64,000 nucleotides of DNA, taken from NCBI GenBank assembly GCA_017640665.1, contig JAEPQE010000003.1, forward strand, positions 434,001 to 498,000, in the 5' to 3' direction. The notes below the pieces were generated by a model. That model was not told the origin of the DNA. It did no database searches and saw only the letters and a program-made list of their open reading frames with translations. Within the stretch, counting starts at the first letter, position 1, and each line of letters begins with the position of its first letter. Positions 1 through 64,000 of the stretch are shown piece by piece. Position numbers and translations under genes: made by a program. This DNA comes from Balneolaceae bacterium (GTDB lineage: Bacteria > Bacteroidota > Rhodothermia > Balneolales > Balneolaceae).

Positions 1-28
1 CCTCGTGATGACCGTCTGTTTTTTTAAT

Positions 29-142
29 CGTCTTTGCGAGGAGTATATGACTTATAATTAAGACTGGTAAAAAACCGACGAAGCAATCTCATGGAATAGG
101 TTTAGGAGCGTTGATAGGGAGGTCACGTCGTCGAGGGTTATT
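29..142. repeat. Dispersed repeat, diverged copy of the 'TTGCGAGGAG...GAAGCAATCTC' type
   Basis: Three pieces lie in the order seen in a dispersed repeat found in many bacterial genomes: CGTCTTTGCGAGGAG at 29-43, CCGACGAAGCAATCTCATGG at 75-94, and a degraded complement, GGGAGGTCACGTCGTCGAGG, near 117-136. The right piece would pair with the left two in an intact element. No open reading frame is convincing here. The family assignment rests on recalled sequence resemblance; the copy is clearly degenerate. Confidence 0.45.
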
Positions 143-160
143 GAAATCGTAGTTTAGTAT

Positions 161-214
161 AAGTCCTCCTTTGAAGGAGGTGGCATTTGATCGATAGATC
201 AAATGGCGGAGGAT
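161..214. repeat. Nested palindromic intergenic repeat
   Basis: CCTCCTT/AAGGAGG (165-171 and 174-180) forms a small hairpin. It is followed by CATTTGATC (184-192), GATA, GATCAAATG (197-205), a perfect 9-bp arm hairpin, and then GGCGGAGGAT (205-214), which can pair back to the first TCCTCC. This nested layout is typical of REP/BIME-like intergenic elements. From 215 to 325 I see nothing identifiable. Confidence 0.5.
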
Positions 215-325
215 GTAAAGGTTTAATTAGAATCCGAAATGCCTTATGATAAGTTGCATCAACAGAATCAGGAGCTTATGGGAATGCGTTACTGAACTGA
301 GCTACATGACAAGAAGGAAGATTAG

Positions 326-1027
326 TTAGGATTCTGTTTCAGTTGAATCTAAAAGATTTTTAGCAGCAATTTGAGCTTCTTTTCTGAAACTTTTGCTTTG
401 GGTAATACTTTCCAGTTTAGCAATTGAATACTTCTCATATCTTTTTTCGAAACGTTCTATAAGTACTTTATTAGGGCTTTCATCTCTGATCTCTTCCCTT
501 ACTACCCAAATCTCTTCTTTTTTTATTGATGGAAATAAGGTGTAAACATGAGAAGGCTCTTCTTTAAAAAAGTTTACGAGGTTGATTTCCTCAGCTAAGA
601 ATCGACTGATATTGAGTGGAGGTTTATTCTCTATATAAAGTTTGTAATACCAATATTCGGAATGAATAGCTCCGGGAGTATATTTACCACCTAAACCTCC
701 GATATAACTACTTATACATTCAATCTTTTGAATCTGATCTCTTAAATCAAAGGAATAAAGTGCCTTGAATTTCTTTAATGCATCCTGGTCAGATTTATAA
801 TAATCTCTGCTTAGTAAAAGACCGGGAACTAACTCAAATAACAGAAACGAAAATAGAAGACTTCCAATTATGATCCAGATGGTTGTAATGTCAGAATAGT
901 CTAAATTCTTAAATCCGGAATATGTTATTATAAATTCAGGACGAAGAACAATAAAGATAAAGCCTAGAATAGCCAAAAATGGCAATGTGCGTTTAACTGG
1001 AGCTATGTAGGTAGAATATTCTGGCAT
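326..1027 (-). CDS. Hypothetical protein with two N-terminal membrane segments
   Basis: I do not recognise this 233-residue protein. Two hydrophobic stretches near residues 15-30 and 50-70 look like membrane helices. The remaining part (about 75-233) is charged, rich in Lys and Glu, and probably cytoplasmic. The ATG at 1027 is preferred over a TTG one codon earlier. The gene stands alone upstream of a repeat-rich stretch and 77 bases downstream of an acetyltransferase gene read the same way. No catalytic motif is apparent, so a function cannot be given. Confidence 0.65.
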   Translation of the reverse strand: MPEYSTYIAPVKRTLPFLAILGFIFIVLRPEFIITYSGFKNLDYSDITTIWIIIGSLLFSFLLFELVPGLLLSRDYYKSDQDALKKFKALYSFDLRDQIQKIECISSYIGGLGGKYTPGAIHSEYWYYKLYIENKPPLNISRFLAEEINLVNFFKEEPSHVYTLFPSIKKEEIWVVREEIRDESPNKVLIERFEKRYEKYSIAKLESITQSKSFRKEAQIAAKNLLDSTETES

Positions 1028-1104
1028 CAATTAAGTAAGTTCAATAACTAAAATTGTATTTCTTAAGAGTGAGTTGGTTTCATAATTTATTTAGTATCAG
1101 GTCT

Positions 1105-1599
1105 TCAATCCAGATTATAATTTACTTGCCAGTAGCCCACATCCATCCATTTGTTGAATTTAAACCCCATTTTCGGGAAGTGAGCAACTTTTTTCATTCC
1201 GAATTTTTCATGTAAAGCGATACTGGCTTCATTAGGTAAACCGATGACTGCTATAATTACTTTAATCCCTTTTTTCTTTAGTCGTTCAAAGAGTTCAGTA
1301 TATAATTTGGTTCCCCATCCTTTGGTAATGATAGCAGGAGAGAGGTAGACCGAAACTTCACACGTTTGTTTATAGCCTTCCCTTGGATTCCATGCTGCTG
1401 AATACGCGTACCCGATGATTTCACTTTCTTCCTCTGCAACTAACCAGAAATGCCCTGAGCTCTGAACCTGTTTTATCTTTTCTCCAAAAAATGCCACATC
1501 CGATTTTTCACACTGCATAGTAGCGTACGAGTGTTCTACGTAATGATTGTAGATCGAAGTAATTGTGGGAGCATCAGAAAGTGTAGCCTCTCTAATCAT
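1105..1599 (-). CDS. GNAT-family N-acetyltransferase, phosphinothricin-acetyltransferase-like
   Basis: This 164-residue single-domain protein has the order of a GNAT enzyme of the PAT/MnaT type: the N-terminal IREATLSDAPTITSIYNHYV, a central strand-turn-helix around ITKGWGTKLYTELF, and the C-terminal PNEASIALHEKFGMKKV that closes the acetyl-CoA site. Relatives transfer acetyl from acetyl-CoA to small amines such as methionine sulfoximine or phosphinothricin. The usual R/QxxGxG/A pyrophosphate loop is altered: a lysine lies where an arginine is common, and only the GWG part is clear. The substrate cannot be told from sequence. The ATG at 1599 lies 6 bases from the stop of the next gene on this strand, so transcription together is possible. 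Confidence 0.85.
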   Translation of the reverse strand: MIREATLSDAPTITSIYNHYVEHSYATMQCEKSDVAFFGEKIKQVQSSGHFWLVAEEESEIIGYAYSAAWNPREGYKQTCEVSVYLSPAIITKGWGTKLYTELFERLKKKGIKVIIAVIGLPNEASIALHEKFGMKKVAHFPKMGFKFNKWMDVGYWQVNYNLD

Positions 1600-1605
1600 G
1601 CTTGC

Positions 1606-2340
1606 TTAAAGTTCACGTATCCTGATATTTCTAAAAGCCACATAATCCCCATGATCTTGTAGACTAATATGACCAGTATTAGATTTGCCCCAGTCGGGGA
1701 AGTCACGGGAAAATTTGCTGTTGGCATAGGCTTCTTCCCACTCATGACTTCCTTCCGTGAATTCCAGCACTTTCAGGCCGTTCAGCCAGTGTTCCACACG
1801 ACCGTTATCGTACACTAATCGTACTTTATTCCATTCTCCGGCAGGATTTAGTTTCTTTTTTTCCGGATCAGGGATAAACATGTCATAGCTGGAGGCGGCC
1901 ATTCGAATGGGTTCAGTTTCTGTTGCTGAGAATTCATCATCAAGTACCTGGTATTCGGGTGCTGTCTCATAATCCTGTCCATACTTTGGATCTTCGACCA
2001 CATGGTACATAATTCCACTATTTCCACCTTCACTCATTTTATATTCCAATTCAAGTTCAAAATTCCCGAATTGCTCAACAGTCATAATCGATTTTCCGAA
2101 GCCAGTATTCTTTTCGCGGGTATTACCTTCCTTTGAAACGATGATTGCTCCGTCTTCGATCTGCCATTTGGGATTGATAGTATCCGAGTTGTATTCCTTC
2201 CATCCGTCAAAAGTCTCACCATCAAATAAAGAAATCCATTCGCCATCAGTGAGAATAGGAGTTTCTTTTTGAGCTTGGGAGCACGAGATAATGATTAATG
2301 GGATAAGTGAGAGGCGAAAGGTGAAGGGTAGTTTTTTCAT
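1606..2340 (-). CDS. DUF1080 (3-keto-disaccharide hydrolase type) lipoprotein
   Basis: The 244-residue product begins with a lipoprotein signal ending in IISC (Cys20), followed by one jelly-roll domain with the features of the DUF1080/3-keto-disaccharide hydrolase family: WISLFDGETFDGWK near the start, then GNSGIMYHV and EYQVLDDE, and a C-terminal GHISLQDHGDYVAFRNIRI. Members occur in carbohydrate-degrading Bacteroidota, Planctomycetota and relatives. Some hydrolyse 3-keto-glycosides, others bind glycans. The ATG at 2340 is chosen over an upstream TTG because it places the signal peptide at the very N-terminus. No polysaccharide-utilisation partners (SusC/D) lie nearby, so the substrate is unknown. 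Confidence 0.9.
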   Translation of the reverse strand: MKKLPFTFRLSLIPLIIISCSQAQKETPILTDGEWISLFDGETFDGWKEYNSDTINPKWQIEDGAIIVSKEGNTREKNTGFGKSIMTVEQFGNFELELEYKMSEGGNSGIMYHVVEDPKYGQDYETAPEYQVLDDEFSATETEPIRMAASSYDMFIPDPEKKKLNPAGEWNKVRLVYDNGRVEHWLNGLKVLEFTEGSHEWEEAYANSKFSRDFPDWGKSNTGHISLQDHGDYVAFRNIRIREL

Positions 2341-2385
2341 AGCGTGAGTTAGTTTCAAAAAGTGTAAGGGAAAAGTGCATTTGTA

Positions 2386-3054
2386 TCAAGTCTTCGAAAT
2401 TCCGGAGATAAGAATTACATGTTTAGGAGGGAAGGATTGGCCATCACGTTCAATCGGTGGTTCCTCGAATTCCTGAACCTCAAGGACTTCAAGTCCATAT
2501 TCTTTGAGTAAATCAGCGGCTTCTTCTTTGGAGTAATAATCAAAATTATATTTGGTAGGAGGGTATAGCTCCATCACTTCAGCCGGACGGAATGAAAGGA
2601 TTAATTTGCCATTTTGATTAAGAACTCTTCTGAATTCGGATAGGATTGCTGTATGATCTTCCCAAAAATAAAGTGTGTTTACAGTGAATAAGATATCAAT
2701 AGAAGAATCACCTACAGGAAGTTCTTCAGCCTTACGATGGAAAAACCGAGCACTACCGGAATCAATGAATCGAGCATTTACTTTTTGAGAAAGAAGAACC
2801 ATGTCTTCCGAATAATCACACCCGATATAGTGTAATCCATCTGCTAACGAAAGAATATCTTTGACGAAAAAACCGTTTCCCATTCCGATTTCCAGGATGG
2901 AATCACTGTCTGAGATATTCAGTGCTTTGATAGTATTCTGATTCATTAGAAGGTTCCCTTCATTCATTTTTTCAGCTACGATCTCTCCGAGTTCACCATT
3001 CGGTTTTCTGAGTTGAGCAGCTATTTCTTTGTATTCATCTTCAGTAAAATCCAT
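2386..3054 (-). CDS. Class I SAM-dependent methyltransferase
   Basis: The protein carries the Rossmann methyltransferase signature: motif I ILEIGMGNGFF, an acidic strand end YIGCDYSEDMV, SARFFHRKAEELPVGDSSIDILFTVN around motifs II-III, and FRRVLNQNGKLILSFRP after that, as in the Methyltransf_11 group. The substrate is not evident. I prefer the ATG at 3054 (MDFTEDEY, 222 residues); a TTG nine codons earlier is possible. It lies divergently from the M15 peptidase gene, with about 44 bases between their starts. Confidence 0.88.
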   Translation of the reverse strand: MDFTEDEYKEIAAQLRKPNGELGEIVAEKMNEGNLLMNQNTIKALNISDSDSILEIGMGNGFFVKDILSLADGLHYIGCDYSEDMVLLSQKVNARFIDSGSARFFHRKAEELPVGDSSIDILFTVNTLYFWEDHTAILSEFRRVLNQNGKLILSFRPAEVMELYPPTKYNFDYYSKEEAADLLKEYGLEVLEVQEFEEPPIERDGQSFPPKHVILISGISKT

Positions 3055-3098
3055 AGATTCAGTTTTTAAAGTGCACACCAAATTAACTAATTTGAGGA

Positions 3099-3707
3099 AT
3101 GGGTTTCACGATAAAACAAATTAACAAAGACAGGCTTCTGAGATTGAAGGAATCAAGTATCTGGGGAGAGGAATGTCCGGTTCATTATTCTAGGCTAAGA
3201 ATTGCAGAGGTCCAATTCGTGGATTTTGATAATCAGGTCACTCAGGGTGAGTTGATTGTTCTGGAACAGGTTGCTGAATCAGTGGTAAAGATTTTTCAAG
3301 AGCTATTAGAGCTGAAATTCCCAATCGAAAAGATGCTCCCAATGGAAGAATTTTGTGGAGATGATGTATTATCGATGAAAGCCAATAACTCATCTGCATA
3401 CAACGGTAGAAAGGTGGCGAGAACAGATAGGTGGAGCAGTCATGCCTACGGTTGCGCTATCGACATCAATCCAATTCAGAATCCGTACTTGTTATTGAAC
3501 GAACATAAAGAACTTGTTGAGGTTATTCCTTTTGAAGGAGAAAACTATCTGGATCGGTCTAATCAAAGAAAAGGTATGATTGAAGAGGTAGTACCCGTTT
3601 TCGTAAAACACAGATTTAGCGACTGGGGTGGAAGCTGGGAAGCAAAGCCTGATTACCATCATTTTCAACTTCCCTGGAGTAAAATAGACTCACTGTTTTC
3701 GAAATAA
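3099..3707 (+). CDS. M15-family metallopeptidase (D-Ala-D-Ala carboxypeptidase/VanY-like)
   Basis: The 202-residue protein contains the zinc-binding pattern of peptidase family M15: SSHAYGCAIDINP gives His115 and Asp122 as likely ligands, and DYHHFQ near 185-190 supplies the third ligand and active-site region. This family cleaves peptidoglycan stem peptides at D-alanine-containing bonds. I see no obvious signal peptide, so the site of action is uncertain: it may be cytoplasmic recycling or export by an unusual route. The gene is alone on its strand between minus-strand genes, and its stop is 5 bases from the stop of the next lipoprotein gene. Confidence 0.85.
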   Translation: MGFTIKQINKDRLLRLKESSIWGEECPVHYSRLRIAEVQFVDFDNQVTQGELIVLEQVAESVVKIFQELLELKFPIEKMLPMEEFCGDDVLSMKANNSSAYNGRKVARTDRWSSHAYGCAIDINPIQNPYLLLNEHKELVEVIPFEGENYLDRSNQRKGMIEEVVPVFVKHRFSDWGGSWEAKPDYHHFQLPWSKIDSLFSK

Positions 3708-3712
3708 AATGC

Positions 3713-4123
3713 CTAGTTTTCAACCCCCTGGTTGTCTTTGTAGGCTCTCAGGTCTCCGATTGAGAAGTTTGAATGTTCAGAAGCCGGATATTGAGTGTCT
3801 TGGAAACGAAGGAACCACTCGGCGGTTTGTCCCGGTGCAAGTGAGAAATTAAACCAATCGTTTGCGCCACCCATTTTCACAGAACTACTTCCGGAGGTGA
3901 AAAAAGCCCCTTCAACATACCAGATTGGAGTGATAGTCTCATTCCCGGTGTTGGTTACTTTTCCTTCAGCGCGGAAGCTATCACCAAAAACATAAGTAGT
4001 ATCAACAGTTAATTGCATTGATTCGAGTACAATTACATCTTCGCCTCCTGTAACAGGCTCTGATTCACAATGTACCAATGTTAGCATAAGCGCGAATGCA
4101 AATAGAATGGGAAGTTTCTTCAT
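3713..4123 (-). CDS. Small lipoprotein with an Ig-like (FxLYD-like) domain
   Basis: Starting at the ATG at 4123 the product is 136 residues, with a lipoprotein signal ending LVHC (Cys19). The mature part reads as a single beta-sandwich: FRAEGKVTNTGNETI followed by FTSGSSSVKMG and LAPGQTAEWFLRFQD resembles FxLYD/CARDB-type domains that model comparison of a residue with and without modification of its side interactions. Function is unknown. The reading frame extends nine codons further upstream to a TTG, but the signal peptide supports the ATG. Confidence 0.75.
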   Translation of the reverse strand: MKKLPILFAFALMLTLVHCESEPVTGGEDVIVLESMQLTVDTTYVFGDSFRAEGKVTNTGNETITPIWYVEGAFFTSGSSSVKMGGANDWFNFSLAPGQTAEWFLRFQDTQYPASEHSNFSIGDLRAYKDNQGVEN

Positions 4124-4185
4124 GACCTTAAATTTAATTCTGGTGACCAATCAAAATGTAAGAGTATTGGTAAAACAAAAAAAAA

Positions 4186-5601
4186 CTAATTTTTTAAGTC
4201 TGCTGATTTCTTTTCGAACTCCAGAAACCTCCAGGGTAATATAAAAGGGCGTTCTTTGGGGATAGGGTCCCATTTCGGCTTAGGTTCCGAAGTGGTTTTT
4301 CCTGGTCTTAATTCGGGATTCCATTGAAAGCCATCCAGTCTTCTTTCAATCAATCCTTCATATTCAGGGAGGAAGAAGCCACGGTTTTGGCCCATTTTTG
4401 CCTGAGCCAATTCTCCACTACGGAAGTATAAAACGGTTCTTGGGGATGCACTTTCCATAGCTCCGTCTGGTTCACCTGCTTCATTTTTAGTATGATACAG
4501 GACCTCGCTGTTCGGATACATCAGAATTTCAGAAACCGAACCACTATCGAAATAGGCAAACAGAGAATCTCCTTTAAGTTGATGAAGCCTGCCCGTAGAG
4601 GAATCTTCCTGCACTGCAAAAGCTCCGACATAAGAACGTAGTTCCTTCACTTCATTACTATCCATCTGAACAGAGATAAAGGGACCTGAGAGCTGGATGT
4701 TTTTGTGCCATGCCAGAGGTGTTCCGTCTAATTCGAATAGTTCGGTGTCACTATCGTAAAAAAGAGAATCGGAGAGAGAAGAAAAATTAATGGACCAAAC
4801 CGATACGTCCCCAAAGCCGCTTATTGTTGAAACAGAATCATTTTCGATCATAAGAAGCTCATTAGCGTAGATATGTGTTGTATCAGAAGAAGTCGAATCC
4901 TCTTCAATATTTCGCAGGTATCCGTTTCCATTAACGTATCTACGTCCGAGGGAGTCGGCTTCCAGATAATCGCCGGTTAATAATCCATTGTTAGTGCTGT
5001 CAATCACAAACACATTGCTATATAGCTGAAGGTATTCCCGCTCCCTGTTTATAAATAGACTATCGCCTTCGGCATATTGAGCGGAGTCAGAGATCTGAAC
5101 CTGGTTTCTGAAAATGGCACTGTCCTGATTTTGGAAATAGGTTCCGGTTAAAGCTTTGAGCACTCCCTGATCGTCTTCTAAGCGTATTCCATCTACAAAA
5201 TAAGCTACCTTGGTTCCAAAATTATAATCCACTTTGTTCCCAAAAAGGGTAGTGCTGTCTTGTTTGATTATTACTCGTCCACGCAGCTTACTTAAATCCT
5301 GATTCGTGTAGTAGTACAGTGTATCAGTCCAGATGTTTTCGGTAGAAGTATCAATTTGGATATTACCAAAGGCTCTGAGTTCATTCTTGTTCAGGAATTG
5401 CCAGGCACTGTCACAAACCATTGTTACATCGCCAAGGCTCATTGTGGCATTATAAATTTTTCGGATGCTTTCCCCTTCTACGGTGGTCATTTGTGCGGAA
5501 TCAAACCGTTGAAGAGTAACGATATTCTGAGCTAAGGCATCCATAGAGAAGATACCTGAAAGTATAAGGATGGAGAGACTATATTTGATGGCGTTACTCA
5601 A
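4186..5601 (-). CDS. OstA-like LPS-transport-type protein (LptA/LptD N-terminal fold)
   Basis: This 471-residue protein has a signal peptide (cleavage likely after SMDALAQ) followed by many short beta repeats of the OstA/LptA jelly-roll kind, for example VTMVCDSAWQFLNKNELRAFGNIQI, written here only as its key elements CDSA, GNIQI and GNKVDY. It lacks a C-terminal barrel, so it resembles the large periplasmic OstA-like proteins of Bacteroidota rather than full LptD. It probably belongs to the periplasmic bridge that moves lipopolysaccharide from inner to outer membrane. The start is a TTG that overlaps the TGA of lptC (TTGA at 5598-5601), implying translational coupling. Confidence 0.82.
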   Translation of the reverse strand: MSNAIKYSLSILILSGIFSMDALAQNIVTLQRFDSAQMTTVEGESIRKIYNATMSLGDVTMVCDSAWQFLNKNELRAFGNIQIDTSTENIWTDTLYYYTNQDLSKLRGRVIIKQDSTTLFGNKVDYNFGTKVAYFVDGIRLEDDQGVLKALTGTYFQNQDSAIFRNQVQISDSAQYAEGDSLFINREREYLQLYSNVFVIDSTNNGLLTGDYLEADSLGRRYVNGNGYLRNIEEDSTSSDTTHIYANELLMIENDSVSTISGFGDVSVWSINFSSLSDSLFYDSDTELFELDGTPLAWHKNIQLSGPFISVQMDSNEVKELRSYVGAFAVQEDSSTGRLHQLKGDSLFAYFDSGSVSEILMYPNSEVLYHTKNEAGEPDGAMESASPRTVLYFRSGELAQAKMGQNRGFFLPEYEGLIERRLDGFQWNPELRPGKTTSEPKPKWDPIPKERPFILPWRFLEFEKKSADLKN

Positions 5602-6167
5602 TCAATGACCACCTGACCGCCGCCTTCGTTTAATGTATAGTTTGTGAGATCTGTGTCTCCATAAAATCCATTGGCAGCAATGCTATCAGGAGGGGAAATG
5701 AAAATGACAAATTCAGGCGTACTTACCTGATCTATTTTCCGCTCCCATTTTAGATATTCCGAACGCAATTTTCGTCCATCTTCGGTAATCACGCGCACTT
5801 CCCCAAACATTTCGAATTGGGCATCATCAGGTTTATAAAGAGCGCTGTCACAGGTTACTGTACTTTTGAGTTGCCCGTTTTCTTTAAAAATTTTGATGGA
5901 TACCGGCCCGCTTATTCTGGTTTCGTGTAAATCAGTTTGTTTAATGGTGAACGCGTAATCGCCTTTTAAATTGAGGATGCGTATTCCATCTTCAATGATG
6001 TTCATATTTACATCCCAGCTTTCGGTGGTGCTGAGGATTGAATCAGCCAAGGCTTCTTTTATCTGTTGATTGTCATACTCAGAAAGGTTCGAGCAGGATA
6101 AGACGAAAAGTGAAAAAATAAATCCGGATAGAAGGCTAAATCGTACCAAAATATCGGTCTCCTGCAT
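5598..6167 (-). CDS. lptC: LPS export periplasmic protein LptC
   Basis: The 189-residue product has a hydrophobic N-terminus ending FVLSC (Cys25), so it is probably a lipoprotein rather than a membrane-anchored LptC. It then has the LptC beta-jelly-roll sequence: VTCDSALYKPDDAQFEMFGEVRVITEDGRKL is the most typical part (key words CDSA, FGEV, RKLRSEYL). LptC receives LPS from the LptBFG exporter and passes it to the LptA/OstA bridge, and the next gene on this strand encodes an OstA-like protein. An ATG further upstream at 6194 is possible, but the ATG at 6167 gives a shorter overlap with upp (32 bases) and a normal signal length. Confidence 0.83.
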   Translation of the reverse strand: MQETDILVRFSLLSGFIFSLFVLSCSNLSEYDNQQIKEALADSILSTTESWDVNMNIIEDGIRILNLKGDYAFTIKQTDLHETRISGPVSIKIFKENGQLKSTVTCDSALYKPDDAQFEMFGEVRVITEDGRKLRSEYLKWERKIDQVSTPEFVIFISPPDSIAANGFYGDTDLTNYTLNEGGGQVVID

Positions 6168-6762
6168 CACCAAGTCCGGGCACGATGTAGGCATTCTCGT
6201 TTAGTTTTTCATCGATAGCAGCCGTAATAATCGGAACATCAGGGTGATCCTTTTGCAGCCGTTCAATGCCTTCGGGCGCTGCAATCAAACACACAAACTT
6301 GATAGTTTTTGCGCCATTTTCTTTCAGGAATTTGATTGCGTGACTGCCACTGCCTCCGGTAGCCAGCATGGGATCAACTACGAGATTGTAGGCGTCTTTA
6401 ATTCCCACCGGTAAGTTGTCATAATAGTTTACTGGTTGATGAGTTTCTTCGTCTCTGTAAACACCTACATGACCAACTTTAGCTTCCGGCATAAAGTTGA
6501 TGATTCCATCTACCAGACTAAGACCTGCACGCAGAATTGGAATTACAACTACTTCCGGTCCGGGAACATAACCCTTGGTTTTCTGAATAGGGGTTTCGAT
6601 TTCGGTTTCATCCAGGGGAAGATCGCTAAGGGAGTGATAGGCAAGTATCACCCCAATGTTAGACATCGCACGACGGAATACCGCCGTGCTTGTATTTTTA
6701 TCTCTCAAAAAGGTGAGATATCGGTCTATGATAGGATGTTTTATTTCGAGGACATTCTCCAT
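6136..6762 (-). CDS. upp: Uracil phosphoribosyltransferase
   Basis: The enzyme joins uracil and PRPP to give UMP (pyrimidine salvage). The sequence shows the PRPP-binding loop VVDPMLATGGSG in mid-protein and the uracil-binding C-terminus YIVPGLGDAGDRYFGT, with VVIPILRAGLSLVDG upstream. From the ATG at 6762 the protein is 208 residues, the usual length for Upp. A TTG six codons upstream is less likely because the ATG lies 1 base from the stop of the upstream symporter gene. The 3' end overlaps lptC. Confidence 0.96.
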   Translation of the reverse strand: MENVLEIKHPIIDRYLTFLRDKNTSTAVFRRAMSNIGVILAYHSLSDLPLDETEIETPIQKTKGYVPGPEVVVIPILRAGLSLVDGIINFMPEAKVGHVGVYRDEETHQPVNYYDNLPVGIKDAYNLVVDPMLATGGSGSHAIKFLKENGAKTIKFVCLIAAPEGIERLQKDHPDVPIITAAIDEKLNENAYIVPGLGDAGDRYFGTI

Positions 6763-6763
6763 A

Positions 6764-8401
6764 TCAATTCTCAGATTCAAGCTCCTTCATTTTTGCAAAG
6801 TAGGTCTTACTAGCTGTGGCTACGACTCCGGAAAGAGCGAATAAGGCAATGATATTAGGGAAAGTCATCAAACCTAGTGCAATATCCCCAATTGCCCAGA
6901 CGGTTTCGAGTGCCAATACTGCGCCAATAAAGTGCATCACAAGGTATACCATTTTGTAGTAGATGATGGATTTGTCACCCGCAAGATATTGAATGGATCG
7001 ATCCCCATAATAACTCCAACTGATAGCGGTAGAAACTCCGAACAAAATCACACAGATCGTTACAATGTACTTCCCCCCACCAAAGAGAGGAGCAAGTCCT
7101 TTTTCGAAAGCGATAGCAGTAAGAGGAGCTCCGTTTTCCACTATGCTGGAATGAAGTACTTCAATTTGCGATCCGTCAGCTCCGGTAATTGCAACTCCAC
7201 CTTCTGCAAGTACTTCCATGGTTCCTTCAAAAGTTTCGGTGCGGGCTTCATCTACATAGAAAACACCCATCTCATGATCATTCCTGACAAGGCTTCCGTT
7301 AGTTGGCATTCCATTTTCAAACATGATCATATTTCCGGAATCGACCACAATTTCTGTTTCCAGCGCATTTGAGGTAAAAGGCAGGTCGTGCTTTTGATCC
7401 CAAACTCCGGTACTTACAATTACAAGTCCTGTCATTGTACAAACAACTAATGTATCAATAAAAGGCTCAAGTAAGGCTACTACACCTTCACGAACTGGTT
7501 CTTTAGTTCTTGCTGCACCATGGGCAATAGGAGCAGAACCTTGTCCCGCTTCATTTGAAAATAACCCGCGTTTGATCCCCCAAACCAGAGTAGTTAGGAA
7601 TAGCCCTGATCCAACACCAAATGCACCAGCTTTAGGAGTGAAGGCATATTCAAAGATGGTACCGAATGCCGGGATTACGTGATCGTAATTAAGAAGAAGA
7701 ATGATCAATGCTCCAAGTACATAAATGATAGCCATAATCGGCATCAGGCTAGCTGTTACCTTACCAATTCTTTTGATTCCCCCAATTATCACAACGCCAA
7801 CTAAAGAGGCTGTGACAAGACCTGTAATCCATCCCGGAATAAGAAATGTACTTTTTAAAGTGTCAGCTACCGTATTTGCCTGAACTGCGTTTCCTGTCAG
7901 GAAAGAACAGATCACTGCCATGGCTGCAAAAAACACCGCAAGCCATTTCCAGTTTTCCCCTAGGCCTTTTTCAATATAATACATCGGACCACCAGAGACG
8001 GAACCATCTTCATTTTGAACACGGTACTTTACTGCAAGTGTACACTCTGTGTATTTAATTGCCATCCCAAAAAATGCGGTAACCCACATCCAGAATAATG
8101 CTCCGGGCCCTCCATAATGAATAGCAATCGCCACCCCGGCTATGTTACCAATTCCAACGGTTGCGGAAAGGGCAGTGGTTAATGCCTGGAAATGGTTTAC
8201 ATCACCAACTGCATCAGGGTGATCGTATTTACCCATTACGGAAAGAATACCGTGTTTAAATCTTCTAACCTGAACAAAGCCTAAACGGAGTGTAATAAAA
8301 ATCCCGAAGCTTAAAAGAACGGCTACCATAAAGGGGAAATAGGTGGGGGTACTCCATACTAAATCATTCAGGGTACCAACAATATTCTCAAACGTTTCCA
8401 T
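6764..8401 (-). CDS. Alanine/glycine:cation symporter (AGCS family)
   Basis: This 545-residue inner-membrane protein has about 11 hydrophobic segments and family hallmarks: SATVGIGNIAGVAIAI, VSGGPMYYIEKGLG and SNEAGQGSAPIAHGAA, the last being the AGCS signature. It would import alanine or glycine with Na+. Compared with the usual 440-490 residues it carries an extra soluble stretch of about 65-75 residues between the late membrane segments, after STGVWDQKHDLPFTSNALE and before the conserved GAPLTAIAFEKGL. This segment looks like an added extracytoplasmic loop domain. The gene is followed at 1 base by upp. Confidence 0.93.
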   Translation of the reverse strand: METFENIVGTLNDLVWSTPTYFPFMVAVLLSFGIFITLRLGFVQVRRFKHGILSVMGKYDHPDAVGDVNHFQALTTALSATVGIGNIAGVAIAIHYGGPGALFWMWVTAFFGMAIKYTECTLAVKYRVQNEDGSVSGGPMYYIEKGLGENWKWLAVFFAAMAVICSFLTGNAVQANTVADTLKSTFLIPGWITGLVTASLVGVVIIGGIKRIGKVTASLMPIMAIIYVLGALIILLLNYDHVIPAFGTIFEYAFTPKAGAFGVGSGLFLTTLVWGIKRGLFSNEAGQGSAPIAHGAARTKEPVREGVVALLEPFIDTLVVCTMTGLVIVSTGVWDQKHDLPFTSNALETEIVVDSGNMIMFENGMPTNGSLVRNDHEMGVFYVDEARTETFEGTMEVLAEGGVAITGADGSQIEVLHSSIVENGAPLTAIAFEKGLAPLFGGGKYIVTICVILFGVSTAISWSYYGDRSIQYLAGDKSIIYYKMVYLVMHFIGAVLALETVWAIGDIALGLMTFPNIIALFALSGVVATASKTYFAKMKELESEN

Positions 8402-8580
8402 GCACTAGATTTTTAAATTTTGATTTAGAATGGCGCAAAGTAAAAAACATTTAGCAAACATTATGCTCGGATTGTATTCTGAATAAGTTTTATGAAAATT
8501 TTGTAAATGAACGATTTCGTTTTTTTATTATGTTGGAAAGGGGAATACAGATCACAAGGAGTTAATAAATACTTAATAAT

Positions 8581-8868
8581 ATGACTAAAGCAGATATAGT
8601 TGATGTAATATCATCCTCAGTAGGGCTAACAAAAGTAGAGACCGAAGCTGTTGTAAATGGTTTTATGGAAACAGTGATCGATGCTATGAAGCGCGGTGAA
8701 ACCATTGAACTGAGAGGATTCGGAAGTTTTAAAGTAGTAAAAAGAGCGCAGCGGGTAGCACGGAATCCGAAAACAAATGTTGAGGTAATTGTTCCTGAGC
8801 AATATGCGCCTGTACTTAAGATGTCTAAAGATTTTAAAGAAGCAGTTAATGAAGCGATGTCGGTTTAA
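8581..8868 (+). CDS. HU/IHF-family DNA-binding protein
   Basis: This 95-residue protein matches HU/IHF throughout: MTKADIVDVISSSVGL at the start, the hinge GETIELRGFGSFKV, then RVARNPKTNVEVIVPE, the DNA-inserting beta arm. HU bends and compacts DNA as a dimer. HU and IHF cannot be separated from this sequence alone. A purine-rich AAGGAG at 8556-8561 lies 19 bases before the ATG, too far for a standard ribosome site. The 179-base gap upstream, shared with the divergent symporter gene, must hold both promoters; I could not place one with confidence. Confidence 0.95.
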   Translation: MTKADIVDVISSSVGLTKVETEAVVNGFMETVIDAMKRGETIELRGFGSFKVVKRAQRVARNPKTNVEVIVPEQYAPVLKMSKDFKEAVNEAMSV

Positions 8869-8956
8869 ATTTCATTTAGAAAACCCTCGAAAAGTTCTTA
8901 TTTTTGTCAACTGTTCGAACAAAAACAAAATAATCTAAGATCTTAGGTGATTATTT

Positions 8957-9049
8957 ATGCCAAGCGGTAAAAAAAGAAAACGCGCAAAAATAGCTAAGCA
9001 CAAGCGCAAGAAGCGTCTGAGAAAAAACAGACACAAGAAGAAAAAGTAA
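8957..9049 (+). CDS. 30-residue AURKAIP1/COX24-family (mS38-like) basic protein
   Basis: The tiny ORF encodes 30 residues, starting MPSGKKRKRAKIAKHKRKKR, of which about two thirds are Lys, Arg or His. This matches the short AURKAIP1/COX24 (DUF1713) proteins that are conserved in Bacteroidota and related to mitochondrial ribosomal protein mS38. The likely role is as a small-subunit ribosomal protein, inferred from the family. It sits 88 bases after the HU gene and is followed at once by a strong terminator, so it may share the HU transcript. Automated gene finders commonly skip it because of its size. Confidence 0.85.
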   Translation: MPSGKKRKRAKIAKHKRKKRLRKNRHKKKK

Positions 9050-9054
9050 TTTTC

Positions 9055-9081
9055 AGGCTCCGAATTTCGGAGCCTTTTTTG
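9055..9081 (+). terminator. Rho-independent terminator after the HU/COX24 genes
   Basis: AGGCTCCG (9055-9062) pairs perfectly with CGGAGCCT (9068-9075) across a small AATTT loop and is followed by a run of T. It lies 5 bases after the stop of the small basic protein and 2 bases before the stop of the convergent gene, so it probably serves the plus strand. Confidence 0.88.
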
Positions 9082-9083
9082 TT

Positions 9084-9737
9084 TTAGGCAGCAACTGTTT
9101 CTTTTAGAACATCATCGCATCTATGGATAACCCGGCTGGCTTTTAAGAGAAGTTCCTGCATACTCTTGCTTACCAGAGTATTTATTTCATTTACTGTACT
9201 TGGCGCAGAAAGCTCATACTGAAAGTAGGAGATCAAATTAATTGCGGAAAGGTATTTACCTTTCTCATCTCCCTCAATTTCGATATGCCAGCGTGTGATT
9301 ACATTGTCATCTTTAAGAAGTGTATTGATTTCCTGACTAATACCCTCCATCCATTTACTGGCTTGCTCAATTCGGTAATTCCCTTCTTTATCCGGGGCTT
9401 CGGGTTGGCATACATCTATATCAAAAAGCCAGGCCATCTCAATATCAATAGTAGGGCTTACTGGTGTTTTTGAAAGGCGCTCAATCTTAAGAAATGGATG
9501 TTCTTCCATTCCTGTTAACTGTCTTGCTACTGTAGTTTCCCGGAAACTGTCCCAATCAAAATTGATAGAAAGGGATTTCATGAAGTCTGAAGTATTTTCT
9601 AAATCGATAATAAGTTCTAAGCCAATCGCATTAATCTTATTATCTTCCCAGGTTTTAAATTTGCGGCTACTTATTCCCCGTTTATCCAGTTGGGTATCAA
9701 CGGTGTTAACGATAGACTTAAAAATCGGATAGTGCAT
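9084..9737 (-). CDS. Conserved-looking hypothetical protein
   Basis: I do not recognise this 217-residue protein. It has no signal peptide or membrane segment, a mixed alpha/beta composition, and Trp/Asp-rich stretches (FKTWEDNKINAIGLELIIDL, WMEGISQEINTLL). Its ATG at 9737 is 37 bases from the divergent rqcH start, so the two genes share a short promoter region. The length and the normal codon pattern support a real cytoplasmic protein; no function can be proposed. Confidence 0.7.
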   Translation of the reverse strand: MHYPIFKSIVNTVDTQLDKRGISSRKFKTWEDNKINAIGLELIIDLENTSDFMKSLSINFDWDSFRETTVARQLTGMEEHPFLKIERLSKTPVSPTIDIEMAWLFDIDVCQPEAPDKEGNYRIEQASKWMEGISQEINTLLKDDNVITRWHIEIEGDEKGKYLSAINLISYFQYELSAPSTVNEINTLVSKSMQELLLKASRVIHRCDDVLKETVAA

Positions 9738-9774
9738 AGTTAGTATTTATAACTTTCACACTCTTATAAAAGCA

Positions 9775-11352
9775 ATGAATTATTACGAGTTAATATATTT
9801 AAAGAGCGAGCTCAAAAACAAATTATTGAATGGCGTGATAGAGCAAGCTATCACACCTTACAAGAATTTACTGGAGCTTTATATAGCTGGAGAGAGAGAA
9901 AGTTTCAGGCTAATTTTTAGTTCTTCTCCAGGGAACATGGCTTTGTTTCTCGATACTTATCGTCCCGGGAAAAAGGCTAATAGGTTGCTGTTTTTTGAGA
10001 GTATATATAATGTTAAGGTCACAGATATCCAGTTAGCTGATAAAGACCGGATCATTTCTCTGGTATTTGAAAATGGTGATAAACTGCTCTTTAAATTATT
10101 CAGTAATAAAGCTAATGCTTTGCTGATTAGTAATGGTTTGATTTCGGAAACCTTTAAGGATTTTGATGAGATCGGGAATCCAGAGCCAACACCCAAAACA
10201 CAACAACTTTTCTCCAATATTCCTGAACAAGGGAAATCAAAAGCAGTAATGTTGGCGGCGAACCCTTTGTTGCCGAGAGCTGAACTGGAAGAACTGATCA
10301 GGTTAAACCGGCTGGATGGAAAAACTCCGGAGGAAATAGTTCAACTCACTAAAAAAGTAACTGGACAAATCGCAGCAAAGCCAGTCTACAGGAAGTTGGA
10401 TTCCGGGATAGTTACTCTAATTAATGAAGAATTGCTTCCGTTAAATACTCAGGAGGAATACGAATCTGTAAACGATTTGATATCGTATCGATTCAGGAAC
10501 TATGCTCATTATCAGCGTCTTAACCAACAAAAAGGATCGATTTCAAAAGCAATAAAGCGGGACATCAAACGGCTGAATTCATCACTAAGGAATCTTTCCA
10601 AAGCAGATAAAGGAATTGAAAAAGCGGAAACTTATGAGAAGTATGGGCATTTACTGATGGCGAATGCACATCTTGAGAAACCTCAAACAAACACATTAAC
10701 AGTTTCAGATTTGTATGATGGAGGAAAGGAAATTCAGATTAAAGTAGATCCGGAACTTACTGTCGCTGAGAATGCCGAGCATTACTATAATCGTTCATCC
10801 AGTGCTTTGAAATCTTATAAAGAAGCAGAAAAGCGGACTCCTAAATTAGAAGAACGTCATAATCGACTCCTGAGAATGGAGCAGGAACTCAAAGAAATTT
10901 CTCATCTAAGAGACTTGGATGATTGGAAGAAAGAGCATCAAAAAGAAATCGGAAATCTGGGTTTTGGGAAATCAAAAAAGCAAGAAAGTGCACTTCCATT
11001 TCATACATTGGAACTGAACGGTTATCAAATATGGATTGGTAAGAATGCGAAAAGCAACGATAAAATCGTTCAACTTTCACATAAAGAAGATGTTTGGATG
11101 CATGCCCGTGGAGTCCCGGGTTCTCATTTAGTAGTTCGAATGGAAAACAATAAGGAGATGCCTTCAAAAGAAACCATTGCCAGAGCAGCCTCTTTCGCAG
11201 CGTATAATTCCAAGGCGAAGGGGGCTAAGCTGGTTCCTGTGATTTTTACTAAAAGAAAGTACGTTCGAAAACCAAAAGGAGCAGCTCCTGGTACTGTTCT
11301 GGTTCAGAAAGAAGAAGTAGAACTGGTTAAACCCGAAAAGCCTGAAGTATGA
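9775..11352 (+). CDS. rqcH: NFACT protein RqcH (Rqc2 homologue)
   Basis: RqcH binds 50S subunits blocked by peptidyl-tRNA and recruits tRNA-Ala to add alanine tails that mark stalled products for degradation. The 525-residue protein shows the NFACT-N part (YELIYLKSELKNKLLNG at the start), a long helical coiled-coil middle (about 250-390), and the NFACT-R domain near the C-terminus with DVWMHARGVPGSHLVVR and KYVRKPKGAAPGTVLV. It heads a plus-strand gene run and overlaps aroK by 4 bases (ATGA), so the genes are probably co-transcribed. Confidence 0.9.
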   Translation: MNYYELIYLKSELKNKLLNGVIEQAITPYKNLLELYIAGERESFRLIFSSSPGNMALFLDTYRPGKKANRLLFFESIYNVKVTDIQLADKDRIISLVFENGDKLLFKLFSNKANALLISNGLISETFKDFDEIGNPEPTPKTQQLFSNIPEQGKSKAVMLAANPLLPRAELEELIRLNRLDGKTPEEIVQLTKKVTGQIAAKPVYRKLDSGIVTLINEELLPLNTQEEYESVNDLISYRFRNYAHYQRLNQQKGSISKAIKRDIKRLNSSLRNLSKADKGIEKAETYEKYGHLLMANAHLEKPQTNTLTVSDLYDGGKEIQIKVDPELTVAENAEHYYNRSSSALKSYKEAEKRTPKLEERHNRLLRMEQELKEISHLRDLDDWKKEHQKEIGNLGFGKSKKQESALPFHTLELNGYQIWIGKNAKSNDKIVQLSHKEDVWMHARGVPGSHLVVRMENNKEMPSKETIARAASFAAYNSKAKGAKLVPVIFTKRKYVRKPKGAAPGTVLVQKEEVELVKPEKPEV

Positions 11353-11912
11353 ATGAGTATCGATTAAAAAAATTTGATGGAAGTATTTATTTAACTGGGT
11401 TTATGGCCTCTGGTAAAAGTGCTATTGGACGTGAAATTGCAAAAAAACTGGAAAGACCATTCGTAGATCTTGATGCGATTATTAAAAGGGGAGAAGGGAA
11501 ATCGATTAAAAGAATTTTTGAAGAGGAAGGTGAACCATACTTCCGGGACCGGGAATGGCAGTATTTACTTGAACTCACCAGAGAGTTTAAAGGAGTGGTT
11601 GCACTAGGTGGTGGAGCACTTCATAATCAACGGGTGGTAGATCATTTAAAAGTGCACGGAATACTGGTGTTTATTAAAGCACCAATGGAGGTAATTGTTG
11701 AACGGGTAATGAGAAATACAAAACGACCTATTGTACTTAATGCCGAAGGTAAAATAAAATCGCGGGAAACTCTGTTTACAGAGCTTAAAGCCTTATATTC
11801 ATCCCGAATAGAATATTATAAACAAGCTCAGGTTACATTAGAAAGCCATGGCAATGAGCTGAAAGAAGGACAGGCTCTGAAATTGATCGAAAAGTTAACA
11901 AGGTATGTTTGA
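11349..11912 (+). CDS. aroK: Shikimate kinase
   Basis: The enzyme phosphorylates shikimate with ATP (aromatic amino acid pathway). Visible are the P-loop GFMASGKS (residues 17-24), the DLD pair in VDLDAIIKRGEGKSIKRIF, the shikimate-binding FRDREW, and VVALGGGAL. At 187 residues it is normal in length. It overlaps the upstream rqcH stop by 4 bases and the downstream aroB start by 8 bases, showing a tightly packed operon that pairs two consecutive pathway genes. Confidence 0.95.
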   Translation: MNEYRLKKFDGSIYLTGFMASGKSAIGREIAKKLERPFVDLDAIIKRGEGKSIKRIFEEEGEPYFRDREWQYLLELTREFKGVVALGGGALHNQRVVDHLKVHGILVFIKAPMEVIVERVMRNTKRPIVLNAEGKIKSRETLFTELKALYSSRIEYYKQAQVTLESHGNELKEGQALKLIEKLTRYV

Positions 11913-12999
11913 TTCTATACCCGTAAGTACAACATCTACAGATTCATACACAATTACCGTTGGTGAAAACCTGATGGAAGAAGTTGCTGAAACGTTAGCA
12001 TCTCGGTTTAGCCGATCTAAGTTGTTTATGATTATTGATGAGAAAGTCTATCGGAACCATAGCTCATATATAGAATCTGAGCTGGAAATGAAGTTTTCAA
12101 GAATTACTAAATATGTGGTTCCAAGTGGAGAGAGTAATAAAAGCATGGAACAGTTCTCCAGAATTGTAGACTTTATACTTGAAAACGGAGTAGAACGTTC
12201 AACTTCTTTACTAGCTGTAGGGGGAGGAGTAGTAGGTGATCTCGCTGGGTTTGTTGCTGCTTCGGTATTAAGAGGAATTCCACTTATTCATTTACCAACT
12301 ACGCTATTGGCTATGGTTGATAGCTCAATCGGAGGAAAAACAGGAGTTAATCATGAAGTCGGAAAAAACTTAATCGGTGCCTTTTATCAGCCAAAAGCTG
12401 TATTTGCTGATGTTACTTTTCTAGAAACACTTCCAAGGCAGGAATGGGTGAACGGAATGAGCGAAATACTTAAGTACGCAATGATTGAATCACCCGATCT
12501 TTTCACGCAGTTAAAGGAATTAACTCAGCATAACGAATTTGCATCACCGAAAGAATGGATACCGATTATTAAACAAAGTGCGGACATTAAAGTAGATATT
12601 GTAAACAAAGATGTTAAAGAATCCGGTATAAGAGAGTTTCTAAACTTTGGACATACCTTTGCTCATGTAATCGAAAGAAAGGGAGAATACGGGCACTGCT
12701 CTCATGGAGAGGCCGTTTTTGCAGGGATGTTTGGCGCAGTTGAAGCATCGAACCGAACCGGGGCTTCAATTAGTACAAACGATTTAGAGTACTTCAAGCC
12801 GTTGTATAATTTGAATCTTGAGAAAATTGGAACTGATACTAAGGAATTAACTCAACTTATGTTGAGAGACAAAAAAGTGAAAGATCAAACGATTCGCCTG
12901 ATTTTACTGGAAGAGATGGGTAAGCCTGTTGTTAAATCGTTTGAAGAAACAAAATTGGTAGAAGCAAGCTGGAACTATCTTATTTCGGAATTCACCTAA
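11905..12999 (+). CDS. aroB: 3-dehydroquinate synthase
   Basis: AroB converts DAHP to 3-dehydroquinate using NAD+ and a divalent metal. The 364-residue sequence has VGGGVVGDLAGFVAA (NAD site), HLPTTLLAMVDSSIGGKTGVN (active-site loop), and NFGHTFAHVIE and HGEAV, which supply the metal-binding histidines. The ATG lies within the aroK end, an 8-base overlap. Its length is normal and no key residue appears to be missing. Confidence 0.96.
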   Translation: MFDSIPVSTTSTDSYTITVGENLMEEVAETLASRFSRSKLFMIIDEKVYRNHSSYIESELEMKFSRITKYVVPSGESNKSMEQFSRIVDFILENGVERSTSLLAVGGGVVGDLAGFVAASVLRGIPLIHLPTTLLAMVDSSIGGKTGVNHEVGKNLIGAFYQPKAVFADVTFLETLPRQEWVNGMSEILKYAMIESPDLFTQLKELTQHNEFASPKEWIPIIKQSADIKVDIVNKDVKESGIREFLNFGHTFAHVIERKGEYGHCSHGEAVFAGMFGAVEASNRTGASISTNDLEYFKPLYNLNLEKIGTDTKELTQLMLRDKKVKDQTIRLILLEEMGKPVVKSFEETKLVEASWNYLISEFT

Positions 13000-13003
13000 A
13001 TTT

Positions 13004-16000
13004 ATGGCAATACGCTGGATACATAAAGCCTGGTCCGTTTTTTGGACATATTTTGGCATTACTGTTGCGGTAATTCTTGTACTTGGTGTGATCGGTTTTG
13101 GGGTTTTACAGCTACCGGCTTCGAAGAGCTACATTGTTTCTAAAATTGAAGAACGATTTAACACACAACATCAGGGAGTACTAAAATTTGGGAAGTTTTC
13201 AGGTACGTTTCCGGTAAGCTTTGAGTTTGAGAATGTGGCATTATATCCCGATTCCAGTCTTAAAAATCCTATTTTTGAAACAGATACGATTACTGCTACA
13301 CTCGACTTCTGGGCGTTATTTCGAAATCGCTTTGTGGTAAATAGTCTGAATGTAAAGTCTCCAAAACTGGTACTTGAGAAAGATTCATCCAGGTCTATTC
13401 TCAACGCGATTAGAAAAAGAAACGTGGTTCAGACAAATTCTTCTGCAATAACTTCCGCTCCTGCAAACCCATTTGTGGAAATACTTGCCCCTTCTGTCAT
13501 TCTTTCGAATGGAACGGTTGTGATGAAAGAGGTAATACCCAATCTTCCGAATGATTTGGATAGTGTGACCTTTCAAGACCTCAATATCAACATGTTTTTA
13601 GATTATAATCATGAAGGTCGTTTTGTCGATATTGATCAACTTAGTATGAAGATTCCTGAGTTTGATGTAGAGAATATAAGTTTGTATGGTCAGGTTTTTA
13701 ATGACAATCAATTTCTTGAACTCAATGCTTTTAATATCAATTTTGGAAACTCTATCCTGCGTTTTGGTATGGAAGCAGATGGAGTTGATATTTTTAAAGG
13801 CGAAATTGTTAATCAATTAAATACTTCTCAGCTTTCACTGGATATTAATGAGTTCAAGATCGAGCCATCCTTGATAACAAGAGTTTTTGAAAATTATCCT
13901 TATTCACAGAAAAACCTTTCTTTAAATTTAAACGCTGAAGGAAGTGTGGACTCTTTATGGGTTGAGGAATTCCTACTAGGTTTTGGAGAAAGTAGCTTTG
14001 AAGGATTTGGTTACATCAAGAATCCTTTGTTATCTCAGGCGCTTTTTTTCGATTCTGAAATTCACGATATCTATCTTGATTCTACCGACATTCTTACCAT
14101 TTTCGAAAACATTACTCCGAATCAATTAGGGGCAATAACATCGTCAAGTGTTGACATCAAAACATCAGGTAATTCAGAAAAGGTGAACAGCCTGATTGAA
14201 TTATCAGGAGCAAGGGGAAATGCTTTATTAGAGAGTGAACTCTTTTTAAATGATGAGCTTTCTTTCGGTACTTTTGTTACGGTAGACAGTGTTAATTTGG
14301 GAATGCTTTTTACCGATCAGATTGTGCAGTCAGATATATCCGGTTTCATCAATATCGAAACCTCCAGCCTTAAAGAGATAAAAAATTCGGTTGGTGAAGC
14401 CGAGTTTGATTTCCAGAATGGATCTATAAATGGGGTAAGTTACGACAGCTTATCAATAACCGGGAATTGGGATTCAGGCATAGTTTCGCCTTCTTTTAAA
14501 TTACAATCTCCCGAAACAGAAGTAAGAGGAATGGGAACCATTCAGTTAACCGACTCTATTCCTTCTATCGAGTTTACCGGGAGCGCAAAAAACCTCAATG
14601 TTAAAGCTTTGACTCAGTCTGAAGTTATGTCCGAGGCCTTTGTAGATTTAGATTACGAAGTATTTTTAAGTGGGTCGAATCGAGAGAATATTTACGGTCA
14701 GGTTAGCCTGGATATTCCATTCTCCGTAGTAAATGGCGATACACTACCTTTGCACCAAATTTATGCGGATTTCAATGAACCCGGATTGAACACAAGAATA
14801 TTGAGGATTACTTCTACAGCATTTGATCTCGATGTTAATGGTCAATTTGATCCAAATGATATGATAGAATTGGCTCCGCTTTGGACAAATTATTTTGAGA
14901 ATAGAATAGAAGAAGAGATTCTATTCAAAGGTACTCAAAGAGCTGATTCGCTAGAGCCTCAAGTTACCGACCAAAACTTTAGCATAGGATTGTCGTTGAA
15001 GAATTTGGCTTTATTGAAAGCATACTTTCCTGCAATACCTGCCTTAAATTCTAAGGCTCAAATCAATTCAAATTTCAACGTTAACAGAGAGAGACTGCTT
15101 TTTAACGCATCGGTAACAGATTCTGAGTTCAGCTACAAAAATTCTAAAGCAGATTCTTTAGTAGTACAGATAACAGGGAGTTTTAGAGAGAGACAAAAAA
15201 TCAAAGAATTCAGCAGCTTTAGAGCTCAGGTTCAATCTTCAGGTTTAGAAACTGAATTTATATCAGCGAATAGTTTCAACATGTCTTTTGAAATGGAGGA
15301 AGACTCTGTCTTGTTCACTCAAAACCTTACAGGAATTGCTGATGAAGCAGCTTTGGAGCTTTCCGGCGAAATAGCGCTTAAAGATTCCAGCCTTGACCTT
15401 ACTGTCAGGAATTTTGAATTAGGGAGCGAGGTATATAAATGGCAAAACGAAGGCATTCCATTCGTAAGTTATCAGCCTGAAAACAAACTAAGATTTCAGG
15501 ACTTTACTTTTTCAAATTTTGAAGAGTTTGTAAGCATAGAAGGAACTTTTAGTAACGTTCCAAGCGATTCAGTCAACTATGTAATCAGAAGTGTTGATTT
15601 ATCCCGTATTTCGACCCTGGTTAATGGACGAATTGATTTCTCGGGTGAACTGGATGGAAGGTTTACAACTCGTTCTTTAACAAGAATCCCCACCATTCAG
15701 GGAGAGCTTAATGTATTTGAACTTGGTCTGGATGAAAATATAGTGGGAGATGTAAGTTTAAATAGCGTATTCAATAGAGAATTAAACCGTTTTGATACTA
15801 ATATTTCTATTAATACCGACTCCACTAAGTACCCGGAATACTTTGTGAGAAATGCTCGCCTTGGACAGGATATTGAGCTTAATGGATATGTTTTAGCTCC
15901 CGAGAACGGAGAATTCCCCGATGAAGATTCACTCTTTAATTTCGACCTGGAATTTGAGAATGTTGATTTATGGGTTATCCCATTTATCGCACCAAAAGTA

Positions 16001-17710
16001 TTCGCAGAAATGTCTGGTAAGGCATCAGGAAGTGGGTATGTTTGGGGGAATCTCGATACTTATGATTTCAGTGTCGATTATTCAATAGGAATGGACGATG
16101 CAGTGTACATGAAGCCTAGGTTCCTCGACACCTTTTATTACGGTCAGGGGTTGTTGAATTTTTCCAGAGAAAATGGGCTCGACTTTCAGGACATATTTAT
16201 TATTGATCCCTCAGGTGGTTCTGCAATTTTGAGCGGAACGTATAATTTGAACAACTTCCAACAAATACATCTAATTGATCTTGAACTTCAGATGGATGAA
16301 TTTCAATTTCTGAACAGTACTCTGGATCCTACATTACCATTTTTTGGAGACGCCTATGGAACCAGTACTATCCGCATGACGGGTACAAATCTTAATCCGG
16401 TTCTTTCAACTGCAACTCCGGTTTACATATCCGACTTTTCAAATATTGGGATTCCTCTTTTAGAAGAAACAGAGTTTGATGAAGACAATAAATTTATTCG
16501 GTTTGTAGATGACTTCTCAGTGGCAAAAAAGAGAAGCTCAGGTCCTGCAAGTACAGATGCCGAGTTTACAGTAGTTGAAGAGAATGATCCTTTTGACCGA
16601 ACCTTTATAGAACGTTTTACCCTCGATCTTCAATTCATAGCCAATCAACCGATGACGGTCCGATTGATATTTGATCCTATAACCGGAGATATGATTACCG
16701 CTAATGGTACTGGCAGGCTCAGAATTCAGCTTCAGGATGAAGATCTAAGTATGTTTGGTCAATTTGATATTTCAGGAGGGAACTACAACTTTGTAAGTGG
16801 CGATATTTTTACCAGAAGATTTGAGATTTCACCGGGCGGTTCGATCATTTGGGAAGGTTCTCCGACCGATGCACGCCTGGATCTGGAAGCAGTGTATGAA
16901 GCACGGCCGGATATCAATACCCTAACCAGAGCAAGAGCCGAAATTGATCAGGAAACGTCTCAACGTGTTCCGGTCCAATTGGTATTGAATATTGAAGGAT
17001 CTCTGAACAGCATTGAAAATAATTTCTTTTTCAGGCTTCCAAATACATTCGAATCGCGACAGAATACTACGCTTTCTACCCAAATCAACTCTTTAAATAG
17101 AAATGAAGACGAAAAGCTAATTCAAGCTACCAGTTTTCTTTTAATGGGTGATTTTATTCCATCCACATCAGCAACTACAAGTACTACAAACTCCTTTACA
17201 GATAACTTTTCAGGAAGTGGTGCAGTATTAAATCCTTTGCTCTCAAGCCAGGTTATCAGTCCTTTGCTATCAAACCAGATTAATTCTTTATTAAGAAGTG
17301 ATATTGGAAGTTTAGATATTGATTTCAACCTCAACACCTATAACAATGTGGACCTGGCTGTAGCTCTTCGACTGTACAACGACCGTATCATACTTAGCAG
17401 AGAAGGGCAAATCACTGGCGCACAGTCGAATATTGGAGATATTGGAGCAACGTACAGAATCAATCAAACACTATCAGTTACCGCTTTCCATCGCCAGGAT
17501 CCTACTTTCAGCAATTTTGGCGGGGTTGATGATGGCCGGCAAGGTCAGGATATTAACGGAGTGGGGCTTGAAGCAGAGGTAAGTTTTAACAGTTGGAATG
17601 AATTTTTCAGAAAATTAGCTAATCCTTTTAGAAGGCTTTTTGGGACAAAAGATAAGGAAGAGGAAGAAACAGAAGAACAAACAGAAAATCAGAATCCCCC
17701 ATCGAAATAA
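13004..17710 (+). CDS. tamB: TamB-like translocation and assembly module protein (DUF490)
   Basis: This 1568-residue protein has an N-terminal membrane anchor (about residues 10-35) and a very long periplasmic part of repeated short beta strands, ending in a TamB_C/DUF490 domain recognised by IWEGSPTDARLDLEAVYEAR and the closing RINQTLSVTAFHRQDP region. TamB-type proteins span the periplasm and are thought to move phospholipids to the outer membrane or help insert outer-membrane proteins. The tail is highly acidic (EEEETEEQTENQ). The gene starts 4 bases after aroB. Two genes later lies an outer-membrane barrel protein that could be a functional partner. Confidence 0.88.
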   Translation: MAIRWIHKAWSVFWTYFGITVAVILVLGVIGFGVLQLPASKSYIVSKIEERFNTQHQGVLKFGKFSGTFPVSFEFENVALYPDSSLKNPIFETDTITATLDFWALFRNRFVVNSLNVKSPKLVLEKDSSRSILNAIRKRNVVQTNSSAITSAPANPFVEILAPSVILSNGTVVMKEVIPNLPNDLDSVTFQDLNINMFLDYNHEGRFVDIDQLSMKIPEFDVENISLYGQVFNDNQFLELNAFNINFGNSILRFGMEADGVDIFKGEIVNQLNTSQLSLDINEFKIEPSLITRVFENYPYSQKNLSLNLNAEGSVDSLWVEEFLLGFGESSFEGFGYIKNPLLSQALFFDSEIHDIYLDSTDILTIFENITPNQLGAITSSSVDIKTSGNSEKVNSLIELSGARGNALLESELFLNDELSFGTFVTVDSVNLGMLFTDQIVQSDISGFINIETSSLKEIKNSVGEAEFDFQNGSINGVSYDSLSITGNWDSGIVSPSFKLQSPETEVRGMGTIQLTDSIPSIEFTGSAKNLNVKALTQSEVMSEAFVDLDYEVFLSGSNRENIYGQVSLDIPFSVVNGDTLPLHQIYADFNEPGLNTRILRITSTAFDLDVNGQFDPNDMIELAPLWTNYFENRIEEEILFKGTQRADSLEPQVTDQNFSIGLSLKNLALLKAYFPAIPALNSKAQINSNFNVNRERLLFNASVTDSEFSYKNSKADSLVVQITGSFRERQKIKEFSSFRAQVQSSGLETEFISANSFNMSFEMEEDSVLFTQNLTGIADEAALELSGEIALKDSSLDLTVRNFELGSEVYKWQNEGIPFVSYQPENKLRFQDFTFSNFEEFVSIEGTFSNVPSDSVNYVIRSVDLSRISTLVNGRIDFSGELDGRFTTRSLTRIPTIQGELNVFELGLDENIVGDVSLNSVFNRELNRFDTNISINTDSTKYPEYFVRNARLGQDIELNGYVLAPENGEFPDEDSLFNFDLEFENVDLWVIPFIAPKVFAEMSGKASGSGYVWGNLDTYDFSVDYSIGMDDAVYMKPRFLDTFYYGQGLLNFSRENGLDFQDIFIIDPSGGSAILSGTYNLNNFQQIHLIDLELQMDEFQFLNSTLDPTLPFFGDAYGTSTIRMTGTNLNPVLSTATPVYISDFSNIGIPLLEETEFDEDNKFIRFVDDFSVAKKRSSGPASTDAEFTVVEENDPFDRTFIERFTLDLQFIANQPMTVRLIFDPITGDMITANGTGRLRIQLQDEDLSMFGQFDISGGNYNFVSGDIFTRRFEISPGGSIIWEGSPTDARLDLEAVYEARPDINTLTRARAEIDQETSQRVPVQLVLNIEGSLNSIENNFFFRLPNTFESRQNTTLSTQINSLNRNEDEKLIQATSFLLMGDFIPSTSATTSTTNSFTDNFSGSGAVLNPLLSSQVISPLLSNQINSLLRSDIGSLDIDFNLNTYNNVDLAVALRLYNDRIILSREGQITGAQSNIGDIGATYRINQTLSVTAFHRQDPTFSNFGGVDDGRQGQDINGVGLEAEVSFNSWNEFFRKLANPFRRLFGTKDKEEEETEEQTENQNPPSK

Positions 17711-17717
17711 GGAATGA

Positions 17718-19880
17718 ATGAGTAGAAATCAGAGGCTAAGCACCCTAGAAGAAATTGTACTGGATTTAGTTAAAAACAGCCCTGAATCAAATCTGTCAAA
17801 AGAGACGATTAAAAGTGTATTACAGTTAAGCAGCAAAAAAGAAGTAAAGCGACTAGATAAGGCTATAAATAGTCTTTCAAGCAAGCAGCTTGTTACCCGT
17901 CAGGGGAAGAGTATCCTACTAAAAAAGAAAGAGTCATCAAAATCCAGCGATAATGGTTCCGATGGATTGATTGAAGGTAAGATCCAGATTACACAAACAG
18001 GAATGGGTTTCGTGTTGGTAGATGGGATGGACGAAGATATCAAGATTCATCGCCGTGATGTTGGAACTGCGCTTCAGGGGGATTTAGTAAAGGTCAAATT
18101 AACTCGCGGTAATAAACGATCTGGCCAGCCTAAAGGTAGAGTGATAGAGATAGCTAAGCGCGGTAAGGATTTTTATGTTGGTACGCTTAAAAGAACAGGA
18201 ACCAAAACCTACATTATTGAGCCAGATACAAAATCGGCCCACACCGACTTTTACGTACTTCCAGAAAACCTGAATCGAGCTCAAAAAGAGGATAAAGTAA
18301 TTTTTACGCTCGAAAAGTGGGTGCATCAGCAAGCGTTACCGGAAGCTAAAATTACCTCCATACTTGGGAAATCGGGAAGTAATGATGCAAACATTCTGTC
18401 GATTCTTGCTGAAAATGAATTAGTAGCAGAGTTTCCTCCTGAAGTAGAACGCTTTGCCAAAACTATTCCTGATCAGATACCTGAAGAGGAAATTGCACGT
18501 AGGAAAGACCTTAGAAGTGAAAACGTATTCACAATCGATCCCGCGGATGCCAAAGATTTTGATGATGCACTTAGTATATCCTTCAACGAAAAAGGGAATT
18601 ACTATCTGGGTGTACATATCGCAGATGTTACTAACTATGTAAAGCCGGAAACTCCGCTTGATACCGAAGCCTTCGAACGTGGTACCAGTATTTATTTAGT
18701 GGATCGGGTGATTCCCATGCTGCCTGAACGTTTAAGTAACGGAGTTTGTAGCCTTCGACCTAACGAAGATAAGCTTACGTACAGCTGCTTTATGGAAATC
18801 GATAAGGATGGGAATCTGGTTGATTATTCAGTTGAGGAAACAGTAATCCACTCTAAGCAACGATTTACCTACGAGCAGGCTCAGGAAGTCCTTGATGGGA
18901 AAAATCACGAGTATAAAAAAGAAGTTCACCTTGCAGGTAAACTGGCCAAAACGTTGATGGAGAAACGGTTCAGAGAAGGGGCTATTGATTTTGAAAGTCC
19001 TGAACCACGTTTTGTATTAGATGAACATGGAAAGCCGATAAAAGTGGTTCTCAAAAAAAGAATCTTTGCTCATCGACTTATCGAGGAATGTATGTTAATG
19101 GCAAATAAGACAGTAGCTATTCATATTGATAAACTCAGAGAATCATCAGGGAAAAGGAAAAGTAAAAATCTCTATCCCTTCTTTTATCGTGTACACGATA
19201 AGCCGGATGATAAAAAATTAGCGGCAGTTGCCGATCAGGTTAAGCCAATTGGAGTAAATTTTGAACTTGGAAATAAAGTGTCTCCGAAATCAATAAATAA
19301 GCTCCTGAATGATATAAAGGGTACCAGTGTAGAAACTATTGTAAATGAGCTAACGCTCAGAGCGATGGCTAAGGCAGAGTATAGTCCTCAGAATATTGGA
19401 CACTTTGGTCTTGGATTTCAACATTATGCACACTTTACCAGCCCGATCCGTCGTTACCCTGATGTTATTGTCCATCGCTTGCTTAAAGGATATGCGTCCG
19501 GAGCTGTTGCTTACAATTACGACACTCTAAGCAAAAACGGACAGCATTGTAGCGAACGTGAACGTGTAGCTGTTGATGCTGAACGTGATTCCATTAAATT
19601 AAAGCAGGTGGAATTTTTAAGTAACAAGATTGGCGAAACCTTTGATGGGGTGATCAGTGGAGTCACAGAAAGAGGTATTTTTGTTAATCTAAAAGAGATA
19701 CATTGCGAAGGCATGATTAGAGTAAGCGACATGAAAGGTGATTATTACAACTACGACCAACGAAGCCATAGTTTAATTGGCAGGTCTAGTAAAAAATCCT
19801 TTCAATTAGGGGATGATATTCGCATCCGTGTAGATAGTGTAAATCATCAAAAGCGACAAATTGACTTCGTTCCGGCATAA
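17718..19880 (+). CDS. rnr: Ribonuclease R
   Basis: RNase R is a 3'-to-5' exoribonuclease that degrades structured RNA. The 720-residue protein shows an N-terminal winged-helix-like region, cold-shock OB domains (GKIQITQTGMGFVLVDG), the RNB catalytic core with IDPADAKDFDDALSI (the acidic metal site), then HFTSPIRRYPDVIVHRLL, and a C-terminal S1 domain (FDGVISGVTERGIFVNL). It ends right after S1 and lacks the long Lys-rich tail of the Escherichia coli enzyme. It starts 8 bases after the tamB stop. Confidence 0.95.
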   Translation: MSRNQRLSTLEEIVLDLVKNSPESNLSKETIKSVLQLSSKKEVKRLDKAINSLSSKQLVTRQGKSILLKKKESSKSSDNGSDGLIEGKIQITQTGMGFVLVDGMDEDIKIHRRDVGTALQGDLVKVKLTRGNKRSGQPKGRVIEIAKRGKDFYVGTLKRTGTKTYIIEPDTKSAHTDFYVLPENLNRAQKEDKVIFTLEKWVHQQALPEAKITSILGKSGSNDANILSILAENELVAEFPPEVERFAKTIPDQIPEEEIARRKDLRSENVFTIDPADAKDFDDALSISFNEKGNYYLGVHIADVTNYVKPETPLDTEAFERGTSIYLVDRVIPMLPERLSNGVCSLRPNEDKLTYSCFMEIDKDGNLVDYSVEETVIHSKQRFTYEQAQEVLDGKNHEYKKEVHLAGKLAKTLMEKRFREGAIDFESPEPRFVLDEHGKPIKVVLKKRIFAHRLIEECMLMANKTVAIHIDKLRESSGKRKSKNLYPFFYRVHDKPDDKKLAAVADQVKPIGVNFELGNKVSPKSINKLLNDIKGTSVETIVNELTLRAMAKAEYSPQNIGHFGLGFQHYAHFTSPIRRYPDVIVHRLLKGYASGAVAYNYDTLSKNGQHCSERERVAVDAERDSIKLKQVEFLSNKIGETFDGVISGVTERGIFVNLKEIHCEGMIRVSDMKGDYYNYDQRSHSLIGRSSKKSFQLGDDIRIRVDSVNHQKRQIDFVPA

Positions 19881-19898
19881 ACCACAATTAGTATTGTT

Positions 19899-22800
19899 AT
19901 GAGAGCAAAAATAATAGCTGTTTTCTTCTTGTCATTATGTGTTGGGCTTCCAACCCTTAACGCCCAATATTTTTCATTTGGTAAGAACCGCGTTCAGTAT
20001 CAGGATTTTGAATGGAGATTCATCCAGTCAAAACATTTTGATATCTATTACTACGGTGAAAAGAATTATGAATTAGCTGAATTTGCAGCACAAAGCCTTG
20101 AATCGGCTTACAAACAGCTTCAGAATGACTTCAACCATGAAATAGTAGATCGTATTCCACTTATTGTGTACGATTCTCACAATGATTTTTCCCAAACTAA
20201 TGTGGTAGCTCTCCCCACAAGTGCAGAAGGTATTGGCGGAGTGACTGATAAAGCCAAAAACCGAATGACTGTTCCTTTTGCAGGTGATTACAATGATTTT
20301 AGAAGAACACTCCATCACGAGCTGGTTCATGCCGTTTTTAACGATATGTTTTACGGTGGATCAATACAATCAATTCTTAGAAATAACATCCAACTCGTAT
20401 TCCCACTTTGGTTTGAAGAAGGCCTGGCTGAATACACAGCTCTTGGCTGGGACACAAACACAGACATGTTTATCAGAGATGCCGTAATAAATGGATATCT
20501 CCCCCCAATCAGATATTTAAGTGGGTACTACTCATACAGAGGCGGACAGTCTGTATGGAATTTTATAGTAGAAGAATACGGACGCGAAAAAATTGCAGAA
20601 ATCCTAAATCGAATTAAAACCAGTCGCAGCATAGAGTATGGCTTTGCAGATGCACTTGGATTAACCATTGAAGAACTTTCAGAACGCTGGGAGCAACATC
20701 TTAAAGAACGTTATTTCCCTGAAGTGGCCCAGCGCGAAAATGCAAAAAGTATCGCCTCATTGATGACCAAGCGCGGAGATTATGGCAGTTATAACACCAG
20801 CCCCGCAATATCTCCTCAAGGTGATAAGATTGCATTCATCACTAATAAAAGAGGCTATTTTGACATAATTGTAATCGATGCATTGAATGGCAGAAAGTTA
20901 AAAACTTTGGTTCGGGGAGAGGATAATCCTGATTTCGAAGAATTGAATATTCTGAATCCAAATCTAACATGGTCTCCTGATGGGCAGTACATTGCTCTGT
21001 CTACAAAAACAAAAGGAAACGATGATATCGCAATAGTTAATTACCGGACTGGTAAAATAGAGAAGATAAAACTCGAACAACTTGATGCAATCGAATCGGT
21101 GGCTTGGTCGCCGGATGGAAACAAGCTTGCTTTCGATGGAAATATTGGACCATATCAGGACATTTTCGTGTACAATCTACAGACAAAAGAATTGACAAAT
21201 GTGACCAGCGATTTCTTTTCAGATAAGCAACCGGTGTGGTCGAACGACTCGAAATCTATTTATTTTGCCTCAGACAGAGGAGCGAAAATCGAATTAGACA
21301 CTTATAAATTAGACTATCGTTTATTAAGTGATTTCAGCATTTATCAAACCGATATTTTCAAAGTAGAACTGGGTAATTCTGTAGCCGAACGTATCACATC
21401 AACTGATGGGTGGACTGAAAATCAACCAGATGTGACCAGAACAGGCAGGCTGGTTTTCAATTCTGATGAAAATGGAATCCAGAACATTTATGAATACGAT
21501 TTCGAAACTCAAACAGCTGTTCCATTAACCGATCTACAGGCTGGTGTATCTCAGTTTTCAGTAAGTGCTGATGGTAGCAGGATTGCGTTAAGTTCGATTA
21601 ATGAAGGTTACCTGGATATCTTTTTACTGAAAACTCCGTTTTCCAGAAGGAAATCTGAACCTCTTGAAAAAAATTACTGGGCAAAACGTAGAGCAACAGA
21701 GAGTCAAAGTGAGAGAGTACCTGCTACATTGTATGCTCAGGAAATGTACAAAGAAGGTCTTATAACAGGAGCAGAAAGAACGCAGTTAGATAAAGAAGCT
21801 GAAGAAGCTCAAATGACAGAAGAGGAGCGTAACAGCACCTTTGAACAAAGTGGGGAGATTGACTTCAGGAATTATGTATTCTCTGAAGATGTGATTCAGG
21901 ATACAACTCTTACTTTAGTGGATGAATTTATTTTCGAATTGGAAGATAATATTACTGATGATGGCAGATATCTTCCCCGTGAATATCGTTTAACCTTTAG
22001 CACAGATATTGCATACAGTCCTTCGATCTCAGCTTCAACTTATGGTACGTATGCGCTTACTCAGTTCTTGATTAGTGATTTATTAGGAGATCACCAATTA
22101 GCAATGGGTACAAATTTTCAAACCGATTTAAGAAACAGCGATTATTCCATTCAATATGGATATTTGAAAAATCGAACTAACCTCTTTTTCTCATATTTCC
22201 ATTCTTCCCGACAATATCAAACCTTGTATGGCGAACTATTACGTTTCAGAACCTTTGGAGCTGCTTTTAATGCTCAATATCCGATTGATAAATTCAGAAG
22301 AATTGATTTTGGAGCTTCCTGGATTGGGCTTGTAAGAGACTATGATAGCGTTTTTAATCCTTTATCTGTCTTTTTCGGATTACCTGGTCAGGAAGGTGAC
22401 GCTCAAAACTTAAATAGTTCTTTTCTATATCCTCAGCTCTCTTATACAAAAGACGCGACCTTACCAGGATTTATCACACCAAGGGGAGGTACCAGGTATT
22501 CTGTGAGCCTTTCCGGAAGTCCGGCGCTGGGAAATGATTCGCCGCTGTTTGCATCGGTATTGGGAGACTTCCGTCACTACATAAACTTAGGTACTAATTA
22601 TTCTTTAGCATTTAGAGGATCGGGGGGAGCTTCTTTTGGGAAAGACTCCCAGACCTACTTTATGGGAGGTATGCAAGGGTGGATAAACCAACGGTGGTCT
22701 GATAATGGTATTCCTTTAGACAGACTTGCAGACACGTTCTTTACTCTACCAGCAGTCCCATTAAGAGGATATGAGTACAATTCGATTTACGGTAATAAAT

Positions 22801-23249
22801 TTGCTCTTATAAACACCGAGTTCAGATTCCCATTATTTGCAGCAATTGTACCCGGAGCAATACCAATCTTACCTCTTTATAACATCACTGGAGCCTTCTT
22901 TGTAGATGTAGGAACAGCATGGGGGTTTGATATCAACCAAACATTCCAAAACCGACTAGGGCAGCCTGTTGTTATTAACGAAAACCCAAAAGAGTTGGAT
23001 TTCAGGCTGGGAGAAGAAGTTGTAACCTATTACGATTTAACAACAAGCTCCAGAGTAGACGAGCCAGTTCCGGGAAATGAAACCATACAGTTTAACTCCA
23101 TTGATGGTGATATTCTTGCAGGGGCAGGATTTGGACTCAGAACAATCGTATTTGGTCTTCCGCTTCGTTACGACATGGCTTGGTCTTATGGTAGAGGAGG
23201 GTTTAATCCCGGAGCAGTTCACTACTTTTCAATTGGAATTGATTTTTAG
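19899..23249 (+). CDS. Peptidase-MA / TolB-like propeller / outer-membrane beta-barrel protein
   Basis: The 1116-residue protein joins three parts. After a signal peptide (ends near Ala22) comes a gluzincin-like peptidase domain with HELVH (His140, Glu141, His144) and WFEEGLAEY, where Glu174 is a likely third zinc ligand. Residues about 285-600 are PD40/TolB-like propeller repeats (WSPDGQYIA, WSPDGNKLAF, FSVSADGSRIA). The C-terminal third (about 690-1116) is BamA/TamA-like surface-antigen barrel, ending in an aromatic residue (DF). It would sit in the outer membrane with the peptidase and propeller in the periplasm. The substrate is unknown. It follows RNase R by 18 bases and shares 4 bases (TTAG) with the convergent plug gene. 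Confidence 0.85.
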   Translation: MRAKIIAVFFLSLCVGLPTLNAQYFSFGKNRVQYQDFEWRFIQSKHFDIYYYGEKNYELAEFAAQSLESAYKQLQNDFNHEIVDRIPLIVYDSHNDFSQTNVVALPTSAEGIGGVTDKAKNRMTVPFAGDYNDFRRTLHHELVHAVFNDMFYGGSIQSILRNNIQLVFPLWFEEGLAEYTALGWDTNTDMFIRDAVINGYLPPIRYLSGYYSYRGGQSVWNFIVEEYGREKIAEILNRIKTSRSIEYGFADALGLTIEELSERWEQHLKERYFPEVAQRENAKSIASLMTKRGDYGSYNTSPAISPQGDKIAFITNKRGYFDIIVIDALNGRKLKTLVRGEDNPDFEELNILNPNLTWSPDGQYIALSTKTKGNDDIAIVNYRTGKIEKIKLEQLDAIESVAWSPDGNKLAFDGNIGPYQDIFVYNLQTKELTNVTSDFFSDKQPVWSNDSKSIYFASDRGAKIELDTYKLDYRLLSDFSIYQTDIFKVELGNSVAERITSTDGWTENQPDVTRTGRLVFNSDENGIQNIYEYDFETQTAVPLTDLQAGVSQFSVSADGSRIALSSINEGYLDIFLLKTPFSRRKSEPLEKNYWAKRRATESQSERVPATLYAQEMYKEGLITGAERTQLDKEAEEAQMTEEERNSTFEQSGEIDFRNYVFSEDVIQDTTLTLVDEFIFELEDNITDDGRYLPREYRLTFSTDIAYSPSISASTYGTYALTQFLISDLLGDHQLAMGTNFQTDLRNSDYSIQYGYLKNRTNLFFSYFHSSRQYQTLYGELLRFRTFGAAFNAQYPIDKFRRIDFGASWIGLVRDYDSVFNPLSVFFGLPGQEGDAQNLNSSFLYPQLSYTKDATLPGFITPRGGTRYSVSLSGSPALGNDSPLFASVLGDFRHYINLGTNYSLAFRGSGGASFGKDSQTYFMGGMQGWINQRWSDNGIPLDRLADTFFTLPAVPLRGYEYNSIYGNKFALINTEFRFPLFAAIVPGAIPILPLYNITGAFFVDVGTAWGFDINQTFQNRLGQPVVINENPKELDFRLGEEVVTYYDLTTSSRVDEPVPGNETIQFNSIDGDILAGAGFGLRTIVFGLPLRYDMAWSYGRGGFNPGAVHYFSIGIDF

Positions 23250-24553
23250 TATCGGGCATTCACCTGCTTGGTATTTAATAATCTGTCATATTGATTTTGG
23301 GGGTCCCGGTAATACACAAATCCAATGTATTCCTGATCTCTTTTTGTCAATGAATCACTCAATCGAAGATCGTTAATTTCACCGTTCTCCAGAGTCACAT
23401 ATTTGTAAGAATAAATACCCTCTTTAATCAGCGATGATGTCTGATATACACCCATTTCAGGATTAAACTGTAATTCATTTCTTTCAGAAATAGTCCATTG
23501 ATTGAAGTCACCGATTAGAAAAACAGACTCTTTTTGGTTGAGCTGATTCCCTGTATTTAATCGAAAGATCACTTCATTATAGCTTGCTACAGGTACTTTT
23601 TTTGGAAAACCCAATTCGCTAATAGAATTAGGTCTGGGATCAGCCAGAAAATTAAGAAAATCATCTTTTAATGTTACTCTTTGAGGAGTTCTTGCTGGTT
23701 CGAAATTAAAAATCTGCGGGTTTTGAAGAGTTAACTGACTTAAATCCAAGACACTGAAATCAAAATTAGCAGGGAATGAATTGTTTCTGGAAAGGTGAAA
23801 TTCAGTCTCACCATCATCCGTAAAACTGATTTGTGCTGCGTTTTTTGCTTGTCTCCAAAATCTGTTTTGGACAAAAGAATAGGACAAATCGAACCGAGGA
23901 AACTCTATAAACTCGGGATAAAAATACTTACCGAAGAGTTGATCCAGCGCACTTCCATCTTTACCTTGATTAAAAAGTGTTTCTGAACGAACTATTAAGT
24001 TTCCTTCGGCTTCTGTAACAAAAAAAGGAAGGCTGAAAAGCTCTGTTCCTGATTGGTAATCGAATACATGAAGCAGATAATGCCCACTTACAGTGAAATT
24101 TAAATTCCGATTTGGAAACTCCGTTTTATAGTGAAAATAATCAGGTTTAGTCTGTTGGTTAGGTGTCCCACCCCGGACAAATAGTTCATTTATTCCATCA
24201 AATACCCAAGGGTCAGGTAATCCACTTTCCTGCCAGTTTTTATTGTGATGGGAGAAGCTAATCCGGTACTGACCCGATACTGATGCAAGCTCATCAAATT
24301 CTAAAATCAATTTCTGAGTGGATCCTAGCTCTATAATAGGAAGGTTCCCCTCAAAACTTTCCCGATACAACTGAACACTTTTGATAGATCGGGGAGTACT
24401 CAACTGACCCGGAACAAGCAGCAAACTGGACTCTGTTTTTGTATTGGAAGATTGTTTAATGATTAAACTTTCCCCGGAAGTACAGGAAATGAAAAGAGCT
24501 AAAAAGGTAAGAGCGGAATACTTTTTAAAGATCGATGGTGCCTGTAAATACAA
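23246..24553 (-). CDS. Type IX secretion plug-type protein (DUF5103)
   Basis: The 435-residue protein starts with a signal ending in FISC, so it is probably a lipoprotein. It matches the DUF5103 family now linked to the plug of the type IX secretion translocon: an N-terminal beta domain with SVQLYRESFEGNLPIIELGS and QYRISFSHHNKNWQESGL, a middle domain, and a C-terminal Ig/E-set domain resembling CBM48 (VFLIGDFNQWTISERNELQF, GIYSYKYV). In relatives the plug closes the periplasmic side of SprA. No other T9SS gene is in the window. The only in-frame start ahead of the signal is a TTG at 24553, inside the end of dapF (29-base overlap). Confidence 0.8.
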   Translation of the reverse strand: MYLQAPSIFKKYSALTFLALFISCTSGESLIIKQSSNTKTESSLLLVPGQLSTPRSIKSVQLYRESFEGNLPIIELGSTQKLILEFDELASVSGQYRISFSHHNKNWQESGLPDPWVFDGINELFVRGGTPNQQTKPDYFHYKTEFPNRNLNFTVSGHYLLHVFDYQSGTELFSLPFFVTEAEGNLIVRSETLFNQGKDGSALDQLFGKYFYPEFIEFPRFDLSYSFVQNRFWRQAKNAAQISFTDDGETEFHLSRNNSFPANFDFSVLDLSQLTLQNPQIFNFEPARTPQRVTLKDDFLNFLADPRPNSISELGFPKKVPVASYNEVIFRLNTGNQLNQKESVFLIGDFNQWTISERNELQFNPEMGVYQTSSLIKEGIYSYKYVTLENGEINDLRLSDSLTKRDQEYIGFVYYRDPQNQYDRLLNTKQVNARY

Positions 24554-25349
24554 AATGTGCCGGTCCTGATAAGGTTAAGTGGGTATACATGTTCTTGCTT
24601 TCATCAAACTGAAAGGAAACACTTAGTGTTCCGCCCTTAACGGTAATGGGGTATTCAAAGTCTGTACCAGAAGGTTCTTCTTTGAAATGTGTAGCAATAG
24701 CAGAGGCAAGAGCTCCGGTTCCGCAGGCAAGTGTTAAACCTTCCACTCCACGCTCATAGGTTTGAAGATAGATGGTGTCCTCATCAATGCAGGCAAAGTT
24801 TACATTGGTTCCCGGGGGATTGAGCAATGCATGATTACGAATAAAACTCCCTTCAGCAATCAAGTCTTCCTCATCTTCGAGTCGATCTAATGCTTCAAAA
24901 CTCACAATATGTTCTGTACCGGTGTAGACTTGCAGGTATTTCTTTTTATTGATTTGAAGTTTCTTTGGTGCCAAAACATCCGGAAAACTAATGCTAACCT
25001 GATGCTCGATCTTATCGACGGTTGCTTCATAAATGGCATTGTGAACATTGAATTTGTGGTTATTCTGAAATCCATGATGAGTTGCATAGAGCGCAAGGCA
25101 TCTTCCGCCATTTCCACACATACCAGCTTCAGAACCGTCGGCATTTCGGTAAATCATGGTATAATCAACATCTTCTATTTGGGCAGATTCTAAAATCAAA
25201 ACTCCATCAGCGCCAACTCCAAATTTGCGGTCGCAAATTAAAGGTGTTAAGGAAATGATTTCTTCCATAGATAAACCCGCGTCCCGGTTATCAATAACCA
25301 CAAAGTCGTTTCCGGCACCTTCCATTTTATAAAATTTGAGTGTACTCAT
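24525..25349 (-). CDS. dapF: Diaminopimelate epimerase
   Basis: DapF converts LL- to meso-diaminopimelate for lysine and peptidoglycan synthesis. The 274-residue protein has both catalytic cysteines: Cys78 in GMCGNGGRC and Cys209 in LACGTGALA, plus the N-terminal MEGAGNDFVVIDNRD. Its ATG overlaps the holB stop (ATGA at 25346-25349). The 3' end overlaps the plug gene by 29 bases. Length and key residues are normal. Confidence 0.96.
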   Translation of the reverse strand: MSTLKFYKMEGAGNDFVVIDNRDAGLSMEEIISLTPLICDRKFGVGADGVLILESAQIEDVDYTMIYRNADGSEAGMCGNGGRCLALYATHHGFQNNHKFNVHNAIYEATVDKIEHQVSISFPDVLAPKKLQINKKKYLQVYTGTEHIVSFEALDRLEDEEDLIAEGSFIRNHALLNPPGTNVNFACIDEDTIYLQTYERGVEGLTLACGTGALASAIATHFKEEPSGTDFEYPITVKGGTLSVSFQFDESKNMYTHLTLSGPAHFVFTGTIDL

Positions 25350-26530
25350 TCAACAAATGCGGGTAAATGTTTCCAGTTTTCAGTTTTTGGAATAGGGGTA
25401 TCTAATCCGCGCATCAGCGTGGAAAAGCGAAGCGCTAATACGGTAAATATGAGCTTCGCTGAAACGTTTTGGCGCAGCATTGGACGTGTTGCATCAATTT
25501 CTGCAATCATTTCTTCAAGCTTGGCATCAGAAAGGGCACTGATGAACTTCTTAATTGATTCAACCTGATCAATATTTGTAATCAGAGTCTCATTGTTAGT
25601 TTCCTGGTATACCATCAAATCACGCACATACATTTCCATAAGATTGGTGAGAGAAATTAGACCTTCAATATTCAGCGAACTTTGCCAATCCTGGGCAATT
25701 CTTGAAATCCCTAGAGCATCTTGGCTGTAGGAAAGGCGGAGAAAATTCACCATCGTTTCCCGATCCTCTTTCAGTCTGGAAACATCGTAAAAGCGAGTCA
25801 TTGCGTAGTTTCCGCCAGAAACTCTTGCCAGGTACGAAGCGTTTTCCTTACTTAAGCCATCAACATCAATCAATCCCGTTTCAACTTCCTTGGGAGATAG
25901 CGTGCCTAATGCGATATGCTGACACCGTGATGTAATTGTAGGGAGGAGGCTTTCATAACTCTCGGTAGTAAGAATGAACATCAAACGGTCTGAAGGCTCC
26001 TCCAGCAATTTCAGGAAGGCATTTGCAGTTTCCTTGCGCATGGTTTCTACCTGAGTCATGATGATTACTACGCGATTTCCCTCATTGGGGCGAAGTCGGG
26101 CTACAGGGCGTATTTCTTCGCGAAAATAATCAACGGGATAGAATGCCTGCAGATTTTTTGAGGATGCGTCTTTTTCAAGCGAGGGACGTTGTGCAAAACC
26201 GATAACCTCATAAGGATCTTCAGCAAGTAGTTCTAATCTTGAACGCAGTTCGTCCATTTTAGCGGAAGTAGGCTTTGGAATAAATATGTGAATATCTGGG
26301 TGCGTGAACCAAGAAGATTTTTTGCTGGAAGCATACTCTTTAAGGTCGCTCAAATGATCAATTCCATTTATTGCCTCAGCTAAACCCAGTGCAAAAGCAG
26401 TTTTCCCCACTCCTGAAGGTCCTGAAATCAGATACGCATGTCCAATCCGCTCAGAAGCCAGCATTCGCTGTATTTGTTCCTTTGCCCGATCTTGCCCAAT
26501 AAGTCTTCTGTTACCGAAATCAATATTCAT
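25346..26530 (-). CDS. holB: DNA polymerase III delta' subunit (clamp loader)
   Basis: The AAA+ clamp-loader subunit shows Walker A SGPSGVGKT (residues 36-44), VETMRKETANAFLKLLEEPSDRLMFIL (typical of delta'), and the SRC motif in TITSRCQHIAL. The C-terminal collar helices follow. At 394 residues it is a bit longer than many. The usual four-cysteine zinc module after Walker A (CPCGxCxxC type) is missing; that place holds DLKEYASSKKSSWFTHPDIHI, followed by a longer linker (MDELRSRLELLAEDPYEVIG). DNA-loading function is inferred from the family. Confidence 0.9.
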   Translation of the reverse strand: MNIDFGNRRLIGQDRAKEQIQRMLASERIGHAYLISGPSGVGKTAFALGLAEAINGIDHLSDLKEYASSKKSSWFTHPDIHIFIPKPTSAKMDELRSRLELLAEDPYEVIGFAQRPSLEKDASSKNLQAFYPVDYFREEIRPVARLRPNEGNRVVIIMTQVETMRKETANAFLKLLEEPSDRLMFILTTESYESLLPTITSRCQHIALGTLSPKEVETGLIDVDGLSKENASYLARVSGGNYAMTRFYDVSRLKEDRETMVNFLRLSYSQDALGISRIAQDWQSSLNIEGLISLTNLMEMYVRDLMVYQETNNETLITNIDQVESIKKFISALSDAKLEEMIAEIDATRPMLRQNVSAKLIFTVLALRFSTLMRGLDTPIPKTENWKHLPAFVE

Positions 26531-26575
26531 TATCTGATCTTAGTTCTTCATTCTATAATCACTGTTCTTAATTCT

Positions 26576-27250
26576 TTACTCGTCCCATATAAAATCAAAA
26601 AGTATAATTCCTGCTGTAATTGTTACTCCAACAAAGCCAACCAATGCTGCAAGATCGTTACCAAAACCCTGAACGCTTCCATCAATAAAAGCGGACTTAG
26701 TAACTCTTGTAAGTAATAAGATCAAAGGTACAAAAAGAGGGATCGAAAGAACGGAAAAAACAGCTCCTTTTCGATCAGCCTGAGATACGATAGCAGCTGT
26801 CATCGTTGAAACGGATGATAGTCCAAGCGTTCCCAGAATTAACATCACCAAAAAAGACTCCCACGAAACGATGCTTAAATCCATCAAAAAAGAATACAAC
26901 AAGAATGTTGCTGTGTTAATAAATAGCGTGAATACTGAATTATACAGGAGTTTTCCTGTATAAACGGTAGATCCTTTGGCATAAATTCGAAGCAGATCGA
27001 ATGTGTTTTTATCTGTTTCGGAGATGAAGCTTCTGCCCAAAGCAGAAAGTGCAGCAAAAAGGATTACAATCCATGCCAATCCGCTTTTAGGGGTAGGATC
27101 GAGTTGTTGTGCCCGAAGCGTGAATAGAATTAACAGGAGAGAAGCTACCACAAATGCCAGTACCATATTGATGGCAAAACGGGTTCGGAATTCTATCCGC
27201 ACATCTTTCCGAAAAACAGCAAAAGTAGTTTGAAGCCAGTTCATAGGCAT
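26576..27250 (-). CDS. ccmB: Heme exporter protein CcmB
   Basis: The 224-residue product has about six membrane segments and matches CcmB: FRKDVRIEFRTRFAINMVLAF at the start, then SFISETDKNTFDLLRIYAKG and the FSVLSIPLFVPLILLLTR region. CcmB is the membrane part of the CcmABCD system, which releases heme-loaded CcmE during cytochrome c maturation. No other ccm gene lies in the window, so ccmA and ccmC must be elsewhere. Starts at 27250 (ATG) or 27244 (ATG) are both plausible. Confidence 0.9.
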   Translation of the reverse strand: MPMNWLQTTFAVFRKDVRIEFRTRFAINMVLAFVVASLLLILFTLRAQQLDPTPKSGLAWIVILFAALSALGRSFISETDKNTFDLLRIYAKGSTVYTGKLLYNSVFTLFINTATFLLYSFLMDLSIVSWESFLVMLILGTLGLSSVSTMTAAIVSQADRKGAVFSVLSIPLFVPLILLLTRVTKSAFIDGSVQGFGNDLAALVGFVGVTITAGIILFDFIWDE

Positions 27251-27402
27251 CAAGTTTACGGATTTTAGTGGTGTTCTGCTTAAGACAAAATAGATGAAAG
27301 AGAAATGATGTCTCGGAAATAGTCATAGGCAAATCTATTACACATATCTAAGTGTCTTGTTATGAAGAAAGTTTATCAATCGGGAAATCATTCAAATTTA
27401 AC

Positions 27403-27435
27403 TTTGATTGGTACCACTTCTACTACCTATATTCG
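27403..27435 (+). promoter_or_regulatory. Possible Bacteroidota-type promoter of the PTS IIA gene
   Basis: TTTG at 27403-27406 and TATATTCG at 27428-27435 lie 21 bases apart. The second matches TAnnTTTG at seven of eight positions. The boxes lie about 50 bases before the ATG at 27485. This was judged by eye only. Confidence 0.35.
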
Positions 27436-27484
27436 GAGGACACATTTTGAGCAGTACATTGTTAACCGAATTCTCTCTAACCCC

Positions 27485-27955
27485 ATGAATTTATTCACTC
27501 TTCTTGATGAAAAAAACGTGATTCCCAATCTTAAGGCGAAGAACAAGAAGGATGTGATAAACTCATTAGTGGATACTCTGGCATCTAAGGTTGATGAAGA
27601 CACACTAAAAGCAATTCGGGAAGGAGTTTTTGAACGTGAAAATGTAATGAGCACCGGAGTGGGAAAAGGACTTGCAATCCCACATTGTAAAACCAAAGCA
27701 GTAGAAGAGAATTACGCTGTTTTCGCCAAAATGAGTAAACCATTGGACTTTAACTCAATCGATGATGAGCCTGTCGAAATTATTTTTTTGCTGGTCGGAC
27801 CGGATTCTAAACACAGCCACCATATAAAATTATTAAGCCGTATTTCCCGCTTGATGAACAGCGCTACATTCAGAGAAAAAATTCTATCATCTGAAACGGC
27901 AGAAGTTATTCTGGAAGCATTCAAAGAAGAGGAAGAAAAATACTTCGTTCACTAA
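27485..27955 (+). CDS. PTS fructose-type EIIA / PtsN-like regulator
   Basis: From the ATG at 27485 this gives a 156-residue protein, the normal length of a PTS EIIA-2 domain. The phospho-acceptor histidine is visible in GKGLAIPHCKTKAVEE, and DEPVEIIFLLVGPDSKHSHHIKLLSRISRL is the second conserved part. Such stand-alone domains (PtsN) act as nitrogen- or potassium-linked regulators in a phosphorelay rather than as sugar transporters. No EI or HPr is in the window. The frame stays open 41 codons upstream of the ATG, but that part resembles nothing and carries the probable promoter. DacB follows after 3 bases. Confidence 0.85.
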   Translation: MNLFTLLDEKNVIPNLKAKNKKDVINSLVDTLASKVDEDTLKAIREGVFERENVMSTGVGKGLAIPHCKTKAVEENYAVFAKMSKPLDFNSIDDEPVEIIFLLVGPDSKHSHHIKLLSRISRLMNSATFREKILSSETAEVILEAFKEEEEKYFVH

Positions 27956-27958
27956 TAT

Positions 27959-29392
27959 ATGAAATTCATTATTCGCAACGTTTTTCTACTCACTTTTCTA
28001 CTCGTTGCGGTTAGTGGCTTTTCCCAGGATTTAAATTCCATAATATCTTCGGCTTCAAATCAGGAAGCGCTATGGTCGGTTACTGTAAGAGATTCAGAAG
28101 GAAATATTCTGGAAAGTTATAATCAGGAAAAACTGATCATCCCTGCCTCAAATCAAAAGCTATTTACTACAGCAACAGTTTTAGATGGATTGGGAAGTGA
28201 TTTCAGGTATACGACCAATATCTATGGTGATGGTATTCTCGTTGATTCGGTTTGGGAAGGGAATCTTATCATCAAAGGTTCAGGTGACCCAAGCATAAGT
28301 GGGTTTATGTATGGAGAAAATCGGTATTTTGTATTTGGCAAGCTAGTGAGCCAGTTGAAAGAACTTGGCATTTATGAAATCAATGGTAGTCTGATTGCTG
28401 ATGTTAGTTATTTCGATCATCAAATATACCCTAAAGGATGGGATTGGGATGATTTGAGTTTTTACTACGGCGTTGAAATAGCACCACTATCCTTCAATAA
28501 TAACGCAGTTGATTTAGTTGTAATAGCAGATGGGGAAGTCGGGTCAAAACCGAGAATTAACTGGTTTCCTGAAAACACCAGCTTTGTAAATTTCATAAAC
28601 TATCAAACGATAACTCCTGCCGGAACAAAGTATGATGAGTTCTATCAAAGAGATATGGGGAGCAATAGAATAGTACTCGCGAGTAAGCTCCCCAAGGGTT
28701 ATATCGAAGAAGAGTCGTTGTCAATCTCTGGAGCAGCCATGTTCTTTCTCCAGTCCTTCAGACACTTTATGATTCAAAGTGGAATAAATACCCCTGGCTC
28801 ATACTTGGTTCAAAATCCGAATCCTGATGTACAAAATTTGAATATACTTGCGTCTCATAATTCAGAACCTCTTTCGAAATTGATTGAGTGGACCAATAAA
28901 GAAAGCGACAACTTCTACACAGAAATGCTACTGAAGACTCTGGATGCTGAAAAGTCTAACCAACAAGGATCGTTTGAATATGGAATCAAAGAAGTGCGAA
29001 AATTTCTGGGTGGGATGGAGATTGATACTACCTATGTGATTATGAAGGATGGTTCCGGGATGGCTTCCGGAAACTTCACAAAAACATCCATTCTGTCTGA
29101 GTTTTTAGTGAAGATGCAGTACCATCCGGAATTCGAAGCTTTTTACCGCAGTATGTCGGTTGCAGGGATTGATGGGACTATTGTTCATAGAATGAAAGGA
29201 ACAGCTTTGTACAGAAATTTCAAAGGAAAGTCAGGATATGTGGGAGGGGTTCGGACATTGAGTGGATATTTTACAACTTCGTCAGGGGAGCAATTGATAG
29301 TGAGCATGGCAGCTAATAATTTTATTGGTAAAGTTCGCCCTATCGATGCTGTACATGAACGGATTTTAGCCTATCTGTATGCTAAATATTGA
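27959..29392 (+). CDS. dacB: D-alanyl-D-alanine carboxypeptidase/endopeptidase (PBP4, peptidase S13)
   Basis: DacB trims peptidoglycan stem peptides and cuts cross-links in the periplasm. A signal peptide (cleaved after SGFSQ) precedes the penicillin-binding fold. The active-site motifs are SNQK (Ser64, Lys67), SDN in ESDNFYTEMLL, and KSG in FKGKSGYVGGVRTLSGYF. At 477 residues it has the usual large domain II-III insert of S13 enzymes. It starts 3 bases after the EIIA stop, so co-transcription is likely. Confidence 0.93.
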   Translation: MKFIIRNVFLLTFLLVAVSGFSQDLNSIISSASNQEALWSVTVRDSEGNILESYNQEKLIIPASNQKLFTTATVLDGLGSDFRYTTNIYGDGILVDSVWEGNLIIKGSGDPSISGFMYGENRYFVFGKLVSQLKELGIYEINGSLIADVSYFDHQIYPKGWDWDDLSFYYGVEIAPLSFNNNAVDLVVIADGEVGSKPRINWFPENTSFVNFINYQTITPAGTKYDEFYQRDMGSNRIVLASKLPKGYIEEESLSISGAAMFFLQSFRHFMIQSGINTPGSYLVQNPNPDVQNLNILASHNSEPLSKLIEWTNKESDNFYTEMLLKTLDAEKSNQQGSFEYGIKEVRKFLGGMEIDTTYVIMKDGSGMASGNFTKTSILSEFLVKMQYHPEFEAFYRSMSVAGIDGTIVHRMKGTALYRNFKGKSGYVGGVRTLSGYFTTSSGEQLIVSMAANNFIGKVRPIDAVHERILAYLYAKY

Positions 29393-29404
29393 TTAGTTTA
29401 AAGG

Positions 29405-30778
29405 ATGCCTCATACAACTCCACATATTCTTGTTACAGACGATGAACGGGCTATCCGGAATACTCTTAAGGAAATTCTTGAGTTCGAGGATTATAAAGTA
29501 AGTACAGCTGAAAGCGGTCAGGAAGCGCTCGATCTGATTGCAAAAGAATCTATCGATTTGATGTTTCTGGATATTAAAATGAAAGGATTAGATGGGCTGG
29601 AAACTCTAAAAAAGCTTCGGGAAGCCGGACATGGATTTCCAGTAATAATGATCTCTGGTCATGGTACTATTGAGATTGCTGTTGAGGCGACTAAGATTGG
29701 AGCTTACGATTTTCTCGAAAAGCCACCTGATCTAAATCGTTTGCTGCTTACCGTCAGAAACGCACTATCGGTACAGACGTTAACAAAAGAAGTCAATCAG
29801 ATCAAAAAGAAACTCCCTAAGGTTCAGGAAATTATAGGGGATAGCAAAGCTATTACAAGAATAAACTCTATGATTGCCAAAGTGGCTCCAACTCAATCCA
29901 GAGTGCTTATAACCGGAGAAAACGGTACAGGAAAAGAATTGGTAGCGACTTGGGTTCATGAGAAAAGTCCTAGAAGTTCAGGATCTTTTGTGGAGGTAAA
30001 TTGTGCTGCAATTCCTTCAGAATTAATTGAGAGCGAACTTTTTGGGCACGAAAAAGGAGCCTTCACCGGAGCAAATGAGCAACGAATTGGAAAGTTCGAG
30101 CAAGCGGATGGTGGAACTTTGTTTTTGGATGAGATTGGCGATATGCCTTTGGATGCACAGGCAAAAGTACTTCGGGCACTTCAGGAAAATAAAATTACCC
30201 GTGTTGGAGGTAATGAGAGCATTTCTGTTGACGTGAGAATTTTAGCAGCGACTAACAAAAATCTGGAAGAAGAGATCAAAGAAGGTAACTTCAGAGAAGA
30301 TTTATTTCACCGAATTAGTGTGATTCCCATTCATGTACCACCGCTTCGTGAACGTAAACAAGATATTCCATTAATAGCGAAAGCCTGTTTGGAAAAGCTT
30401 AAGGCAAGTGATATAAGTTTTGCTTCGGTAAGTTTCTCTAAAGATGGATTGAAAGCTCTTGAAAATCGTGAGTGGTCGGGCAATGTTCGGGAGCTCCAGA
30501 ATGCGGTAGAACGACTTGGAATTCTTTCTCCAACGAATAGAATTGATAAGGATGCAGTTGAAACCGTTCTTAAATCAAGAAAAGCAGATTCTAAAGACCT
30601 TCAAAGCATAGCCGAAGGAACAGACGACTTTCAGGATTTTAAGGAAGCAGCAGAACGCTTATTTTTAGTACAACAGCTGGAGAAACATGATTGGAATATC
30701 TCTCAGACTGCAGAGGCTGTTGGAATTCAACGAAGCCATATCTATAATAAAATGAAAAAATATAATATCGAGCGATAG
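29405..30778 (+). CDS. NtrC-family sigma-54-dependent response regulator
   Basis: The 457-residue protein has a receiver domain (residues about 8-120; phospho-acceptor Asp in LMFLDIKMKGLDG), an AAA+ domain with GENGTGKE Walker A and the sigma-54 contact GAFTGA, and a C-terminal Fis-type helix-turn-helix (WNISQTAEAVGIQRSHIYNKM). It activates promoters read by sigma-54 RNA polymerase after phosphorylation. No histidine kinase is adjacent, so its partner is elsewhere. It lies between dacB and folD in one compact run (12- and 1-base gaps). Confidence 0.93.
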   Translation: MPHTTPHILVTDDERAIRNTLKEILEFEDYKVSTAESGQEALDLIAKESIDLMFLDIKMKGLDGLETLKKLREAGHGFPVIMISGHGTIEIAVEATKIGAYDFLEKPPDLNRLLLTVRNALSVQTLTKEVNQIKKKLPKVQEIIGDSKAITRINSMIAKVAPTQSRVLITGENGTGKELVATWVHEKSPRSSGSFVEVNCAAIPSELIESELFGHEKGAFTGANEQRIGKFEQADGGTLFLDEIGDMPLDAQAKVLRALQENKITRVGGNESISVDVRILAATNKNLEEEIKEGNFREDLFHRISVIPIHVPPLRERKQDIPLIAKACLEKLKASDISFASVSFSKDGLKALENREWSGNVRELQNAVERLGILSPTNRIDKDAVETVLKSRKADSKDLQSIAEGTDDFQDFKEAAERLFLVQQLEKHDWNISQTAEAVGIQRSHIYNKMKKYNIER

Positions 30779-30779
30779 T

Positions 30780-31670
30780 ATGAGTGCAGAAATCATAGAT
30801 GGGAAAAAAGTAGCTGAATTAATGCGCCAACGAGTTCGCGATGATGTTGATCAGTGGGTTTCGAAAGGAAATCGGCCGCCTTTTTTACAGGTAGTGCTGG
30901 TTGGAGACGACCCGGCTTCGATTGTTTATACCGGTACGAAAACCAAAGCATGTAAAGACGTTGGAATCGAAACCGATACATTGGTTCTTCAGGATACTAT
31001 ATCAGCAAAGGAATTAAAGGGAATCATACGTGATTTGAATATTGATGATTCTGTAGATGGAATCCTTGTTCAAATGCCGTTACCATCTCATCTATCACAG
31101 TATGATGTAATTGAAAGCATAGATCACCGCAAAGATGTGGATGGATTTCATCCTATGAATGTAGGTCGTTTATCAGTCGATCAGCCTTGCTTCAGAAGTT
31201 GCACTCCGGCTGGGGTTATGGAGTTATTTAAGCATTATTCTATTCCGGTAAAGTCGAAACATGCTGTGGTTGTGGGTGCTAGTAACATTGTGGGATCGCC
31301 GATGGCAGTAATGCTATCTAGGGAAAATTCTTCGGGCAAAGCTACAACTACCATCTGCCATAAATTTACCCGGGATTTAACTCAACACACCATCAACGCA
31401 GATATTCTAATTGTAGCTGCCGGTCAACCCAACCTCATAAAAGGGGAGATGGTAAAAGAAGGGGTAGTAGTGATTGATGTAGGGATCAACCGTATTGCAG
31501 ATGAGACCTCTGAAAAAGGTTATAAATTAGTTGGAGATGCGGATTTCGAATCGGTTAGAAAGAAAGCCAGCTGGATAACTCCTGTACCAGGTGGTGTTGG
31601 GCCAATGACTGTTGCCATGCTAATGAAGAATACACTTCTCGCAGCAAAAAAATCTATTTACCCGGAATAA
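30780..31670 (+). CDS. folD: Bifunctional methylene-THF dehydrogenase/cyclohydrolase
   Basis: FolD interconverts methylene-, methenyl- and formyl-tetrahydrofolate, using NADP. The 296-residue protein shows YTGTKTKACKDVGIE (with the catalytic Lys), DGILVQMPLPSHL, KDVDGFHPMNVGRL, the nucleotide site VVGASNIVGSPMAVML, and the C-terminal TPVPGGVGPMTVAMLM. It begins 1 base after the sigma-54 regulator stop. Its stop is adjacent to that of the convergent DUF2911 gene. Confidence 0.96.
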   Translation: MSAEIIDGKKVAELMRQRVRDDVDQWVSKGNRPPFLQVVLVGDDPASIVYTGTKTKACKDVGIETDTLVLQDTISAKELKGIIRDLNIDDSVDGILVQMPLPSHLSQYDVIESIDHRKDVDGFHPMNVGRLSVDQPCFRSCTPAGVMELFKHYSIPVKSKHAVVVGASNIVGSPMAVMLSRENSSGKATTTICHKFTRDLTQHTINADILIVAAGQPNLIKGEMVKEGVVVIDVGINRIADETSEKGYKLVGDADFESVRKKASWITPVPGGVGPMTVAMLMKNTLLAAKKSIYPE

Positions 31671-31671
31671 A

Positions 31672-32616
31672 TTACTGAAGTTGATCTGTTCGTCGCTGGA
31701 TTACGTATTTAGAATTTTGATCAGTAACTAAATCTCTTGCTTTTAAATAAGCTTCTCTTGCCCGGTTGTTTTCTCCCGCGGTTTCGAAAATTTCCGCTGC
31801 TGAATAATAAGAACGCCAATTTTCAGGCCAGGTTTTAGTTAGCTCTGTGGCGTATTCAAATCCTTTTTCTTTTTTATTATTTAGAACATAAAGTTTACCA
31901 ACAGTTCCAATAGTCTGTAGATTTCGTTCAATTCGTAAAGCTTCTTCTGCCCATTCCAGGCCTTTATCCAACCTGTATTCGTTGTTTAATGTATAATTAG
32001 CGCCTTGAACCCAACCCTGCCAACCAAAGGCAGGGAGAGTTTTAAACTGCTTTTCTATATTTTTAAAAGTTACTTCCATTGGGACTTCTACAGTAAAAGG
32101 AATCTTTCTGTATGCCCATTTAAGTGATATTTCTACAGAAGTAGGGGTGTAGTCACTAAATGAGAACTTCATCCACTCATACTTGCTATCCATTTTCTCG
32201 GCAGGTACTGTAATTCGTAAAGCATCTTCAGATTCGTCGTAGAAATAACTGCCCCACGCCTCACTAAAATTTGAAAAGATTAAAATCCATTCATTTTCTC
32301 CGGGGATTGTATGAAGTCCATAAGAACCTGCTCTCAACTCTTCTCCATTGATTAGAACATCGTCTGAAATAGTAAAGACTGTATTTCTGTTAGCTCCAGT
32401 TCTCCAGACTTCCCCGTAAGGAACCAATTCTCCCCAAATCTCTCTTTCTTTTATACCAACCGAACTGTATTCAAAGCCAATTTCAGTTAATCCAATTGTA
32501 ATGCAGCGCTCTTCAAAAGGACTTGACTGAGGTAAAGTAAGTGAAACTGGTAATTGAGCGAAAGTGAACTGAGAAAAGAAAGTGGTGCTTATTACAATTA
32601 GAAATGATTTTAACAT
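31672..32616 (-). CDS. DUF2911 secreted protein with C-terminal TPR-like helices
   Basis: From the ATG at 32616 the protein is 314 residues with a signal peptide (MLKSFLIVISTTFFSQFTFA). The DUF2911 domain is seen in GELVPYGEVWRTGANRNTVFTI, LRAGSYGLHTIPGENEWILIF and FSNFSEAWGSYFYDES. The C-terminal 110 residues are helical and look like two or three TPR repeats (RLDKGLEWAEEALRIE, AREAYLKARDL). DUF2911 proteins are common in Bacteroidota, secreted, and of unknown function. Confidence 0.88.
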   Translation of the reverse strand: MLKSFLIVISTTFFSQFTFAQLPVSLTLPQSSPFEERCITIGLTEIGFEYSSVGIKEREIWGELVPYGEVWRTGANRNTVFTISDDVLINGEELRAGSYGLHTIPGENEWILIFSNFSEAWGSYFYDESEDALRITVPAEKMDSKYEWMKFSFSDYTPTSVEISLKWAYRKIPFTVEVPMEVTFKNIEKQFKTLPAFGWQGWVQGANYTLNNEYRLDKGLEWAEEALRIERNLQTIGTVGKLYVLNNKKEKGFEYATELTKTWPENWRSYYSAAEIFETAGENNRAREAYLKARDLVTDQNSKYVIQRRTDQLQ

Positions 32617-32793
32617 AGTAGTCAACTTTTTTAGTAACTCTGTTTTAACATACTGCAACAGAATGTTTTTATAAACTGAAAACTTATAAAACAGAATGGG
32701 AAAAGATTCCTGAATTCTTCTTCAATCAAAGGTATTTCATAAGCAATACAAACTGAGAAGTCGTGAGCGTTACTTTGAGCTCGGACTAAATTC

Positions 32794-33441
32794 TTAGTTA
32801 ATCAAAAAGGGACTTTCCTCGATCATTTGTTTACTTACTTTTGTTAGTACGTTCAGATAATCGATAAATCCCGGGCGGCCAAATACTTCAGATTCATCAG
32901 AAACTTTTCCCCAGGCAATTATCTCAGCCTTCGATTTATCATATAAATAGTATTCGGTTTCAAACTGGAGAGCAAGCTTCGATTCAGATTGTTGATAAGC
33001 AAAGCTGACTCTGTCTCCCGCTTTTTTTATCAATTGAAATTTATATCCTTCCAAAAAATAAACGTAGCGGTCATCAGATGCTTTCAAAAGAGTATCAGAA
33101 GGAAAATTAATATTTAATTTAAGATTGTCTCTTGATAAAGTTTCTTCCTTGAAATCTGATTGATTTAGCTCAAGTTCAGGTTTTAGGATATTAACCTTAT
33201 TGGGTGTATTTGTTGAGAAGGATGGAGGGAGTGCCTGAAAAAACATATCAATTTCCTGGGAATACATTGTTTTCAGAGTTGCATCAGGTGTCCAGTTTTG
33301 ATTGAATGGGATTACAGAAAAGGATGAAGTTGAACTATTTTTGTTTACTTCTTCACTTAAGAAAAGCGATTGTTTGGGTGCACATGCGATGAAAATAAAT
33401 AGTGTGATGCAGAGAAAGGATAATCCTCTTTTTATAATCAT
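32794..33441 (-). CDS. Lipoprotein, first of a tandem paralogous pair
   Basis: The 215-residue product has a lipoprotein signal ending FIACAPKQ (Cys20). I do not recognise the family. It aligns along its whole length with the neighbour at 33561-34220: FSVIPFNQNW, SQEIDMFFQALPPSFSTNTPNK, RYVYFLEGYKFQLIKKAGDR and SESKLALQFETEYYLYDKSKAEIIAWGKV all have close counterparts there. The predicted beta-strand pattern suggests one globular periplasmic domain. An upstream box shared with the paralogue (33498-33509) suggests common control. Confidence 0.75.
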   Translation of the reverse strand: MIIKRGLSFLCITLFIFIACAPKQSLFLSEEVNKNSSTSSFSVIPFNQNWTPDATLKTMYSQEIDMFFQALPPSFSTNTPNKVNILKPELELNQSDFKEETLSRDNLKLNINFPSDTLLKASDDRYVYFLEGYKFQLIKKAGDRVSFAYQQSESKLALQFETEYYLYDKSKAEIIAWGKVSDESEVFGRPGFIDYLNVLTKVSKQMIEESPFLIN

Positions 33442-33497
33442 TAATAATAGCCTATGAGTTCTTGATAAATTAGGAATAGAAGTTACGATGAATCACT

Positions 33498-33509
33498 CAA
33501 ACTATTGTA
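33498..33509 (-). promoter_or_regulatory. Upstream box shared by the tandem lipoprotein genes, copy 1
   Basis: Read on the minus strand, TACAATAGTTTG lies 56 bases before the ATG of the lipoprotein gene ending at 32794. The same 12 bases precede the paralogue at 34273-34284 at nearly the same distance, with similar flanks (AAATyTACAATAGTTTG). It could be the core promoter (TAGTTTG resembles a shortened TAnnTTTG) or an operator. Confidence 0.4.
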
Positions 33510-33560
33510 GATTTATCGAAGGAAATATCTTAGCTAGAGTAAAAAGGGTAATCTATGTGG

Positions 33561-34220
33561 TTATAGATCTTCTGCTTCGTAAACTTTGAACGGACTTTCA
33601 TAAAGTATTTGTCTGCTTACCTTATTTAGAACTTCCAAATAGTCTGTAAATTTAGGACGGCCTGTTATTTCATGTTCATCAGCTACTTTACCCCATGCAA
33701 CTACTTCCGATCTTCTTCTATCAAATAGAAAAAATTCGGTTTCGAACTGCAAGGCTAATTTAGATTCTGATCGTACATTCGCGTAACCGGCTCTCTCTCC
33801 CGCTTTCTGAAGTAATTGGAATTCATAATCTTCAAGAAAATAGATATATCGGTTATCTAAATTTGTTAGCAAAGTATCAGGAGGGATATTGACAGTCAGT
33901 TTTAGTTTTTCGTTGACTAATGTTTTTTTTGTGAAGTCAGGTTCGGAAAGCTTAAGACTCGAATTATTCACAGTTACTTTGTTTGGTGTATTTGAAGAAA
34001 AAGCCGGAGGCAGCGCCTGAAAGAATAAATCTTTTTCCTGAGAACGCATTTTCCTTACATCAGCAGATATCCAATTTTGATTAAGCGGTACTACGGTGAA
34101 TGAAGAGCCTGAAGTATTTTTTATTACACCTTCCGTGAGAAATATTGTTTTTTGCTGAGCACATCCCGCTAGTGTTAATAATACAATAAAAAAGAACAGG
34201 GGAGCTTTATATATGGTCAT
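33561..34220 (-). CDS. Lipoprotein, second of a tandem paralogous pair
   Basis: From the ATG at 34220 this is a 219-residue lipoprotein (lipobox LAGC, Cys20). It is about as long as its neighbour and shares most of its conserved stretches (FTVVPLNQNW, FFQALPPAFSSNTPNK, RYIYFLEDYEFQLLQKAGER, ALQFETEFFLF, WGKVADE). The two genes clearly arose by duplication and have since diverged. Its extra C-terminal residues (YEAEDL) are the main length difference. Function is unknown; an envelope role follows from the signal. Confidence 0.75.
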   Translation of the reverse strand: MTIYKAPLFFFIVLLTLAGCAQQKTIFLTEGVIKNTSGSSFTVVPLNQNWISADVRKMRSQEKDLFFQALPPAFSSNTPNKVTVNNSSLKLSEPDFTKKTLVNEKLKLTVNIPPDTLLTNLDNRYIYFLEDYEFQLLQKAGERAGYANVRSESKLALQFETEFFLFDRRRSEVVAWGKVADEHEITGRPKFTDYLEVLNKVSRQILYESPFKVYEAEDL

Positions 34221-34272
34221 CAATTGATTAATTAAATTCTGTTTTAATTGCTGAAGTTAAGAGACGCCATAA

Positions 34273-34284
34273 CAAACTATTGTA
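34273..34284 (-). promoter_or_regulatory. Upstream box shared by the tandem lipoprotein genes, copy 2
   Basis: The minus strand reads TACAATAGTTTG 52 bases before the ATG at 34220, the same 12-base word as at 33498-33509. Its conservation in otherwise diverged spacer suggests it is functional. Confidence 0.4.
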
Positions 34285-34333
34285 AATTTTTAGCAATAAG
34301 TCTCTCATAAATCCAAAAAAATTATCAAAAAAA

Positions 34334-34867
34334 TTATTCAGAATCAGCAATTGAAATCCTTTTTTTATAGAGTTCTTTGATATGATTTCTTCTATCGCTT
34401 CCTTCTCTAAGTTTGTCAAAAGTAATTCCGTAATTAGCTATTGAAGCTTCATTACGAACTTCTTTGTAAGCAGCCATTACCTCATCAAGCATATCAACAT
34501 ATACTTGGTAAGGCGTTGCTCTTTGGGTTTTGAGGGAGATTACAGCTTTCTCAGGCGAATCAGAAAGAGCCGGATTTTCTCCCCAATTATTAATAAAGGT
34601 TTTCAGGATGCCTTTCACCTCATGTATTTCAGTCAGGTGATCATCCATCATGATTTCTCCTTCGGAATTTACCAGAATATTCATCAGGTTTCGTTCATGG
34701 ATTGGTGGCGCATCTTCATCCAAAGGAGGGGGAAGTACCAGACCAATTCCCGTGTCTACATTAATGGTTGTGGTTACCAGAAAGAAAATGAGTAGCAGAA
34801 AAGCTATATCTGCCATCGAAGATCCATTTATTTCTGCTTTCTCTCTAGCAGGTTTGCGTAAAAACAT
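34334..34867 (-). CDS. exbD: ExbD/TolR-type biopolymer transport protein
   Basis: The 177-residue protein has a short cytoplasmic N-terminus, one membrane helix with the essential aspartate (SMADIAFLLLIFFLVTTT), and a periplasmic domain starting at VLPPPLDEDAPP. ExbD works with ExbB to turn the proton gradient into force for TonB, Tol or gliding/secretion motors. No ExbB, TonB or second ExbD gene lies next to it here, so the partners must be elsewhere. The family call is firm; which machine it serves is not shown. Confidence 0.88.
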   Translation of the reverse strand: MFLRKPAREKAEINGSSMADIAFLLLIFFLVTTTINVDTGIGLVLPPPLDEDAPPIHERNLMNILVNSEGEIMMDDHLTEIHEVKGILKTFINNWGENPALSDSPEKAVISLKTQRATPYQVYVDMLDEVMAAYKEVRNEASIANYGITFDKLREGSDRRNHIKELYKKRISIADSE

Positions 34868-35039
34868 AATTTCCAGATTAGTTACAAAGTTGAGTTCTAG
34901 TTATAAAAGCAATTTCAGCCCTAGTAGAACTCGCATTTCAATGCTAGAAATTTTTTTGAATAAGGGTGACACTATGCTGTCACACTAAGATTGTAAGTTA
35001 GTGCCAGATCAAGAAAACAAAAACCAAAATCCAACGATT

Positions 35040-35387
35040 ATGAACTCCGCTAATGCATTAACACAACATAACCTATCACAAGCTCCATCTTTAAATTTAT
35101 TTGTAGCTCCATTACTAAAGCGCATCAAAAAAGAAAGCGCTGAAGAATATGTGGAAATGCAACAGACCTTTGGATTAATGGGATGGGGTGAACTTCCTGA
35201 TGATCTCAAAATCGAAATTTATGACGATGTTCGATACATGGTTCAGGAGCTTAAAGGGCTGTATTCTTCTTGCGATCCTAATGTAGAACGACGAAGAAAT
35301 ACGGTTCACTTTTGGGTAAGCAGTTTTCAGGATGGAATCTGCAGCCTGGATGCAGCCATTAAAGGGGTGAAGGTTAAAGCTCTTTGA
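35040..35387 (+). CDS. Small hypothetical cytoplasmic protein
   Basis: The product is 115 residues from the ATG at 35040 (128 from an in-frame GTG at 35001). I do not recognise it. It is mainly helical, with SAEEYVEMQQTFGLMGWGELPDDLKIEIYDDVRYMVQEL and NTVHFWVSSFQDGICSLDAAI as conserved-looking parts (key words GWGEL, FWVSSFQDG). There is no signal or membrane segment. It stands alone between two minus-strand genes. Codon pattern and composition support a real gene. Confidence 0.65.
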   Translation: MNSANALTQHNLSQAPSLNLFVAPLLKRIKKESAEEYVEMQQTFGLMGWGELPDDLKIEIYDDVRYMVQELKGLYSSCDPNVERRRNTVHFWVSSFQDGICSLDAAIKGVKVKAL

Positions 35388-35430
35388 AATTTAATTATTA
35401 ATCACAGAGCTGTTTCTTCAACACGCTCGC

Positions 35431-36192
35431 TTAGGTGCGCACTTGTGAGGATTCAGAAGTAGATTCTTTCTTAGATTCATAAACTTCTGTTTCTTCGATA
35501 GAGATAGCTGTTTCTCTTTCAGTTCGAAGTTTTGCTGAAATATTTTGAAGCAGATCTTCGGCTTGTTTTTTTTGTTTCTTGTAATGAGAGCTTAGAATCA
35601 GGCGGCTAATAGGAAATCCAAATAAAGCCCCTGACCCAGCGGCAATAAGTAAGGCAATGTCGGAAAGTTGAGAATTATCGAGCGCAATAGAGGCAATGGT
35701 AAATGCTACCATGCATGAGATAAAAGTGGATAAAAAACGAAATCCACTCCAGGAATTAACTAGTTGTATTTTGGTTTTTCCATCATTCGGAGTTAATGAA
35801 ATATGCTTATAGCCAGAGTTTTGCCTCCGTTGTTCCCATTCGAATGAGTGAGTTGTCTTGGTGACTTTGCCAATGCCGCCGGTTACTTTTCTTATCTCCT
35901 GAACAATCGCTTCCCAATCTTCATCACTTACTTCGCCATTTATATTCGCTATTTTCTGGATTCTTGAAGTAGCTTTAAACCAGTTATAGTCATCATTCAA
36001 GTTACTGATGTCGTAAGTGCCGAGAGCTTCAATTAATGATTCTTTATCTATACCGACTTCCCCAGCAACCTGAATAAGTTCTTCTTCGGTTAGGCCTTCT
36101 TTATCGCCATAAAGTTCTTTACGGGTCTGGATTTCAGAAGCCCGGGTAAGAATTTTACTAATATCTTTTCTTGAGTAAAGAGAATCACTCAT
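35431..36192 (-). CDS. Two-TM membrane protein, tandem paralogue A
   Basis: The 253-residue protein has an N-terminal helical region (SRKDISKILTRASEIQ, GLTEEELIQVAGEVGIDKESL) of a kind seen at the start of many small bacterial membrane proteins, a central soluble domain, two membrane helices (about 155-200), and a basic/Ser-rich C-terminus. It aligns with the neighbour at 36194-36955, which has the same length. Function is unknown. The two genes are 1 base apart and surely co-transcribed. Confidence 0.72.
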   Translation of the reverse strand: MSDSLYSRKDISKILTRASEIQTRKELYGDKEGLTEEELIQVAGEVGIDKESLIEALGTYDISNLNDDYNWFKATSRIQKIANINGEVSDEDWEAIVQEIRKVTGGIGKVTKTTHSFEWEQRRQNSGYKHISLTPNDGKTKIQLVNSWSGFRFLSTFISCMVAFTIASIALDNSQLSDIALLIAAGSGALFGFPISRLILSSHYKKQKKQAEDLLQNISAKLRTERETAISIEETEVYESKKESTSESSQVRT

Positions 36193-36193
36193 A

Positions 36194-36955
36194 CTAGTTC
36201 TTTAATGTTGGATTTACTTCTGTTTGCATTTCTTGTTCACTGTTATAAGCATCATCTTCTATAACTATACGCGAATTATTGTTTTCGGAAAGGTTTTTAG
36301 AAATAATATGGATGATTTTTTTGAGTTTTTTCTTTTGAGATGTAAAAAACAATTTTAGAAATACCAATCCTGCTCCAATTCCAAAAATTCCCCCAAAAGG
36401 AGCTAATAGAAGAGTTAAAGACTTAGCCAAACCTAAATCTTTAAGTGCAATCAAAGTGATACCAGAAGCAAATACACCAAAAATAATAGTCACCAAGATT
36501 TTAAACGCAGGCCAGTCTTCACTGTATTCAAAACGGGTATTCCCTTCTTTCGGGATTAAAGATAGATTCCTGAATCCCATTTCGTCAATAACATGACTCA
36601 ATTCGTACGCCTTCTTTGATTTTTTATCTGTACCAGTTCCCCCGATAGCTCCTTTCAATTCCAGTTTAATTTCTTCCCACACTTCATCATTTATTTCTCC
36701 AGGAATCATTTGCACATGATGAACCCGGGAACTTTCGGTAAACAAAGACCACCTCGACTTTTCTTGCTCCTCCTTAAAATTTAAAAGAGTTTCCTTTAAA
36801 GCATCTAAATCAATTCCTGATTCTGAAGCTATTTGAAATAATTCTTCTTTAGTGAGTCCAGGCTCATCACTTTTTTGGTTTTCTTTTTGACGCTTTATGG
36901 TCTCAGATAAAATCCGCGTTACCTCTTTATGTGAATATGTCTTTTTGTTACTCAA
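36194..36955 (-). CDS. Two-TM membrane protein, tandem paralogue B
   Basis: This 253-residue paralogue repeats the layout of its neighbour: YSHKEVTRILSETIKRQ and GLTKEELFQIASESGIDLDAL at the start, the soluble part with GEINDEVWEEIKLELKGAIGGTG, then two membrane segments and a charged tail. The start is a TTG at 36955, with no nearby ATG that keeps the conserved N-terminus. The gene is divergent from guaB, with a 144-base gap. No function is known. Confidence 0.7.
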   Translation of the reverse strand: MSNKKTYSHKEVTRILSETIKRQKENQKSDEPGLTKEELFQIASESGIDLDALKETLLNFKEEQEKSRWSLFTESSRVHHVQMIPGEINDEVWEEIKLELKGAIGGTGTDKKSKKAYELSHVIDEMGFRNLSLIPKEGNTRFEYSEDWPAFKILVTIIFGVFASGITLIALKDLGLAKSLTLLLAPFGGIFGIGAGLVFLKLFFTSQKKKLKKIIHIISKNLSENNNSRIVIEDDAYNSEQEMQTEVNPTLKN

Positions 36956-37063
36956 AAATCTTTTGTTAAGTAATTAGTTGTAAGTACAGGACGATAATTA
37001 CGAAAATTATCAGAATAGGTTAAATATTATTCAGATCGGTTCAAAATCCTCTTCAGAAGTTCG

Positions 37064-37071
37064 TATCTTTG
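37064..37071 (+). promoter_or_regulatory. -7 promoter element of guaB
   Basis: TATCTTTG is a full match to the TAnnTTTG -7 consensus of Bacteroidota sigma factors and lies 28 bases before the guaB ATG at 37100. The expected TTTG at -33 is not clear; TTCA near 37040 is the nearest match. Confidence 0.5.
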
Positions 37072-37099
37072 AAAAACCGCAAGCAAAATTTCCTGTTTC

Positions 37100-38587
37100 A
37101 TGTACAAAATGAACGACTCATCTCCTTTTGAACGCATTACCAGGCAAGGGCTTACTTACGACGATGTACTCCTTGTTCCGAATTATTCTCAGGTTCTTCC
37201 ACGCGATGTAGATTTAAGCGTTCAACTTACTCCTTCCCTAAAACTAAATGTTCCAATTTTAAGCGCTGCGATGGATACCGTTTCTGAATATCGGTTGGCC
37301 ATTGCTTTGGCGAGAGAAGGTGGTATAGCAATGCTTCATAAGAATATGAGCATTGAGGATCACGCAGAGCAGGTTCGGTTGGTTAAAAGGAGTGAGAGTG
37401 GGATGATTGTTGACCCAGTTACCTTAACAGCAGATGCAACTGTAAAAGATGCAAGAAATTTGATGAAGATTCATAAAATCGGTGGAATTCCGATTGTTAA
37501 TGGGAAAGGGCTACTAACAGGAATTGTAACAAACAGGGATTTGCGGTTTGAATCTGAGTTGAGCAGGAAACTTGGCGATATTATGACCAAAGAGAATCTG
37601 GTTACCGGAAAAGAAGGAACAAGCCTTAAAGAGGCTGAAGAGATTCTTCAGGATTACAAAGTAGAAAAACTTCCTATTGTTGATAAGGATAGCAAACTAA
37701 TTGGGCTGATTACCTTCAAGGATATTGAAAAGAAAATGAACTTCCCGAATGCCTGTAAAGATGAAATGGGTAGATTGAGAGTTGGAGCAGCAGTAGGAGT
37801 TACTCCTGATACCATCGATCGGGTAGATGCTTTGGTTGCAGCAGGAGTAGACATTATCACGGTAGACACAGCACATGGTCATTCTCAAGGAGTTTTGAAT
37901 ACGGTTTCTACTATAAAGAAAAAATATCCTGATTTAAATGTGATTGGCGGCAATATCGCAACCAGAGCAGCAGCAGAGGCTTTGGCTGATGCCGGAGCTG
38001 ATGTGGTTAAGGTTGGAGTTGGCCCGGGTTCTATTTGTACGACGCGCGTGGTTACAGGAGTTGGAGTGCCTCAGCTCAGTGCGGTTATGGAAGTTGCGGA
38101 GTTTTGTAAGAATAACGGAATTGGACTTGTTGCTGATGGCGGAATCAAACAAACCGGAGATATTCCTAAAGCCATTGCAGGAGGAGCTGATGTTGTAATG
38201 ATGGGCTCTATGTTTGCGGGTGTGGATGAAAGCCCGGGCGAAACGATTATTTATGAATCAAGAAAATATAAGTCGTACCGTGGAATGGGTAGTATTGGAG
38301 CGATGAAGAAAGGCTCTAAAGATCGTTATTTCCAGGATGTAGAAGATGATATCAGAAAGTTAGTTCCTGAAGGAATTGAAGGGCGGGTTCCTTTCAAAGG
38401 GTATTTGGGTGAAGTGGTTCATCAAATGACAGGTGGTCTAAGAGCTGCAATGGGGTATTGTGGTACTGCAAGCATAGAAGAGCTTAAGAGTAAAGCCGAA
38501 TTTGTACAAATTTCTGCGGCTGCTTACAAAGAAAGCCACCCACATTCAGTTCAAATTACCAAAGAAGCTCCAAACTACTCCGTCTGA
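37100..38587 (+). CDS. guaB: IMP dehydrogenase
   Basis: GuaB oxidises IMP to XMP with NAD+, the first step towards GMP. The 495-residue protein shows [17 protein letters not shown] at the start, two CBS domains (about 98-215; for example [20 protein letters not shown]), the catalytic loop [15 protein letters not shown] with Cys313, and the flap/finger [18 protein letters not shown]. An ATG three codons later is an equally good start. A perfect -7 element lies just upstream. Confidence 0.97.
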
Positions 38588-38601
38588 TCGAAGCTTCAAA
38601 A

Positions 38602-39867
38602 ATGAAAAATGTACTCGTAATCGTGTATTACTTTCCTCCAATGGGAGGGAGTGGAGTACAGCGTCCTCTCAAATTCGTAAAGTATTTACGAAAGTTTGGA
38701 TGGAATCCAATCGTTCTTTGCCCTGAACCGGGAGCTTATAATGTATTTGATGCCTCTCTACAAAAAGAACTAAATGAAATGGAAATAGAAGTGCATCGGG
38801 TTAGGGGAAATACCCCTCTTCATGCCGCAGGTGAACGGAAGGTAGTTTTACCAGAATGGCTTGAAAATCTACTCAGAAAAATATCGACGGTCTTTTGGCT
38901 TCCTGATAATAAAAAGGGATGGATAAAACAAGGTCTTACGAAGGCTGAGGAACTCATCAAAAACAAAAAAATTGATATTATTTTTGCTTCTGCTCCTCCG
39001 TATTCAAACCTGATCCTAGCTAAAGAAATAAAAAAGAAGTTCAATATTCCTGTGGTGATGGATCTGAGGGATGATTGGCTGGAAAGCCACCTGATCAAAT
39101 ACCCATCTGCCTGGCATTATTCAAAAATGAAAGCAATTGAAAAAGAGACTTTATCACTTGCTGATCAATTGGTTACGATAAATAGTTATATCTCTGGTTC
39201 AATTGATAAGAGGAATGTAAATTCTAATAAAACGATTGTAATTACTCAAGGCTTTGATCCCGCAGATTTCGATTCAGAGAAAGAAAAAAATCTTCAATCT
39301 GGCAAGCTTTCGTTTCTTTATAGTGGTACGTTTTATCCCGAAAGTGGTCCGAATATTTTTCTAAAAGCTATGGCTTCTTTTCTTGAAGAAAACCCGAAAT
39401 ATAAAGATGTGATCGAGTTGCAATTCCAAGGGGTATTAAGCGAGAAAGACAGGTCTTTTTTTAATAAACATAAACTGGAAAGAAATGTTAAGGATTTCGG
39501 ATTTCTGCCTCATTCAGAAGCCGTTCAGAATTTGAAAAATACTGATATCCTTTGGTTGAATAATACTCACACCAAAAATTCAGCAATGCTATCTTTAGGA
39601 AAGACTTATGAGTATATGGCTAGTGGGAAACCAATTTTAGCAATGATTCCTGACGGAGATATCAAAAATACACTTACTCATTATAAAGCGGCATTTATAT
39701 CGAATCCCGAAGATATAGAAGCATTAGTCGATAACATCAGTAAAATTGTTTCTTTATGGGAGGAACAAAAACTCCCCAAGCCTGATAAAGAATTTATCTC
39801 CAAATTTGACCGCAAAACTTTAACTCAAGAATTAGCGTCAATATTTAATGTAATTTCCAACGAATAG
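38602..39867 (+). CDS. GT4-type glycosyltransferase
   Basis: The 421-residue protein has the GT-B fold pattern of family 4: YYFPPMGGSGVQRPLKFVKYL at the N-terminus (glycine loop for acceptor/donor), a linker, and the C-terminal nucleotide-sugar site LGKTYEYMASGKPILAMIPDGD with the EYMASGKP motif. It probably adds a sugar to a lipid-linked or surface glycan. The substrate is unknown. It lies 14 bases after guaB and 21 bases before the M23 peptidase gene, in the same direction. Confidence 0.87.
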   Translation: MKNVLVIVYYFPPMGGSGVQRPLKFVKYLRKFGWNPIVLCPEPGAYNVFDASLQKELNEMEIEVHRVRGNTPLHAAGERKVVLPEWLENLLRKISTVFWLPDNKKGWIKQGLTKAEELIKNKKIDIIFASAPPYSNLILAKEIKKKFNIPVVMDLRDDWLESHLIKYPSAWHYSKMKAIEKETLSLADQLVTINSYISGSIDKRNVNSNKTIVITQGFDPADFDSEKEKNLQSGKLSFLYSGTFYPESGPNIFLKAMASFLEENPKYKDVIELQFQGVLSEKDRSFFNKHKLERNVKDFGFLPHSEAVQNLKNTDILWLNNTHTKNSAMLSLGKTYEYMASGKPILAMIPDGDIKNTLTHYKAAFISNPEDIEALVDNISKIVSLWEEQKLPKPDKEFISKFDRKTLTQELASIFNVISNE

Positions 39868-39888
39868 ATGCATCTTTAGAATAGCACC

Positions 39889-40746
39889 ATGTTAGACTTT
39901 CTAAAAAAGCTTTACGAACAACGCCTGAAAGAGATCACGGTAATCTTACTGGATGATTCGCGTCCCGGTGAGGATAACTCATACCAGTTCAGGCCCACAA
40001 AATTCTTTGCTTTTTTAACGCTTGTATGTGTGATGCTTTCGATGTTTGTCGCTCTCATTTTCATGCTCACCCCTTTAGGAGCTTTGTTATATAGTAAAGA
40101 AGATGCTGAAATGCGCGCTCAGGTTGAAAACATTACCCAAAGAGTAATTGCGCTTCAGGACTCTCTAATTGTAAGGGATTATCAATTATCTGAAATGAAG
40201 GATGTAATAAGGTTGAGTGTTGATACCACTCTGGCAATGGATGATCGGTTTTCCTCTATGTTTGATAACGATCAGCAACTGGAAGATTTATTTGCAAACC
40301 GATTTGATGATAATCTGATAAGCGAACGGGTAAGTACATCCGGTATTATTTTCTCAAATATATTTAAAGCTGCTCCGGATTTCCCTACCAGCTTTCCTGT
40401 AAATGGTTCTTTGACCAGAGGTTACGAGCCGGAAAATGCTCACTATGGAATTGATGTAGCTACCAAAGAAGAAGAGCTGATTACATCCATTGCAGATGGT
40501 ACAATTGTTAGCGCTAGTTGGACGATAAGTGATGGATATGTGATTTCTGTACAACATGCCGGAGGTTTATTAAGCGTATACAAGCATTGTTCTTCACTTA
40601 CAAAAAAGAGTGGCGATGTAATTTTAAAAGGTGATATTATAGGGGCAACCGGAGACGTAGGGGTTTCCAGTTCCGGCCCGCACCTTCATTTAGAAATTTG
40701 GAAAGACGGGTTGCCTCAGGACCCTGCAATTTATTTAATTCAATAG
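39889..40746 (+). CDS. M23-family metallopeptidase (LytM-like, membrane-anchored)
   Basis: This 285-residue protein has a cytoplasmic N-terminus, one membrane helix (about 45-68), a coiled-coil stretch, and a C-terminal LytM domain with NAHYGIDVA and HLHLEIW, which carry the zinc ligands (HxxxD and HxH). Such enzymes cut peptidoglycan cross-bridges or regulate those that do. The bactofilin gene follows after 5 bases. Bactofilin and M23 partners that shape cells are known from other bacteria, so a cell-shape role is likely. Confidence 0.9.
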   Translation: MLDFLKKLYEQRLKEITVILLDDSRPGEDNSYQFRPTKFFAFLTLVCVMLSMFVALIFMLTPLGALLYSKEDAEMRAQVENITQRVIALQDSLIVRDYQLSEMKDVIRLSVDTTLAMDDRFSSMFDNDQQLEDLFANRFDDNLISERVSTSGIIFSNIFKAAPDFPTSFPVNGSLTRGYEPENAHYGIDVATKEEELITSIADGTIVSASWTISDGYVISVQHAGGLLSVYKHCSSLTKKSGDVILKGDIIGATGDVGVSSSGPHLHLEIWKDGLPQDPAIYLIQ

Positions 40747-40751
40747 TCTCT

Positions 40752-41198
40752 ATGTTTAACTCAAACAAACCAGGAATAAAAGTGAGTAATCAACAAAACA
40801 CTTCTCCATCTGTGAATATTATTAGTGAGGGAACCAAGCTAAAAGGTAACCTCCATGCTAAAGCTGATATTCGAATTGGCGGAACAGTTGATGGAGAAGC
40901 CATATCGAAAGGGAAACTCATAATCACTGATAAAGGTCGGGTAGTTGGAAATGTGACTTCTTCAGATGCAGATGTCGCAGGTCGTGTAGAAGGCGAAGTT
41001 CGGGTTTCAAACCGGCTTGTTCTTCGAAAAGATGCCATTATTGATGGGAATATCTACACGAAAACATTGATAGTAGAAGAAGGAGCTCAAATAAACGGCG
41101 CTTGCCGTATGGGAGAGGAATCGAAAACATTATCTCAAGCCAGCGATGCAGATTTTGAAAAGGGAACCCACCTGAAAGCAAAAGCCTCAGGTAGTTGA
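40752..41198 (+). CDS. Bactofilin (polymer-forming cytoskeletal protein)
   Basis: From the ATG at 40752 this is a 148-residue protein with one bactofilin domain: VNIISEGTKLKGNLHAKADIRIGG, then repeats of the right-handed beta-helix such as GTVDGEAISKGKLII, GRVVGNVTSSDADVAGRVEGEV and DAIIDGNIYTKTLIVEEGAQING. These self-assemble into filaments at the inner membrane. Its stop overlaps the TTG of the next gene (TTGA), linking it to the ATP synthase genes by translation. Confidence 0.93.
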   Translation: MFNSNKPGIKVSNQQNTSPSVNIISEGTKLKGNLHAKADIRIGGTVDGEAISKGKLIITDKGRVVGNVTSSDADVAGRVEGEVRVSNRLVLRKDAIIDGNIYTKTLIVEEGAQINGACRMGEESKTLSQASDADFEKGTHLKAKASGS

Positions 41199-41413
41199 GC
41201 GATAACTATCTTCCCAAAAGATATCGTGAATACCTGGGACTTGGTGCAGAAATTGCCGCAACTCTAGCAATCCCGATAGCCTTGGGCTACATCGTGGACT
41301 TATACTTAGAGAGCAGCCCATGGGGATTGTTAAGCGGGGCTGTAGTTGGGATTGCATTCTTTTTCTTCTCAATTTTCAGAATTGCGAAAAAGCTTGATAA
41401 TAACAAGGAATAG
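41195..41413 (+). CDS. atpZ: AtpZ-like small membrane protein
   Basis: The 72-residue protein has two membrane helices (LGLGAEIAATLAIPIALGYIV and LLSGAVVGIAFFFFSIFRIA), the usual AtpZ/AtpI pattern found ahead of atp operons. AtpZ and AtpI are thought to help assemble the c-ring or form a metal channel. The start is a TTG overlapping the bactofilin TGA; there is no ATG. Confidence 0.85.
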   Translation: MSDNYLPKRYREYLGLGAEIAATLAIPIALGYIVDLYLESSPWGLLSGAVVGIAFFFFSIFRIAKKLDNNKE

Positions 41414-41418
41414 CTGGC

Positions 41419-41790
41419 GTGCTAAAAAAACTCTTCAAGCTGGATTTATTTTTATTGCCTGTTCTGGCGGCTCTTTTTTTTGCACTTCCTTTTTTCCAGT
41501 GGATAGGGCTGGGCTCAGGAGTACTGTTGAGTGCAGTATCAATCCATGTAAGTGCCTGGGTTCTGGAGGCTTTCTGGGAGAGGGAATGGAATGTTTTTAA
41601 TAAGGTTTTCTTTTTTTCACTCATCGGCCGTTTTTTTATTGTAGTTACAGTGCTCGGTATTTTGCTTGCAACAACAAAAATTGATGAAATCTACTTTACA
41701 GTTAGTTTCATAATTTCCTATCTTTGTTATTCTATAACGGAAATGATTTTTTTCACCAAAATCTTAGAAAAGAAAAGCAGCACAAAATAA
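41419..41790 (+). CDS. AtpI-like membrane protein of the ATP synthase operon
   Basis: The 123-residue protein starts with GTG (GTGCTAAAAAAACTC) and has four membrane helices. It has no catalytic motif. The position between AtpZ and the a subunit, and the four-helix layout, match the AtpI-like or 'ATP synthase subunit I' proteins. The stop TAA overlaps the ATG of atpB (TAATGA). The family is assigned mainly from context; its sequence is poorly conserved. Confidence 0.6.
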   Translation: MLKKLFKLDLFLLPVLAALFFALPFFQWIGLGSGVLLSAVSIHVSAWVLEAFWEREWNVFNKVFFFSLIGRFFIVVTVLGILLATTKIDEIYFTVSFIISYLCYSITEMIFFTKILEKKSSTK

Positions 41791-42845
41791 TGATCCAGAC
41801 CCTGCGTCGCGTATTTCTTACGATTCTTTTTTTATCAGCCAGTACACCAAATATTTTCGCATCAGACGCAGCAAGCGGTGAAGAAGAGCCTATTCTTGAT
41901 GTAATGGGTACAGTAGTTGATCACGACTACTTAAAAACTCCTTTCGGCAAGCTATACCTGCCTCGTCTAATTCTTTGGGGTGATGCAGATGGTAACACCA
42001 ATTTTGATGCTGCTCTGAATACTCACGCTTTTGCAGAAAAAACTTCTTTTGAAGAAGTAGATTATGCGTTAGTCGCTCCGGAAGGTGCACATATTATCAT
42101 TGATTTTTCTATCACATCGCATTTGATTTATTTTTGGATGGGGATGATTCTCGCAGTCTGGATTACTGTTTCTATGGCCAGAAGATATAAGAAAGGGGTT
42201 GGAAGAGATATTGAACCCCAAGGAGCTTTTCAAAATATATTCGAAGTATTGTTCGTGTTCATCAGAGATGATGTAGCCCGCTCTAACATTGATGATCATA
42301 AGGCAGATAAGTATGTGCCATATTTCTTTACTGTTTTCATGGGCATCGCTTTTATGAATTTATTTGGGCTTTTACCATGGGCAGCCACTGCAACTGCTGA
42401 TTTAACAGTAACTGCTACACTTGCTATAATTACTTTTATTATTACCCAGTTTAGTGGTACTAAAGATTATTGGGGACATATATTTTGGTTCCCCGGGGTG
42501 CCTACATGGGTGCGAGCAATTTTAACTCCGGTAGAAATTTTGGGAATCTTCACAAAGCCTTTTGCATTAGCTATTCGTTTGTTCGCTAATATGCTATCAG
42601 GAAAAATTATGATCATCGCAATTCTTGGGTTGATCTTCATTTTTGCTGATACTTTTGGCCCTGCGGCCGGGTATGGAGTAAGCGTAGTTTCAGTAGTGTT
42701 AACCGTAGTTCTTTATGCCTTGAAAGTGTTTGTAGCACTATTACAGGCATACATCTTCACTTTGTTATCTGCAGTATTTATTGGGATGGCAGCAGAAGAT
42801 CATCATCATGATGAAGAAGGTTATCATGCAGAACACGCTGTTTAG
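41790..42845 (+). CDS. atpB: ATP synthase F0 subunit a
   Basis: This is the proton-channel stator subunit. From the ATG at 41790 (overlapping the upstream stop) it has 351 residues. A signal peptide (IFASDAASGEEE) and a long extracytoplasmic N-terminal region of about 100 residues precede the membrane part, as in other Bacteroidota. The essential arginine is in PFALAIRLFANMLSGK. The C-terminus is unusual, MAAEDHHHDEEGYHAEHAV, rich in His and acidic residues. AtpE follows after 44 bases. Confidence 0.95.
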   Translation: MIQTLRRVFLTILFLSASTPNIFASDAASGEEEPILDVMGTVVDHDYLKTPFGKLYLPRLILWGDADGNTNFDAALNTHAFAEKTSFEEVDYALVAPEGAHIIIDFSITSHLIYFWMGMILAVWITVSMARRYKKGVGRDIEPQGAFQNIFEVLFVFIRDDVARSNIDDHKADKYVPYFFTVFMGIAFMNLFGLLPWAATATADLTVTATLAIITFIITQFSGTKDYWGHIFWFPGVPTWVRAILTPVEILGIFTKPFALAIRLFANMLSGKIMIIAILGLIFIFADTFGPAAGYGVSVVSVVLTVVLYALKVFVALLQAYIFTLLSAVFIGMAAEDHHHDEEGYHAEHAV

Positions 42846-42883
42846 AATTTTTCACATAAATAACCCTAACAACTAAAATATAG

Positions 42884-43111
<228 letters not shown>

Positions 43112-43125
43112 TTAAGGATTAATCA

Positions 43126-43641
43126 ATGACTTTCCTTTTAGCAGGCGGAGGCGGTATTCTATCATTTAACACAGGTTTTGCAATCTGGATTTTGATATCC
43201 ATGATTGTGTTCCTGTGGGTAATGATGAAGTATGCTGTACCTCCAATCATGAAATCGCTCAACGAGCGGGAAGCCAAAATCAAAGATTCTTTGGAATCAG
43301 CAGAGCAGGCTTTGGCCAAAGCTGAGCAGGTTTCAAAAGATAATGAAAAGGCGCTTCGTGAAGCAGAGGCAAACGCACAGCAAATCCGCAAAAAGGCGAA
43401 GGAAGAAGCAGATTTACTCCGGGAAGACCTTGTTGCGAAAGCTAAAGAGGATGCCTCTCAGATCGTTGAACAAGCAAGAGCATCAATAGAACAAGAAAAG
43501 AAGCAGGCGCTTACAGAGTTGCGTGAAGAAGTAGCTCACTTAGCAATCAAAGCTGCTTCAACTATTCTTGATTCAGAGCTTGATACAAAAAAGAACAGCA
43601 AGTTAGTCGATAATTTCATCGACGATTTGTCAAAAAATTAA
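43126..43641 (+). CDS. atpF: ATP synthase F0 subunit b
   Basis: The 171-residue protein has one N-terminal membrane helix (GFAIWILISMIVFLWVMMKY) and a long charged helix rich in Ala, Lys, Glu and Gln (DSLESAEQALAKAEQVSKDN) that forms the peripheral stalk. It connects a and c subunits to the delta subunit and the alpha ring. The gene lies 14 bases after atpE and 11 bases before atpH. Confidence 0.94.
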   Translation: MTFLLAGGGGILSFNTGFAIWILISMIVFLWVMMKYAVPPIMKSLNEREAKIKDSLESAEQALAKAEQVSKDNEKALREAEANAQQIRKKAKEEADLLREDLVAKAKEDASQIVEQARASIEQEKKQALTELREEVAHLAIKAASTILDSELDTKKNSKLVDNFIDDLSKN

Positions 43642-43652
43642 TTTATTAACCT

Positions 43653-44207
43653 ATGTTGGTATCTAAAGCAGCACGGCGTTACGCTTCAGCATTGCTGGAA
43701 ACGGCAAAAGACCAGAAGTCTGTTGAAGACACGCTTAAAGATATCCTTTTCATCAAAAATACGATTGATAACTCCAAGGATTTACTTCTCTTTTTGAAGA
43801 GTCCTGTTATCAAACCGGATGATAAGGAAGCTGTACTGAAATCCATCTTTGAGAAACATATTGGCAAACTCAGTAATGACTTTGTGAAGCTGGTTTCAAT
43901 CAAAGAAAGAACTGATTTACTTCCGGAAATTGTTCTTGCTTTTGTAAAGCAATACAATGAATACGCTGGAATTATTGAAGTGGAAGTGAGGACAGCCAAA
44001 GCTTTAGAAGATGCACAGGTTAAAGAGCTACAAAAAGTGCTTGAGAAAACTACTTCAAAGAAAGTAGAAATGAATTTAAAACAAGAAGCCCAATTGAAAG
44101 GCGGATTGTTAGTAAAAATTCAGGATACGGTAATTGATGGAACCGTTAAGCACAAATTGGAACAGCTAGAACAAACATTCCTCGACAACGCCGTGGAATT
44201 GAATTAG
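43653..44207 (+). CDS. atpH: ATP synthase F1 subunit delta
   Basis: The 184-residue protein shows the delta/OSCP pattern: [19 protein letters not shown] at the start, [20 protein letters not shown] in the helical N-domain, and ARTAK-like plus [22 protein letters not shown] at the C-terminus. It joins the b stalk to the top of the alpha3beta3 ring. Confidence 0.93.
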
Positions 44208-44232
44208 AACAGATTCAGAAACAATTATTACA

Positions 44233-45849
44233 ATGAGCCAAGTCAGACCCGACGAAGTTTCAGCCATATTAAGAAAACAATTATCCGGCTTTGATAATGA
44301 AGCTGATGTATATGATGTTGGTACCGTACTTGAAGTAGGTGACGGTATTGCACGTGTATATGGCCTTTCACAAGTAGAAGCAGGTGAGCTGGTTACACTA
44401 CCCGATTCAAAAGACGAGAATGGTAATGCAGCAACCGGAATGGTACTTAACCTTGAAGAAGATAACGTAGGTATCGTTCTCTTCGGATCATCAAGTGCGG
44501 TAGAAGAAGGCGATGTGGTTAAAAGAACCAAGAGTATCGCCTCCATCAATGTTGGAGATGGAGTATTAGGTCGTGTAATCGATCCACTTGGTAATCCAAT
44601 TGATGGTAATGGGCCTATCACTGGTGAAACCTTTACCCTTCCGCTTGAAAGAAAAGCTCCAGGTGTAATTTATCGTGAGCCGGTAGCCGAGCCACTTCAA
44701 ACAGGTATTAAAGCAATTGATGCATTGATTCCAATCGGACGTGGACAACGTGAATTGATTATTGGTGACCGTCAAACTGGTAAAACATCTGTTGCTGTTG
44801 ATACGATTTTGAACCAGAAAGCAACTCAAAATTCTGAGAAACCTGTATTCTGTATCTATGTCGCTGTTGGGCAGAAAGCTTCTACGGTTGCAGGAATTAA
44901 GAAAGTACTAGAAGAAAACGGCGCGATGGAGTACTCTGTGATTATCAGTGCCCCTGCAAGTGCTGCTGCTCCGTTACAATATATTGCTCCTTTTGCAGGC
45001 GCTACTGTTGGTGAGTTTTTCCGTGATACAGGTCGCCACGCATTGGTTATTTATGATGATTTATCGAAACAAGCGGTAGCTTATCGTGAGCTTTCACTTT
45101 TACTGAAAAGACCTCCGGGACGTGAAGCGTATCCTGGGGACGTATTCTACTTACATAGCCGTCTTCTTGAAAGAGCTGCGAAGATTATCAATGATGATAA
45201 AGTAGCTCAGGCTATGAATAACATTCCTGATACTCTTAAATCAAAAGTTAAAGGTGGGGGTTCGTTAACAGCTCTACCTGTGATTGAAACTCAGGCTGGC
45301 GACGTATCTGCATATATTCCAACCAACGTAATTTCGATTACAGACGGTCAGATTTTCCTTGATACCGACTTATTCAACTCAGGTATTCGTCCTGCTATTG
45401 ATGTTGGTATCTCAGTATCTCGTGTGGGTGGATCTGCTCAGGTGAAATCAATGAAGAAATTATCCGGTACTTTAAAGCTTGATTTAGCTCAGTACCGTGA
45501 ATTGGAAGCTTTCGCTAAATTCGGTTCCGATCTTGATCCTGCAACACAGGCTCAGTTGAGAAGAGGTGAGCGTACTGCTGAATTGTTGAAACAGGATGTG
45601 TATCAACCGTTACCCGTTGAAAGAGAAATCGTACTTCTGAAAGTTAACGCTGAAGGATTGCTTGATAAACTCCCGGTTGACCAGATTGATGAGTTCCAGA
45701 CTCAATTCCTTGAGACCGTATTGACTAAGTATAGCAAGGAAATGGAAGCACTTGCATCAAGTGGTGTATTGAGTGATGAGTTTGGTGCAGAAATTGTTTC
45801 AACTGCAAAATCAGTAATTGATCAAATTTTAGCAGCTCAAGAAGCTTAA
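44233..45849 (+). CDS. atpA: ATP synthase F1 subunit alpha
   Basis: The 538-residue protein, slightly longer than most alphas (about 505-525), shows the beta-barrel start, the P-loop GDRQTGKT (residues 178-185), and the signature [17 protein letters not shown]. It forms the noncatalytic part of the alpha3beta3 head. Gamma follows after 3 bases. The catalytic beta subunit is not in this operon. Confidence 0.97.
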
Positions 45850-45852
45850 CAC

Positions 45853-46746
45853 ATGCCAAATTTACGCGACATACGAAACAGGATCAGTACTGTTAATAAT
45901 ACTCAGCAGATTACCAAGGCTATGAAAATGGTTGCGGCTGCGAAACTTAGAAAGGCCCAGGAGCGAATGGTTCAAACTCGCCCTTATGCTTCTAAGATTC
46001 AGGATGTAGTAGGTCGTTTAGTAGGTAGTAGCTCAGTATCAAATCCAATCATGAGAAATGCAGATGAAGTTAAGTCTGTGTTAATGATTGTAATTGGTTC
46101 AGACAGAGGGCTTTGTGGAGGATTCAATAACAATCTCTTCAAAGAGGTAGAGAAGTCTGTTGAAGCTAATCTTTCTGATCACAGGGAAAACGGAACATTA
46201 TCTTTAGTTACGGTTGGAAAGAAGGCAGGTGCTTATTTCAAGAAGCGTAATTATAATGTGATAGAATCACATCCGGGTTTCTTTGATAAACTGGAATATG
46301 AATCCACTTCTGAGCTCATGAACAAAGCAAGTCAGCAGTTTGTTGATGGAGATTTCGATGAAGTATACATCGCATTCAATGAATTCAAATCTGTGATTGC
46401 TCAGAACAGAAAGGTAGATAAAGTACTTCCGATTGATCCTTCTGAAATTTCCGCATCATCTGATGATGCTTCTAAAGAGGCAATTGATTATATTTTCGAG
46501 CCTGATTCTGAGGTGATTCTTGAGAAATTACTTCCACTTCATTTAAACATTCAGTTGTGGAAAGCAGTACTTGAATCGAATGCATCAGAACAGGGTGCAA
46601 GAATGTCGGCTATGGATAGTGCGACCGAAAACGCGAAGGATCTGGAACGAGAGTTAAAGCTCAAGTATAATCAGGCCCGACAAAGTGCAATTACGACTGA
46701 AATTTCTGAAATTGTATCCGGTGCTCAGGCGCTTGGTGGAAACTAA
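45853..46746 (+). CDS. atpG: ATP synthase F1 subunit gamma
   Basis: The 297-residue central shaft shows its two conserved ends: [20 protein letters not shown] with [19 protein letters not shown], and the C-terminal [20 protein letters not shown] with [19 protein letters not shown]. It rotates inside the head. It is the last gene of the operon, 5 bases before the tRNA-Ser gene; atpD and atpC (beta, epsilon) are absent, as in other Bacteroidota in which they form a separate unit. Confidence 0.96.
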
Positions 46747-46751
46747 TTTTA

Positions 46752-46836
46752 GGAGAGTTGGCAGAGTGGTCGAATGCGGCGGTCTTGAAAACCGTTGAGG
46801 CGCAAGTCTCCGGGGGTTCGAATCCCTCACTCTCCG
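46752..46836 (+). tRNA. tRNA-Ser (anticodon UGA)
   Basis: The 85-base gene starts GGAGAGT and ends ACTCTCC plus discriminator G, forming a perfect 7-bp acceptor stem. CGGT CTTGAAA ACCG gives the anticodon loop with TGA at 46786-46788. A long variable arm (about 46795-46812) is present as in class II tRNAs, and GGTTCGAATCC forms the T-arm. The CCA end is not fully encoded (next bases are CA). It lies 5 bases after atpG and may be cut from the atp transcript. Confidence 0.97.
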
Positions 46837-46842
46837 CAATTA

Positions 46843-46871
46843 AATAGCCCCGAATGGGGCTATTTTTGTTT
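46843..46871 (+). terminator. Rho-independent terminator after atpG/tRNA-Ser
   Basis: AATAGCCCC (46843-46851), GAAT loop, and GGGGCTATT (46856-46864) form a perfect 9-bp stem, followed by a T-rich stretch (TTTGTTTT). It ends the atp operon and tRNA transcript. Confidence 0.9.
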
Positions 46872-46915
46872 TAAATAAATGACAATAGCCTGCGTTGTAG
46901 CGCAAACATATACTT

Positions 46916-48301
46916 ATGACTACACGTACTTCATCAATATTTTTTCTTCTGATCCTGTTTATTGGATCAGCTTCTCTTCGTGCACAAGACACTCTTCGCA
47001 TCTCATTTGAAGAGTTTCTTGCTATTGCCTTGGAAAATTCCGGGCAAATGAAAGTAGTTGACACTAAAGTTGATCTTGCTGAAAATAGAAGCCAAATGGC
47101 GAAGGATCAACGGTTTTTACCTTCGCTTACCTTTAGATCAGAGCATGCTGTTGTACCGGGAGTAACCTCTCCGAACAACTTTCCGGAAGAACAAATATAC
47201 CTGGATGGGGATGCCTATAACGATTGGGATAAAATTGGGCTATACACCCGTTTGCGTCTACAGGGAGTCCAACCTGTTTTTACCTGGGGTGCTATTAATA
47301 AAGCTATTGATGCAGCTGAAATTGGTGTTAAAGCTACTCAGAAAGAATACGAAGCCACTCACGCAGAAATAGAGTTAAGACTTTATGATTTATATCACAG
47401 TTACATTTTTGCGTTAGAAATAGAGCGCTTACTTGTTGATGCAGAAGATAAGGTTCGGCAGATTGAGAATGCCCTCAACAAACAACTGGAAGATGATCCA
47501 TCTGAGGTTGACGAATCAGACGTGTTTAAATTCAAAGTATTTAAGGCTCAGTTTGGCATTCAAAAAGAAGAAGTAACTCAAAGCCTGGTATTTGTTCGTG
47601 AAACATGGAATTATGCGTTAAGAAATGAAGCAGGTACAGTATACGAGCCAACGGTAAGGTTCCTTGATCCTATAGAAACTGAAATCCAGGGAATAGGATA
47701 TTATCAAAATAGCGCTACAGTTAATCGGGCAGAGTTAGAAGGTCTTGAGCTAGGTAAACACGCACTTAAAACATATATAAGCTCTTTAAAGGCACAGAAC
47801 TTACCAGGTTTATACCTTGGATTTACTACAACGTTTGCCAGTACGCCTATCAGACCACGACAACCAAACCCTTTTATTTCAACTCCTGAAAATACATTCA
47901 ATACGGCTGTTGGTTTTACTATTCGCCAAAACCTGAATTTCTTCCAGGCAAAGACTTCTCTCGCGCGCAGTAAACTGGAAGTTAATCGATTAGATTATCT
48001 TAAAGATGCGATGCAGGATGGAATAATGCTGGAAGTAAATGAAGCCTATAGAAATGCTGCTCTTGCAGAAGTGAAGGTCGAAAAGACAGATGAAGCTCTG
48101 CTAATTGCAAAAGAATGGCTTAGAATGGAACAATTAGACTATGATTTAGGGTTTGGAGAACCAAAGGATTTAGTGGACGCAGTAAAACAGGAACTCGAAT
48201 TAAGGCTTACCGAGAAGCAACATATTTTCGAGTTCAATTCTGCAATGGCAAAACTTAATAAATCAGCAGGGCTGCCGTTAACTACATCGACAGAAAAATA
48301 A
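46916..48301 (+). CDS. TolC-family outer-membrane efflux protein
   Basis: The 461-residue protein has a signal peptide (cleaved after SLRAQ) and two long coiled regions of TolC type: FLAIALENSGQMKVVDTKVDLAENRSQM at the start of the first hairpin and the second around LARSKLEVNRLDYLKDAM. It forms the outer-membrane channel of a tripartite exporter. No RND pump or membrane-fusion gene is adjacent, so the partner is unknown. The MlaC-type gene follows after 10 bases, suggesting a lipid-related role. Confidence 0.88.
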   Translation: MTTRTSSIFFLLILFIGSASLRAQDTLRISFEEFLAIALENSGQMKVVDTKVDLAENRSQMAKDQRFLPSLTFRSEHAVVPGVTSPNNFPEEQIYLDGDAYNDWDKIGLYTRLRLQGVQPVFTWGAINKAIDAAEIGVKATQKEYEATHAEIELRLYDLYHSYIFALEIERLLVDAEDKVRQIENALNKQLEDDPSEVDESDVFKFKVFKAQFGIQKEEVTQSLVFVRETWNYALRNEAGTVYEPTVRFLDPIETEIQGIGYYQNSATVNRAELEGLELGKHALKTYISSLKAQNLPGLYLGFTTTFASTPIRPRQPNPFISTPENTFNTAVGFTIRQNLNFFQAKTSLARSKLEVNRLDYLKDAMQDGIMLEVNEAYRNAALAEVKVEKTDEALLIAKEWLRMEQLDYDLGFGEPKDLVDAVKQELELRLTEKQHIFEFNSAMAKLNKSAGLPLTTSTEK

Positions 48302-48311
48302 ACACGGATTT

Positions 48312-48905
48312 ATGAGATTTTTAAAACAAGCTACACTCTCAGTTTTAGTAGCAATTATATTGGGATTTACTTCATTTGCTCAAAATACTGAAGAGTATAT
48401 CAAAGACATGCTTATGGAGCGTGATCAACAAATAAAAGAGCTACTAGGGGCTGAGGGACAGGAATATACAGACGAACAAAGGGCTGAACTCAAAGAAATC
48501 ATTAACGGAATCATTGATTTTGAAGAAATGGCAAAAATTGCTCTTGATGAAACTTATGATGAGATATCAGAAGAAAGCCGGGCCGAATTTGTTGATTTAT
48601 TTACCACTATCATTCGGGATCACTCACTGAATACACTCGAAATTTATCGTGCAAAAATCACCTATAATTCTATTCAGTTGGAGGATGGTACTGCTATGGT
48701 AGAAACACTGGCCGAGCTTGACGATATCAGAACGCCTGTTGATTATAAGATGGCACTTGATGGAGACGAATGGGTAATTACCGATATGAGTGTTGATGAA
48801 TTATGGACAGCAGAATCCTATAAGAACCAATTTCAACGAATTATAGAGCGTCGCGGATTCGATACGTTAATGGAAAGCCTTAGAAAAAGGGCAGCAAGAG
48901 AGTAA
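48312..48905 (+). CDS. MlaC/Ttg2D-family periplasmic lipid-transport protein
   Basis: After a signal peptide (ends GFTSFAQ) the 197-residue product has the MlaC pattern: QRAELKEIINGIIDFEEMAKIAL, RAEFVDLFTTIIRDHSLNTLEIY, and DYKMALDGDEWVITDMSVD with SYKNQFQRIIERRGFDTLM. MlaC carries phospholipids between outer and inner membranes in the Mla pathway. mlaD, mlaE and mlaF are not in the window. The coupled TolC-type gene upstream suggests the two act in one envelope export or lipid system. Confidence 0.85.
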   Translation: MRFLKQATLSVLVAIILGFTSFAQNTEEYIKDMLMERDQQIKELLGAEGQEYTDEQRAELKEIINGIIDFEEMAKIALDETYDEISEESRAEFVDLFTTIIRDHSLNTLEIYRAKITYNSIQLEDGTAMVETLAELDDIRTPVDYKMALDGDEWVITDMSVDELWTAESYKNQFQRIIERRGFDTLMESLRKRAARE

Positions 48906-48963
48906 ATTAGCGAGGGTCTTTTAATGAGGAAGAAGAACCCGTATCTTTATAAAAAAACTAACT

Positions 48964-49989
48964 GTGCTACACTCCTATAAAAAAGACAAGGCTGGTAAAG
49001 AAGGATATGTGTATGTAAGCTATGGGCATCCCAAGTATTTAAAGCATACCATAGCTTCGGTAGTAAGTCTTCGGCGCCACGATAAAAAAAGACCTGTTGC
49101 TCTTGCTTGCAGCGATAAGCAGCGAAAAATTTTGGAAGAGAAAGGCCTGAAAGGCTTGTTTGATGTGATACACCCGCTTCCAGAAGAACATGCATCTATT
49201 GTAGGATTTAAGCATAATGTGCATCACTATTTGTTCTTTGAGAAGAATATTTTTTTAGATAGTGATATCGTCTGGTGTAAAAATCCGGATTCATTGTGGA
49301 AATCACTCTCTCCCTTTGATTTTACGATAACAGGAAACCTGATCTCGGATAGTTTTTTTGGTGCGGCAAAAGGAGTTGGGGTTCTTAAAGACGTTTTTTT
49401 TGGCAGAAGAAGGAAGACTCTTAAAAAATTCGGGCTTACTTACCTGAGTAGAGTACAGTCCGGAATAATTTATGCAGCTGATTACGAGCAAACAAAGAAG
49501 ATTTGTCTTCTGGCAGGGGAGATGCTTTCACGGAAAGATGAGACACATTTCCGGAGCAGAAAGATGGAACAGGGAAGAACGGAGGAATCGTGTGAGTGGA
49601 GCCTTGCTATGGCAATGTCTAAGCTCAATAATCCGATATACCCTTGGTTACAAGGGCATAATAGCCCACAATTAGACTATATAGACGACCTCACTGAGCA
49701 TGATGAAGACTTCCAATATGTAAGGTGTAAATATTTCAGCCATGATTTTGTGTACTCGTTCAGAGGACTCAAATCTTCCGGTATCAGGAATACACTTATA
49801 AAAATGGCCGGTCTTTTTCCTGGAATGAATGATTATCTGATGGTGACCCCATACTGTTTGCATTTTGGATGGTACCACCAAAAAACTCCATTTTATACCT
49901 TTGCAGAAAAAGTATGGTATAAATTTGAGTCTGAAGGTGTTCCAGAACGACTTAACTATACAGATGAAGTAGCTTCTAATGAAGCTTGA
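48964..49989 (+). CDS. GT-A-type nucleotide-sugar transferase-like protein
   Basis: The 341-residue protein starts with GTG at 48964. It shows a GT-A feature: YLFFEKNIFLDSDIVWCKNP, where DSD is the metal and nucleotide-sugar site. YVYVSYGHPKYLKHTIASVVSLR forms the first strand-helix. Similar proteins fall in the large GT8/GT-A superfamily, but I cannot name a family. It heads the surface-glycan gene group (48964-52337). The next gene starts 11 bases before its stop. Confidence 0.72.
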   Translation: MLHSYKKDKAGKEGYVYVSYGHPKYLKHTIASVVSLRRHDKKRPVALACSDKQRKILEEKGLKGLFDVIHPLPEEHASIVGFKHNVHHYLFFEKNIFLDSDIVWCKNPDSLWKSLSPFDFTITGNLISDSFFGAAKGVGVLKDVFFGRRRKTLKKFGLTYLSRVQSGIIYAADYEQTKKICLLAGEMLSRKDETHFRSRKMEQGRTEESCEWSLAMAMSKLNNPIYPWLQGHNSPQLDYIDDLTEHDEDFQYVRCKYFSHDFVYSFRGLKSSGIRNTLIKMAGLFPGMNDYLMVTPYCLHFGWYHQKTPFYTFAEKVWYKFESEGVPERLNYTDEVASNEA

Positions 49990-50911
49990 TGAAAACAAAA
50001 AAGAGCTGATTAAAAAAGTTCTTCGGATTTTAATTCAAATAGTCATTATTGGCTATCTGATATATCAGGTTTATGAAATTGGATTAGGGAATCTGGTTAA
50101 ATCTCTTCCCACAAAACCAACATTCTATATTCTTTATTTGTTTATCTACTTTTCGTTGCCCATAGCTGAAATCTTCATCTATAGAATATCATGGCCTCTT
50201 CAATGGAAAGCTGCATTTCCAATATTTATCCAAAAAAAGGTTTTAAATACGGATGTGGTTGGTTATTCAGGAGAGTTCTTTCTCTACTCATGGGCAAAGA
50301 ATAATTTATTAATTCCATCTAAAGAAGCCTGGAAGACTATTAAAGACAATAATATTCTCTCTTCCGCCGCTTCCAGTATGATTACCCTCGCTTTATTGTA
50401 TTATTTTATTACACAGGGTTATATCAATATTCAGGATTATTTAAGCAATATTAATACTGGGGTAGTTCTTGCTGTAATTTTTGGAATGATTATAGTAGCC
50501 ATAGCTATCTATCAATTCAGGAATTATATCATCTCAATGAGCTTCAGAGATGCTATAAAAGTATTTTCATTGCATGCATTCCGGATTGTTTTTATAAATT
50601 TCATTCAGATTTTACAATGGGAAGTAGCCCGTCCTGAGGTTACCCTAGCCGTTTGGTTTAGCCTCTCTGCGGTTCAGATTATTTCATCCAGGATACCTTT
50701 TTTACCAAGTACGGATGCACTTTTTGTAACTATTGCACTTGAAGTGTCAGGCCTGGTTCAGGTTCCAAGAGAATTGTTGGCAGGTATTTTAACCGCCAAT
50801 TTAGTATTAAAGAGATTGCTAAATGTGAGTACATATCTCATTGCAAGTGCATATAAGAAAACAGTAACCATAGAAAAATCAGAATTAGAGATAAAAGATT
50901 TAGATGCTTAA
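49979..50911 (+). CDS. Polytopic membrane protein, LPG-synthase/AglD-like
   Basis: The 310-residue protein has about seven hydrophobic helices and no large soluble domain. The sequence pattern (VLRILIQIVIIGYLIYQVYEIGLGNL at the start, then long helices and SSRIPFLPSTDALFVTIALEVSGL) resembles the lysylphosphatidylglycerol synthase transmembrane/UPF0104 family. The assignment is moderate. It overlaps the transferase gene upstream by 11 bases and the Wzi-like gene by 8 bases, so it probably works with them. Confidence 0.6.
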   Translation: MKLDENKKELIKKVLRILIQIVIIGYLIYQVYEIGLGNLVKSLPTKPTFYILYLFIYFSLPIAEIFIYRISWPLQWKAAFPIFIQKKVLNTDVVGYSGEFFLYSWAKNNLLIPSKEAWKTIKDNNILSSAASSMITLALLYYFITQGYINIQDYLSNINTGVVLAVIFGMIIVAIAIYQFRNYIISMSFRDAIKVFSLHAFRIVFINFIQILQWEVARPEVTLAVWFSLSAVQIISSRIPFLPSTDALFVTIALEVSGLVQVPRELLAGILTANLVLKRLLNVSTYLIASAYKKTVTIEKSELEIKDLDA

Positions 50912-52337
50912 GAGAGCAAGCCTGCTATTTACGGCTTTATTTTTTATATCAATACCATTAAAAGCTCAATCAGAGTCTGAAATTAAATCTTTAAAATTTG
51001 GACTTGCGAACTATTTAAATTTATCATCATTTGATGCAGAGTTACCGTTCTGGCTACACAACCAAAAGTTTGGAAAGGTAGATCAGTCTTCCGCTAATAC
51101 TCTGATTTATGGAGCACTTGAATCAGAATTATATTCAAAAGATTATTTTTCGATAAGAGCAGGTGGAGATCTGGTCGGTCGTATCTCTGAAAATTCTGTA
51201 CTATTTCTTAACCAGATGTATGTGAAATTCGATTTGGGTTCGGTTAAGCTATCCGGTGGAAGGTTTTATAATCCATTAGCCTTAAAAGAGGACGAACTTT
51301 CTACTGGTTCGTTTACTATTAGTAGGAATGCTACTCCAATTCCAAAGATAGCGCTATATACAGACGGCTTTGTTGCGGTTCCGGGAACGAACGAAATTCT
51401 GAATATAAGCGGGTTAGTAAGTCATGGGTGGTTTACTGATAACCGTTTTACGAATAATGCATATCTCCATCAGAAATATTTATACCTGGGAATCAGATAC
51501 GCATTTTTTTATGCCAAAGGAGGGGTGATTCACAATGTGCAATGGGCAGGAAGTAATGAGGTTAATGGTAATTTGCCAAATTCATTTCCTGATTTCTTAG
51601 AGGCTGCTTTTGCAATTGGTTCTTCAGATAGTGAAGCCCCTAGAGGGGAACAAACCAATGCATTAGGGAATTCAGTTGCTGCTTATGACTTCAGCTTGGA
51701 GCTTTTCTTAAAGTCCACATATGTGAAGATAAATAGATTATTTTATCTAGAAGATAAAGTTTCGTCCAGGTTTCGAAGTCCTTGGGATGGGATTTGGGGA
51801 CTCTCTTTAAAACCAAAAGATACGGAGCTGATAACATCATTTTTATATGAGCACATTAATACAAAAAGGCAAGATTCCTTTGATTTTGAGCCTTACGGGA
51901 CTGCAAGCTACTATAATCATTTTATATATCGAACAGGCTGGACTTATGAGGGAAGGGTGATAGGGAACTCGTTACTGTTAACCGATGGAACAAAAGACCA
52001 GCCTATTTACAACAACATTATCGTAGCTCATCACCTTGGAGTAACAGGCAAACTTCCATTTCAGATGGGATATAAATTGCTATATACTTACAGTAGAAAT
52101 TATGGAGAAGTACAGGATCAGATTATCAGTCAAACAAGTGAAACAGGACCTGTTATTGGGGTGTTAAGGCCGCTGGAAGAGCTTAAAAAAATTAACCACT
52201 CGTTTCTGCTGGATTTCGAAAAAAGACTCGCAAGCGTTCCTCAAATTACATTTGGTGCCGGAGTAGCTATAGATATGGGTGAACTTTATGAGGACAGAGT
52301 CGGGATTAGTTTTAATATCCATTATCAGCTGCATTAA
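50904..52337 (+). CDS. Wzi-like capsule-assembly outer-membrane barrel protein
   Basis: The 477-residue protein has a signal peptide (ends IPLKAQ) and a beta-barrel pattern like the Wzi capsule-assembly family: FWLHNQKFGKVDQSS in the N-terminal part, and YYNHFIYRTGWTYEGRVIGNSLL with DQPIYNNIIVAHHLGVTG towards the C-terminus. Wzi sits in the outer membrane and holds capsular polysaccharide on the surface. It overlaps the upstream membrane gene and, tail to tail by 26 bases, the sulfotransferase gene. Confidence 0.8.
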   Translation: MLKRASLLFTALFFISIPLKAQSESEIKSLKFGLANYLNLSSFDAELPFWLHNQKFGKVDQSSANTLIYGALESELYSKDYFSIRAGGDLVGRISENSVLFLNQMYVKFDLGSVKLSGGRFYNPLALKEDELSTGSFTISRNATPIPKIALYTDGFVAVPGTNEILNISGLVSHGWFTDNRFTNNAYLHQKYLYLGIRYAFFYAKGGVIHNVQWAGSNEVNGNLPNSFPDFLEAAFAIGSSDSEAPRGEQTNALGNSVAAYDFSLELFLKSTYVKINRLFYLEDKVSSRFRSPWDGIWGLSLKPKDTELITSFLYEHINTKRQDSFDFEPYGTASYYNHFIYRTGWTYEGRVIGNSLLLTDGTKDQPIYNNIIVAHHLGVTGKLPFQMGYKLLYTYSRNYGEVQDQIISQTSETGPVIGVLRPLEELKKINHSFLLDFEKRLASVPQITFGAGVAIDMGELYEDRVGISFNIHYQLH

Positions 52338-53166
52338 TAGAAATTCCTGAATAGTCGAAACTGATAAGGGACCTTTTTACGTAATTTTGTTCATCAGAAG
52401 TTAATTGTTCAAACTTTTGGGAAGTGCTCAATTCAGAGGAGTAGTTTTTTGCCTTCCAGGTTTCCTCCTTGTTAATAAGAGACTCCGCTGTCTCATTAAA
52501 TGAGTCAAATAAATCATCTGAGTATGAAAAATTTAGTTTTTCCAAAAGAGTGGAAACCGTTTTTTCGGGATGATCGATCAGATCCTGGTATAACACAAAG
52601 TGCTGGTTTCTTTTTCCAATATAACCTGATGAGATTCGGATACTTCGGTTCCACCAAAACACACTTTTCTTAAGAGAGCGACTTCCTTCCCAGTGTTCGG
52701 GACTATTACTGGTCGCCTGGTGAAGGCTTGCCACCACATCTTCTCCTTTTCTAATGATATGAATGAACTGGGCTTCAGGGGCCACACTTTGGATTTCATT
52801 GATAAAATGAAGATGCCGAGGAGTTTTTTCGAGTAGATACCCAGGTAGTTCTTTGGGAGAAAAATGATTAGCGATGGCATCCAACTGATCGAGAAGGACA
52901 GCTATCCATCCCTTTGTAGAGAAAACAGGCGTCTTTATATTAGAAACAGAGTTATCAGAAACTCCCAAATCTTTACATATTTCTCTTAGTGTATCAATAT
53001 GCTTTTCCCCATAAATCGTAAAGAACCTTACCAGCGAATTAATGGAAATAGTTTTAGAAAAAAGATGAGTTTCCGGGAATGAGATTATATCTGGATGCGA
53101 AGCTAAAATGCTTTGAAGCAGGGTAGTACCGGAACGTGGACATCCAACTAAAAAAATCCGCTTCAT
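52312..53166 (-). CDS. PAPS-dependent sulfotransferase
   Basis: The 284-residue enzyme begins with the PAPS-binding loop FLVGCPRSGTTLLQSIL and has PETHLFS and the 3'-phosphate-binding region IHIIRKGEDVVASLHQ, as in the Sulfotransfer_3 group. It would sulfate a sugar or other acceptor, plausibly surface polysaccharide given the neighbours. Its ATG overlaps the TGA of the glycosyltransferase upstream by one base (TGATG). The 3' end overlaps the Wzi-like gene by 26 bases. Confidence 0.88.
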   Translation of the reverse strand: MKRIFLVGCPRSGTTLLQSILASHPDIISFPETHLFSKTISINSLVRFFTIYGEKHIDTLREICKDLGVSDNSVSNIKTPVFSTKGWIAVLLDQLDAIANHFSPKELPGYLLEKTPRHLHFINEIQSVAPEAQFIHIIRKGEDVVASLHQATSNSPEHWEGSRSLKKSVFWWNRSIRISSGYIGKRNQHFVLYQDLIDHPEKTVSTLLEKLNFSYSDDLFDSFNETAESLINKEETWKAKNYSSELSTSQKFEQLTSDEQNYVKRSLISFDYSGISINAADNGY

Positions 53167-53960
53167 CAGAGTAGCTCTAATTCTTTAGATAGGGAGGTAT
53201 ACTCATTGAATGCTTTTTCTGCTTCAACGCTTAGTTGAAAACGAGGGTGAGAAAACAAATCTCTCTTAAGCACTGCATGCCAAATATACTGAATAAGGGC
53301 TAAGGGAGAGTTTCGTATTCGTCTTCTGAAATGTTCTTTTTCCCAGGTGTTATTGCCATGGTAAGCACGCAGGAATAAATGATTGAAAGAATCATCCAGT
53401 TTGAAATAACGTTTCTCCATCCATTCGTTTAGGTAAACAGTATCTTCAGCTCTTCTTGTCTCAGGATATCTGATTTCAGAATTATTCCGGTGCATAATAC
53501 TTCCCGGAATTCCATTTGGCAAAACTCCTACATAAGGATGGTCCATAAATTCTTCTGTATCAAGATGCATAAGCGCCGAAGAGAGGCAACAGGCATCATA
53601 CCCCTGATCCAGAATCTGAGCTTGAATTTTAATTCTGTCTTTATGATACCAGTCATCATCATCCCACTGTACCAGATAATCACCGGATGCTTCCTCAAGA
53701 CTTCGGTTTCGTAGCTTTCCAAGTACAAAATCAGGTTCTTTCTCAAGCTTAACGTATTTTATCTGATCAGCTGGAAGTCCTTTAAAAAGTGGAGCGTAAT
53801 CTTCAATTCCATCATCAACCACTACAAGTTCTTTATTAGTATAGCTTTGATTTCTGAAGCACTCTACGGCTCGTTTGGCGAGATTTTTTCGATTGGCTGT
53901 TACCATTAAGCAACTTACCTTAGGCTGTTCCACTGAAGATGATTCTTGGTTTACTGACAT
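53166..53960 (-). CDS. Family 2 glycosyltransferase
   Basis: The 264-residue protein shows the GT2 pattern: VSCLMVTANRKNLAKRAVECFRNQ, KELVVVDDG, and DYLVQWDDDDWYHKDRI, where the DDDD cluster includes the DxD metal site. MHRNN and AEDTVYLNEWM follow as in capsular GT2 enzymes. From the ATG at 53960 (an upstream TTG is less likely) it is translationally linked to the sulfotransferase gene. Substrate unknown. Confidence 0.88.
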   Translation of the reverse strand: MSVNQESSSVEQPKVSCLMVTANRKNLAKRAVECFRNQSYTNKELVVVDDGIEDYAPLFKGLPADQIKYVKLEKEPDFVLGKLRNRSLEEASGDYLVQWDDDDWYHKDRIKIQAQILDQGYDACCLSSALMHLDTEEFMDHPYVGVLPNGIPGSIMHRNNSEIRYPETRRAEDTVYLNEWMEKRYFKLDDSFNHLFLRAYHGNNTWEKEHFRRRIRNSPLALIQYIWHAVLKRDLFSHPRFQLSVEAEKAFNEYTSLSKELELL

Positions 53961-54071
53961 TATCAATTTTTAATACTGAGAATAAATCGGAAAATAAAAG
54001 CGTTAATCATGGGGCTTTTACAAAGTGCTAAATATAATCATAAAGCTAACGATCTTGTAGATAAATCTGGG

Positions 54072-54812
54072 ATGAAGGCATTTACACTACTTTTTATTAT
54101 TACAATTACTTTTAATACTGTTTATGGACAGGACTTAAGAGATATTCATAATCCACTCAAAGAACTAAAAAACGGAGGGCTTCTCATTGAAGACTTTGAG
54201 GGAGAGCCTATAGGAAGCTTACCCGGAGGATGGTATAATCGCGATTTGAAACGAAAAGCGAATCACCCCGAAGAAGCACTTCTTTATCATTATTCGATAC
54301 AGGAAGAATATGGAAATCAGTTTCTTTATTATAATCACACTGATGCCAGACATCTGAATCTCCCTCTTAAAGAGCGAGGTAATCTGAATATTTATGATAC
54401 TCCGATTCTAAGCTGGAAGTGGAGAGTTGAAGAAATTCCTGAGGGGGGAAATGAGACAGGTGATGATAATGATGTAGCTGCGAGTATCTACGTAGTTTTT
54501 GATATGGGAAGAGTAGCGTTATTTAAAAAAGTTCCGAAATCGATTCGCTATACCTGGAGTAGTACACTAAAGAAAGGTTCGGATCATTCTATATTTTTTG
54601 GGAATCAAAAAATTGTAGTATTAGAATCGGGCAATGATAAGGTAGGGTCGGGATGGATGCAGGTGAAGCGAAATATTGTAGAAGATTACAGACGACTTTT
54701 CGGGGATGATCCTCCAAAACGGCCACTTGCGATTCTAATTTTAAGTGATGGAGATAGCACTAATGAAAATGCTATTGCCTATTACGATGATCTGATTTTG
54801 CTTCCAGAATAA
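54072..54812 (+). CDS. DUF3047 secreted protein
   Basis: From the ATG at 54072 the product is 246 residues with a signal peptide (MKAFTLLFIITITFNTVYGQ). The rest is a single DUF3047 domain: IEDFEGEPIGSLPGGWYN, PILSWKWRVEEIPEGGNETG, NDVAASIYVVFD and IAILILSDGDSTNENAIAYYDDL-type sequence at the end (key words SDGDST, YYDD). The family occurs widely in secreted proteins and its function is unknown. The gene stops 1 base before the HTTM-like gene end. A longer frame upstream (to 54009) lacks the signal. Confidence 0.88.
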   Translation: MKAFTLLFIITITFNTVYGQDLRDIHNPLKELKNGGLLIEDFEGEPIGSLPGGWYNRDLKRKANHPEEALLYHYSIQEEYGNQFLYYNHTDARHLNLPLKERGNLNIYDTPILSWKWRVEEIPEGGNETGDDNDVAASIYVVFDMGRVALFKKVPKSIRYTWSSTLKKGSDHSIFFGNQKIVVLESGNDKVGSGWMQVKRNIVEDYRRLFGDDPPKRPLAILILSDGDSTNENAIAYYDDLILLPE

Positions 54813-55721
54813 TTACTTGAACAAAATCCAATGGTTCAGGAATTCATTTTTATTCAGATTTTGGGAGGAAGGCAACCTGTTGATCCATCGATTCCAGGGG
54901 AAGCCCATAAGAATAAGTTGGTAGGTAAAAGCTGCAAAGAAAATATTCATGGTTAAGTCTATGCCAATATGCAGACCTATCAATAAAACGATTTCAGCCC
55001 ACCGGAATTTTTTGAACCAAACCATAAATCCGAAAAATTCACTGAATAGTCCAAACAGTAGAACAGATGTTGCGATACCCTTGCTGCTCAGCGCCAGTTC
55101 CTGAAGCCAGTTAAGTTGGAACTCTCCATACTTTGAAAGTATGTCAATGTGTTTTTCACCTACCCATAACCAAAGGTGCTTTCCATCTACCCACGTGATG
55201 CCTGTAGCGATCAGCTTACTAAATGCTGCGGTTGTATAACCTAGCCCGAGATAGAATAGGATAAATCCAAAGGCAAAAATAAGTTGATGCCTAATGCTCT
55301 TATCTCTGAAGAAAACAGCTCCGAGTCCAAGTGCAAGAATACTAAAGCCAACCAAATTAGCACTATGGGGTATTTCACCCTGAGAAAACCGGGCAACATA
55401 CTGTAGATGAAAAAGAAATGCGGCAATCGCATATAGCCATCGTTGCTTTTTTATAAGCAATGGGTAAACTGAAAAAAGGGTAATCAGAACTGCATTATAT
55501 ACCGAGATATTATTATTGAAGAAGAAACTTATATCAATATAATTCGCAAGACCCAGGGGTAAAACAACGGTGCTTAATCTTGGAATATAAAAAGCCCATT
55601 CCCAGGCGTAAATCATTAAATAAATAAAAGTAAAAACCTCAAAAGCACGGAGCTGAATCTTTGTCCCTAAGGAATCAGGAGCCTCAAATTCAAAAAGATT
55701 CTTAATTATACGATCAATCAT
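54813..55721 (-). CDS. HTTM-like polytopic membrane protein
   Basis: The 302-residue protein has about seven or eight hydrophobic helices. The order FEFEAPDSLGTKIQLRAFEVFTFIYL, PLGLANYIDISF and HTTM-like SKLIATGITWVDGKHLWLWV matches HTTM/vitamin-K-carboxylase-related proteins, without the long C-terminal domain. It is preceded, with an 8-base overlap, by a gene for a one-helix protein (55714-56193) that is a likely partner. Neither reaction nor substrate is known. Confidence 0.6.
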   Translation of the reverse strand: MIDRIIKNLFEFEAPDSLGTKIQLRAFEVFTFIYLMIYAWEWAFYIPRLSTVVLPLGLANYIDISFFFNNNISVYNAVLITLFSVYPLLIKKQRWLYAIAAFLFHLQYVARFSQGEIPHSANLVGFSILALGLGAVFFRDKSIRHQLIFAFGFILFYLGLGYTTAAFSKLIATGITWVDGKHLWLWVGEKHIDILSKYGEFQLNWLQELALSSKGIATSVLLFGLFSEFFGFMVWFKKFRWAEIVLLIGLHIGIDLTMNIFFAAFTYQLILMGFPWNRWINRLPSSQNLNKNEFLNHWILFK

Positions 55722-56193
55722 TTAATTCCTCCGGGAAGAGACGAGGATTTTTGATTGTGGTATCGCTGGTAAACAAGAACATAGGGATAGCTTCGATTAC
55801 AACGGAGTCTTGTTCAGTTAAATGACCAACTACACGGGTTGCCATCCACATTTTTCCGGGATAATTATCAATCTGGAAAGTCGAACGAAGACCATTTAGT
55901 TTAGTATTGTCCCAAACTTTTGTTTTTGAAATGTAGTTGGCAAAGTCGATTTCGTGGATTCCGTATTCCTTAAGTGCTAATGTTCTGGGTTCAACCACAT
56001 GCAGTGGCTTGGTATCCCACAGATCAGCTCTGCTACTATCCTGTACATCTTCAACAAGTCCTCTTGACCAAGGATTTCCGGCCTGTGAGAACATAGGGTA
56101 AATAGAAAAGGGCCAGAACTCTCCTTCATGTGTTGCCAATAATATGCTGCTAATCAAAAAAATGATCAGCATTAATTTCTTCTCTTTTTTCAT
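55714..56193 (-). CDS. Single-helix protein paired with the HTTM-like gene
   Basis: The 159-residue product has one N-terminal membrane helix or uncleaved signal (LMLIIFLISSILLATHEGEF) followed by a periplasmic part. The sequence WPFSIYPMFSQAG right after the helix is typical of small proteins found beside HTTM genes. No catalytic motif is visible. The start is ATG at 56193. It and the HTTM-like gene overlap by 8 bases, which suggests a two-protein membrane complex. Confidence 0.65.
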   Translation of the reverse strand: MKKEKKLMLIIFLISSILLATHEGEFWPFSIYPMFSQAGNPWSRGLVEDVQDSSRADLWDTKPLHVVEPRTLALKEYGIHEIDFANYISKTKVWDNTKLNGLRSTFQIDNYPGKMWMATRVVGHLTEQDSVVIEAIPMFLFTSDTTIKNPRLFPEELND

Positions 56194-56333
56194 CTGAATG
56201 ATTCTTTTTTTACTAATATCGAAGGTATGGGAAATAGGGGATTTTTGCTACGCCCAAGCTTAAATCAGATATAATAATATTGATGTTAAATCCGTATCAT
56301 TATGTCGATCAGATAATCTGTTGAACATATTGA

Positions 56334-58826
56334 ATGAAATTTATCCTTAGGGTTTTACAGCCGCTTTTAAATTTAAATATTCGCTTCCCATTTCTGGTGT
56401 TACTTTTTTGTTTAAGTGTAGCGGCTATTAGTGGGTTTTATGCTTCCAATCTTAAAGTAGATACAGATATCGCAAATCTACTTCCCGAAACTCATCCGAA
56501 TGTATTGGCATTGGAGAAGCTTCAGGAAACCGTAGGTGGGGAAACAGAAATGCAAGTTGCAATCAAATCTCCCAGTTTTGAAGCCAATAAAGCTTTTGCT
56601 GAAGCACTCATTCCCAAAACTTTAGAGCTCTATTATTCGAGGTATCAGGACGTTTATTTTAAAAGAGCAGAATATCGGAAGAATACAGAAGTACTTAAAG
56701 ACAATGCCTTATACCTTGCAAGTAACAGTGAATTAGAAGACATCACCGATTGGCTTCAGGATGAGATACAGCAGGCAAAAGAAGAAGCAAATCCCTTCTA
56801 TTTTGATTTAGGTGAAGATGAAGAAGAGGAAGACAACAGGGCAGAAGGCTTTCAGGAGAGTTACGAAACGTTGGTGCCGCCTGAATATCCCATAAATGAA
56901 GATAGTACCATCATGGTACTTAAATTTTTCCCTACAGGTTCAAAAAGTGATATCAAATATCTGGAGGATATGTTTGTCGCTTACGATTCGCTAATTACGG
57001 CATTAAATCCTGCTTCTTTCCATCCTGATATGGAAGTCCAGTTTGGTGGCAGATTGAAAAGGCATCTTGAGGAGCTCACCTCCATCATGAGTGATGTAAT
57101 TGGCAGCTTTGCAACAGGTATTGGTAGTGTAATTGTATTGGTTATGCTGTACTTCTTCATTAAAAAATATCTGCACTATAGAAGAGGTAGAAGAGAAGAG
57201 AATGCCTACACGGTTTGGAGCCATTTCATCAGAATGCCCATTCCGGTTTTGATTATTGGAATTCCATTGCTGATAAGTTTACTGTGGACCTTTGGACTGA
57301 CTTATTTCTATCTGGGAGTGTTGAATACCATGACCTCCGTACTATTTGTGATTCTATTTGGGTTAGGGATTGATTATGGAATCCATTATTACGCCCGATA
57401 CATTGAGCTAAGGTCAGGTGGTATGAGTGTAGAAGAGGCTATTTATGCTACCAATGATAAAACAGGAGAAGCAATTCTGGTTAGTGCTTTCACAACAGCC
57501 TGCGCACTCTACATTTTAATGTTTGCTGATTTCAGAGGCTTCTCAGAATTTGGTTTTATATCAGGGACGGGAATCATGCTGGCACTTTTCACCATGTTAT
57601 ATGTGCTCCCTTCTTTATTGGTGATTTTTGAGCGTTTCAATTTGATCTTATTCAGTCATGATGAAGAGATTCATAATATTTCTCAAAAACGATATCCTTT
57701 TGCAAGAGGCATTGTACTAATCGGCTTGGTTATTTCTGCGGTTGTAGTTGCATATAGCGGAAATCTAAGCTTTCAGTACGATACCGGGAAATTAGAGCCT
57801 CGCTTCCCTGAATATGAGAAGTTCAGGGCAGTAGCCGGAAAGGTGGAAGACTCTGACAAGAGAAACCCTGCCTATATAATCGCTGATTCCAATGAAGAAG
57901 TAGAACTTTTAATGGAAAGGTTAAACGAGATTCAGGAGCAGGATACAACCTCGCCTACAATTTTAAGTGTTGAGTCTTTACAAGAGCGGTTTCCATCTAC
58001 TGAACAAGAAGAGCAAGCAAAGCTGGAATCCATCGCGAGAATACGGGAGCTACTTGATAATCAATATATACGCAGTAGTGATGATGAAGATTTGGAGAAA
58101 CTTCGCAGAGCTTCACAGACCCGCGAGCCTTTAACCATTGATCAGATTCCTGATTATTTAAAATCCCGTTTTATCACTAAAGATGGGGAAGTAGGGCGCT
58201 TTGTGATAATTTATCCATCAGTGGGATTATCAGACGGTCGTTTATCAATAGCCTTCAAAGATGATGTAGGCGAAATAAGGCTAGATAACGGCAAAACCTA
58301 TCATGCTGCAAGTACGAGTATAGTGGCGGCGTCTATGCTCGATTTAATGCGTACTGAAAGTCCGTACATGGTTGGAGCTACTTTTATCATAATTTACCTG
58401 TTCATGGTTTTTACTTTCCGATCTTTTCGCTGGTCGGTTATTTCGATGTTGCCAATCGCTATAGGGCTTTTATGGATGTTCGGCATCATGTTGATTTTTG
58501 ATCTTCAGTTTAACTTCTATAACCTTGTTGTGCTTCCCGCTATTTTAGGGATAGGAGTAGACAGCGGGGCACATCTTACCCACCGTTACCGGGCTGAAGG
58601 CAGGAACAGTATGTGGGTGGTGCTATCCAGTACAGGACAGCATATCGTTATGGGATCATTTACAACTATGCTAGGATTCGCCGGGCTGATTTTTGCGGCA
58701 CACCCAGGACTTCAATCCCTGGGAATAATGGCTGTGATAGGAATAGGGATGACCCTTCTTACCTCAATTACGTTCTTGCCTGCATTGATCCAATGGCTGG
58801 AAGACCGGGACTGGATTAGGTTCTAA
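56334..58826 (+). CDS. MMPL/RND-family exporter
   Basis: The 830-residue protein shows a repeated MMPL structure: one membrane helix at the N-terminus, a large periplasmic loop (about 40-245), five or six helices with LFVILFGLGIDYGIHYYARY and ISGTGIMLALFTML, then a second loop and second helix group with VVLPAILGIGVDSGAHLTHRY. The GxGxDY/DS motif is the proton-relay site. Related proteins export lipids, hopanoids or sterols. It stops within a 4-base overlap with the convergent beta-lactamase-fold gene. Confidence 0.9.
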   Translation: MKFILRVLQPLLNLNIRFPFLVLLFCLSVAAISGFYASNLKVDTDIANLLPETHPNVLALEKLQETVGGETEMQVAIKSPSFEANKAFAEALIPKTLELYYSRYQDVYFKRAEYRKNTEVLKDNALYLASNSELEDITDWLQDEIQQAKEEANPFYFDLGEDEEEEDNRAEGFQESYETLVPPEYPINEDSTIMVLKFFPTGSKSDIKYLEDMFVAYDSLITALNPASFHPDMEVQFGGRLKRHLEELTSIMSDVIGSFATGIGSVIVLVMLYFFIKKYLHYRRGRREENAYTVWSHFIRMPIPVLIIGIPLLISLLWTFGLTYFYLGVLNTMTSVLFVILFGLGIDYGIHYYARYIELRSGGMSVEEAIYATNDKTGEAILVSAFTTACALYILMFADFRGFSEFGFISGTGIMLALFTMLYVLPSLLVIFERFNLILFSHDEEIHNISQKRYPFARGIVLIGLVISAVVVAYSGNLSFQYDTGKLEPRFPEYEKFRAVAGKVEDSDKRNPAYIIADSNEEVELLMERLNEIQEQDTTSPTILSVESLQERFPSTEQEEQAKLESIARIRELLDNQYIRSSDDEDLEKLRRASQTREPLTIDQIPDYLKSRFITKDGEVGRFVIIYPSVGLSDGRLSIAFKDDVGEIRLDNGKTYHAASTSIVAASMLDLMRTESPYMVGATFIIIYLFMVFTFRSFRWSVISMLPIAIGLLWMFGIMLIFDLQFNFYNLVVLPAILGIGVDSGAHLTHRYRAEGRNSMWVVLSSTGQHIVMGSFTTMLGFAGLIFAAHPGLQSLGIMAVIGIGMTLLTSITFLPALIQWLEDRDWIRF

Positions 58827-59878
58827 TCCATTTCATAACTCGAAGCTGCTTTTTTCAAGATCTTAAGTCTTGTGGCAGTATTATTTGACCTTCGGTAAAT
58901 ATTATTCGTTTTGAATGCCACTACTACATCAATCTCAGGGAAAACAGTGATGCTTTGTCCCCACGCACCGGAAGCCATATACGCACCTTCGAATCTAGGA
59001 TCTCCGGTATTTTCCCAAAGCCACCACATATATCCGTAGCCTAAGTCCATCTCTCCGTTGTCTCTGGTATTGTTTATCACCTCCTCAGAGGTAGTATGTT
59101 GGGCAATCATTTCTTCTACCCAATCTTCGGATATAAGCTGATTTCCATTCCAGTTGCCATTATTTAGCATAAGAAGGCCAATTCGTGCCAAATCTCTGGC
59201 CGAAAACCACATGTGATATGCCTGAAATTTTGAGACGGATGTATCCCCGGATTTTCTTTGAAGACTTCGGTTCCAATCCTGCATTTGCAGAGGTTTTGCT
59301 AACTGGCTATCTATTTCGTCATAAATACTTTTCCCGGTTTCCTGCTCAAAAATATACCCTGCTAAATTGAAGTCGTAGTTGTTGTACAACCAGTAACTTC
59401 CGGGTTCTTTAGAATTCCTTTCGGGTGCAAATGCTCGTGAATCTCCTCCGTTTGACCCCGCCAGATAAATACCAGAACGCGCAGAAATAAGGTCTTTGAT
59501 AGTAGCTTGTTTTTCTAAGTCAGAAATTTCATTCACATCCGAAATTCTCAGGTCAGTGAGATTCTTATTCAAATCAATTGTACCGTTTTCGACATATTTA
59601 CCGTAAAGCATTGCAAGCACACTTTTTCGAACGGAAGCTATGTATGAATTATCCGTTATTTCTCCATAGTCATAAACGACTTTTCCCTTGTGCACGATAA
59701 CCAGTCCAGTGATATTCGTACTGTCAATTATGAATGCATTGAGCGTTCTGATTTTTGAGATATCCCAGCCATTGGTTTCATAGTTCTCGTTATAAGTCCA
59801 TTCTTCGGTAGGGAAATCCTGTGCGTTAAGGCTTACTATTGTCGCTAAGGCGAAGAGGAGAGAGAAGAGCTTTTTCAT
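58823..59878 (-). CDS. Serine hydrolase of the beta-lactamase/PBP-like (class C) type
   Basis: The 351-residue secreted protein has a signal peptide (cleaved after VSLNAQ). The SxxK motif is SVRK (Ser82, Lys85) in YIASVRKSVLAML, and the tyrosine motif is YNNYD. It has the general beta-lactamase fold used by class C enzymes, esterases and D-amino-acid peptidases; the actual activity cannot be told. A perfect palindrome (59944-59960) lies 65 bases upstream. The stop is shared in overlap with the MMPL gene (CTAA). Confidence 0.87.
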   Translation of the reverse strand: MKKLFSLLFALATIVSLNAQDFPTEEWTYNENYETNGWDISKIRTLNAFIIDSTNITGLVIVHKGKVVYDYGEITDNSYIASVRKSVLAMLYGKYVENGTIDLNKNLTDLRISDVNEISDLEKQATIKDLISARSGIYLAGSNGGDSRAFAPERNSKEPGSYWLYNNYDFNLAGYIFEQETGKSIYDEIDSQLAKPLQMQDWNRSLQRKSGDTSVSKFQAYHMWFSARDLARIGLLMLNNGNWNGNQLISEDWVEEMIAQHTTSEEVINNTRDNGEMDLGYGYMWWLWENTGDPRFEGAYMASGAWGQSITVFPEIDVVVAFKTNNIYRRSNNTATRLKILKKAASSYEMD

Positions 59879-59943
59879 AAGTATAGTTTGTTTGAAAATG
59901 ATAGTTGAATAAAACTGATTTCAAAGTAACTCACAAATCAATA

Positions 59944-59960
59944 GTATGTTAAAAACATAC
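59944..59960. promoter_or_regulatory. Perfect 17-base palindrome upstream of the serine hydrolase gene
   Basis: GTATGTT-AAA-AACATAC has 7-base perfect arms. It lies 65 bases upstream of the hydrolase ATG and 27 bases past the stop of the upstream MBL gene. It has no T tract, so an operator is more likely than a terminator; no regulator is known. Confidence 0.3.
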
Positions 59961-59986
59961 AAAGAAAGGGGCGGTTCGACTGCTTT

Positions 59987-60883
59987 TCACTTAATCTTTA
60001 TAGATTTCAAATGCTCTGGAATAATCACACGAATGTCGGGTGATAATTCCTTCACTTCGTTAACAAAAGGATCAACTTTAGCCTTTCTGGCTTGTTGCTG
60101 AGCCTCTTTATCATCGTATGGGACAGAGAAGTTATCCCAGTGAGTAGGAATCACTATTCCAGGATAGTTTGTAAGCGATAAAAGTCGCTCGGTATACTTA
60201 TATATGTTTAATCTGGAATTAGCTGATCCCGCCAGAAGTACATTCGGCGATAATCCTTGTATCTCTCTTTCAATAAAATTCATTGAGCCCATCGTCAGGA
60301 TTTCAGTATCATTTATTCTTAATAAGAACATCAGCGAGCCACCTTCTTTCATATCAGAGTATTTAACAGGTTGCGCCAACGGCTCTGTATATCTGGAGGA
60401 ATCAAAGTATCTTTTCTGACTTAATGGTGAATGGAGAGATGGTATAACTCTAACAGAAAAACTCTCAAATTGATAATCCTCACCTCCTTTAACGGTATAA
60501 AGATTATCGCGATCGATATCATAAGCCTTTAGAATATTCATCGTTGTTTCGGTACCTATGACTTTAGCCCCGGTCTTTTTTGCAATGTAAGGAACGTCCA
60601 TAAGATGATCGGGGTGCCCGTGATGAACGAGAATATAGTCGGCTTCTTTAATATGCTTATCTATCAGGTCGGTATCCGATACGGCTATGGAATCTCTTCG
60701 TTGACTATAATTCTTCCTTGTAATGTAAGGGTCTATTAATATGGTAACTTCATTAGTAACAACTTTCCAACCGGCAGCGCCCAGGTAGGTTAATTCCAAC
60801 TCACTTTCCTGGCTGGAAAGAGGGGTGTTTATTAGTACAAGTACTGCTAAAGTTAATAAGTAAGGAAGTTTTATAATCTTCAT
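59987..60883 (-). CDS. MBL-fold metal-dependent hydrolase (UlaG-like)
   Basis: The 298-residue protein has a signal peptide (ends TPLSSQ) and the metallo-beta-lactamase motif HxHxDH as H-G-H-P-D-H (His88, His90, Asp92, His93). Further ligands are likely in SLHSPLSQK and IPTHWDNFSVPY. The family includes UlaG-like lactonases and related hydrolases, but this exported form has no assignable substrate. It lies directly left of the cassette-like region and reads the same way. Confidence 0.85.
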   Translation of the reverse strand: MKIIKLPYLLTLAVLVLINTPLSSQESELELTYLGAAGWKVVTNEVTILIDPYITRKNYSQRRDSIAVSDTDLIDKHIKEADYILVHHGHPDHLMDVPYIAKKTGAKVIGTETTMNILKAYDIDRDNLYTVKGGEDYQFESFSVRVIPSLHSPLSQKRYFDSSRYTEPLAQPVKYSDMKEGGSLMFLLRINDTEILTMGSMNFIEREIQGLSPNVLLAGSANSRLNIYKYTERLLSLTNYPGIVIPTHWDNFSVPYDDKEAQQQARKAKVDPFVNEVKELSPDIRVIIPEHLKSIKIK

Positions 60884-60970
60884 AAGTAAATTTTGTGTGT
60901 GCGTGTGTCTAGTGTCAATGAAAATGAGTCTAAATCAAAGTATAAGTACGCTTTTAATGAAATTGAAAGC

Positions 60971-60996
60971 AAAAAAAGACAGCTAATTTCTTAGCT
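60971..60996 (-). terminator. Probable minus-strand terminator at the left end of the cassette region
   Basis: On the minus strand AGCTAA-GAAA-TTAGCT forms a 6-bp stem with a GAAA tetraloop, followed by GTC and seven T. It lies between the last cassette-like gene (stop at 61084) and the MBL gene (start 60883). The stem is short, so strength is uncertain. The rest of 60884-61083 holds a GT-rich tract near 60890 and no gene. Confidence 0.5.
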
Positions 60997-61083
60997 ACCT
61001 TTTCATGTAAGAAACCACTCAGAAGAATTAAGGAAGAAGCGAGAATAAGCAAGCACTTATAGCCATCGTTACCTGCAGTGATT

Positions 61084-61707
61084 TTATTTAAAATTTATTC
61101 TTAATAATTCAATCAGTTCGTTCGAGTCAATTGTATCTTCATCAAATAACCGTAGAGGCTCTCTAACTTTTGGATATTCATCCACAAATTCAATTCCGGC
61201 TATTTCTTTAAGGTCAAACTTATTCATCGCTTCAAGAAATGATTTTTGGTCAACACCCCAAAATTTTATGTATTTAGATTCGGGAACGAAAATTTCAATC
61301 AATTCAGAATCCGAGTGAAAAATCATTCCAATGTCAATAAATGTATCAGAAATAATTTCGCTCTCATATTTGGCAAGGAACTCAAGAGTTTGGTTTTTGT
61401 CAAAGTATTTTCCGAATTCGGGTTCACAATCTGAATGATTAAAAATTAATGAAATTTTATTTGGCAATTGTTGACTCAATTCAAGTATCAAATTCCAAAG
61501 TCTTGAGTTGTCAATATTTATTTCAGCGTAAAAGTTAAAAGCTAATTCTGAGTGTTCTGGGCTATTGTCTTTTGGTAGAATTTTGAATCCTTCCACAATT
61601 TTTGCTGTTTTCCGTAATTCAAGTCTTTCATTAACAGAGGAATTCACAGGAACTTCATCCATTTCTGGTGGGCGTAAGGTTATTGGAAGTTCTAAAGTGG
61701 GTTTCAT
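61084..61707 (-). CDS. Unassigned protein in the cassette-like array
   Basis: From the ATG at 61707 this 207-residue protein (a TTG four codons earlier is possible) has no recognised family. It is acidic, without a signal or membrane segment, with several short beta/alpha elements and a Glu-rich C-terminus (RLFDEDTIDSNELIELLR). Its size and position, with an attC-like repeat just upstream of the start, fit a mobile gene cassette, which typically carries unassigned small proteins. Confidence 0.65.
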   Translation of the reverse strand: MKPTLELPITLRPPEMDEVPVNSSVNERLELRKTAKIVEGFKILPKDNSPEHSELAFNFYAEINIDNSRLWNLILELSQQLPNKISLIFNHSDCEPEFGKYFDKNQTLEFLAKYESEIISDTFIDIGMIFHSDSELIEIFVPESKYIKFWGVDQKSFLEAMNKFDLKEIAGIEFVDEYPKVREPLRLFDEDTIDSNELIELLRINFK

Positions 61708-61716
61708 AATTACAGG

Positions 61717-61780
61717 CAACGTTTAGCAAATGAAGCGTAGCATCCCTTAGGGTGCTATGATTTGATCCATGGTGTTATAC
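61717..61780 (-). repeat. attC-like site 1
   Basis: Between the hydrolase-type gene (stop at 61782) and the unassigned gene (start 61707), on the minus strand, GTATAAC and later CGTTGCC flank a central ATCATAGCACCC-TAA-GGGATGCTACGC stem. Its centre is nearly the same as that of the site at 62632-62692, with one extra base unpaired in one arm as in attC hairpins. The outer arms pair poorly. Confidence 0.5.
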
Positions 61781-61781
61781 A

Positions 61782-62624
61782 CTATTTTAGTTTTTTTAGA
61801 AATGTTTCTAATTCATTTATAACCCATTCAGGTTCTCCAAGATGGATATAGTGCCCACTATTAGTAGTGTTTAATATTTTTACATTGGGTTTATCTTTTT
61901 TCCAATCTGAAAATTGCTCTTTCTTAATTTGAGCATTTTTCTTTGTTAGAAATGTACTCTCTTGGTAAGAGGCAAGAATGGTGATTGGAATGTCTGCAGG
62001 AAGTGGGTACTTTCTCATTATCTGATCAATGTCATAGACTTCTTTCCATTCGTTAAATACTCCGATACTATTTTTTTTGAAATTGTTGTCCCAGGCTGTT
62101 TTCATTGAATCTGCAGCTGTTTGGGGCATTTGATCGAAAACTTCCTCATAGATATATTCATTTGTTGGGTCGATTAAGAACAAGCCTGCAATTTTGGAAG
62201 GAAAAGACTGTTGATACTTTCTAACAATATGTCCTCCGAGAGAGTGTCCTACTAAAATTATAGGTCCTTCAATTTTATTTTGAGTGATTACATTGTCTAA
62301 GTCTGTTACTAAATTTTCAAGAGTTCTTGGACTATCTGTGACTGGTGATTGTCCTATTCCTTTTCTATCGTAAGAAATCGTTTTGTAGTTGTCAGAAATT
62401 TTTGATTGAATTTTATCCCAATTACTTAGAGGAGTTCCTAATCCAGATTCAAAAATGATAGTAGGGCTTCCAGTTCCTTTTACAAGGGTGTTAAATTTTA
62501 TTGTTTCGTCCTTTTCTATTTTATCCTCTGTTGCTAAATAATCATTTTGTGCATTTTTATCGCTTGCATTCATACACGATATAAGCGGGATAAACAGTAG
62601 AAGACTTAATTTAGATATTCTCAT
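61782..62624 (-). CDS. Alpha/beta-hydrolase lipoprotein in the cassette-like array
   Basis: The 280-residue product begins with a lipoprotein signal ending LISC (Cys17). The alpha/beta-hydrolase features are FESGLGTPLSNW (oxyanion region), YDRKGIGQSP, the nucleophile elbow GHSLGG with Ser128, FLIDPTNEY, and NSGHYIHL with the catalytic His. It is most like serine esterases or proline-iminopeptidase-like enzymes. Substrate unknown. It is flanked by attC-like repeats on both sides, so it may be a mobile cassette gene. Confidence 0.88.
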   Translation of the reverse strand: MRISKLSLLLFIPLISCMNASDKNAQNDYLATEDKIEKDETIKFNTLVKGTGSPTIIFESGLGTPLSNWDKIQSKISDNYKTISYDRKGIGQSPVTDSPRTLENLVTDLDNVITQNKIEGPIILVGHSLGGHIVRKYQQSFPSKIAGLFLIDPTNEYIYEEVFDQMPQTAADSMKTAWDNNFKKNSIGVFNEWKEVYDIDQIMRKYPLPADIPITILASYQESTFLTKKNAQIKKEQFSDWKKDKPNVKILNTTNSGHYIHLGEPEWVINELETFLKKLK

Positions 62625-62631
62625 AATTTTA

Positions 62632-62692
62632 TAACGCTTAGTATATGAAGCGTAGCATCCCGCAGGGTGCTATGATTTCATATACATTGTTA
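62632..62692 (-). repeat. attC-like site 2
   Basis: On the minus strand the 61-base site starts TAACAATG and ends AAGCGTTA, so TAAC pairs with GTTA. Inside, GTATATGAA pairs perfectly with TTCATATAC (62641-62649 and 62677-62685 on the plus strand), and TAGCACCC pairs with GGGATGCTA except for one extra A. Two paired arms, an unpaired spacer between them, and an extrahelical base are the features of an integron attC. The site begins in the TAA stop of the upstream gene. Confidence 0.6.
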
Positions 62693-63280
62693 GTTACTTT
62701 TATATTTTTCCTTCAATTCAGTCAACATCAACAGAATCTGATTTTTATCAATTCCTTTCGTTTTAGTCACTTTCCATTCATCCTTTTCTTCAATACTGGC
62801 ATACCAGCTTTGAATCTCGGAATTCTTGATTTGATATACCATTAAACTTCCCTGTCTATTTGTTTCTGAATTAGACGAAACCCAAATGCACAGTCCGTTA
62901 TTAGTTCTTCTTGAAATCAGATTGTTTCTATTATCAGTACTCCATTGAAATTTGTGAAGCGCTTCTCCAAATAGAGCATTATTTGTTCCCTTTTTTCTAT
63001 GTCCTGATTCCGATAACACTCGATTTGGGTTAAACGCAGGAACTGTAATTTCTTTATTCCAATATGGTTCAAGAACAAAAGGAATAGAAGGATGAGTTTT
63101 AGTATCGTATTTCAAAATCTGCTTTCCAGTATAATTGAGCCACTTATGGTCAAACCAGTTCTTAATTCTGACGATTGAAATTTCATCTGGATTAAAAGTC
63201 TTAATTAGATTGCTGATGATAGTGTCAATAATCTCCTTGAATCCTTCTGGGTCTGTATTATCAAATTCTATCTCAACCAT
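62690..63280 (-). CDS. Unassigned protein in the cassette-like array
   Basis: I do not recognise this 196-residue protein. It has no signal peptide or membrane segment. It contains DTIISNLIKTFNPDEISIVRIKNWFD, a Trp-rich middle (KFQWSTDNRNNLISRRTNNGLCIWVSS; key words FQWSTDN, CIWVSS) and ends KEKYKSN. Its TAA is part of the attC-like repeat that follows, an arrangement often seen in cassettes. The start is ATG at 63280. Confidence 0.68.
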   Translation of the reverse strand: MVEIEFDNTDPEGFKEIIDTIISNLIKTFNPDEISIVRIKNWFDHKWLNYTGKQILKYDTKTHPSIPFVLEPYWNKEITVPAFNPNRVLSESGHRKKGTNNALFGEALHKFQWSTDNRNNLISRRTNNGLCIWVSSNSETNRQGSLMVYQIKNSEIQSWYASIEEKDEWKVTKTKGIDKNQILLMLTELKEKYKSN

Positions 63281-63288
63281 TTTTTCAA

Positions 63289-63407
63289 GTGCAACGTCCA
63301 GATAAGCTCAGTGAGCATATTGTTTCAAATTGATTCTAAAGTTACTGTTTCGCACTGAAAATTGCTCATGGCTCTTTTTGCTCATTGAGCGTATCGCTTG
63401 TTAGCAG
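63289..63407 (-). repeat. attC-like site 3 (long form)
   Basis: On the minus strand it starts GCTGCTAACAAGCGATACGC after the TIR-gene stop and ends TATCTGGACGTTGCAC before the next start. TGCTCATTGAGCGTATC (63379-63395, plus strand) pairs with GATAAGCTCAGTGAGCA (63301-63317) at 15 of 17 positions. The middle is a 60-base variable stretch, as is usual in long attC sites. It is about 119 bases in all. Confidence 0.55.
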
Positions 63408-63412
63408 CTTTA

Positions 63413-64000
63413 TTATTCGTTTCTAAGAAAGGCTGGAGTTTCACCAATCTCTTTCGCAAATCTTCTCAATTCTTCCTTAGAAACAAATTTTGTTACTCCA
63501 TCAGGAAATCTAATTTCTTTGGTAATTTTTAGCTTACCAGATTCAATGGATTTATGTAGGAAATCCTTCGTAAACAGAATATGTGGAGTAAGAAGTCCCC
63601 AATGTTCAGGTATAGACGGAGGTTCCTTTCCGTGCCATAAAAATGCTAATTCATAAACCATAAACTCTTCTTTATCCTTAGTGCTTTGTGTTGCAATTGG
63701 AATATCAGTTTCTATTGCTTTAAGTATTTTATTAAGACCAGCATCCCATGATGGAAAAAGGTCAACCCAATGAAGTTCAGTAATTGCCCTAATCTCAGGT
63801 TTACATTCATGAAGTCTTACAGGTATTAGATATGTCTCAGATTCTGGAAATTCTTCTTGATTTAGTAAGGCATCCTTTATTTCCTTTTGAACAAAGCCTT
63901 TTTTCTTAATTGAGTTGTTTGAAATTAGAGCGATAAAATACCGACAATCCCTAATTGCATTATAGATTTCATTTTTCCAGTTCTGACCGGGAAGGAGTTT
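63413..64000 (-). CDS. TIR-domain protein (partial, N-terminus beyond window)
   Basis: The frame stays open from the TAA at 63413 to the window edge (195 residues seen). The TIR domain is clear: PGQNWKNEIYNAIRDCRYFI, then ALISNNSIKKKGFVQKEIKD, where the Glu of QKEI is the likely catalytic residue of NAD-cleaving TIRs, and YLIPVRLHECK and HWVDLFPSWDAGLNKILKAI. About 85 residues follow, with KEPPSIPEHWGLLTPHILF; I cannot assign them. A bacterial TIR protein often acts in abortive phage defence by NAD+ loss. It lies in a cassette-like array. Confidence 0.75.
   Translation of the reverse strand, partial: KLLPGQNWKNEIYNAIRDCRYFIALISNNSIKKKGFVQKEIKDALLNQEEFPESETYLIPVRLHECKPEIRAITELHWVDLFPSWDAGLNKILKAIETDIPIATQSTKDKEEFMVYELAFLWHGKEPPSIPEHWGLLTPHILFTKDFLHKSIESGKLKITKEIRFPDGVTKFVSKEELRRFAKEIGETPAFLRNE

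Follow-up and report, generated by a model that had tools for sequence, protein, structure and literature searches.

The window, by which we mean the whole 64,000-nucleotide stretch of DNA analysed here, contains a tight run of genes at 9775-23249 for an NFACT/RqcH-like protein, AroK, AroB, a TamB-family protein, RNase R and, last, the protein studied here, a 1116-residue product of an ORF on the + strand (19899-23249, ATG start). The first three genes are presumed to be what they resemble by eye, and the fifth we take to be RNase R from its recognised family. The run mixes ribosome-rescue-like and RNA-decay genes with envelope genes. It is closely packed, with 7 bases between tamB and the RNase R gene and 18 between the latter and the studied gene, whose end is overlapped by 4 bases by a convergent gene for a T9SS plug protein (23246-24553; NF052315, E 1.6e-54). 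We considered that gene as a partner and rejected it because it is convergent and is missing beside the studied gene in many loci. Table 1 lists the features discussed below.

Table 1. Features of the studied gene and its two upstream neighbours, in positions of the window
Feature	Positions	Strand	Basis or remark
TamB-family protein, 1568 aa	13004..17710	+	profile match to the second TamB family of the same genome
RNase R (presumed)	17718..19880	+	sequence; between tamB and the studied gene; order conserved
Signal-peptide-like N-terminus, residues 1-22	19899..19964	+	hydrophobic start, then AQYFSFGKN; no lipobox Cys
Predicted gluzincin (zinc peptidase) domain, residues 24-290	19968..20768	+	Peptidase_MA_2 and M9 collagenase fold match
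HELVH: His140, Glu141, His144, predicted zinc ligands and catalytic Glu	20316..20330	+	invariant in 56/56 orthologues
Glu174 in WFEEG, predicted third zinc ligand	20418..20420	+	invariant in 56/56; varies in the clade without the site
Tyr213, candidate transition-state residue (putative role)	20535..20537	+	Tyr in 44/44 of the active clade, 0/31 of the dead clade
Predicted TolB-like propeller, six-bladed, residues 290-585	20766..21653	+	PD40 and TolB 1c5k fold match
Helical linker, residues 586-689, partly disordered	21654..21965	+	model: helices 593-646; pLDDT <50 at 645-676
Predicted Omp85-type outer-membrane barrel, residues 690-1116, last residue Phe	21966..23246	+	PF01103 and Deinococcus BamA fold match
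LRGY, Omp85 L6-type (V/L)RG(F/Y) motif, residues 954-957	22758..22769	+	conserved in active and dead clades

Layout and distribution of the protein

AlphaFold, supplied with an alignment of 56 orthologues drawn from Balneolota, Rhodothermota and Ignavibacteria, predicts three domains for the full-length protein (mean pLDDT 83, pTM 0.80), with pLDDT below 50 for residues 1-28. The N-terminal domain matches Pfam's Peptidase_MA_2 family (PF13485; residues 72-269, E 1.1e-13, above the cut-off) and, folded alone (pLDDT 86), superimposes on M9 collagenase peptidase domains (Z 16.9, 225 residues, 3.6 A) and on M1 aminopeptidases (Z 12-14). It has the hallmarks of the gluzincins (peptidase clan MA), an HExxH motif and a downstream Glu within the fold. 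A search with its profile against the sequences of solved structures found no relative, so the assignment rests on Pfam and the fold. The middle domain contains four PD40 stretches (Pfam, E 2.9e-17) and aligns with TolB (1c5k; Z 28.0, 243 residues, 2.2 A); the NCBIfam TolB equivalog TIGR02800 also matches (E 3.7e-35), at 121.7 bits, well short of its cut-off of 343.15. For the C-terminal domain, the Omp85 family PF01103 scores 35.1 bits against a cut-off of 24, a match obtained only in the whole-genome search and absent from a single-protein hmmscan, and the model aligns with Deinococcus BamA (Z 24.8, 316 residues, 4.0 A). By its secondary structure the modelled barrel has about 15-17 strands, where 16 would be expected of an Omp85 protein. 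The L6 motif is nearly invariant: across both clades described below, R956 is kept in 75/75 proteins and G957 in 74/75. Pfam finds no POTRA domain in the protein, and residues 24-585 are taken up by the peptidase and the propeller. Based on these models, this is an Omp85-family protein in which a predicted gluzincin peptidase and TolB-like propeller stand in place of the usual periplasmic POTRA domains. A first-pass annotation, made from the letters alone, had placed a gluzincin, a propeller and a BamA/TamA-like barrel in one protein and proposed structure prediction as the check; the Pfam matches and the likeness of the models to solved structures bear that reading out, and the C-terminal part is predicted to fold as a barrel.

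The protein is widespread. It has a match in 39/39 relatives searched, and profile searches, in which some best matches extend over the peptidase and propeller alone and could be paralogues, find it in 101/148 sampled genomes of the phylum (E 1e-30) and in 102/119 genomes of the class sampled around one genome, G083 (E 1e-25); that class is probably Bacteroidia. One paralogue (L152:722-8414; G000:C2:1005721-1013413) has HEFVH, PD40 repeats and a weak Omp85_2 match, and its gene sits directly after those for a PorV-family protein and a protein with a T9SS sorting tail. In three further homologues (L123, L126 and L140) the zinc site and propeller are intact, and the C-terminal part is different and has no LRGY.

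The zinc site and the clade that lacks it

Six residues, His140, Glu141, His144, Asn148, Glu174 and Tyr213, show no variation across the 56 aligned orthologues. Glu174 follows His144 by 30 residues. The third zinc ligand of M1 enzymes is supplied by the Glu of their NEG motif, which fits the predicted role of Glu174. The grouping of Glu174 with HELVH in one zinc site, as the first-pass annotation had it, is thus supported at the level of predicted ligands. The conservation check that it proposed for these four residues had a mixed outcome: they are invariant in the window's clade (56/56) and lost in 31 orthologues of G083's class. Outside that class, conservation this strict suggests real catalysis.

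In G083's class, none of the 31 full-length orthologues examined has HExxH at the site (the dead set of 31 comprises 30 full-length orthologues from the class plus L127). The motif is replaced by, for example, AGxxE or AGxxK; position 174 is variable and no protein retains Tyr213. In some of these proteins the sequence still betrays the peptidase fold (L183 and L184, Peptidase_MA_2 at E ~1e-5, below the cut-off), and L204 has no Pfam match to that family. A tree of the propeller and barrel only, with the peptidase columns excluded, separates active from dead proteins by a single change with 100% SH-aLRT, in a quick search with midpoint rooting and long-branch warnings. The change was presumably a loss rather than a gain, since the paralogues retain the site.

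The two sets also differ in where they have diverged. Between an active set of 29 diverse rows and the dead set of 31 rows, the mean pairwise identity of the barrel is the same (43.5% and 43.4%, respectively), whereas that of the peptidase domain is 55.8% versus 42.6% and that of the region around the site 66.6% versus 46.6%. With the barrel equally diverged, the higher identity of the peptidase domain and site region in the active set indicates that the peptidase is constrained where zinc is kept. Conversely, the loss of the site in 31/31 proteins while the L6 arginine persists in every protein compared implies that the role of the barrel outlives catalysis. Taken together, these sequence comparisons argue that the protein has a role independent of its zinc site and that the site is functional in the lineages retaining it. 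The suggestion in the first-pass annotation that the protein could cut or check other proteins is accordingly not the whole story, given that G083's class has kept the protein with no active site.

These patterns also bear on the idea that we are looking at a dedicated processing protease, for which the barrel is only an anchor while the enzyme, in the periplasm, processes a single envelope or secreted protein or a handful of them. The invariance of the zinc site and of Tyr213 is what such an enzyme would show, and the HEFVH paralogue of the same layout, beside PorV and a T9SS-tailed protein, suggests a possible tie to secretion; a mere anchor, however, would not need the barrel and its L6 arginine to be conserved after the site was lost, and no co-conserved substrate gene was found. 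We consider this explanation possible but doubtful.

Gene neighbourhood and proposed role

The order tamB - RNase R - studied gene is found throughout Balneolales and in at least six Ignavibacteria-like families. In one genome, G151, there is no RNase R gene in the neighbourhood; tamB lies nearby on the other strand, and a single short ORF separates it from the studied gene. Among the sampled genomes the link to tamB is absent from the other Rhodothermia and from the dead clade. The genes upstream of tamB vary, being aroK and aroB in the window and what appear by eye to be heptose-synthesis-like genes in Ignavibacteria. Because RNase R, aroK-aroB and the heptose-synthesis-like genes share the run, the neighbourhood may reflect co-expression and not one pathway. 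Both this linkage and the clade without the zinc site lie beyond what the first-pass annotation saw.

The profile of the 1568-residue neighbour matches that of the second TamB family of the same genome (P 100, E 1.9e-67, 1291 columns); PF04357 matches only the latter. We dropped the idea that the neighbour is an extra TamB beside a canonical one, as its profile has a match in 61/61 genomes, and it is more likely to be the broadly conserved TamB. From its wide occurrence and charged tail, we infer that it corresponds to the TamB of F. johnsoniae, where TamL and TamB are separately encoded, essential and copurify (PMC12045153). In the second pair in the window's genome (L151:1161-7576), tamB comes after a POTRA-Omp85 gene in an operon-type arrangement. 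G006, a relative with a small genome, matches the TamB of that pair only in a short C-terminal fragment and not over its full length.

Could the studied protein be the outer-membrane partner of TamB, replacing TamA/TamL, perhaps in lipid transfer, with the peptidase secondary? The conserved tamB neighbourhood, the short distance between the two genes in G151, where they are arranged differently, and the finding that most of the Ignavibacteria-like genomes listed have their best TamB match (by either profile) at the locus of the studied gene would all fit. We nevertheless think it unlikely: the linkage is missing in other classes, and the window's genome has two further POTRA-bearing Omp85 candidates, one of them directly before another TamB. 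That the barrel instead exports the N-terminal domains to make a surface-exposed peptidase, as was once proposed for PlpD, is improbable: the Omp85/TpsB proteins do include translocases (PMC4104836), but the enzyme domain of PlpD stays in the periplasm (PMC11116518) and the N-terminal domains studied here precede the barrel, like POTRA domains.

The best explanation, which we put forward tentatively and at slightly less than even confidence, is that the protein is a periplasm-facing outer-membrane biogenesis factor near TAM/BAM that carries out proteolytic quality control in the lineages that keep the zinc. Its barrel would be embedded in the outer membrane, and the peptidase and propeller would both project into the periplasm; by analogy with Omp85 proteins in general and with PlpD (PMC11116518), the periplasm is the likely location of the barrel-tethered peptidase. 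The propeller may dock partner or client proteins, and the whole would assist outer-membrane biogenesis as an accessory factor, in the vicinity of TAM (TamB) and BAM. Where the zinc site is kept (Balneolota, Rhodothermota and Ignavibacteria), it would trim or clear away clients that are stalled or misfolded, in principle like BepA at BAM in E. coli, and in G083's class the same protein would be a non-catalytic scaffold. This biogenesis-factor reading is consistent with the domain evidence, the 56/56 zinc site, the keeping and losing of Tyr213 together with that site, the occurrence in 39/39 relatives and 101/148 genomes, and the tamB gene order, including G151; by analogy, the essentiality of TamB and its outer-membrane partner TamL in F. 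johnsoniae (PMC12045153) also favours it. Against it, other Rhodothermia and the dead clade lack the linkage to tamB; TamB of F. johnsoniae is already partnered by TamL, and a crosslinked TamL pull-down yielded no other significant outer-membrane protein (PMC12045153); and some Omp85 proteins may not be protein assemblers, PlpD being a candidate example. The broader form of the proposal, an unrecognised, widespread, TamB-linked component of Bacteroidota outer-membrane biogenesis with its own quality-control protease, which turned into a pseudoprotease a single time, at the root of one class, we regard as rather unlikely.

Little is known of what POTRA-less Omp85 proteins do, and this one is present in the majority of the genomes sampled from a large phylum. 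Its active and dead sites, separated by one change on the tree, are a clean natural experiment, its gene neighbourhood names candidate partners, and it makes it possible to test directly if a built-in protease is compatible with a working Omp85 barrel.

Comparison with known systems

BamA, TamA and TamL have one or more POTRA domains, unlike the studied protein. TolB shares its propeller fold and has neither peptidase nor barrel. The M9 collagenase and M1 aminopeptidase domains share the gluzincin fold, with HExxH and a downstream Glu, but are only ~11-18% identical to it in structural alignments and come with no such barrel or propeller. BepA, a periplasmic zinc peptidase at outer-membrane assembly, resembles it in proposed role only; it belongs to family M48, carries TPR repeats and lacks a barrel.

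Other Omp85 proteins also carry an enzyme domain. Pfam family PF00149 comprises calcineurin-like phosphoesterases. It is the domain of Metallo-Omp85, which like the studied protein has an enzyme ahead of an Omp85 barrel, in this case one termed a metalloprotease in PMC4104836 and not a gluzincin. In PlpD (patatin-Omp85) an enzyme is likewise fused to an Omp85 barrel and is periplasmic (PMC11116518), but that domain is lipolytic and the protein is a homodimer with one POTRA.

The nearest match is WD40-Omp85, a subfamily defined by Heinz and Lithgow in 2014 from its propeller and barrel and likened, in the main text of that paper, to a BamA-BamB fusion (PMC4104836). As described there, its members share with our protein an N-terminal TolB-like propeller, an Omp85 barrel and the lack of POTRA domains; the main text mentions no peptidase domain, whereas the studied protein has a predicted gluzincin. 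The paper further attributes the spread of the non-POTRA subfamilies to transfer and puts their conservation at the genus level (PMC4104836), which differs from a presence in 101/148 sampled genomes of a phylum. We found no report of a peptidase-propeller-Omp85 protein, or of a peptidase domain in WD40-Omp85, in the main texts of open-access papers, and the metalloprotease, WD40-like and patatin Omp85 subfamilies are described as not well characterised so far (PMC11116518). The first-pass annotation was therefore right that no clear function had been described, but the architecture had been in part, as WD40-Omp85 (PMC4104836). Judged by its predicted domains, the studied protein is a variant of that subfamily.
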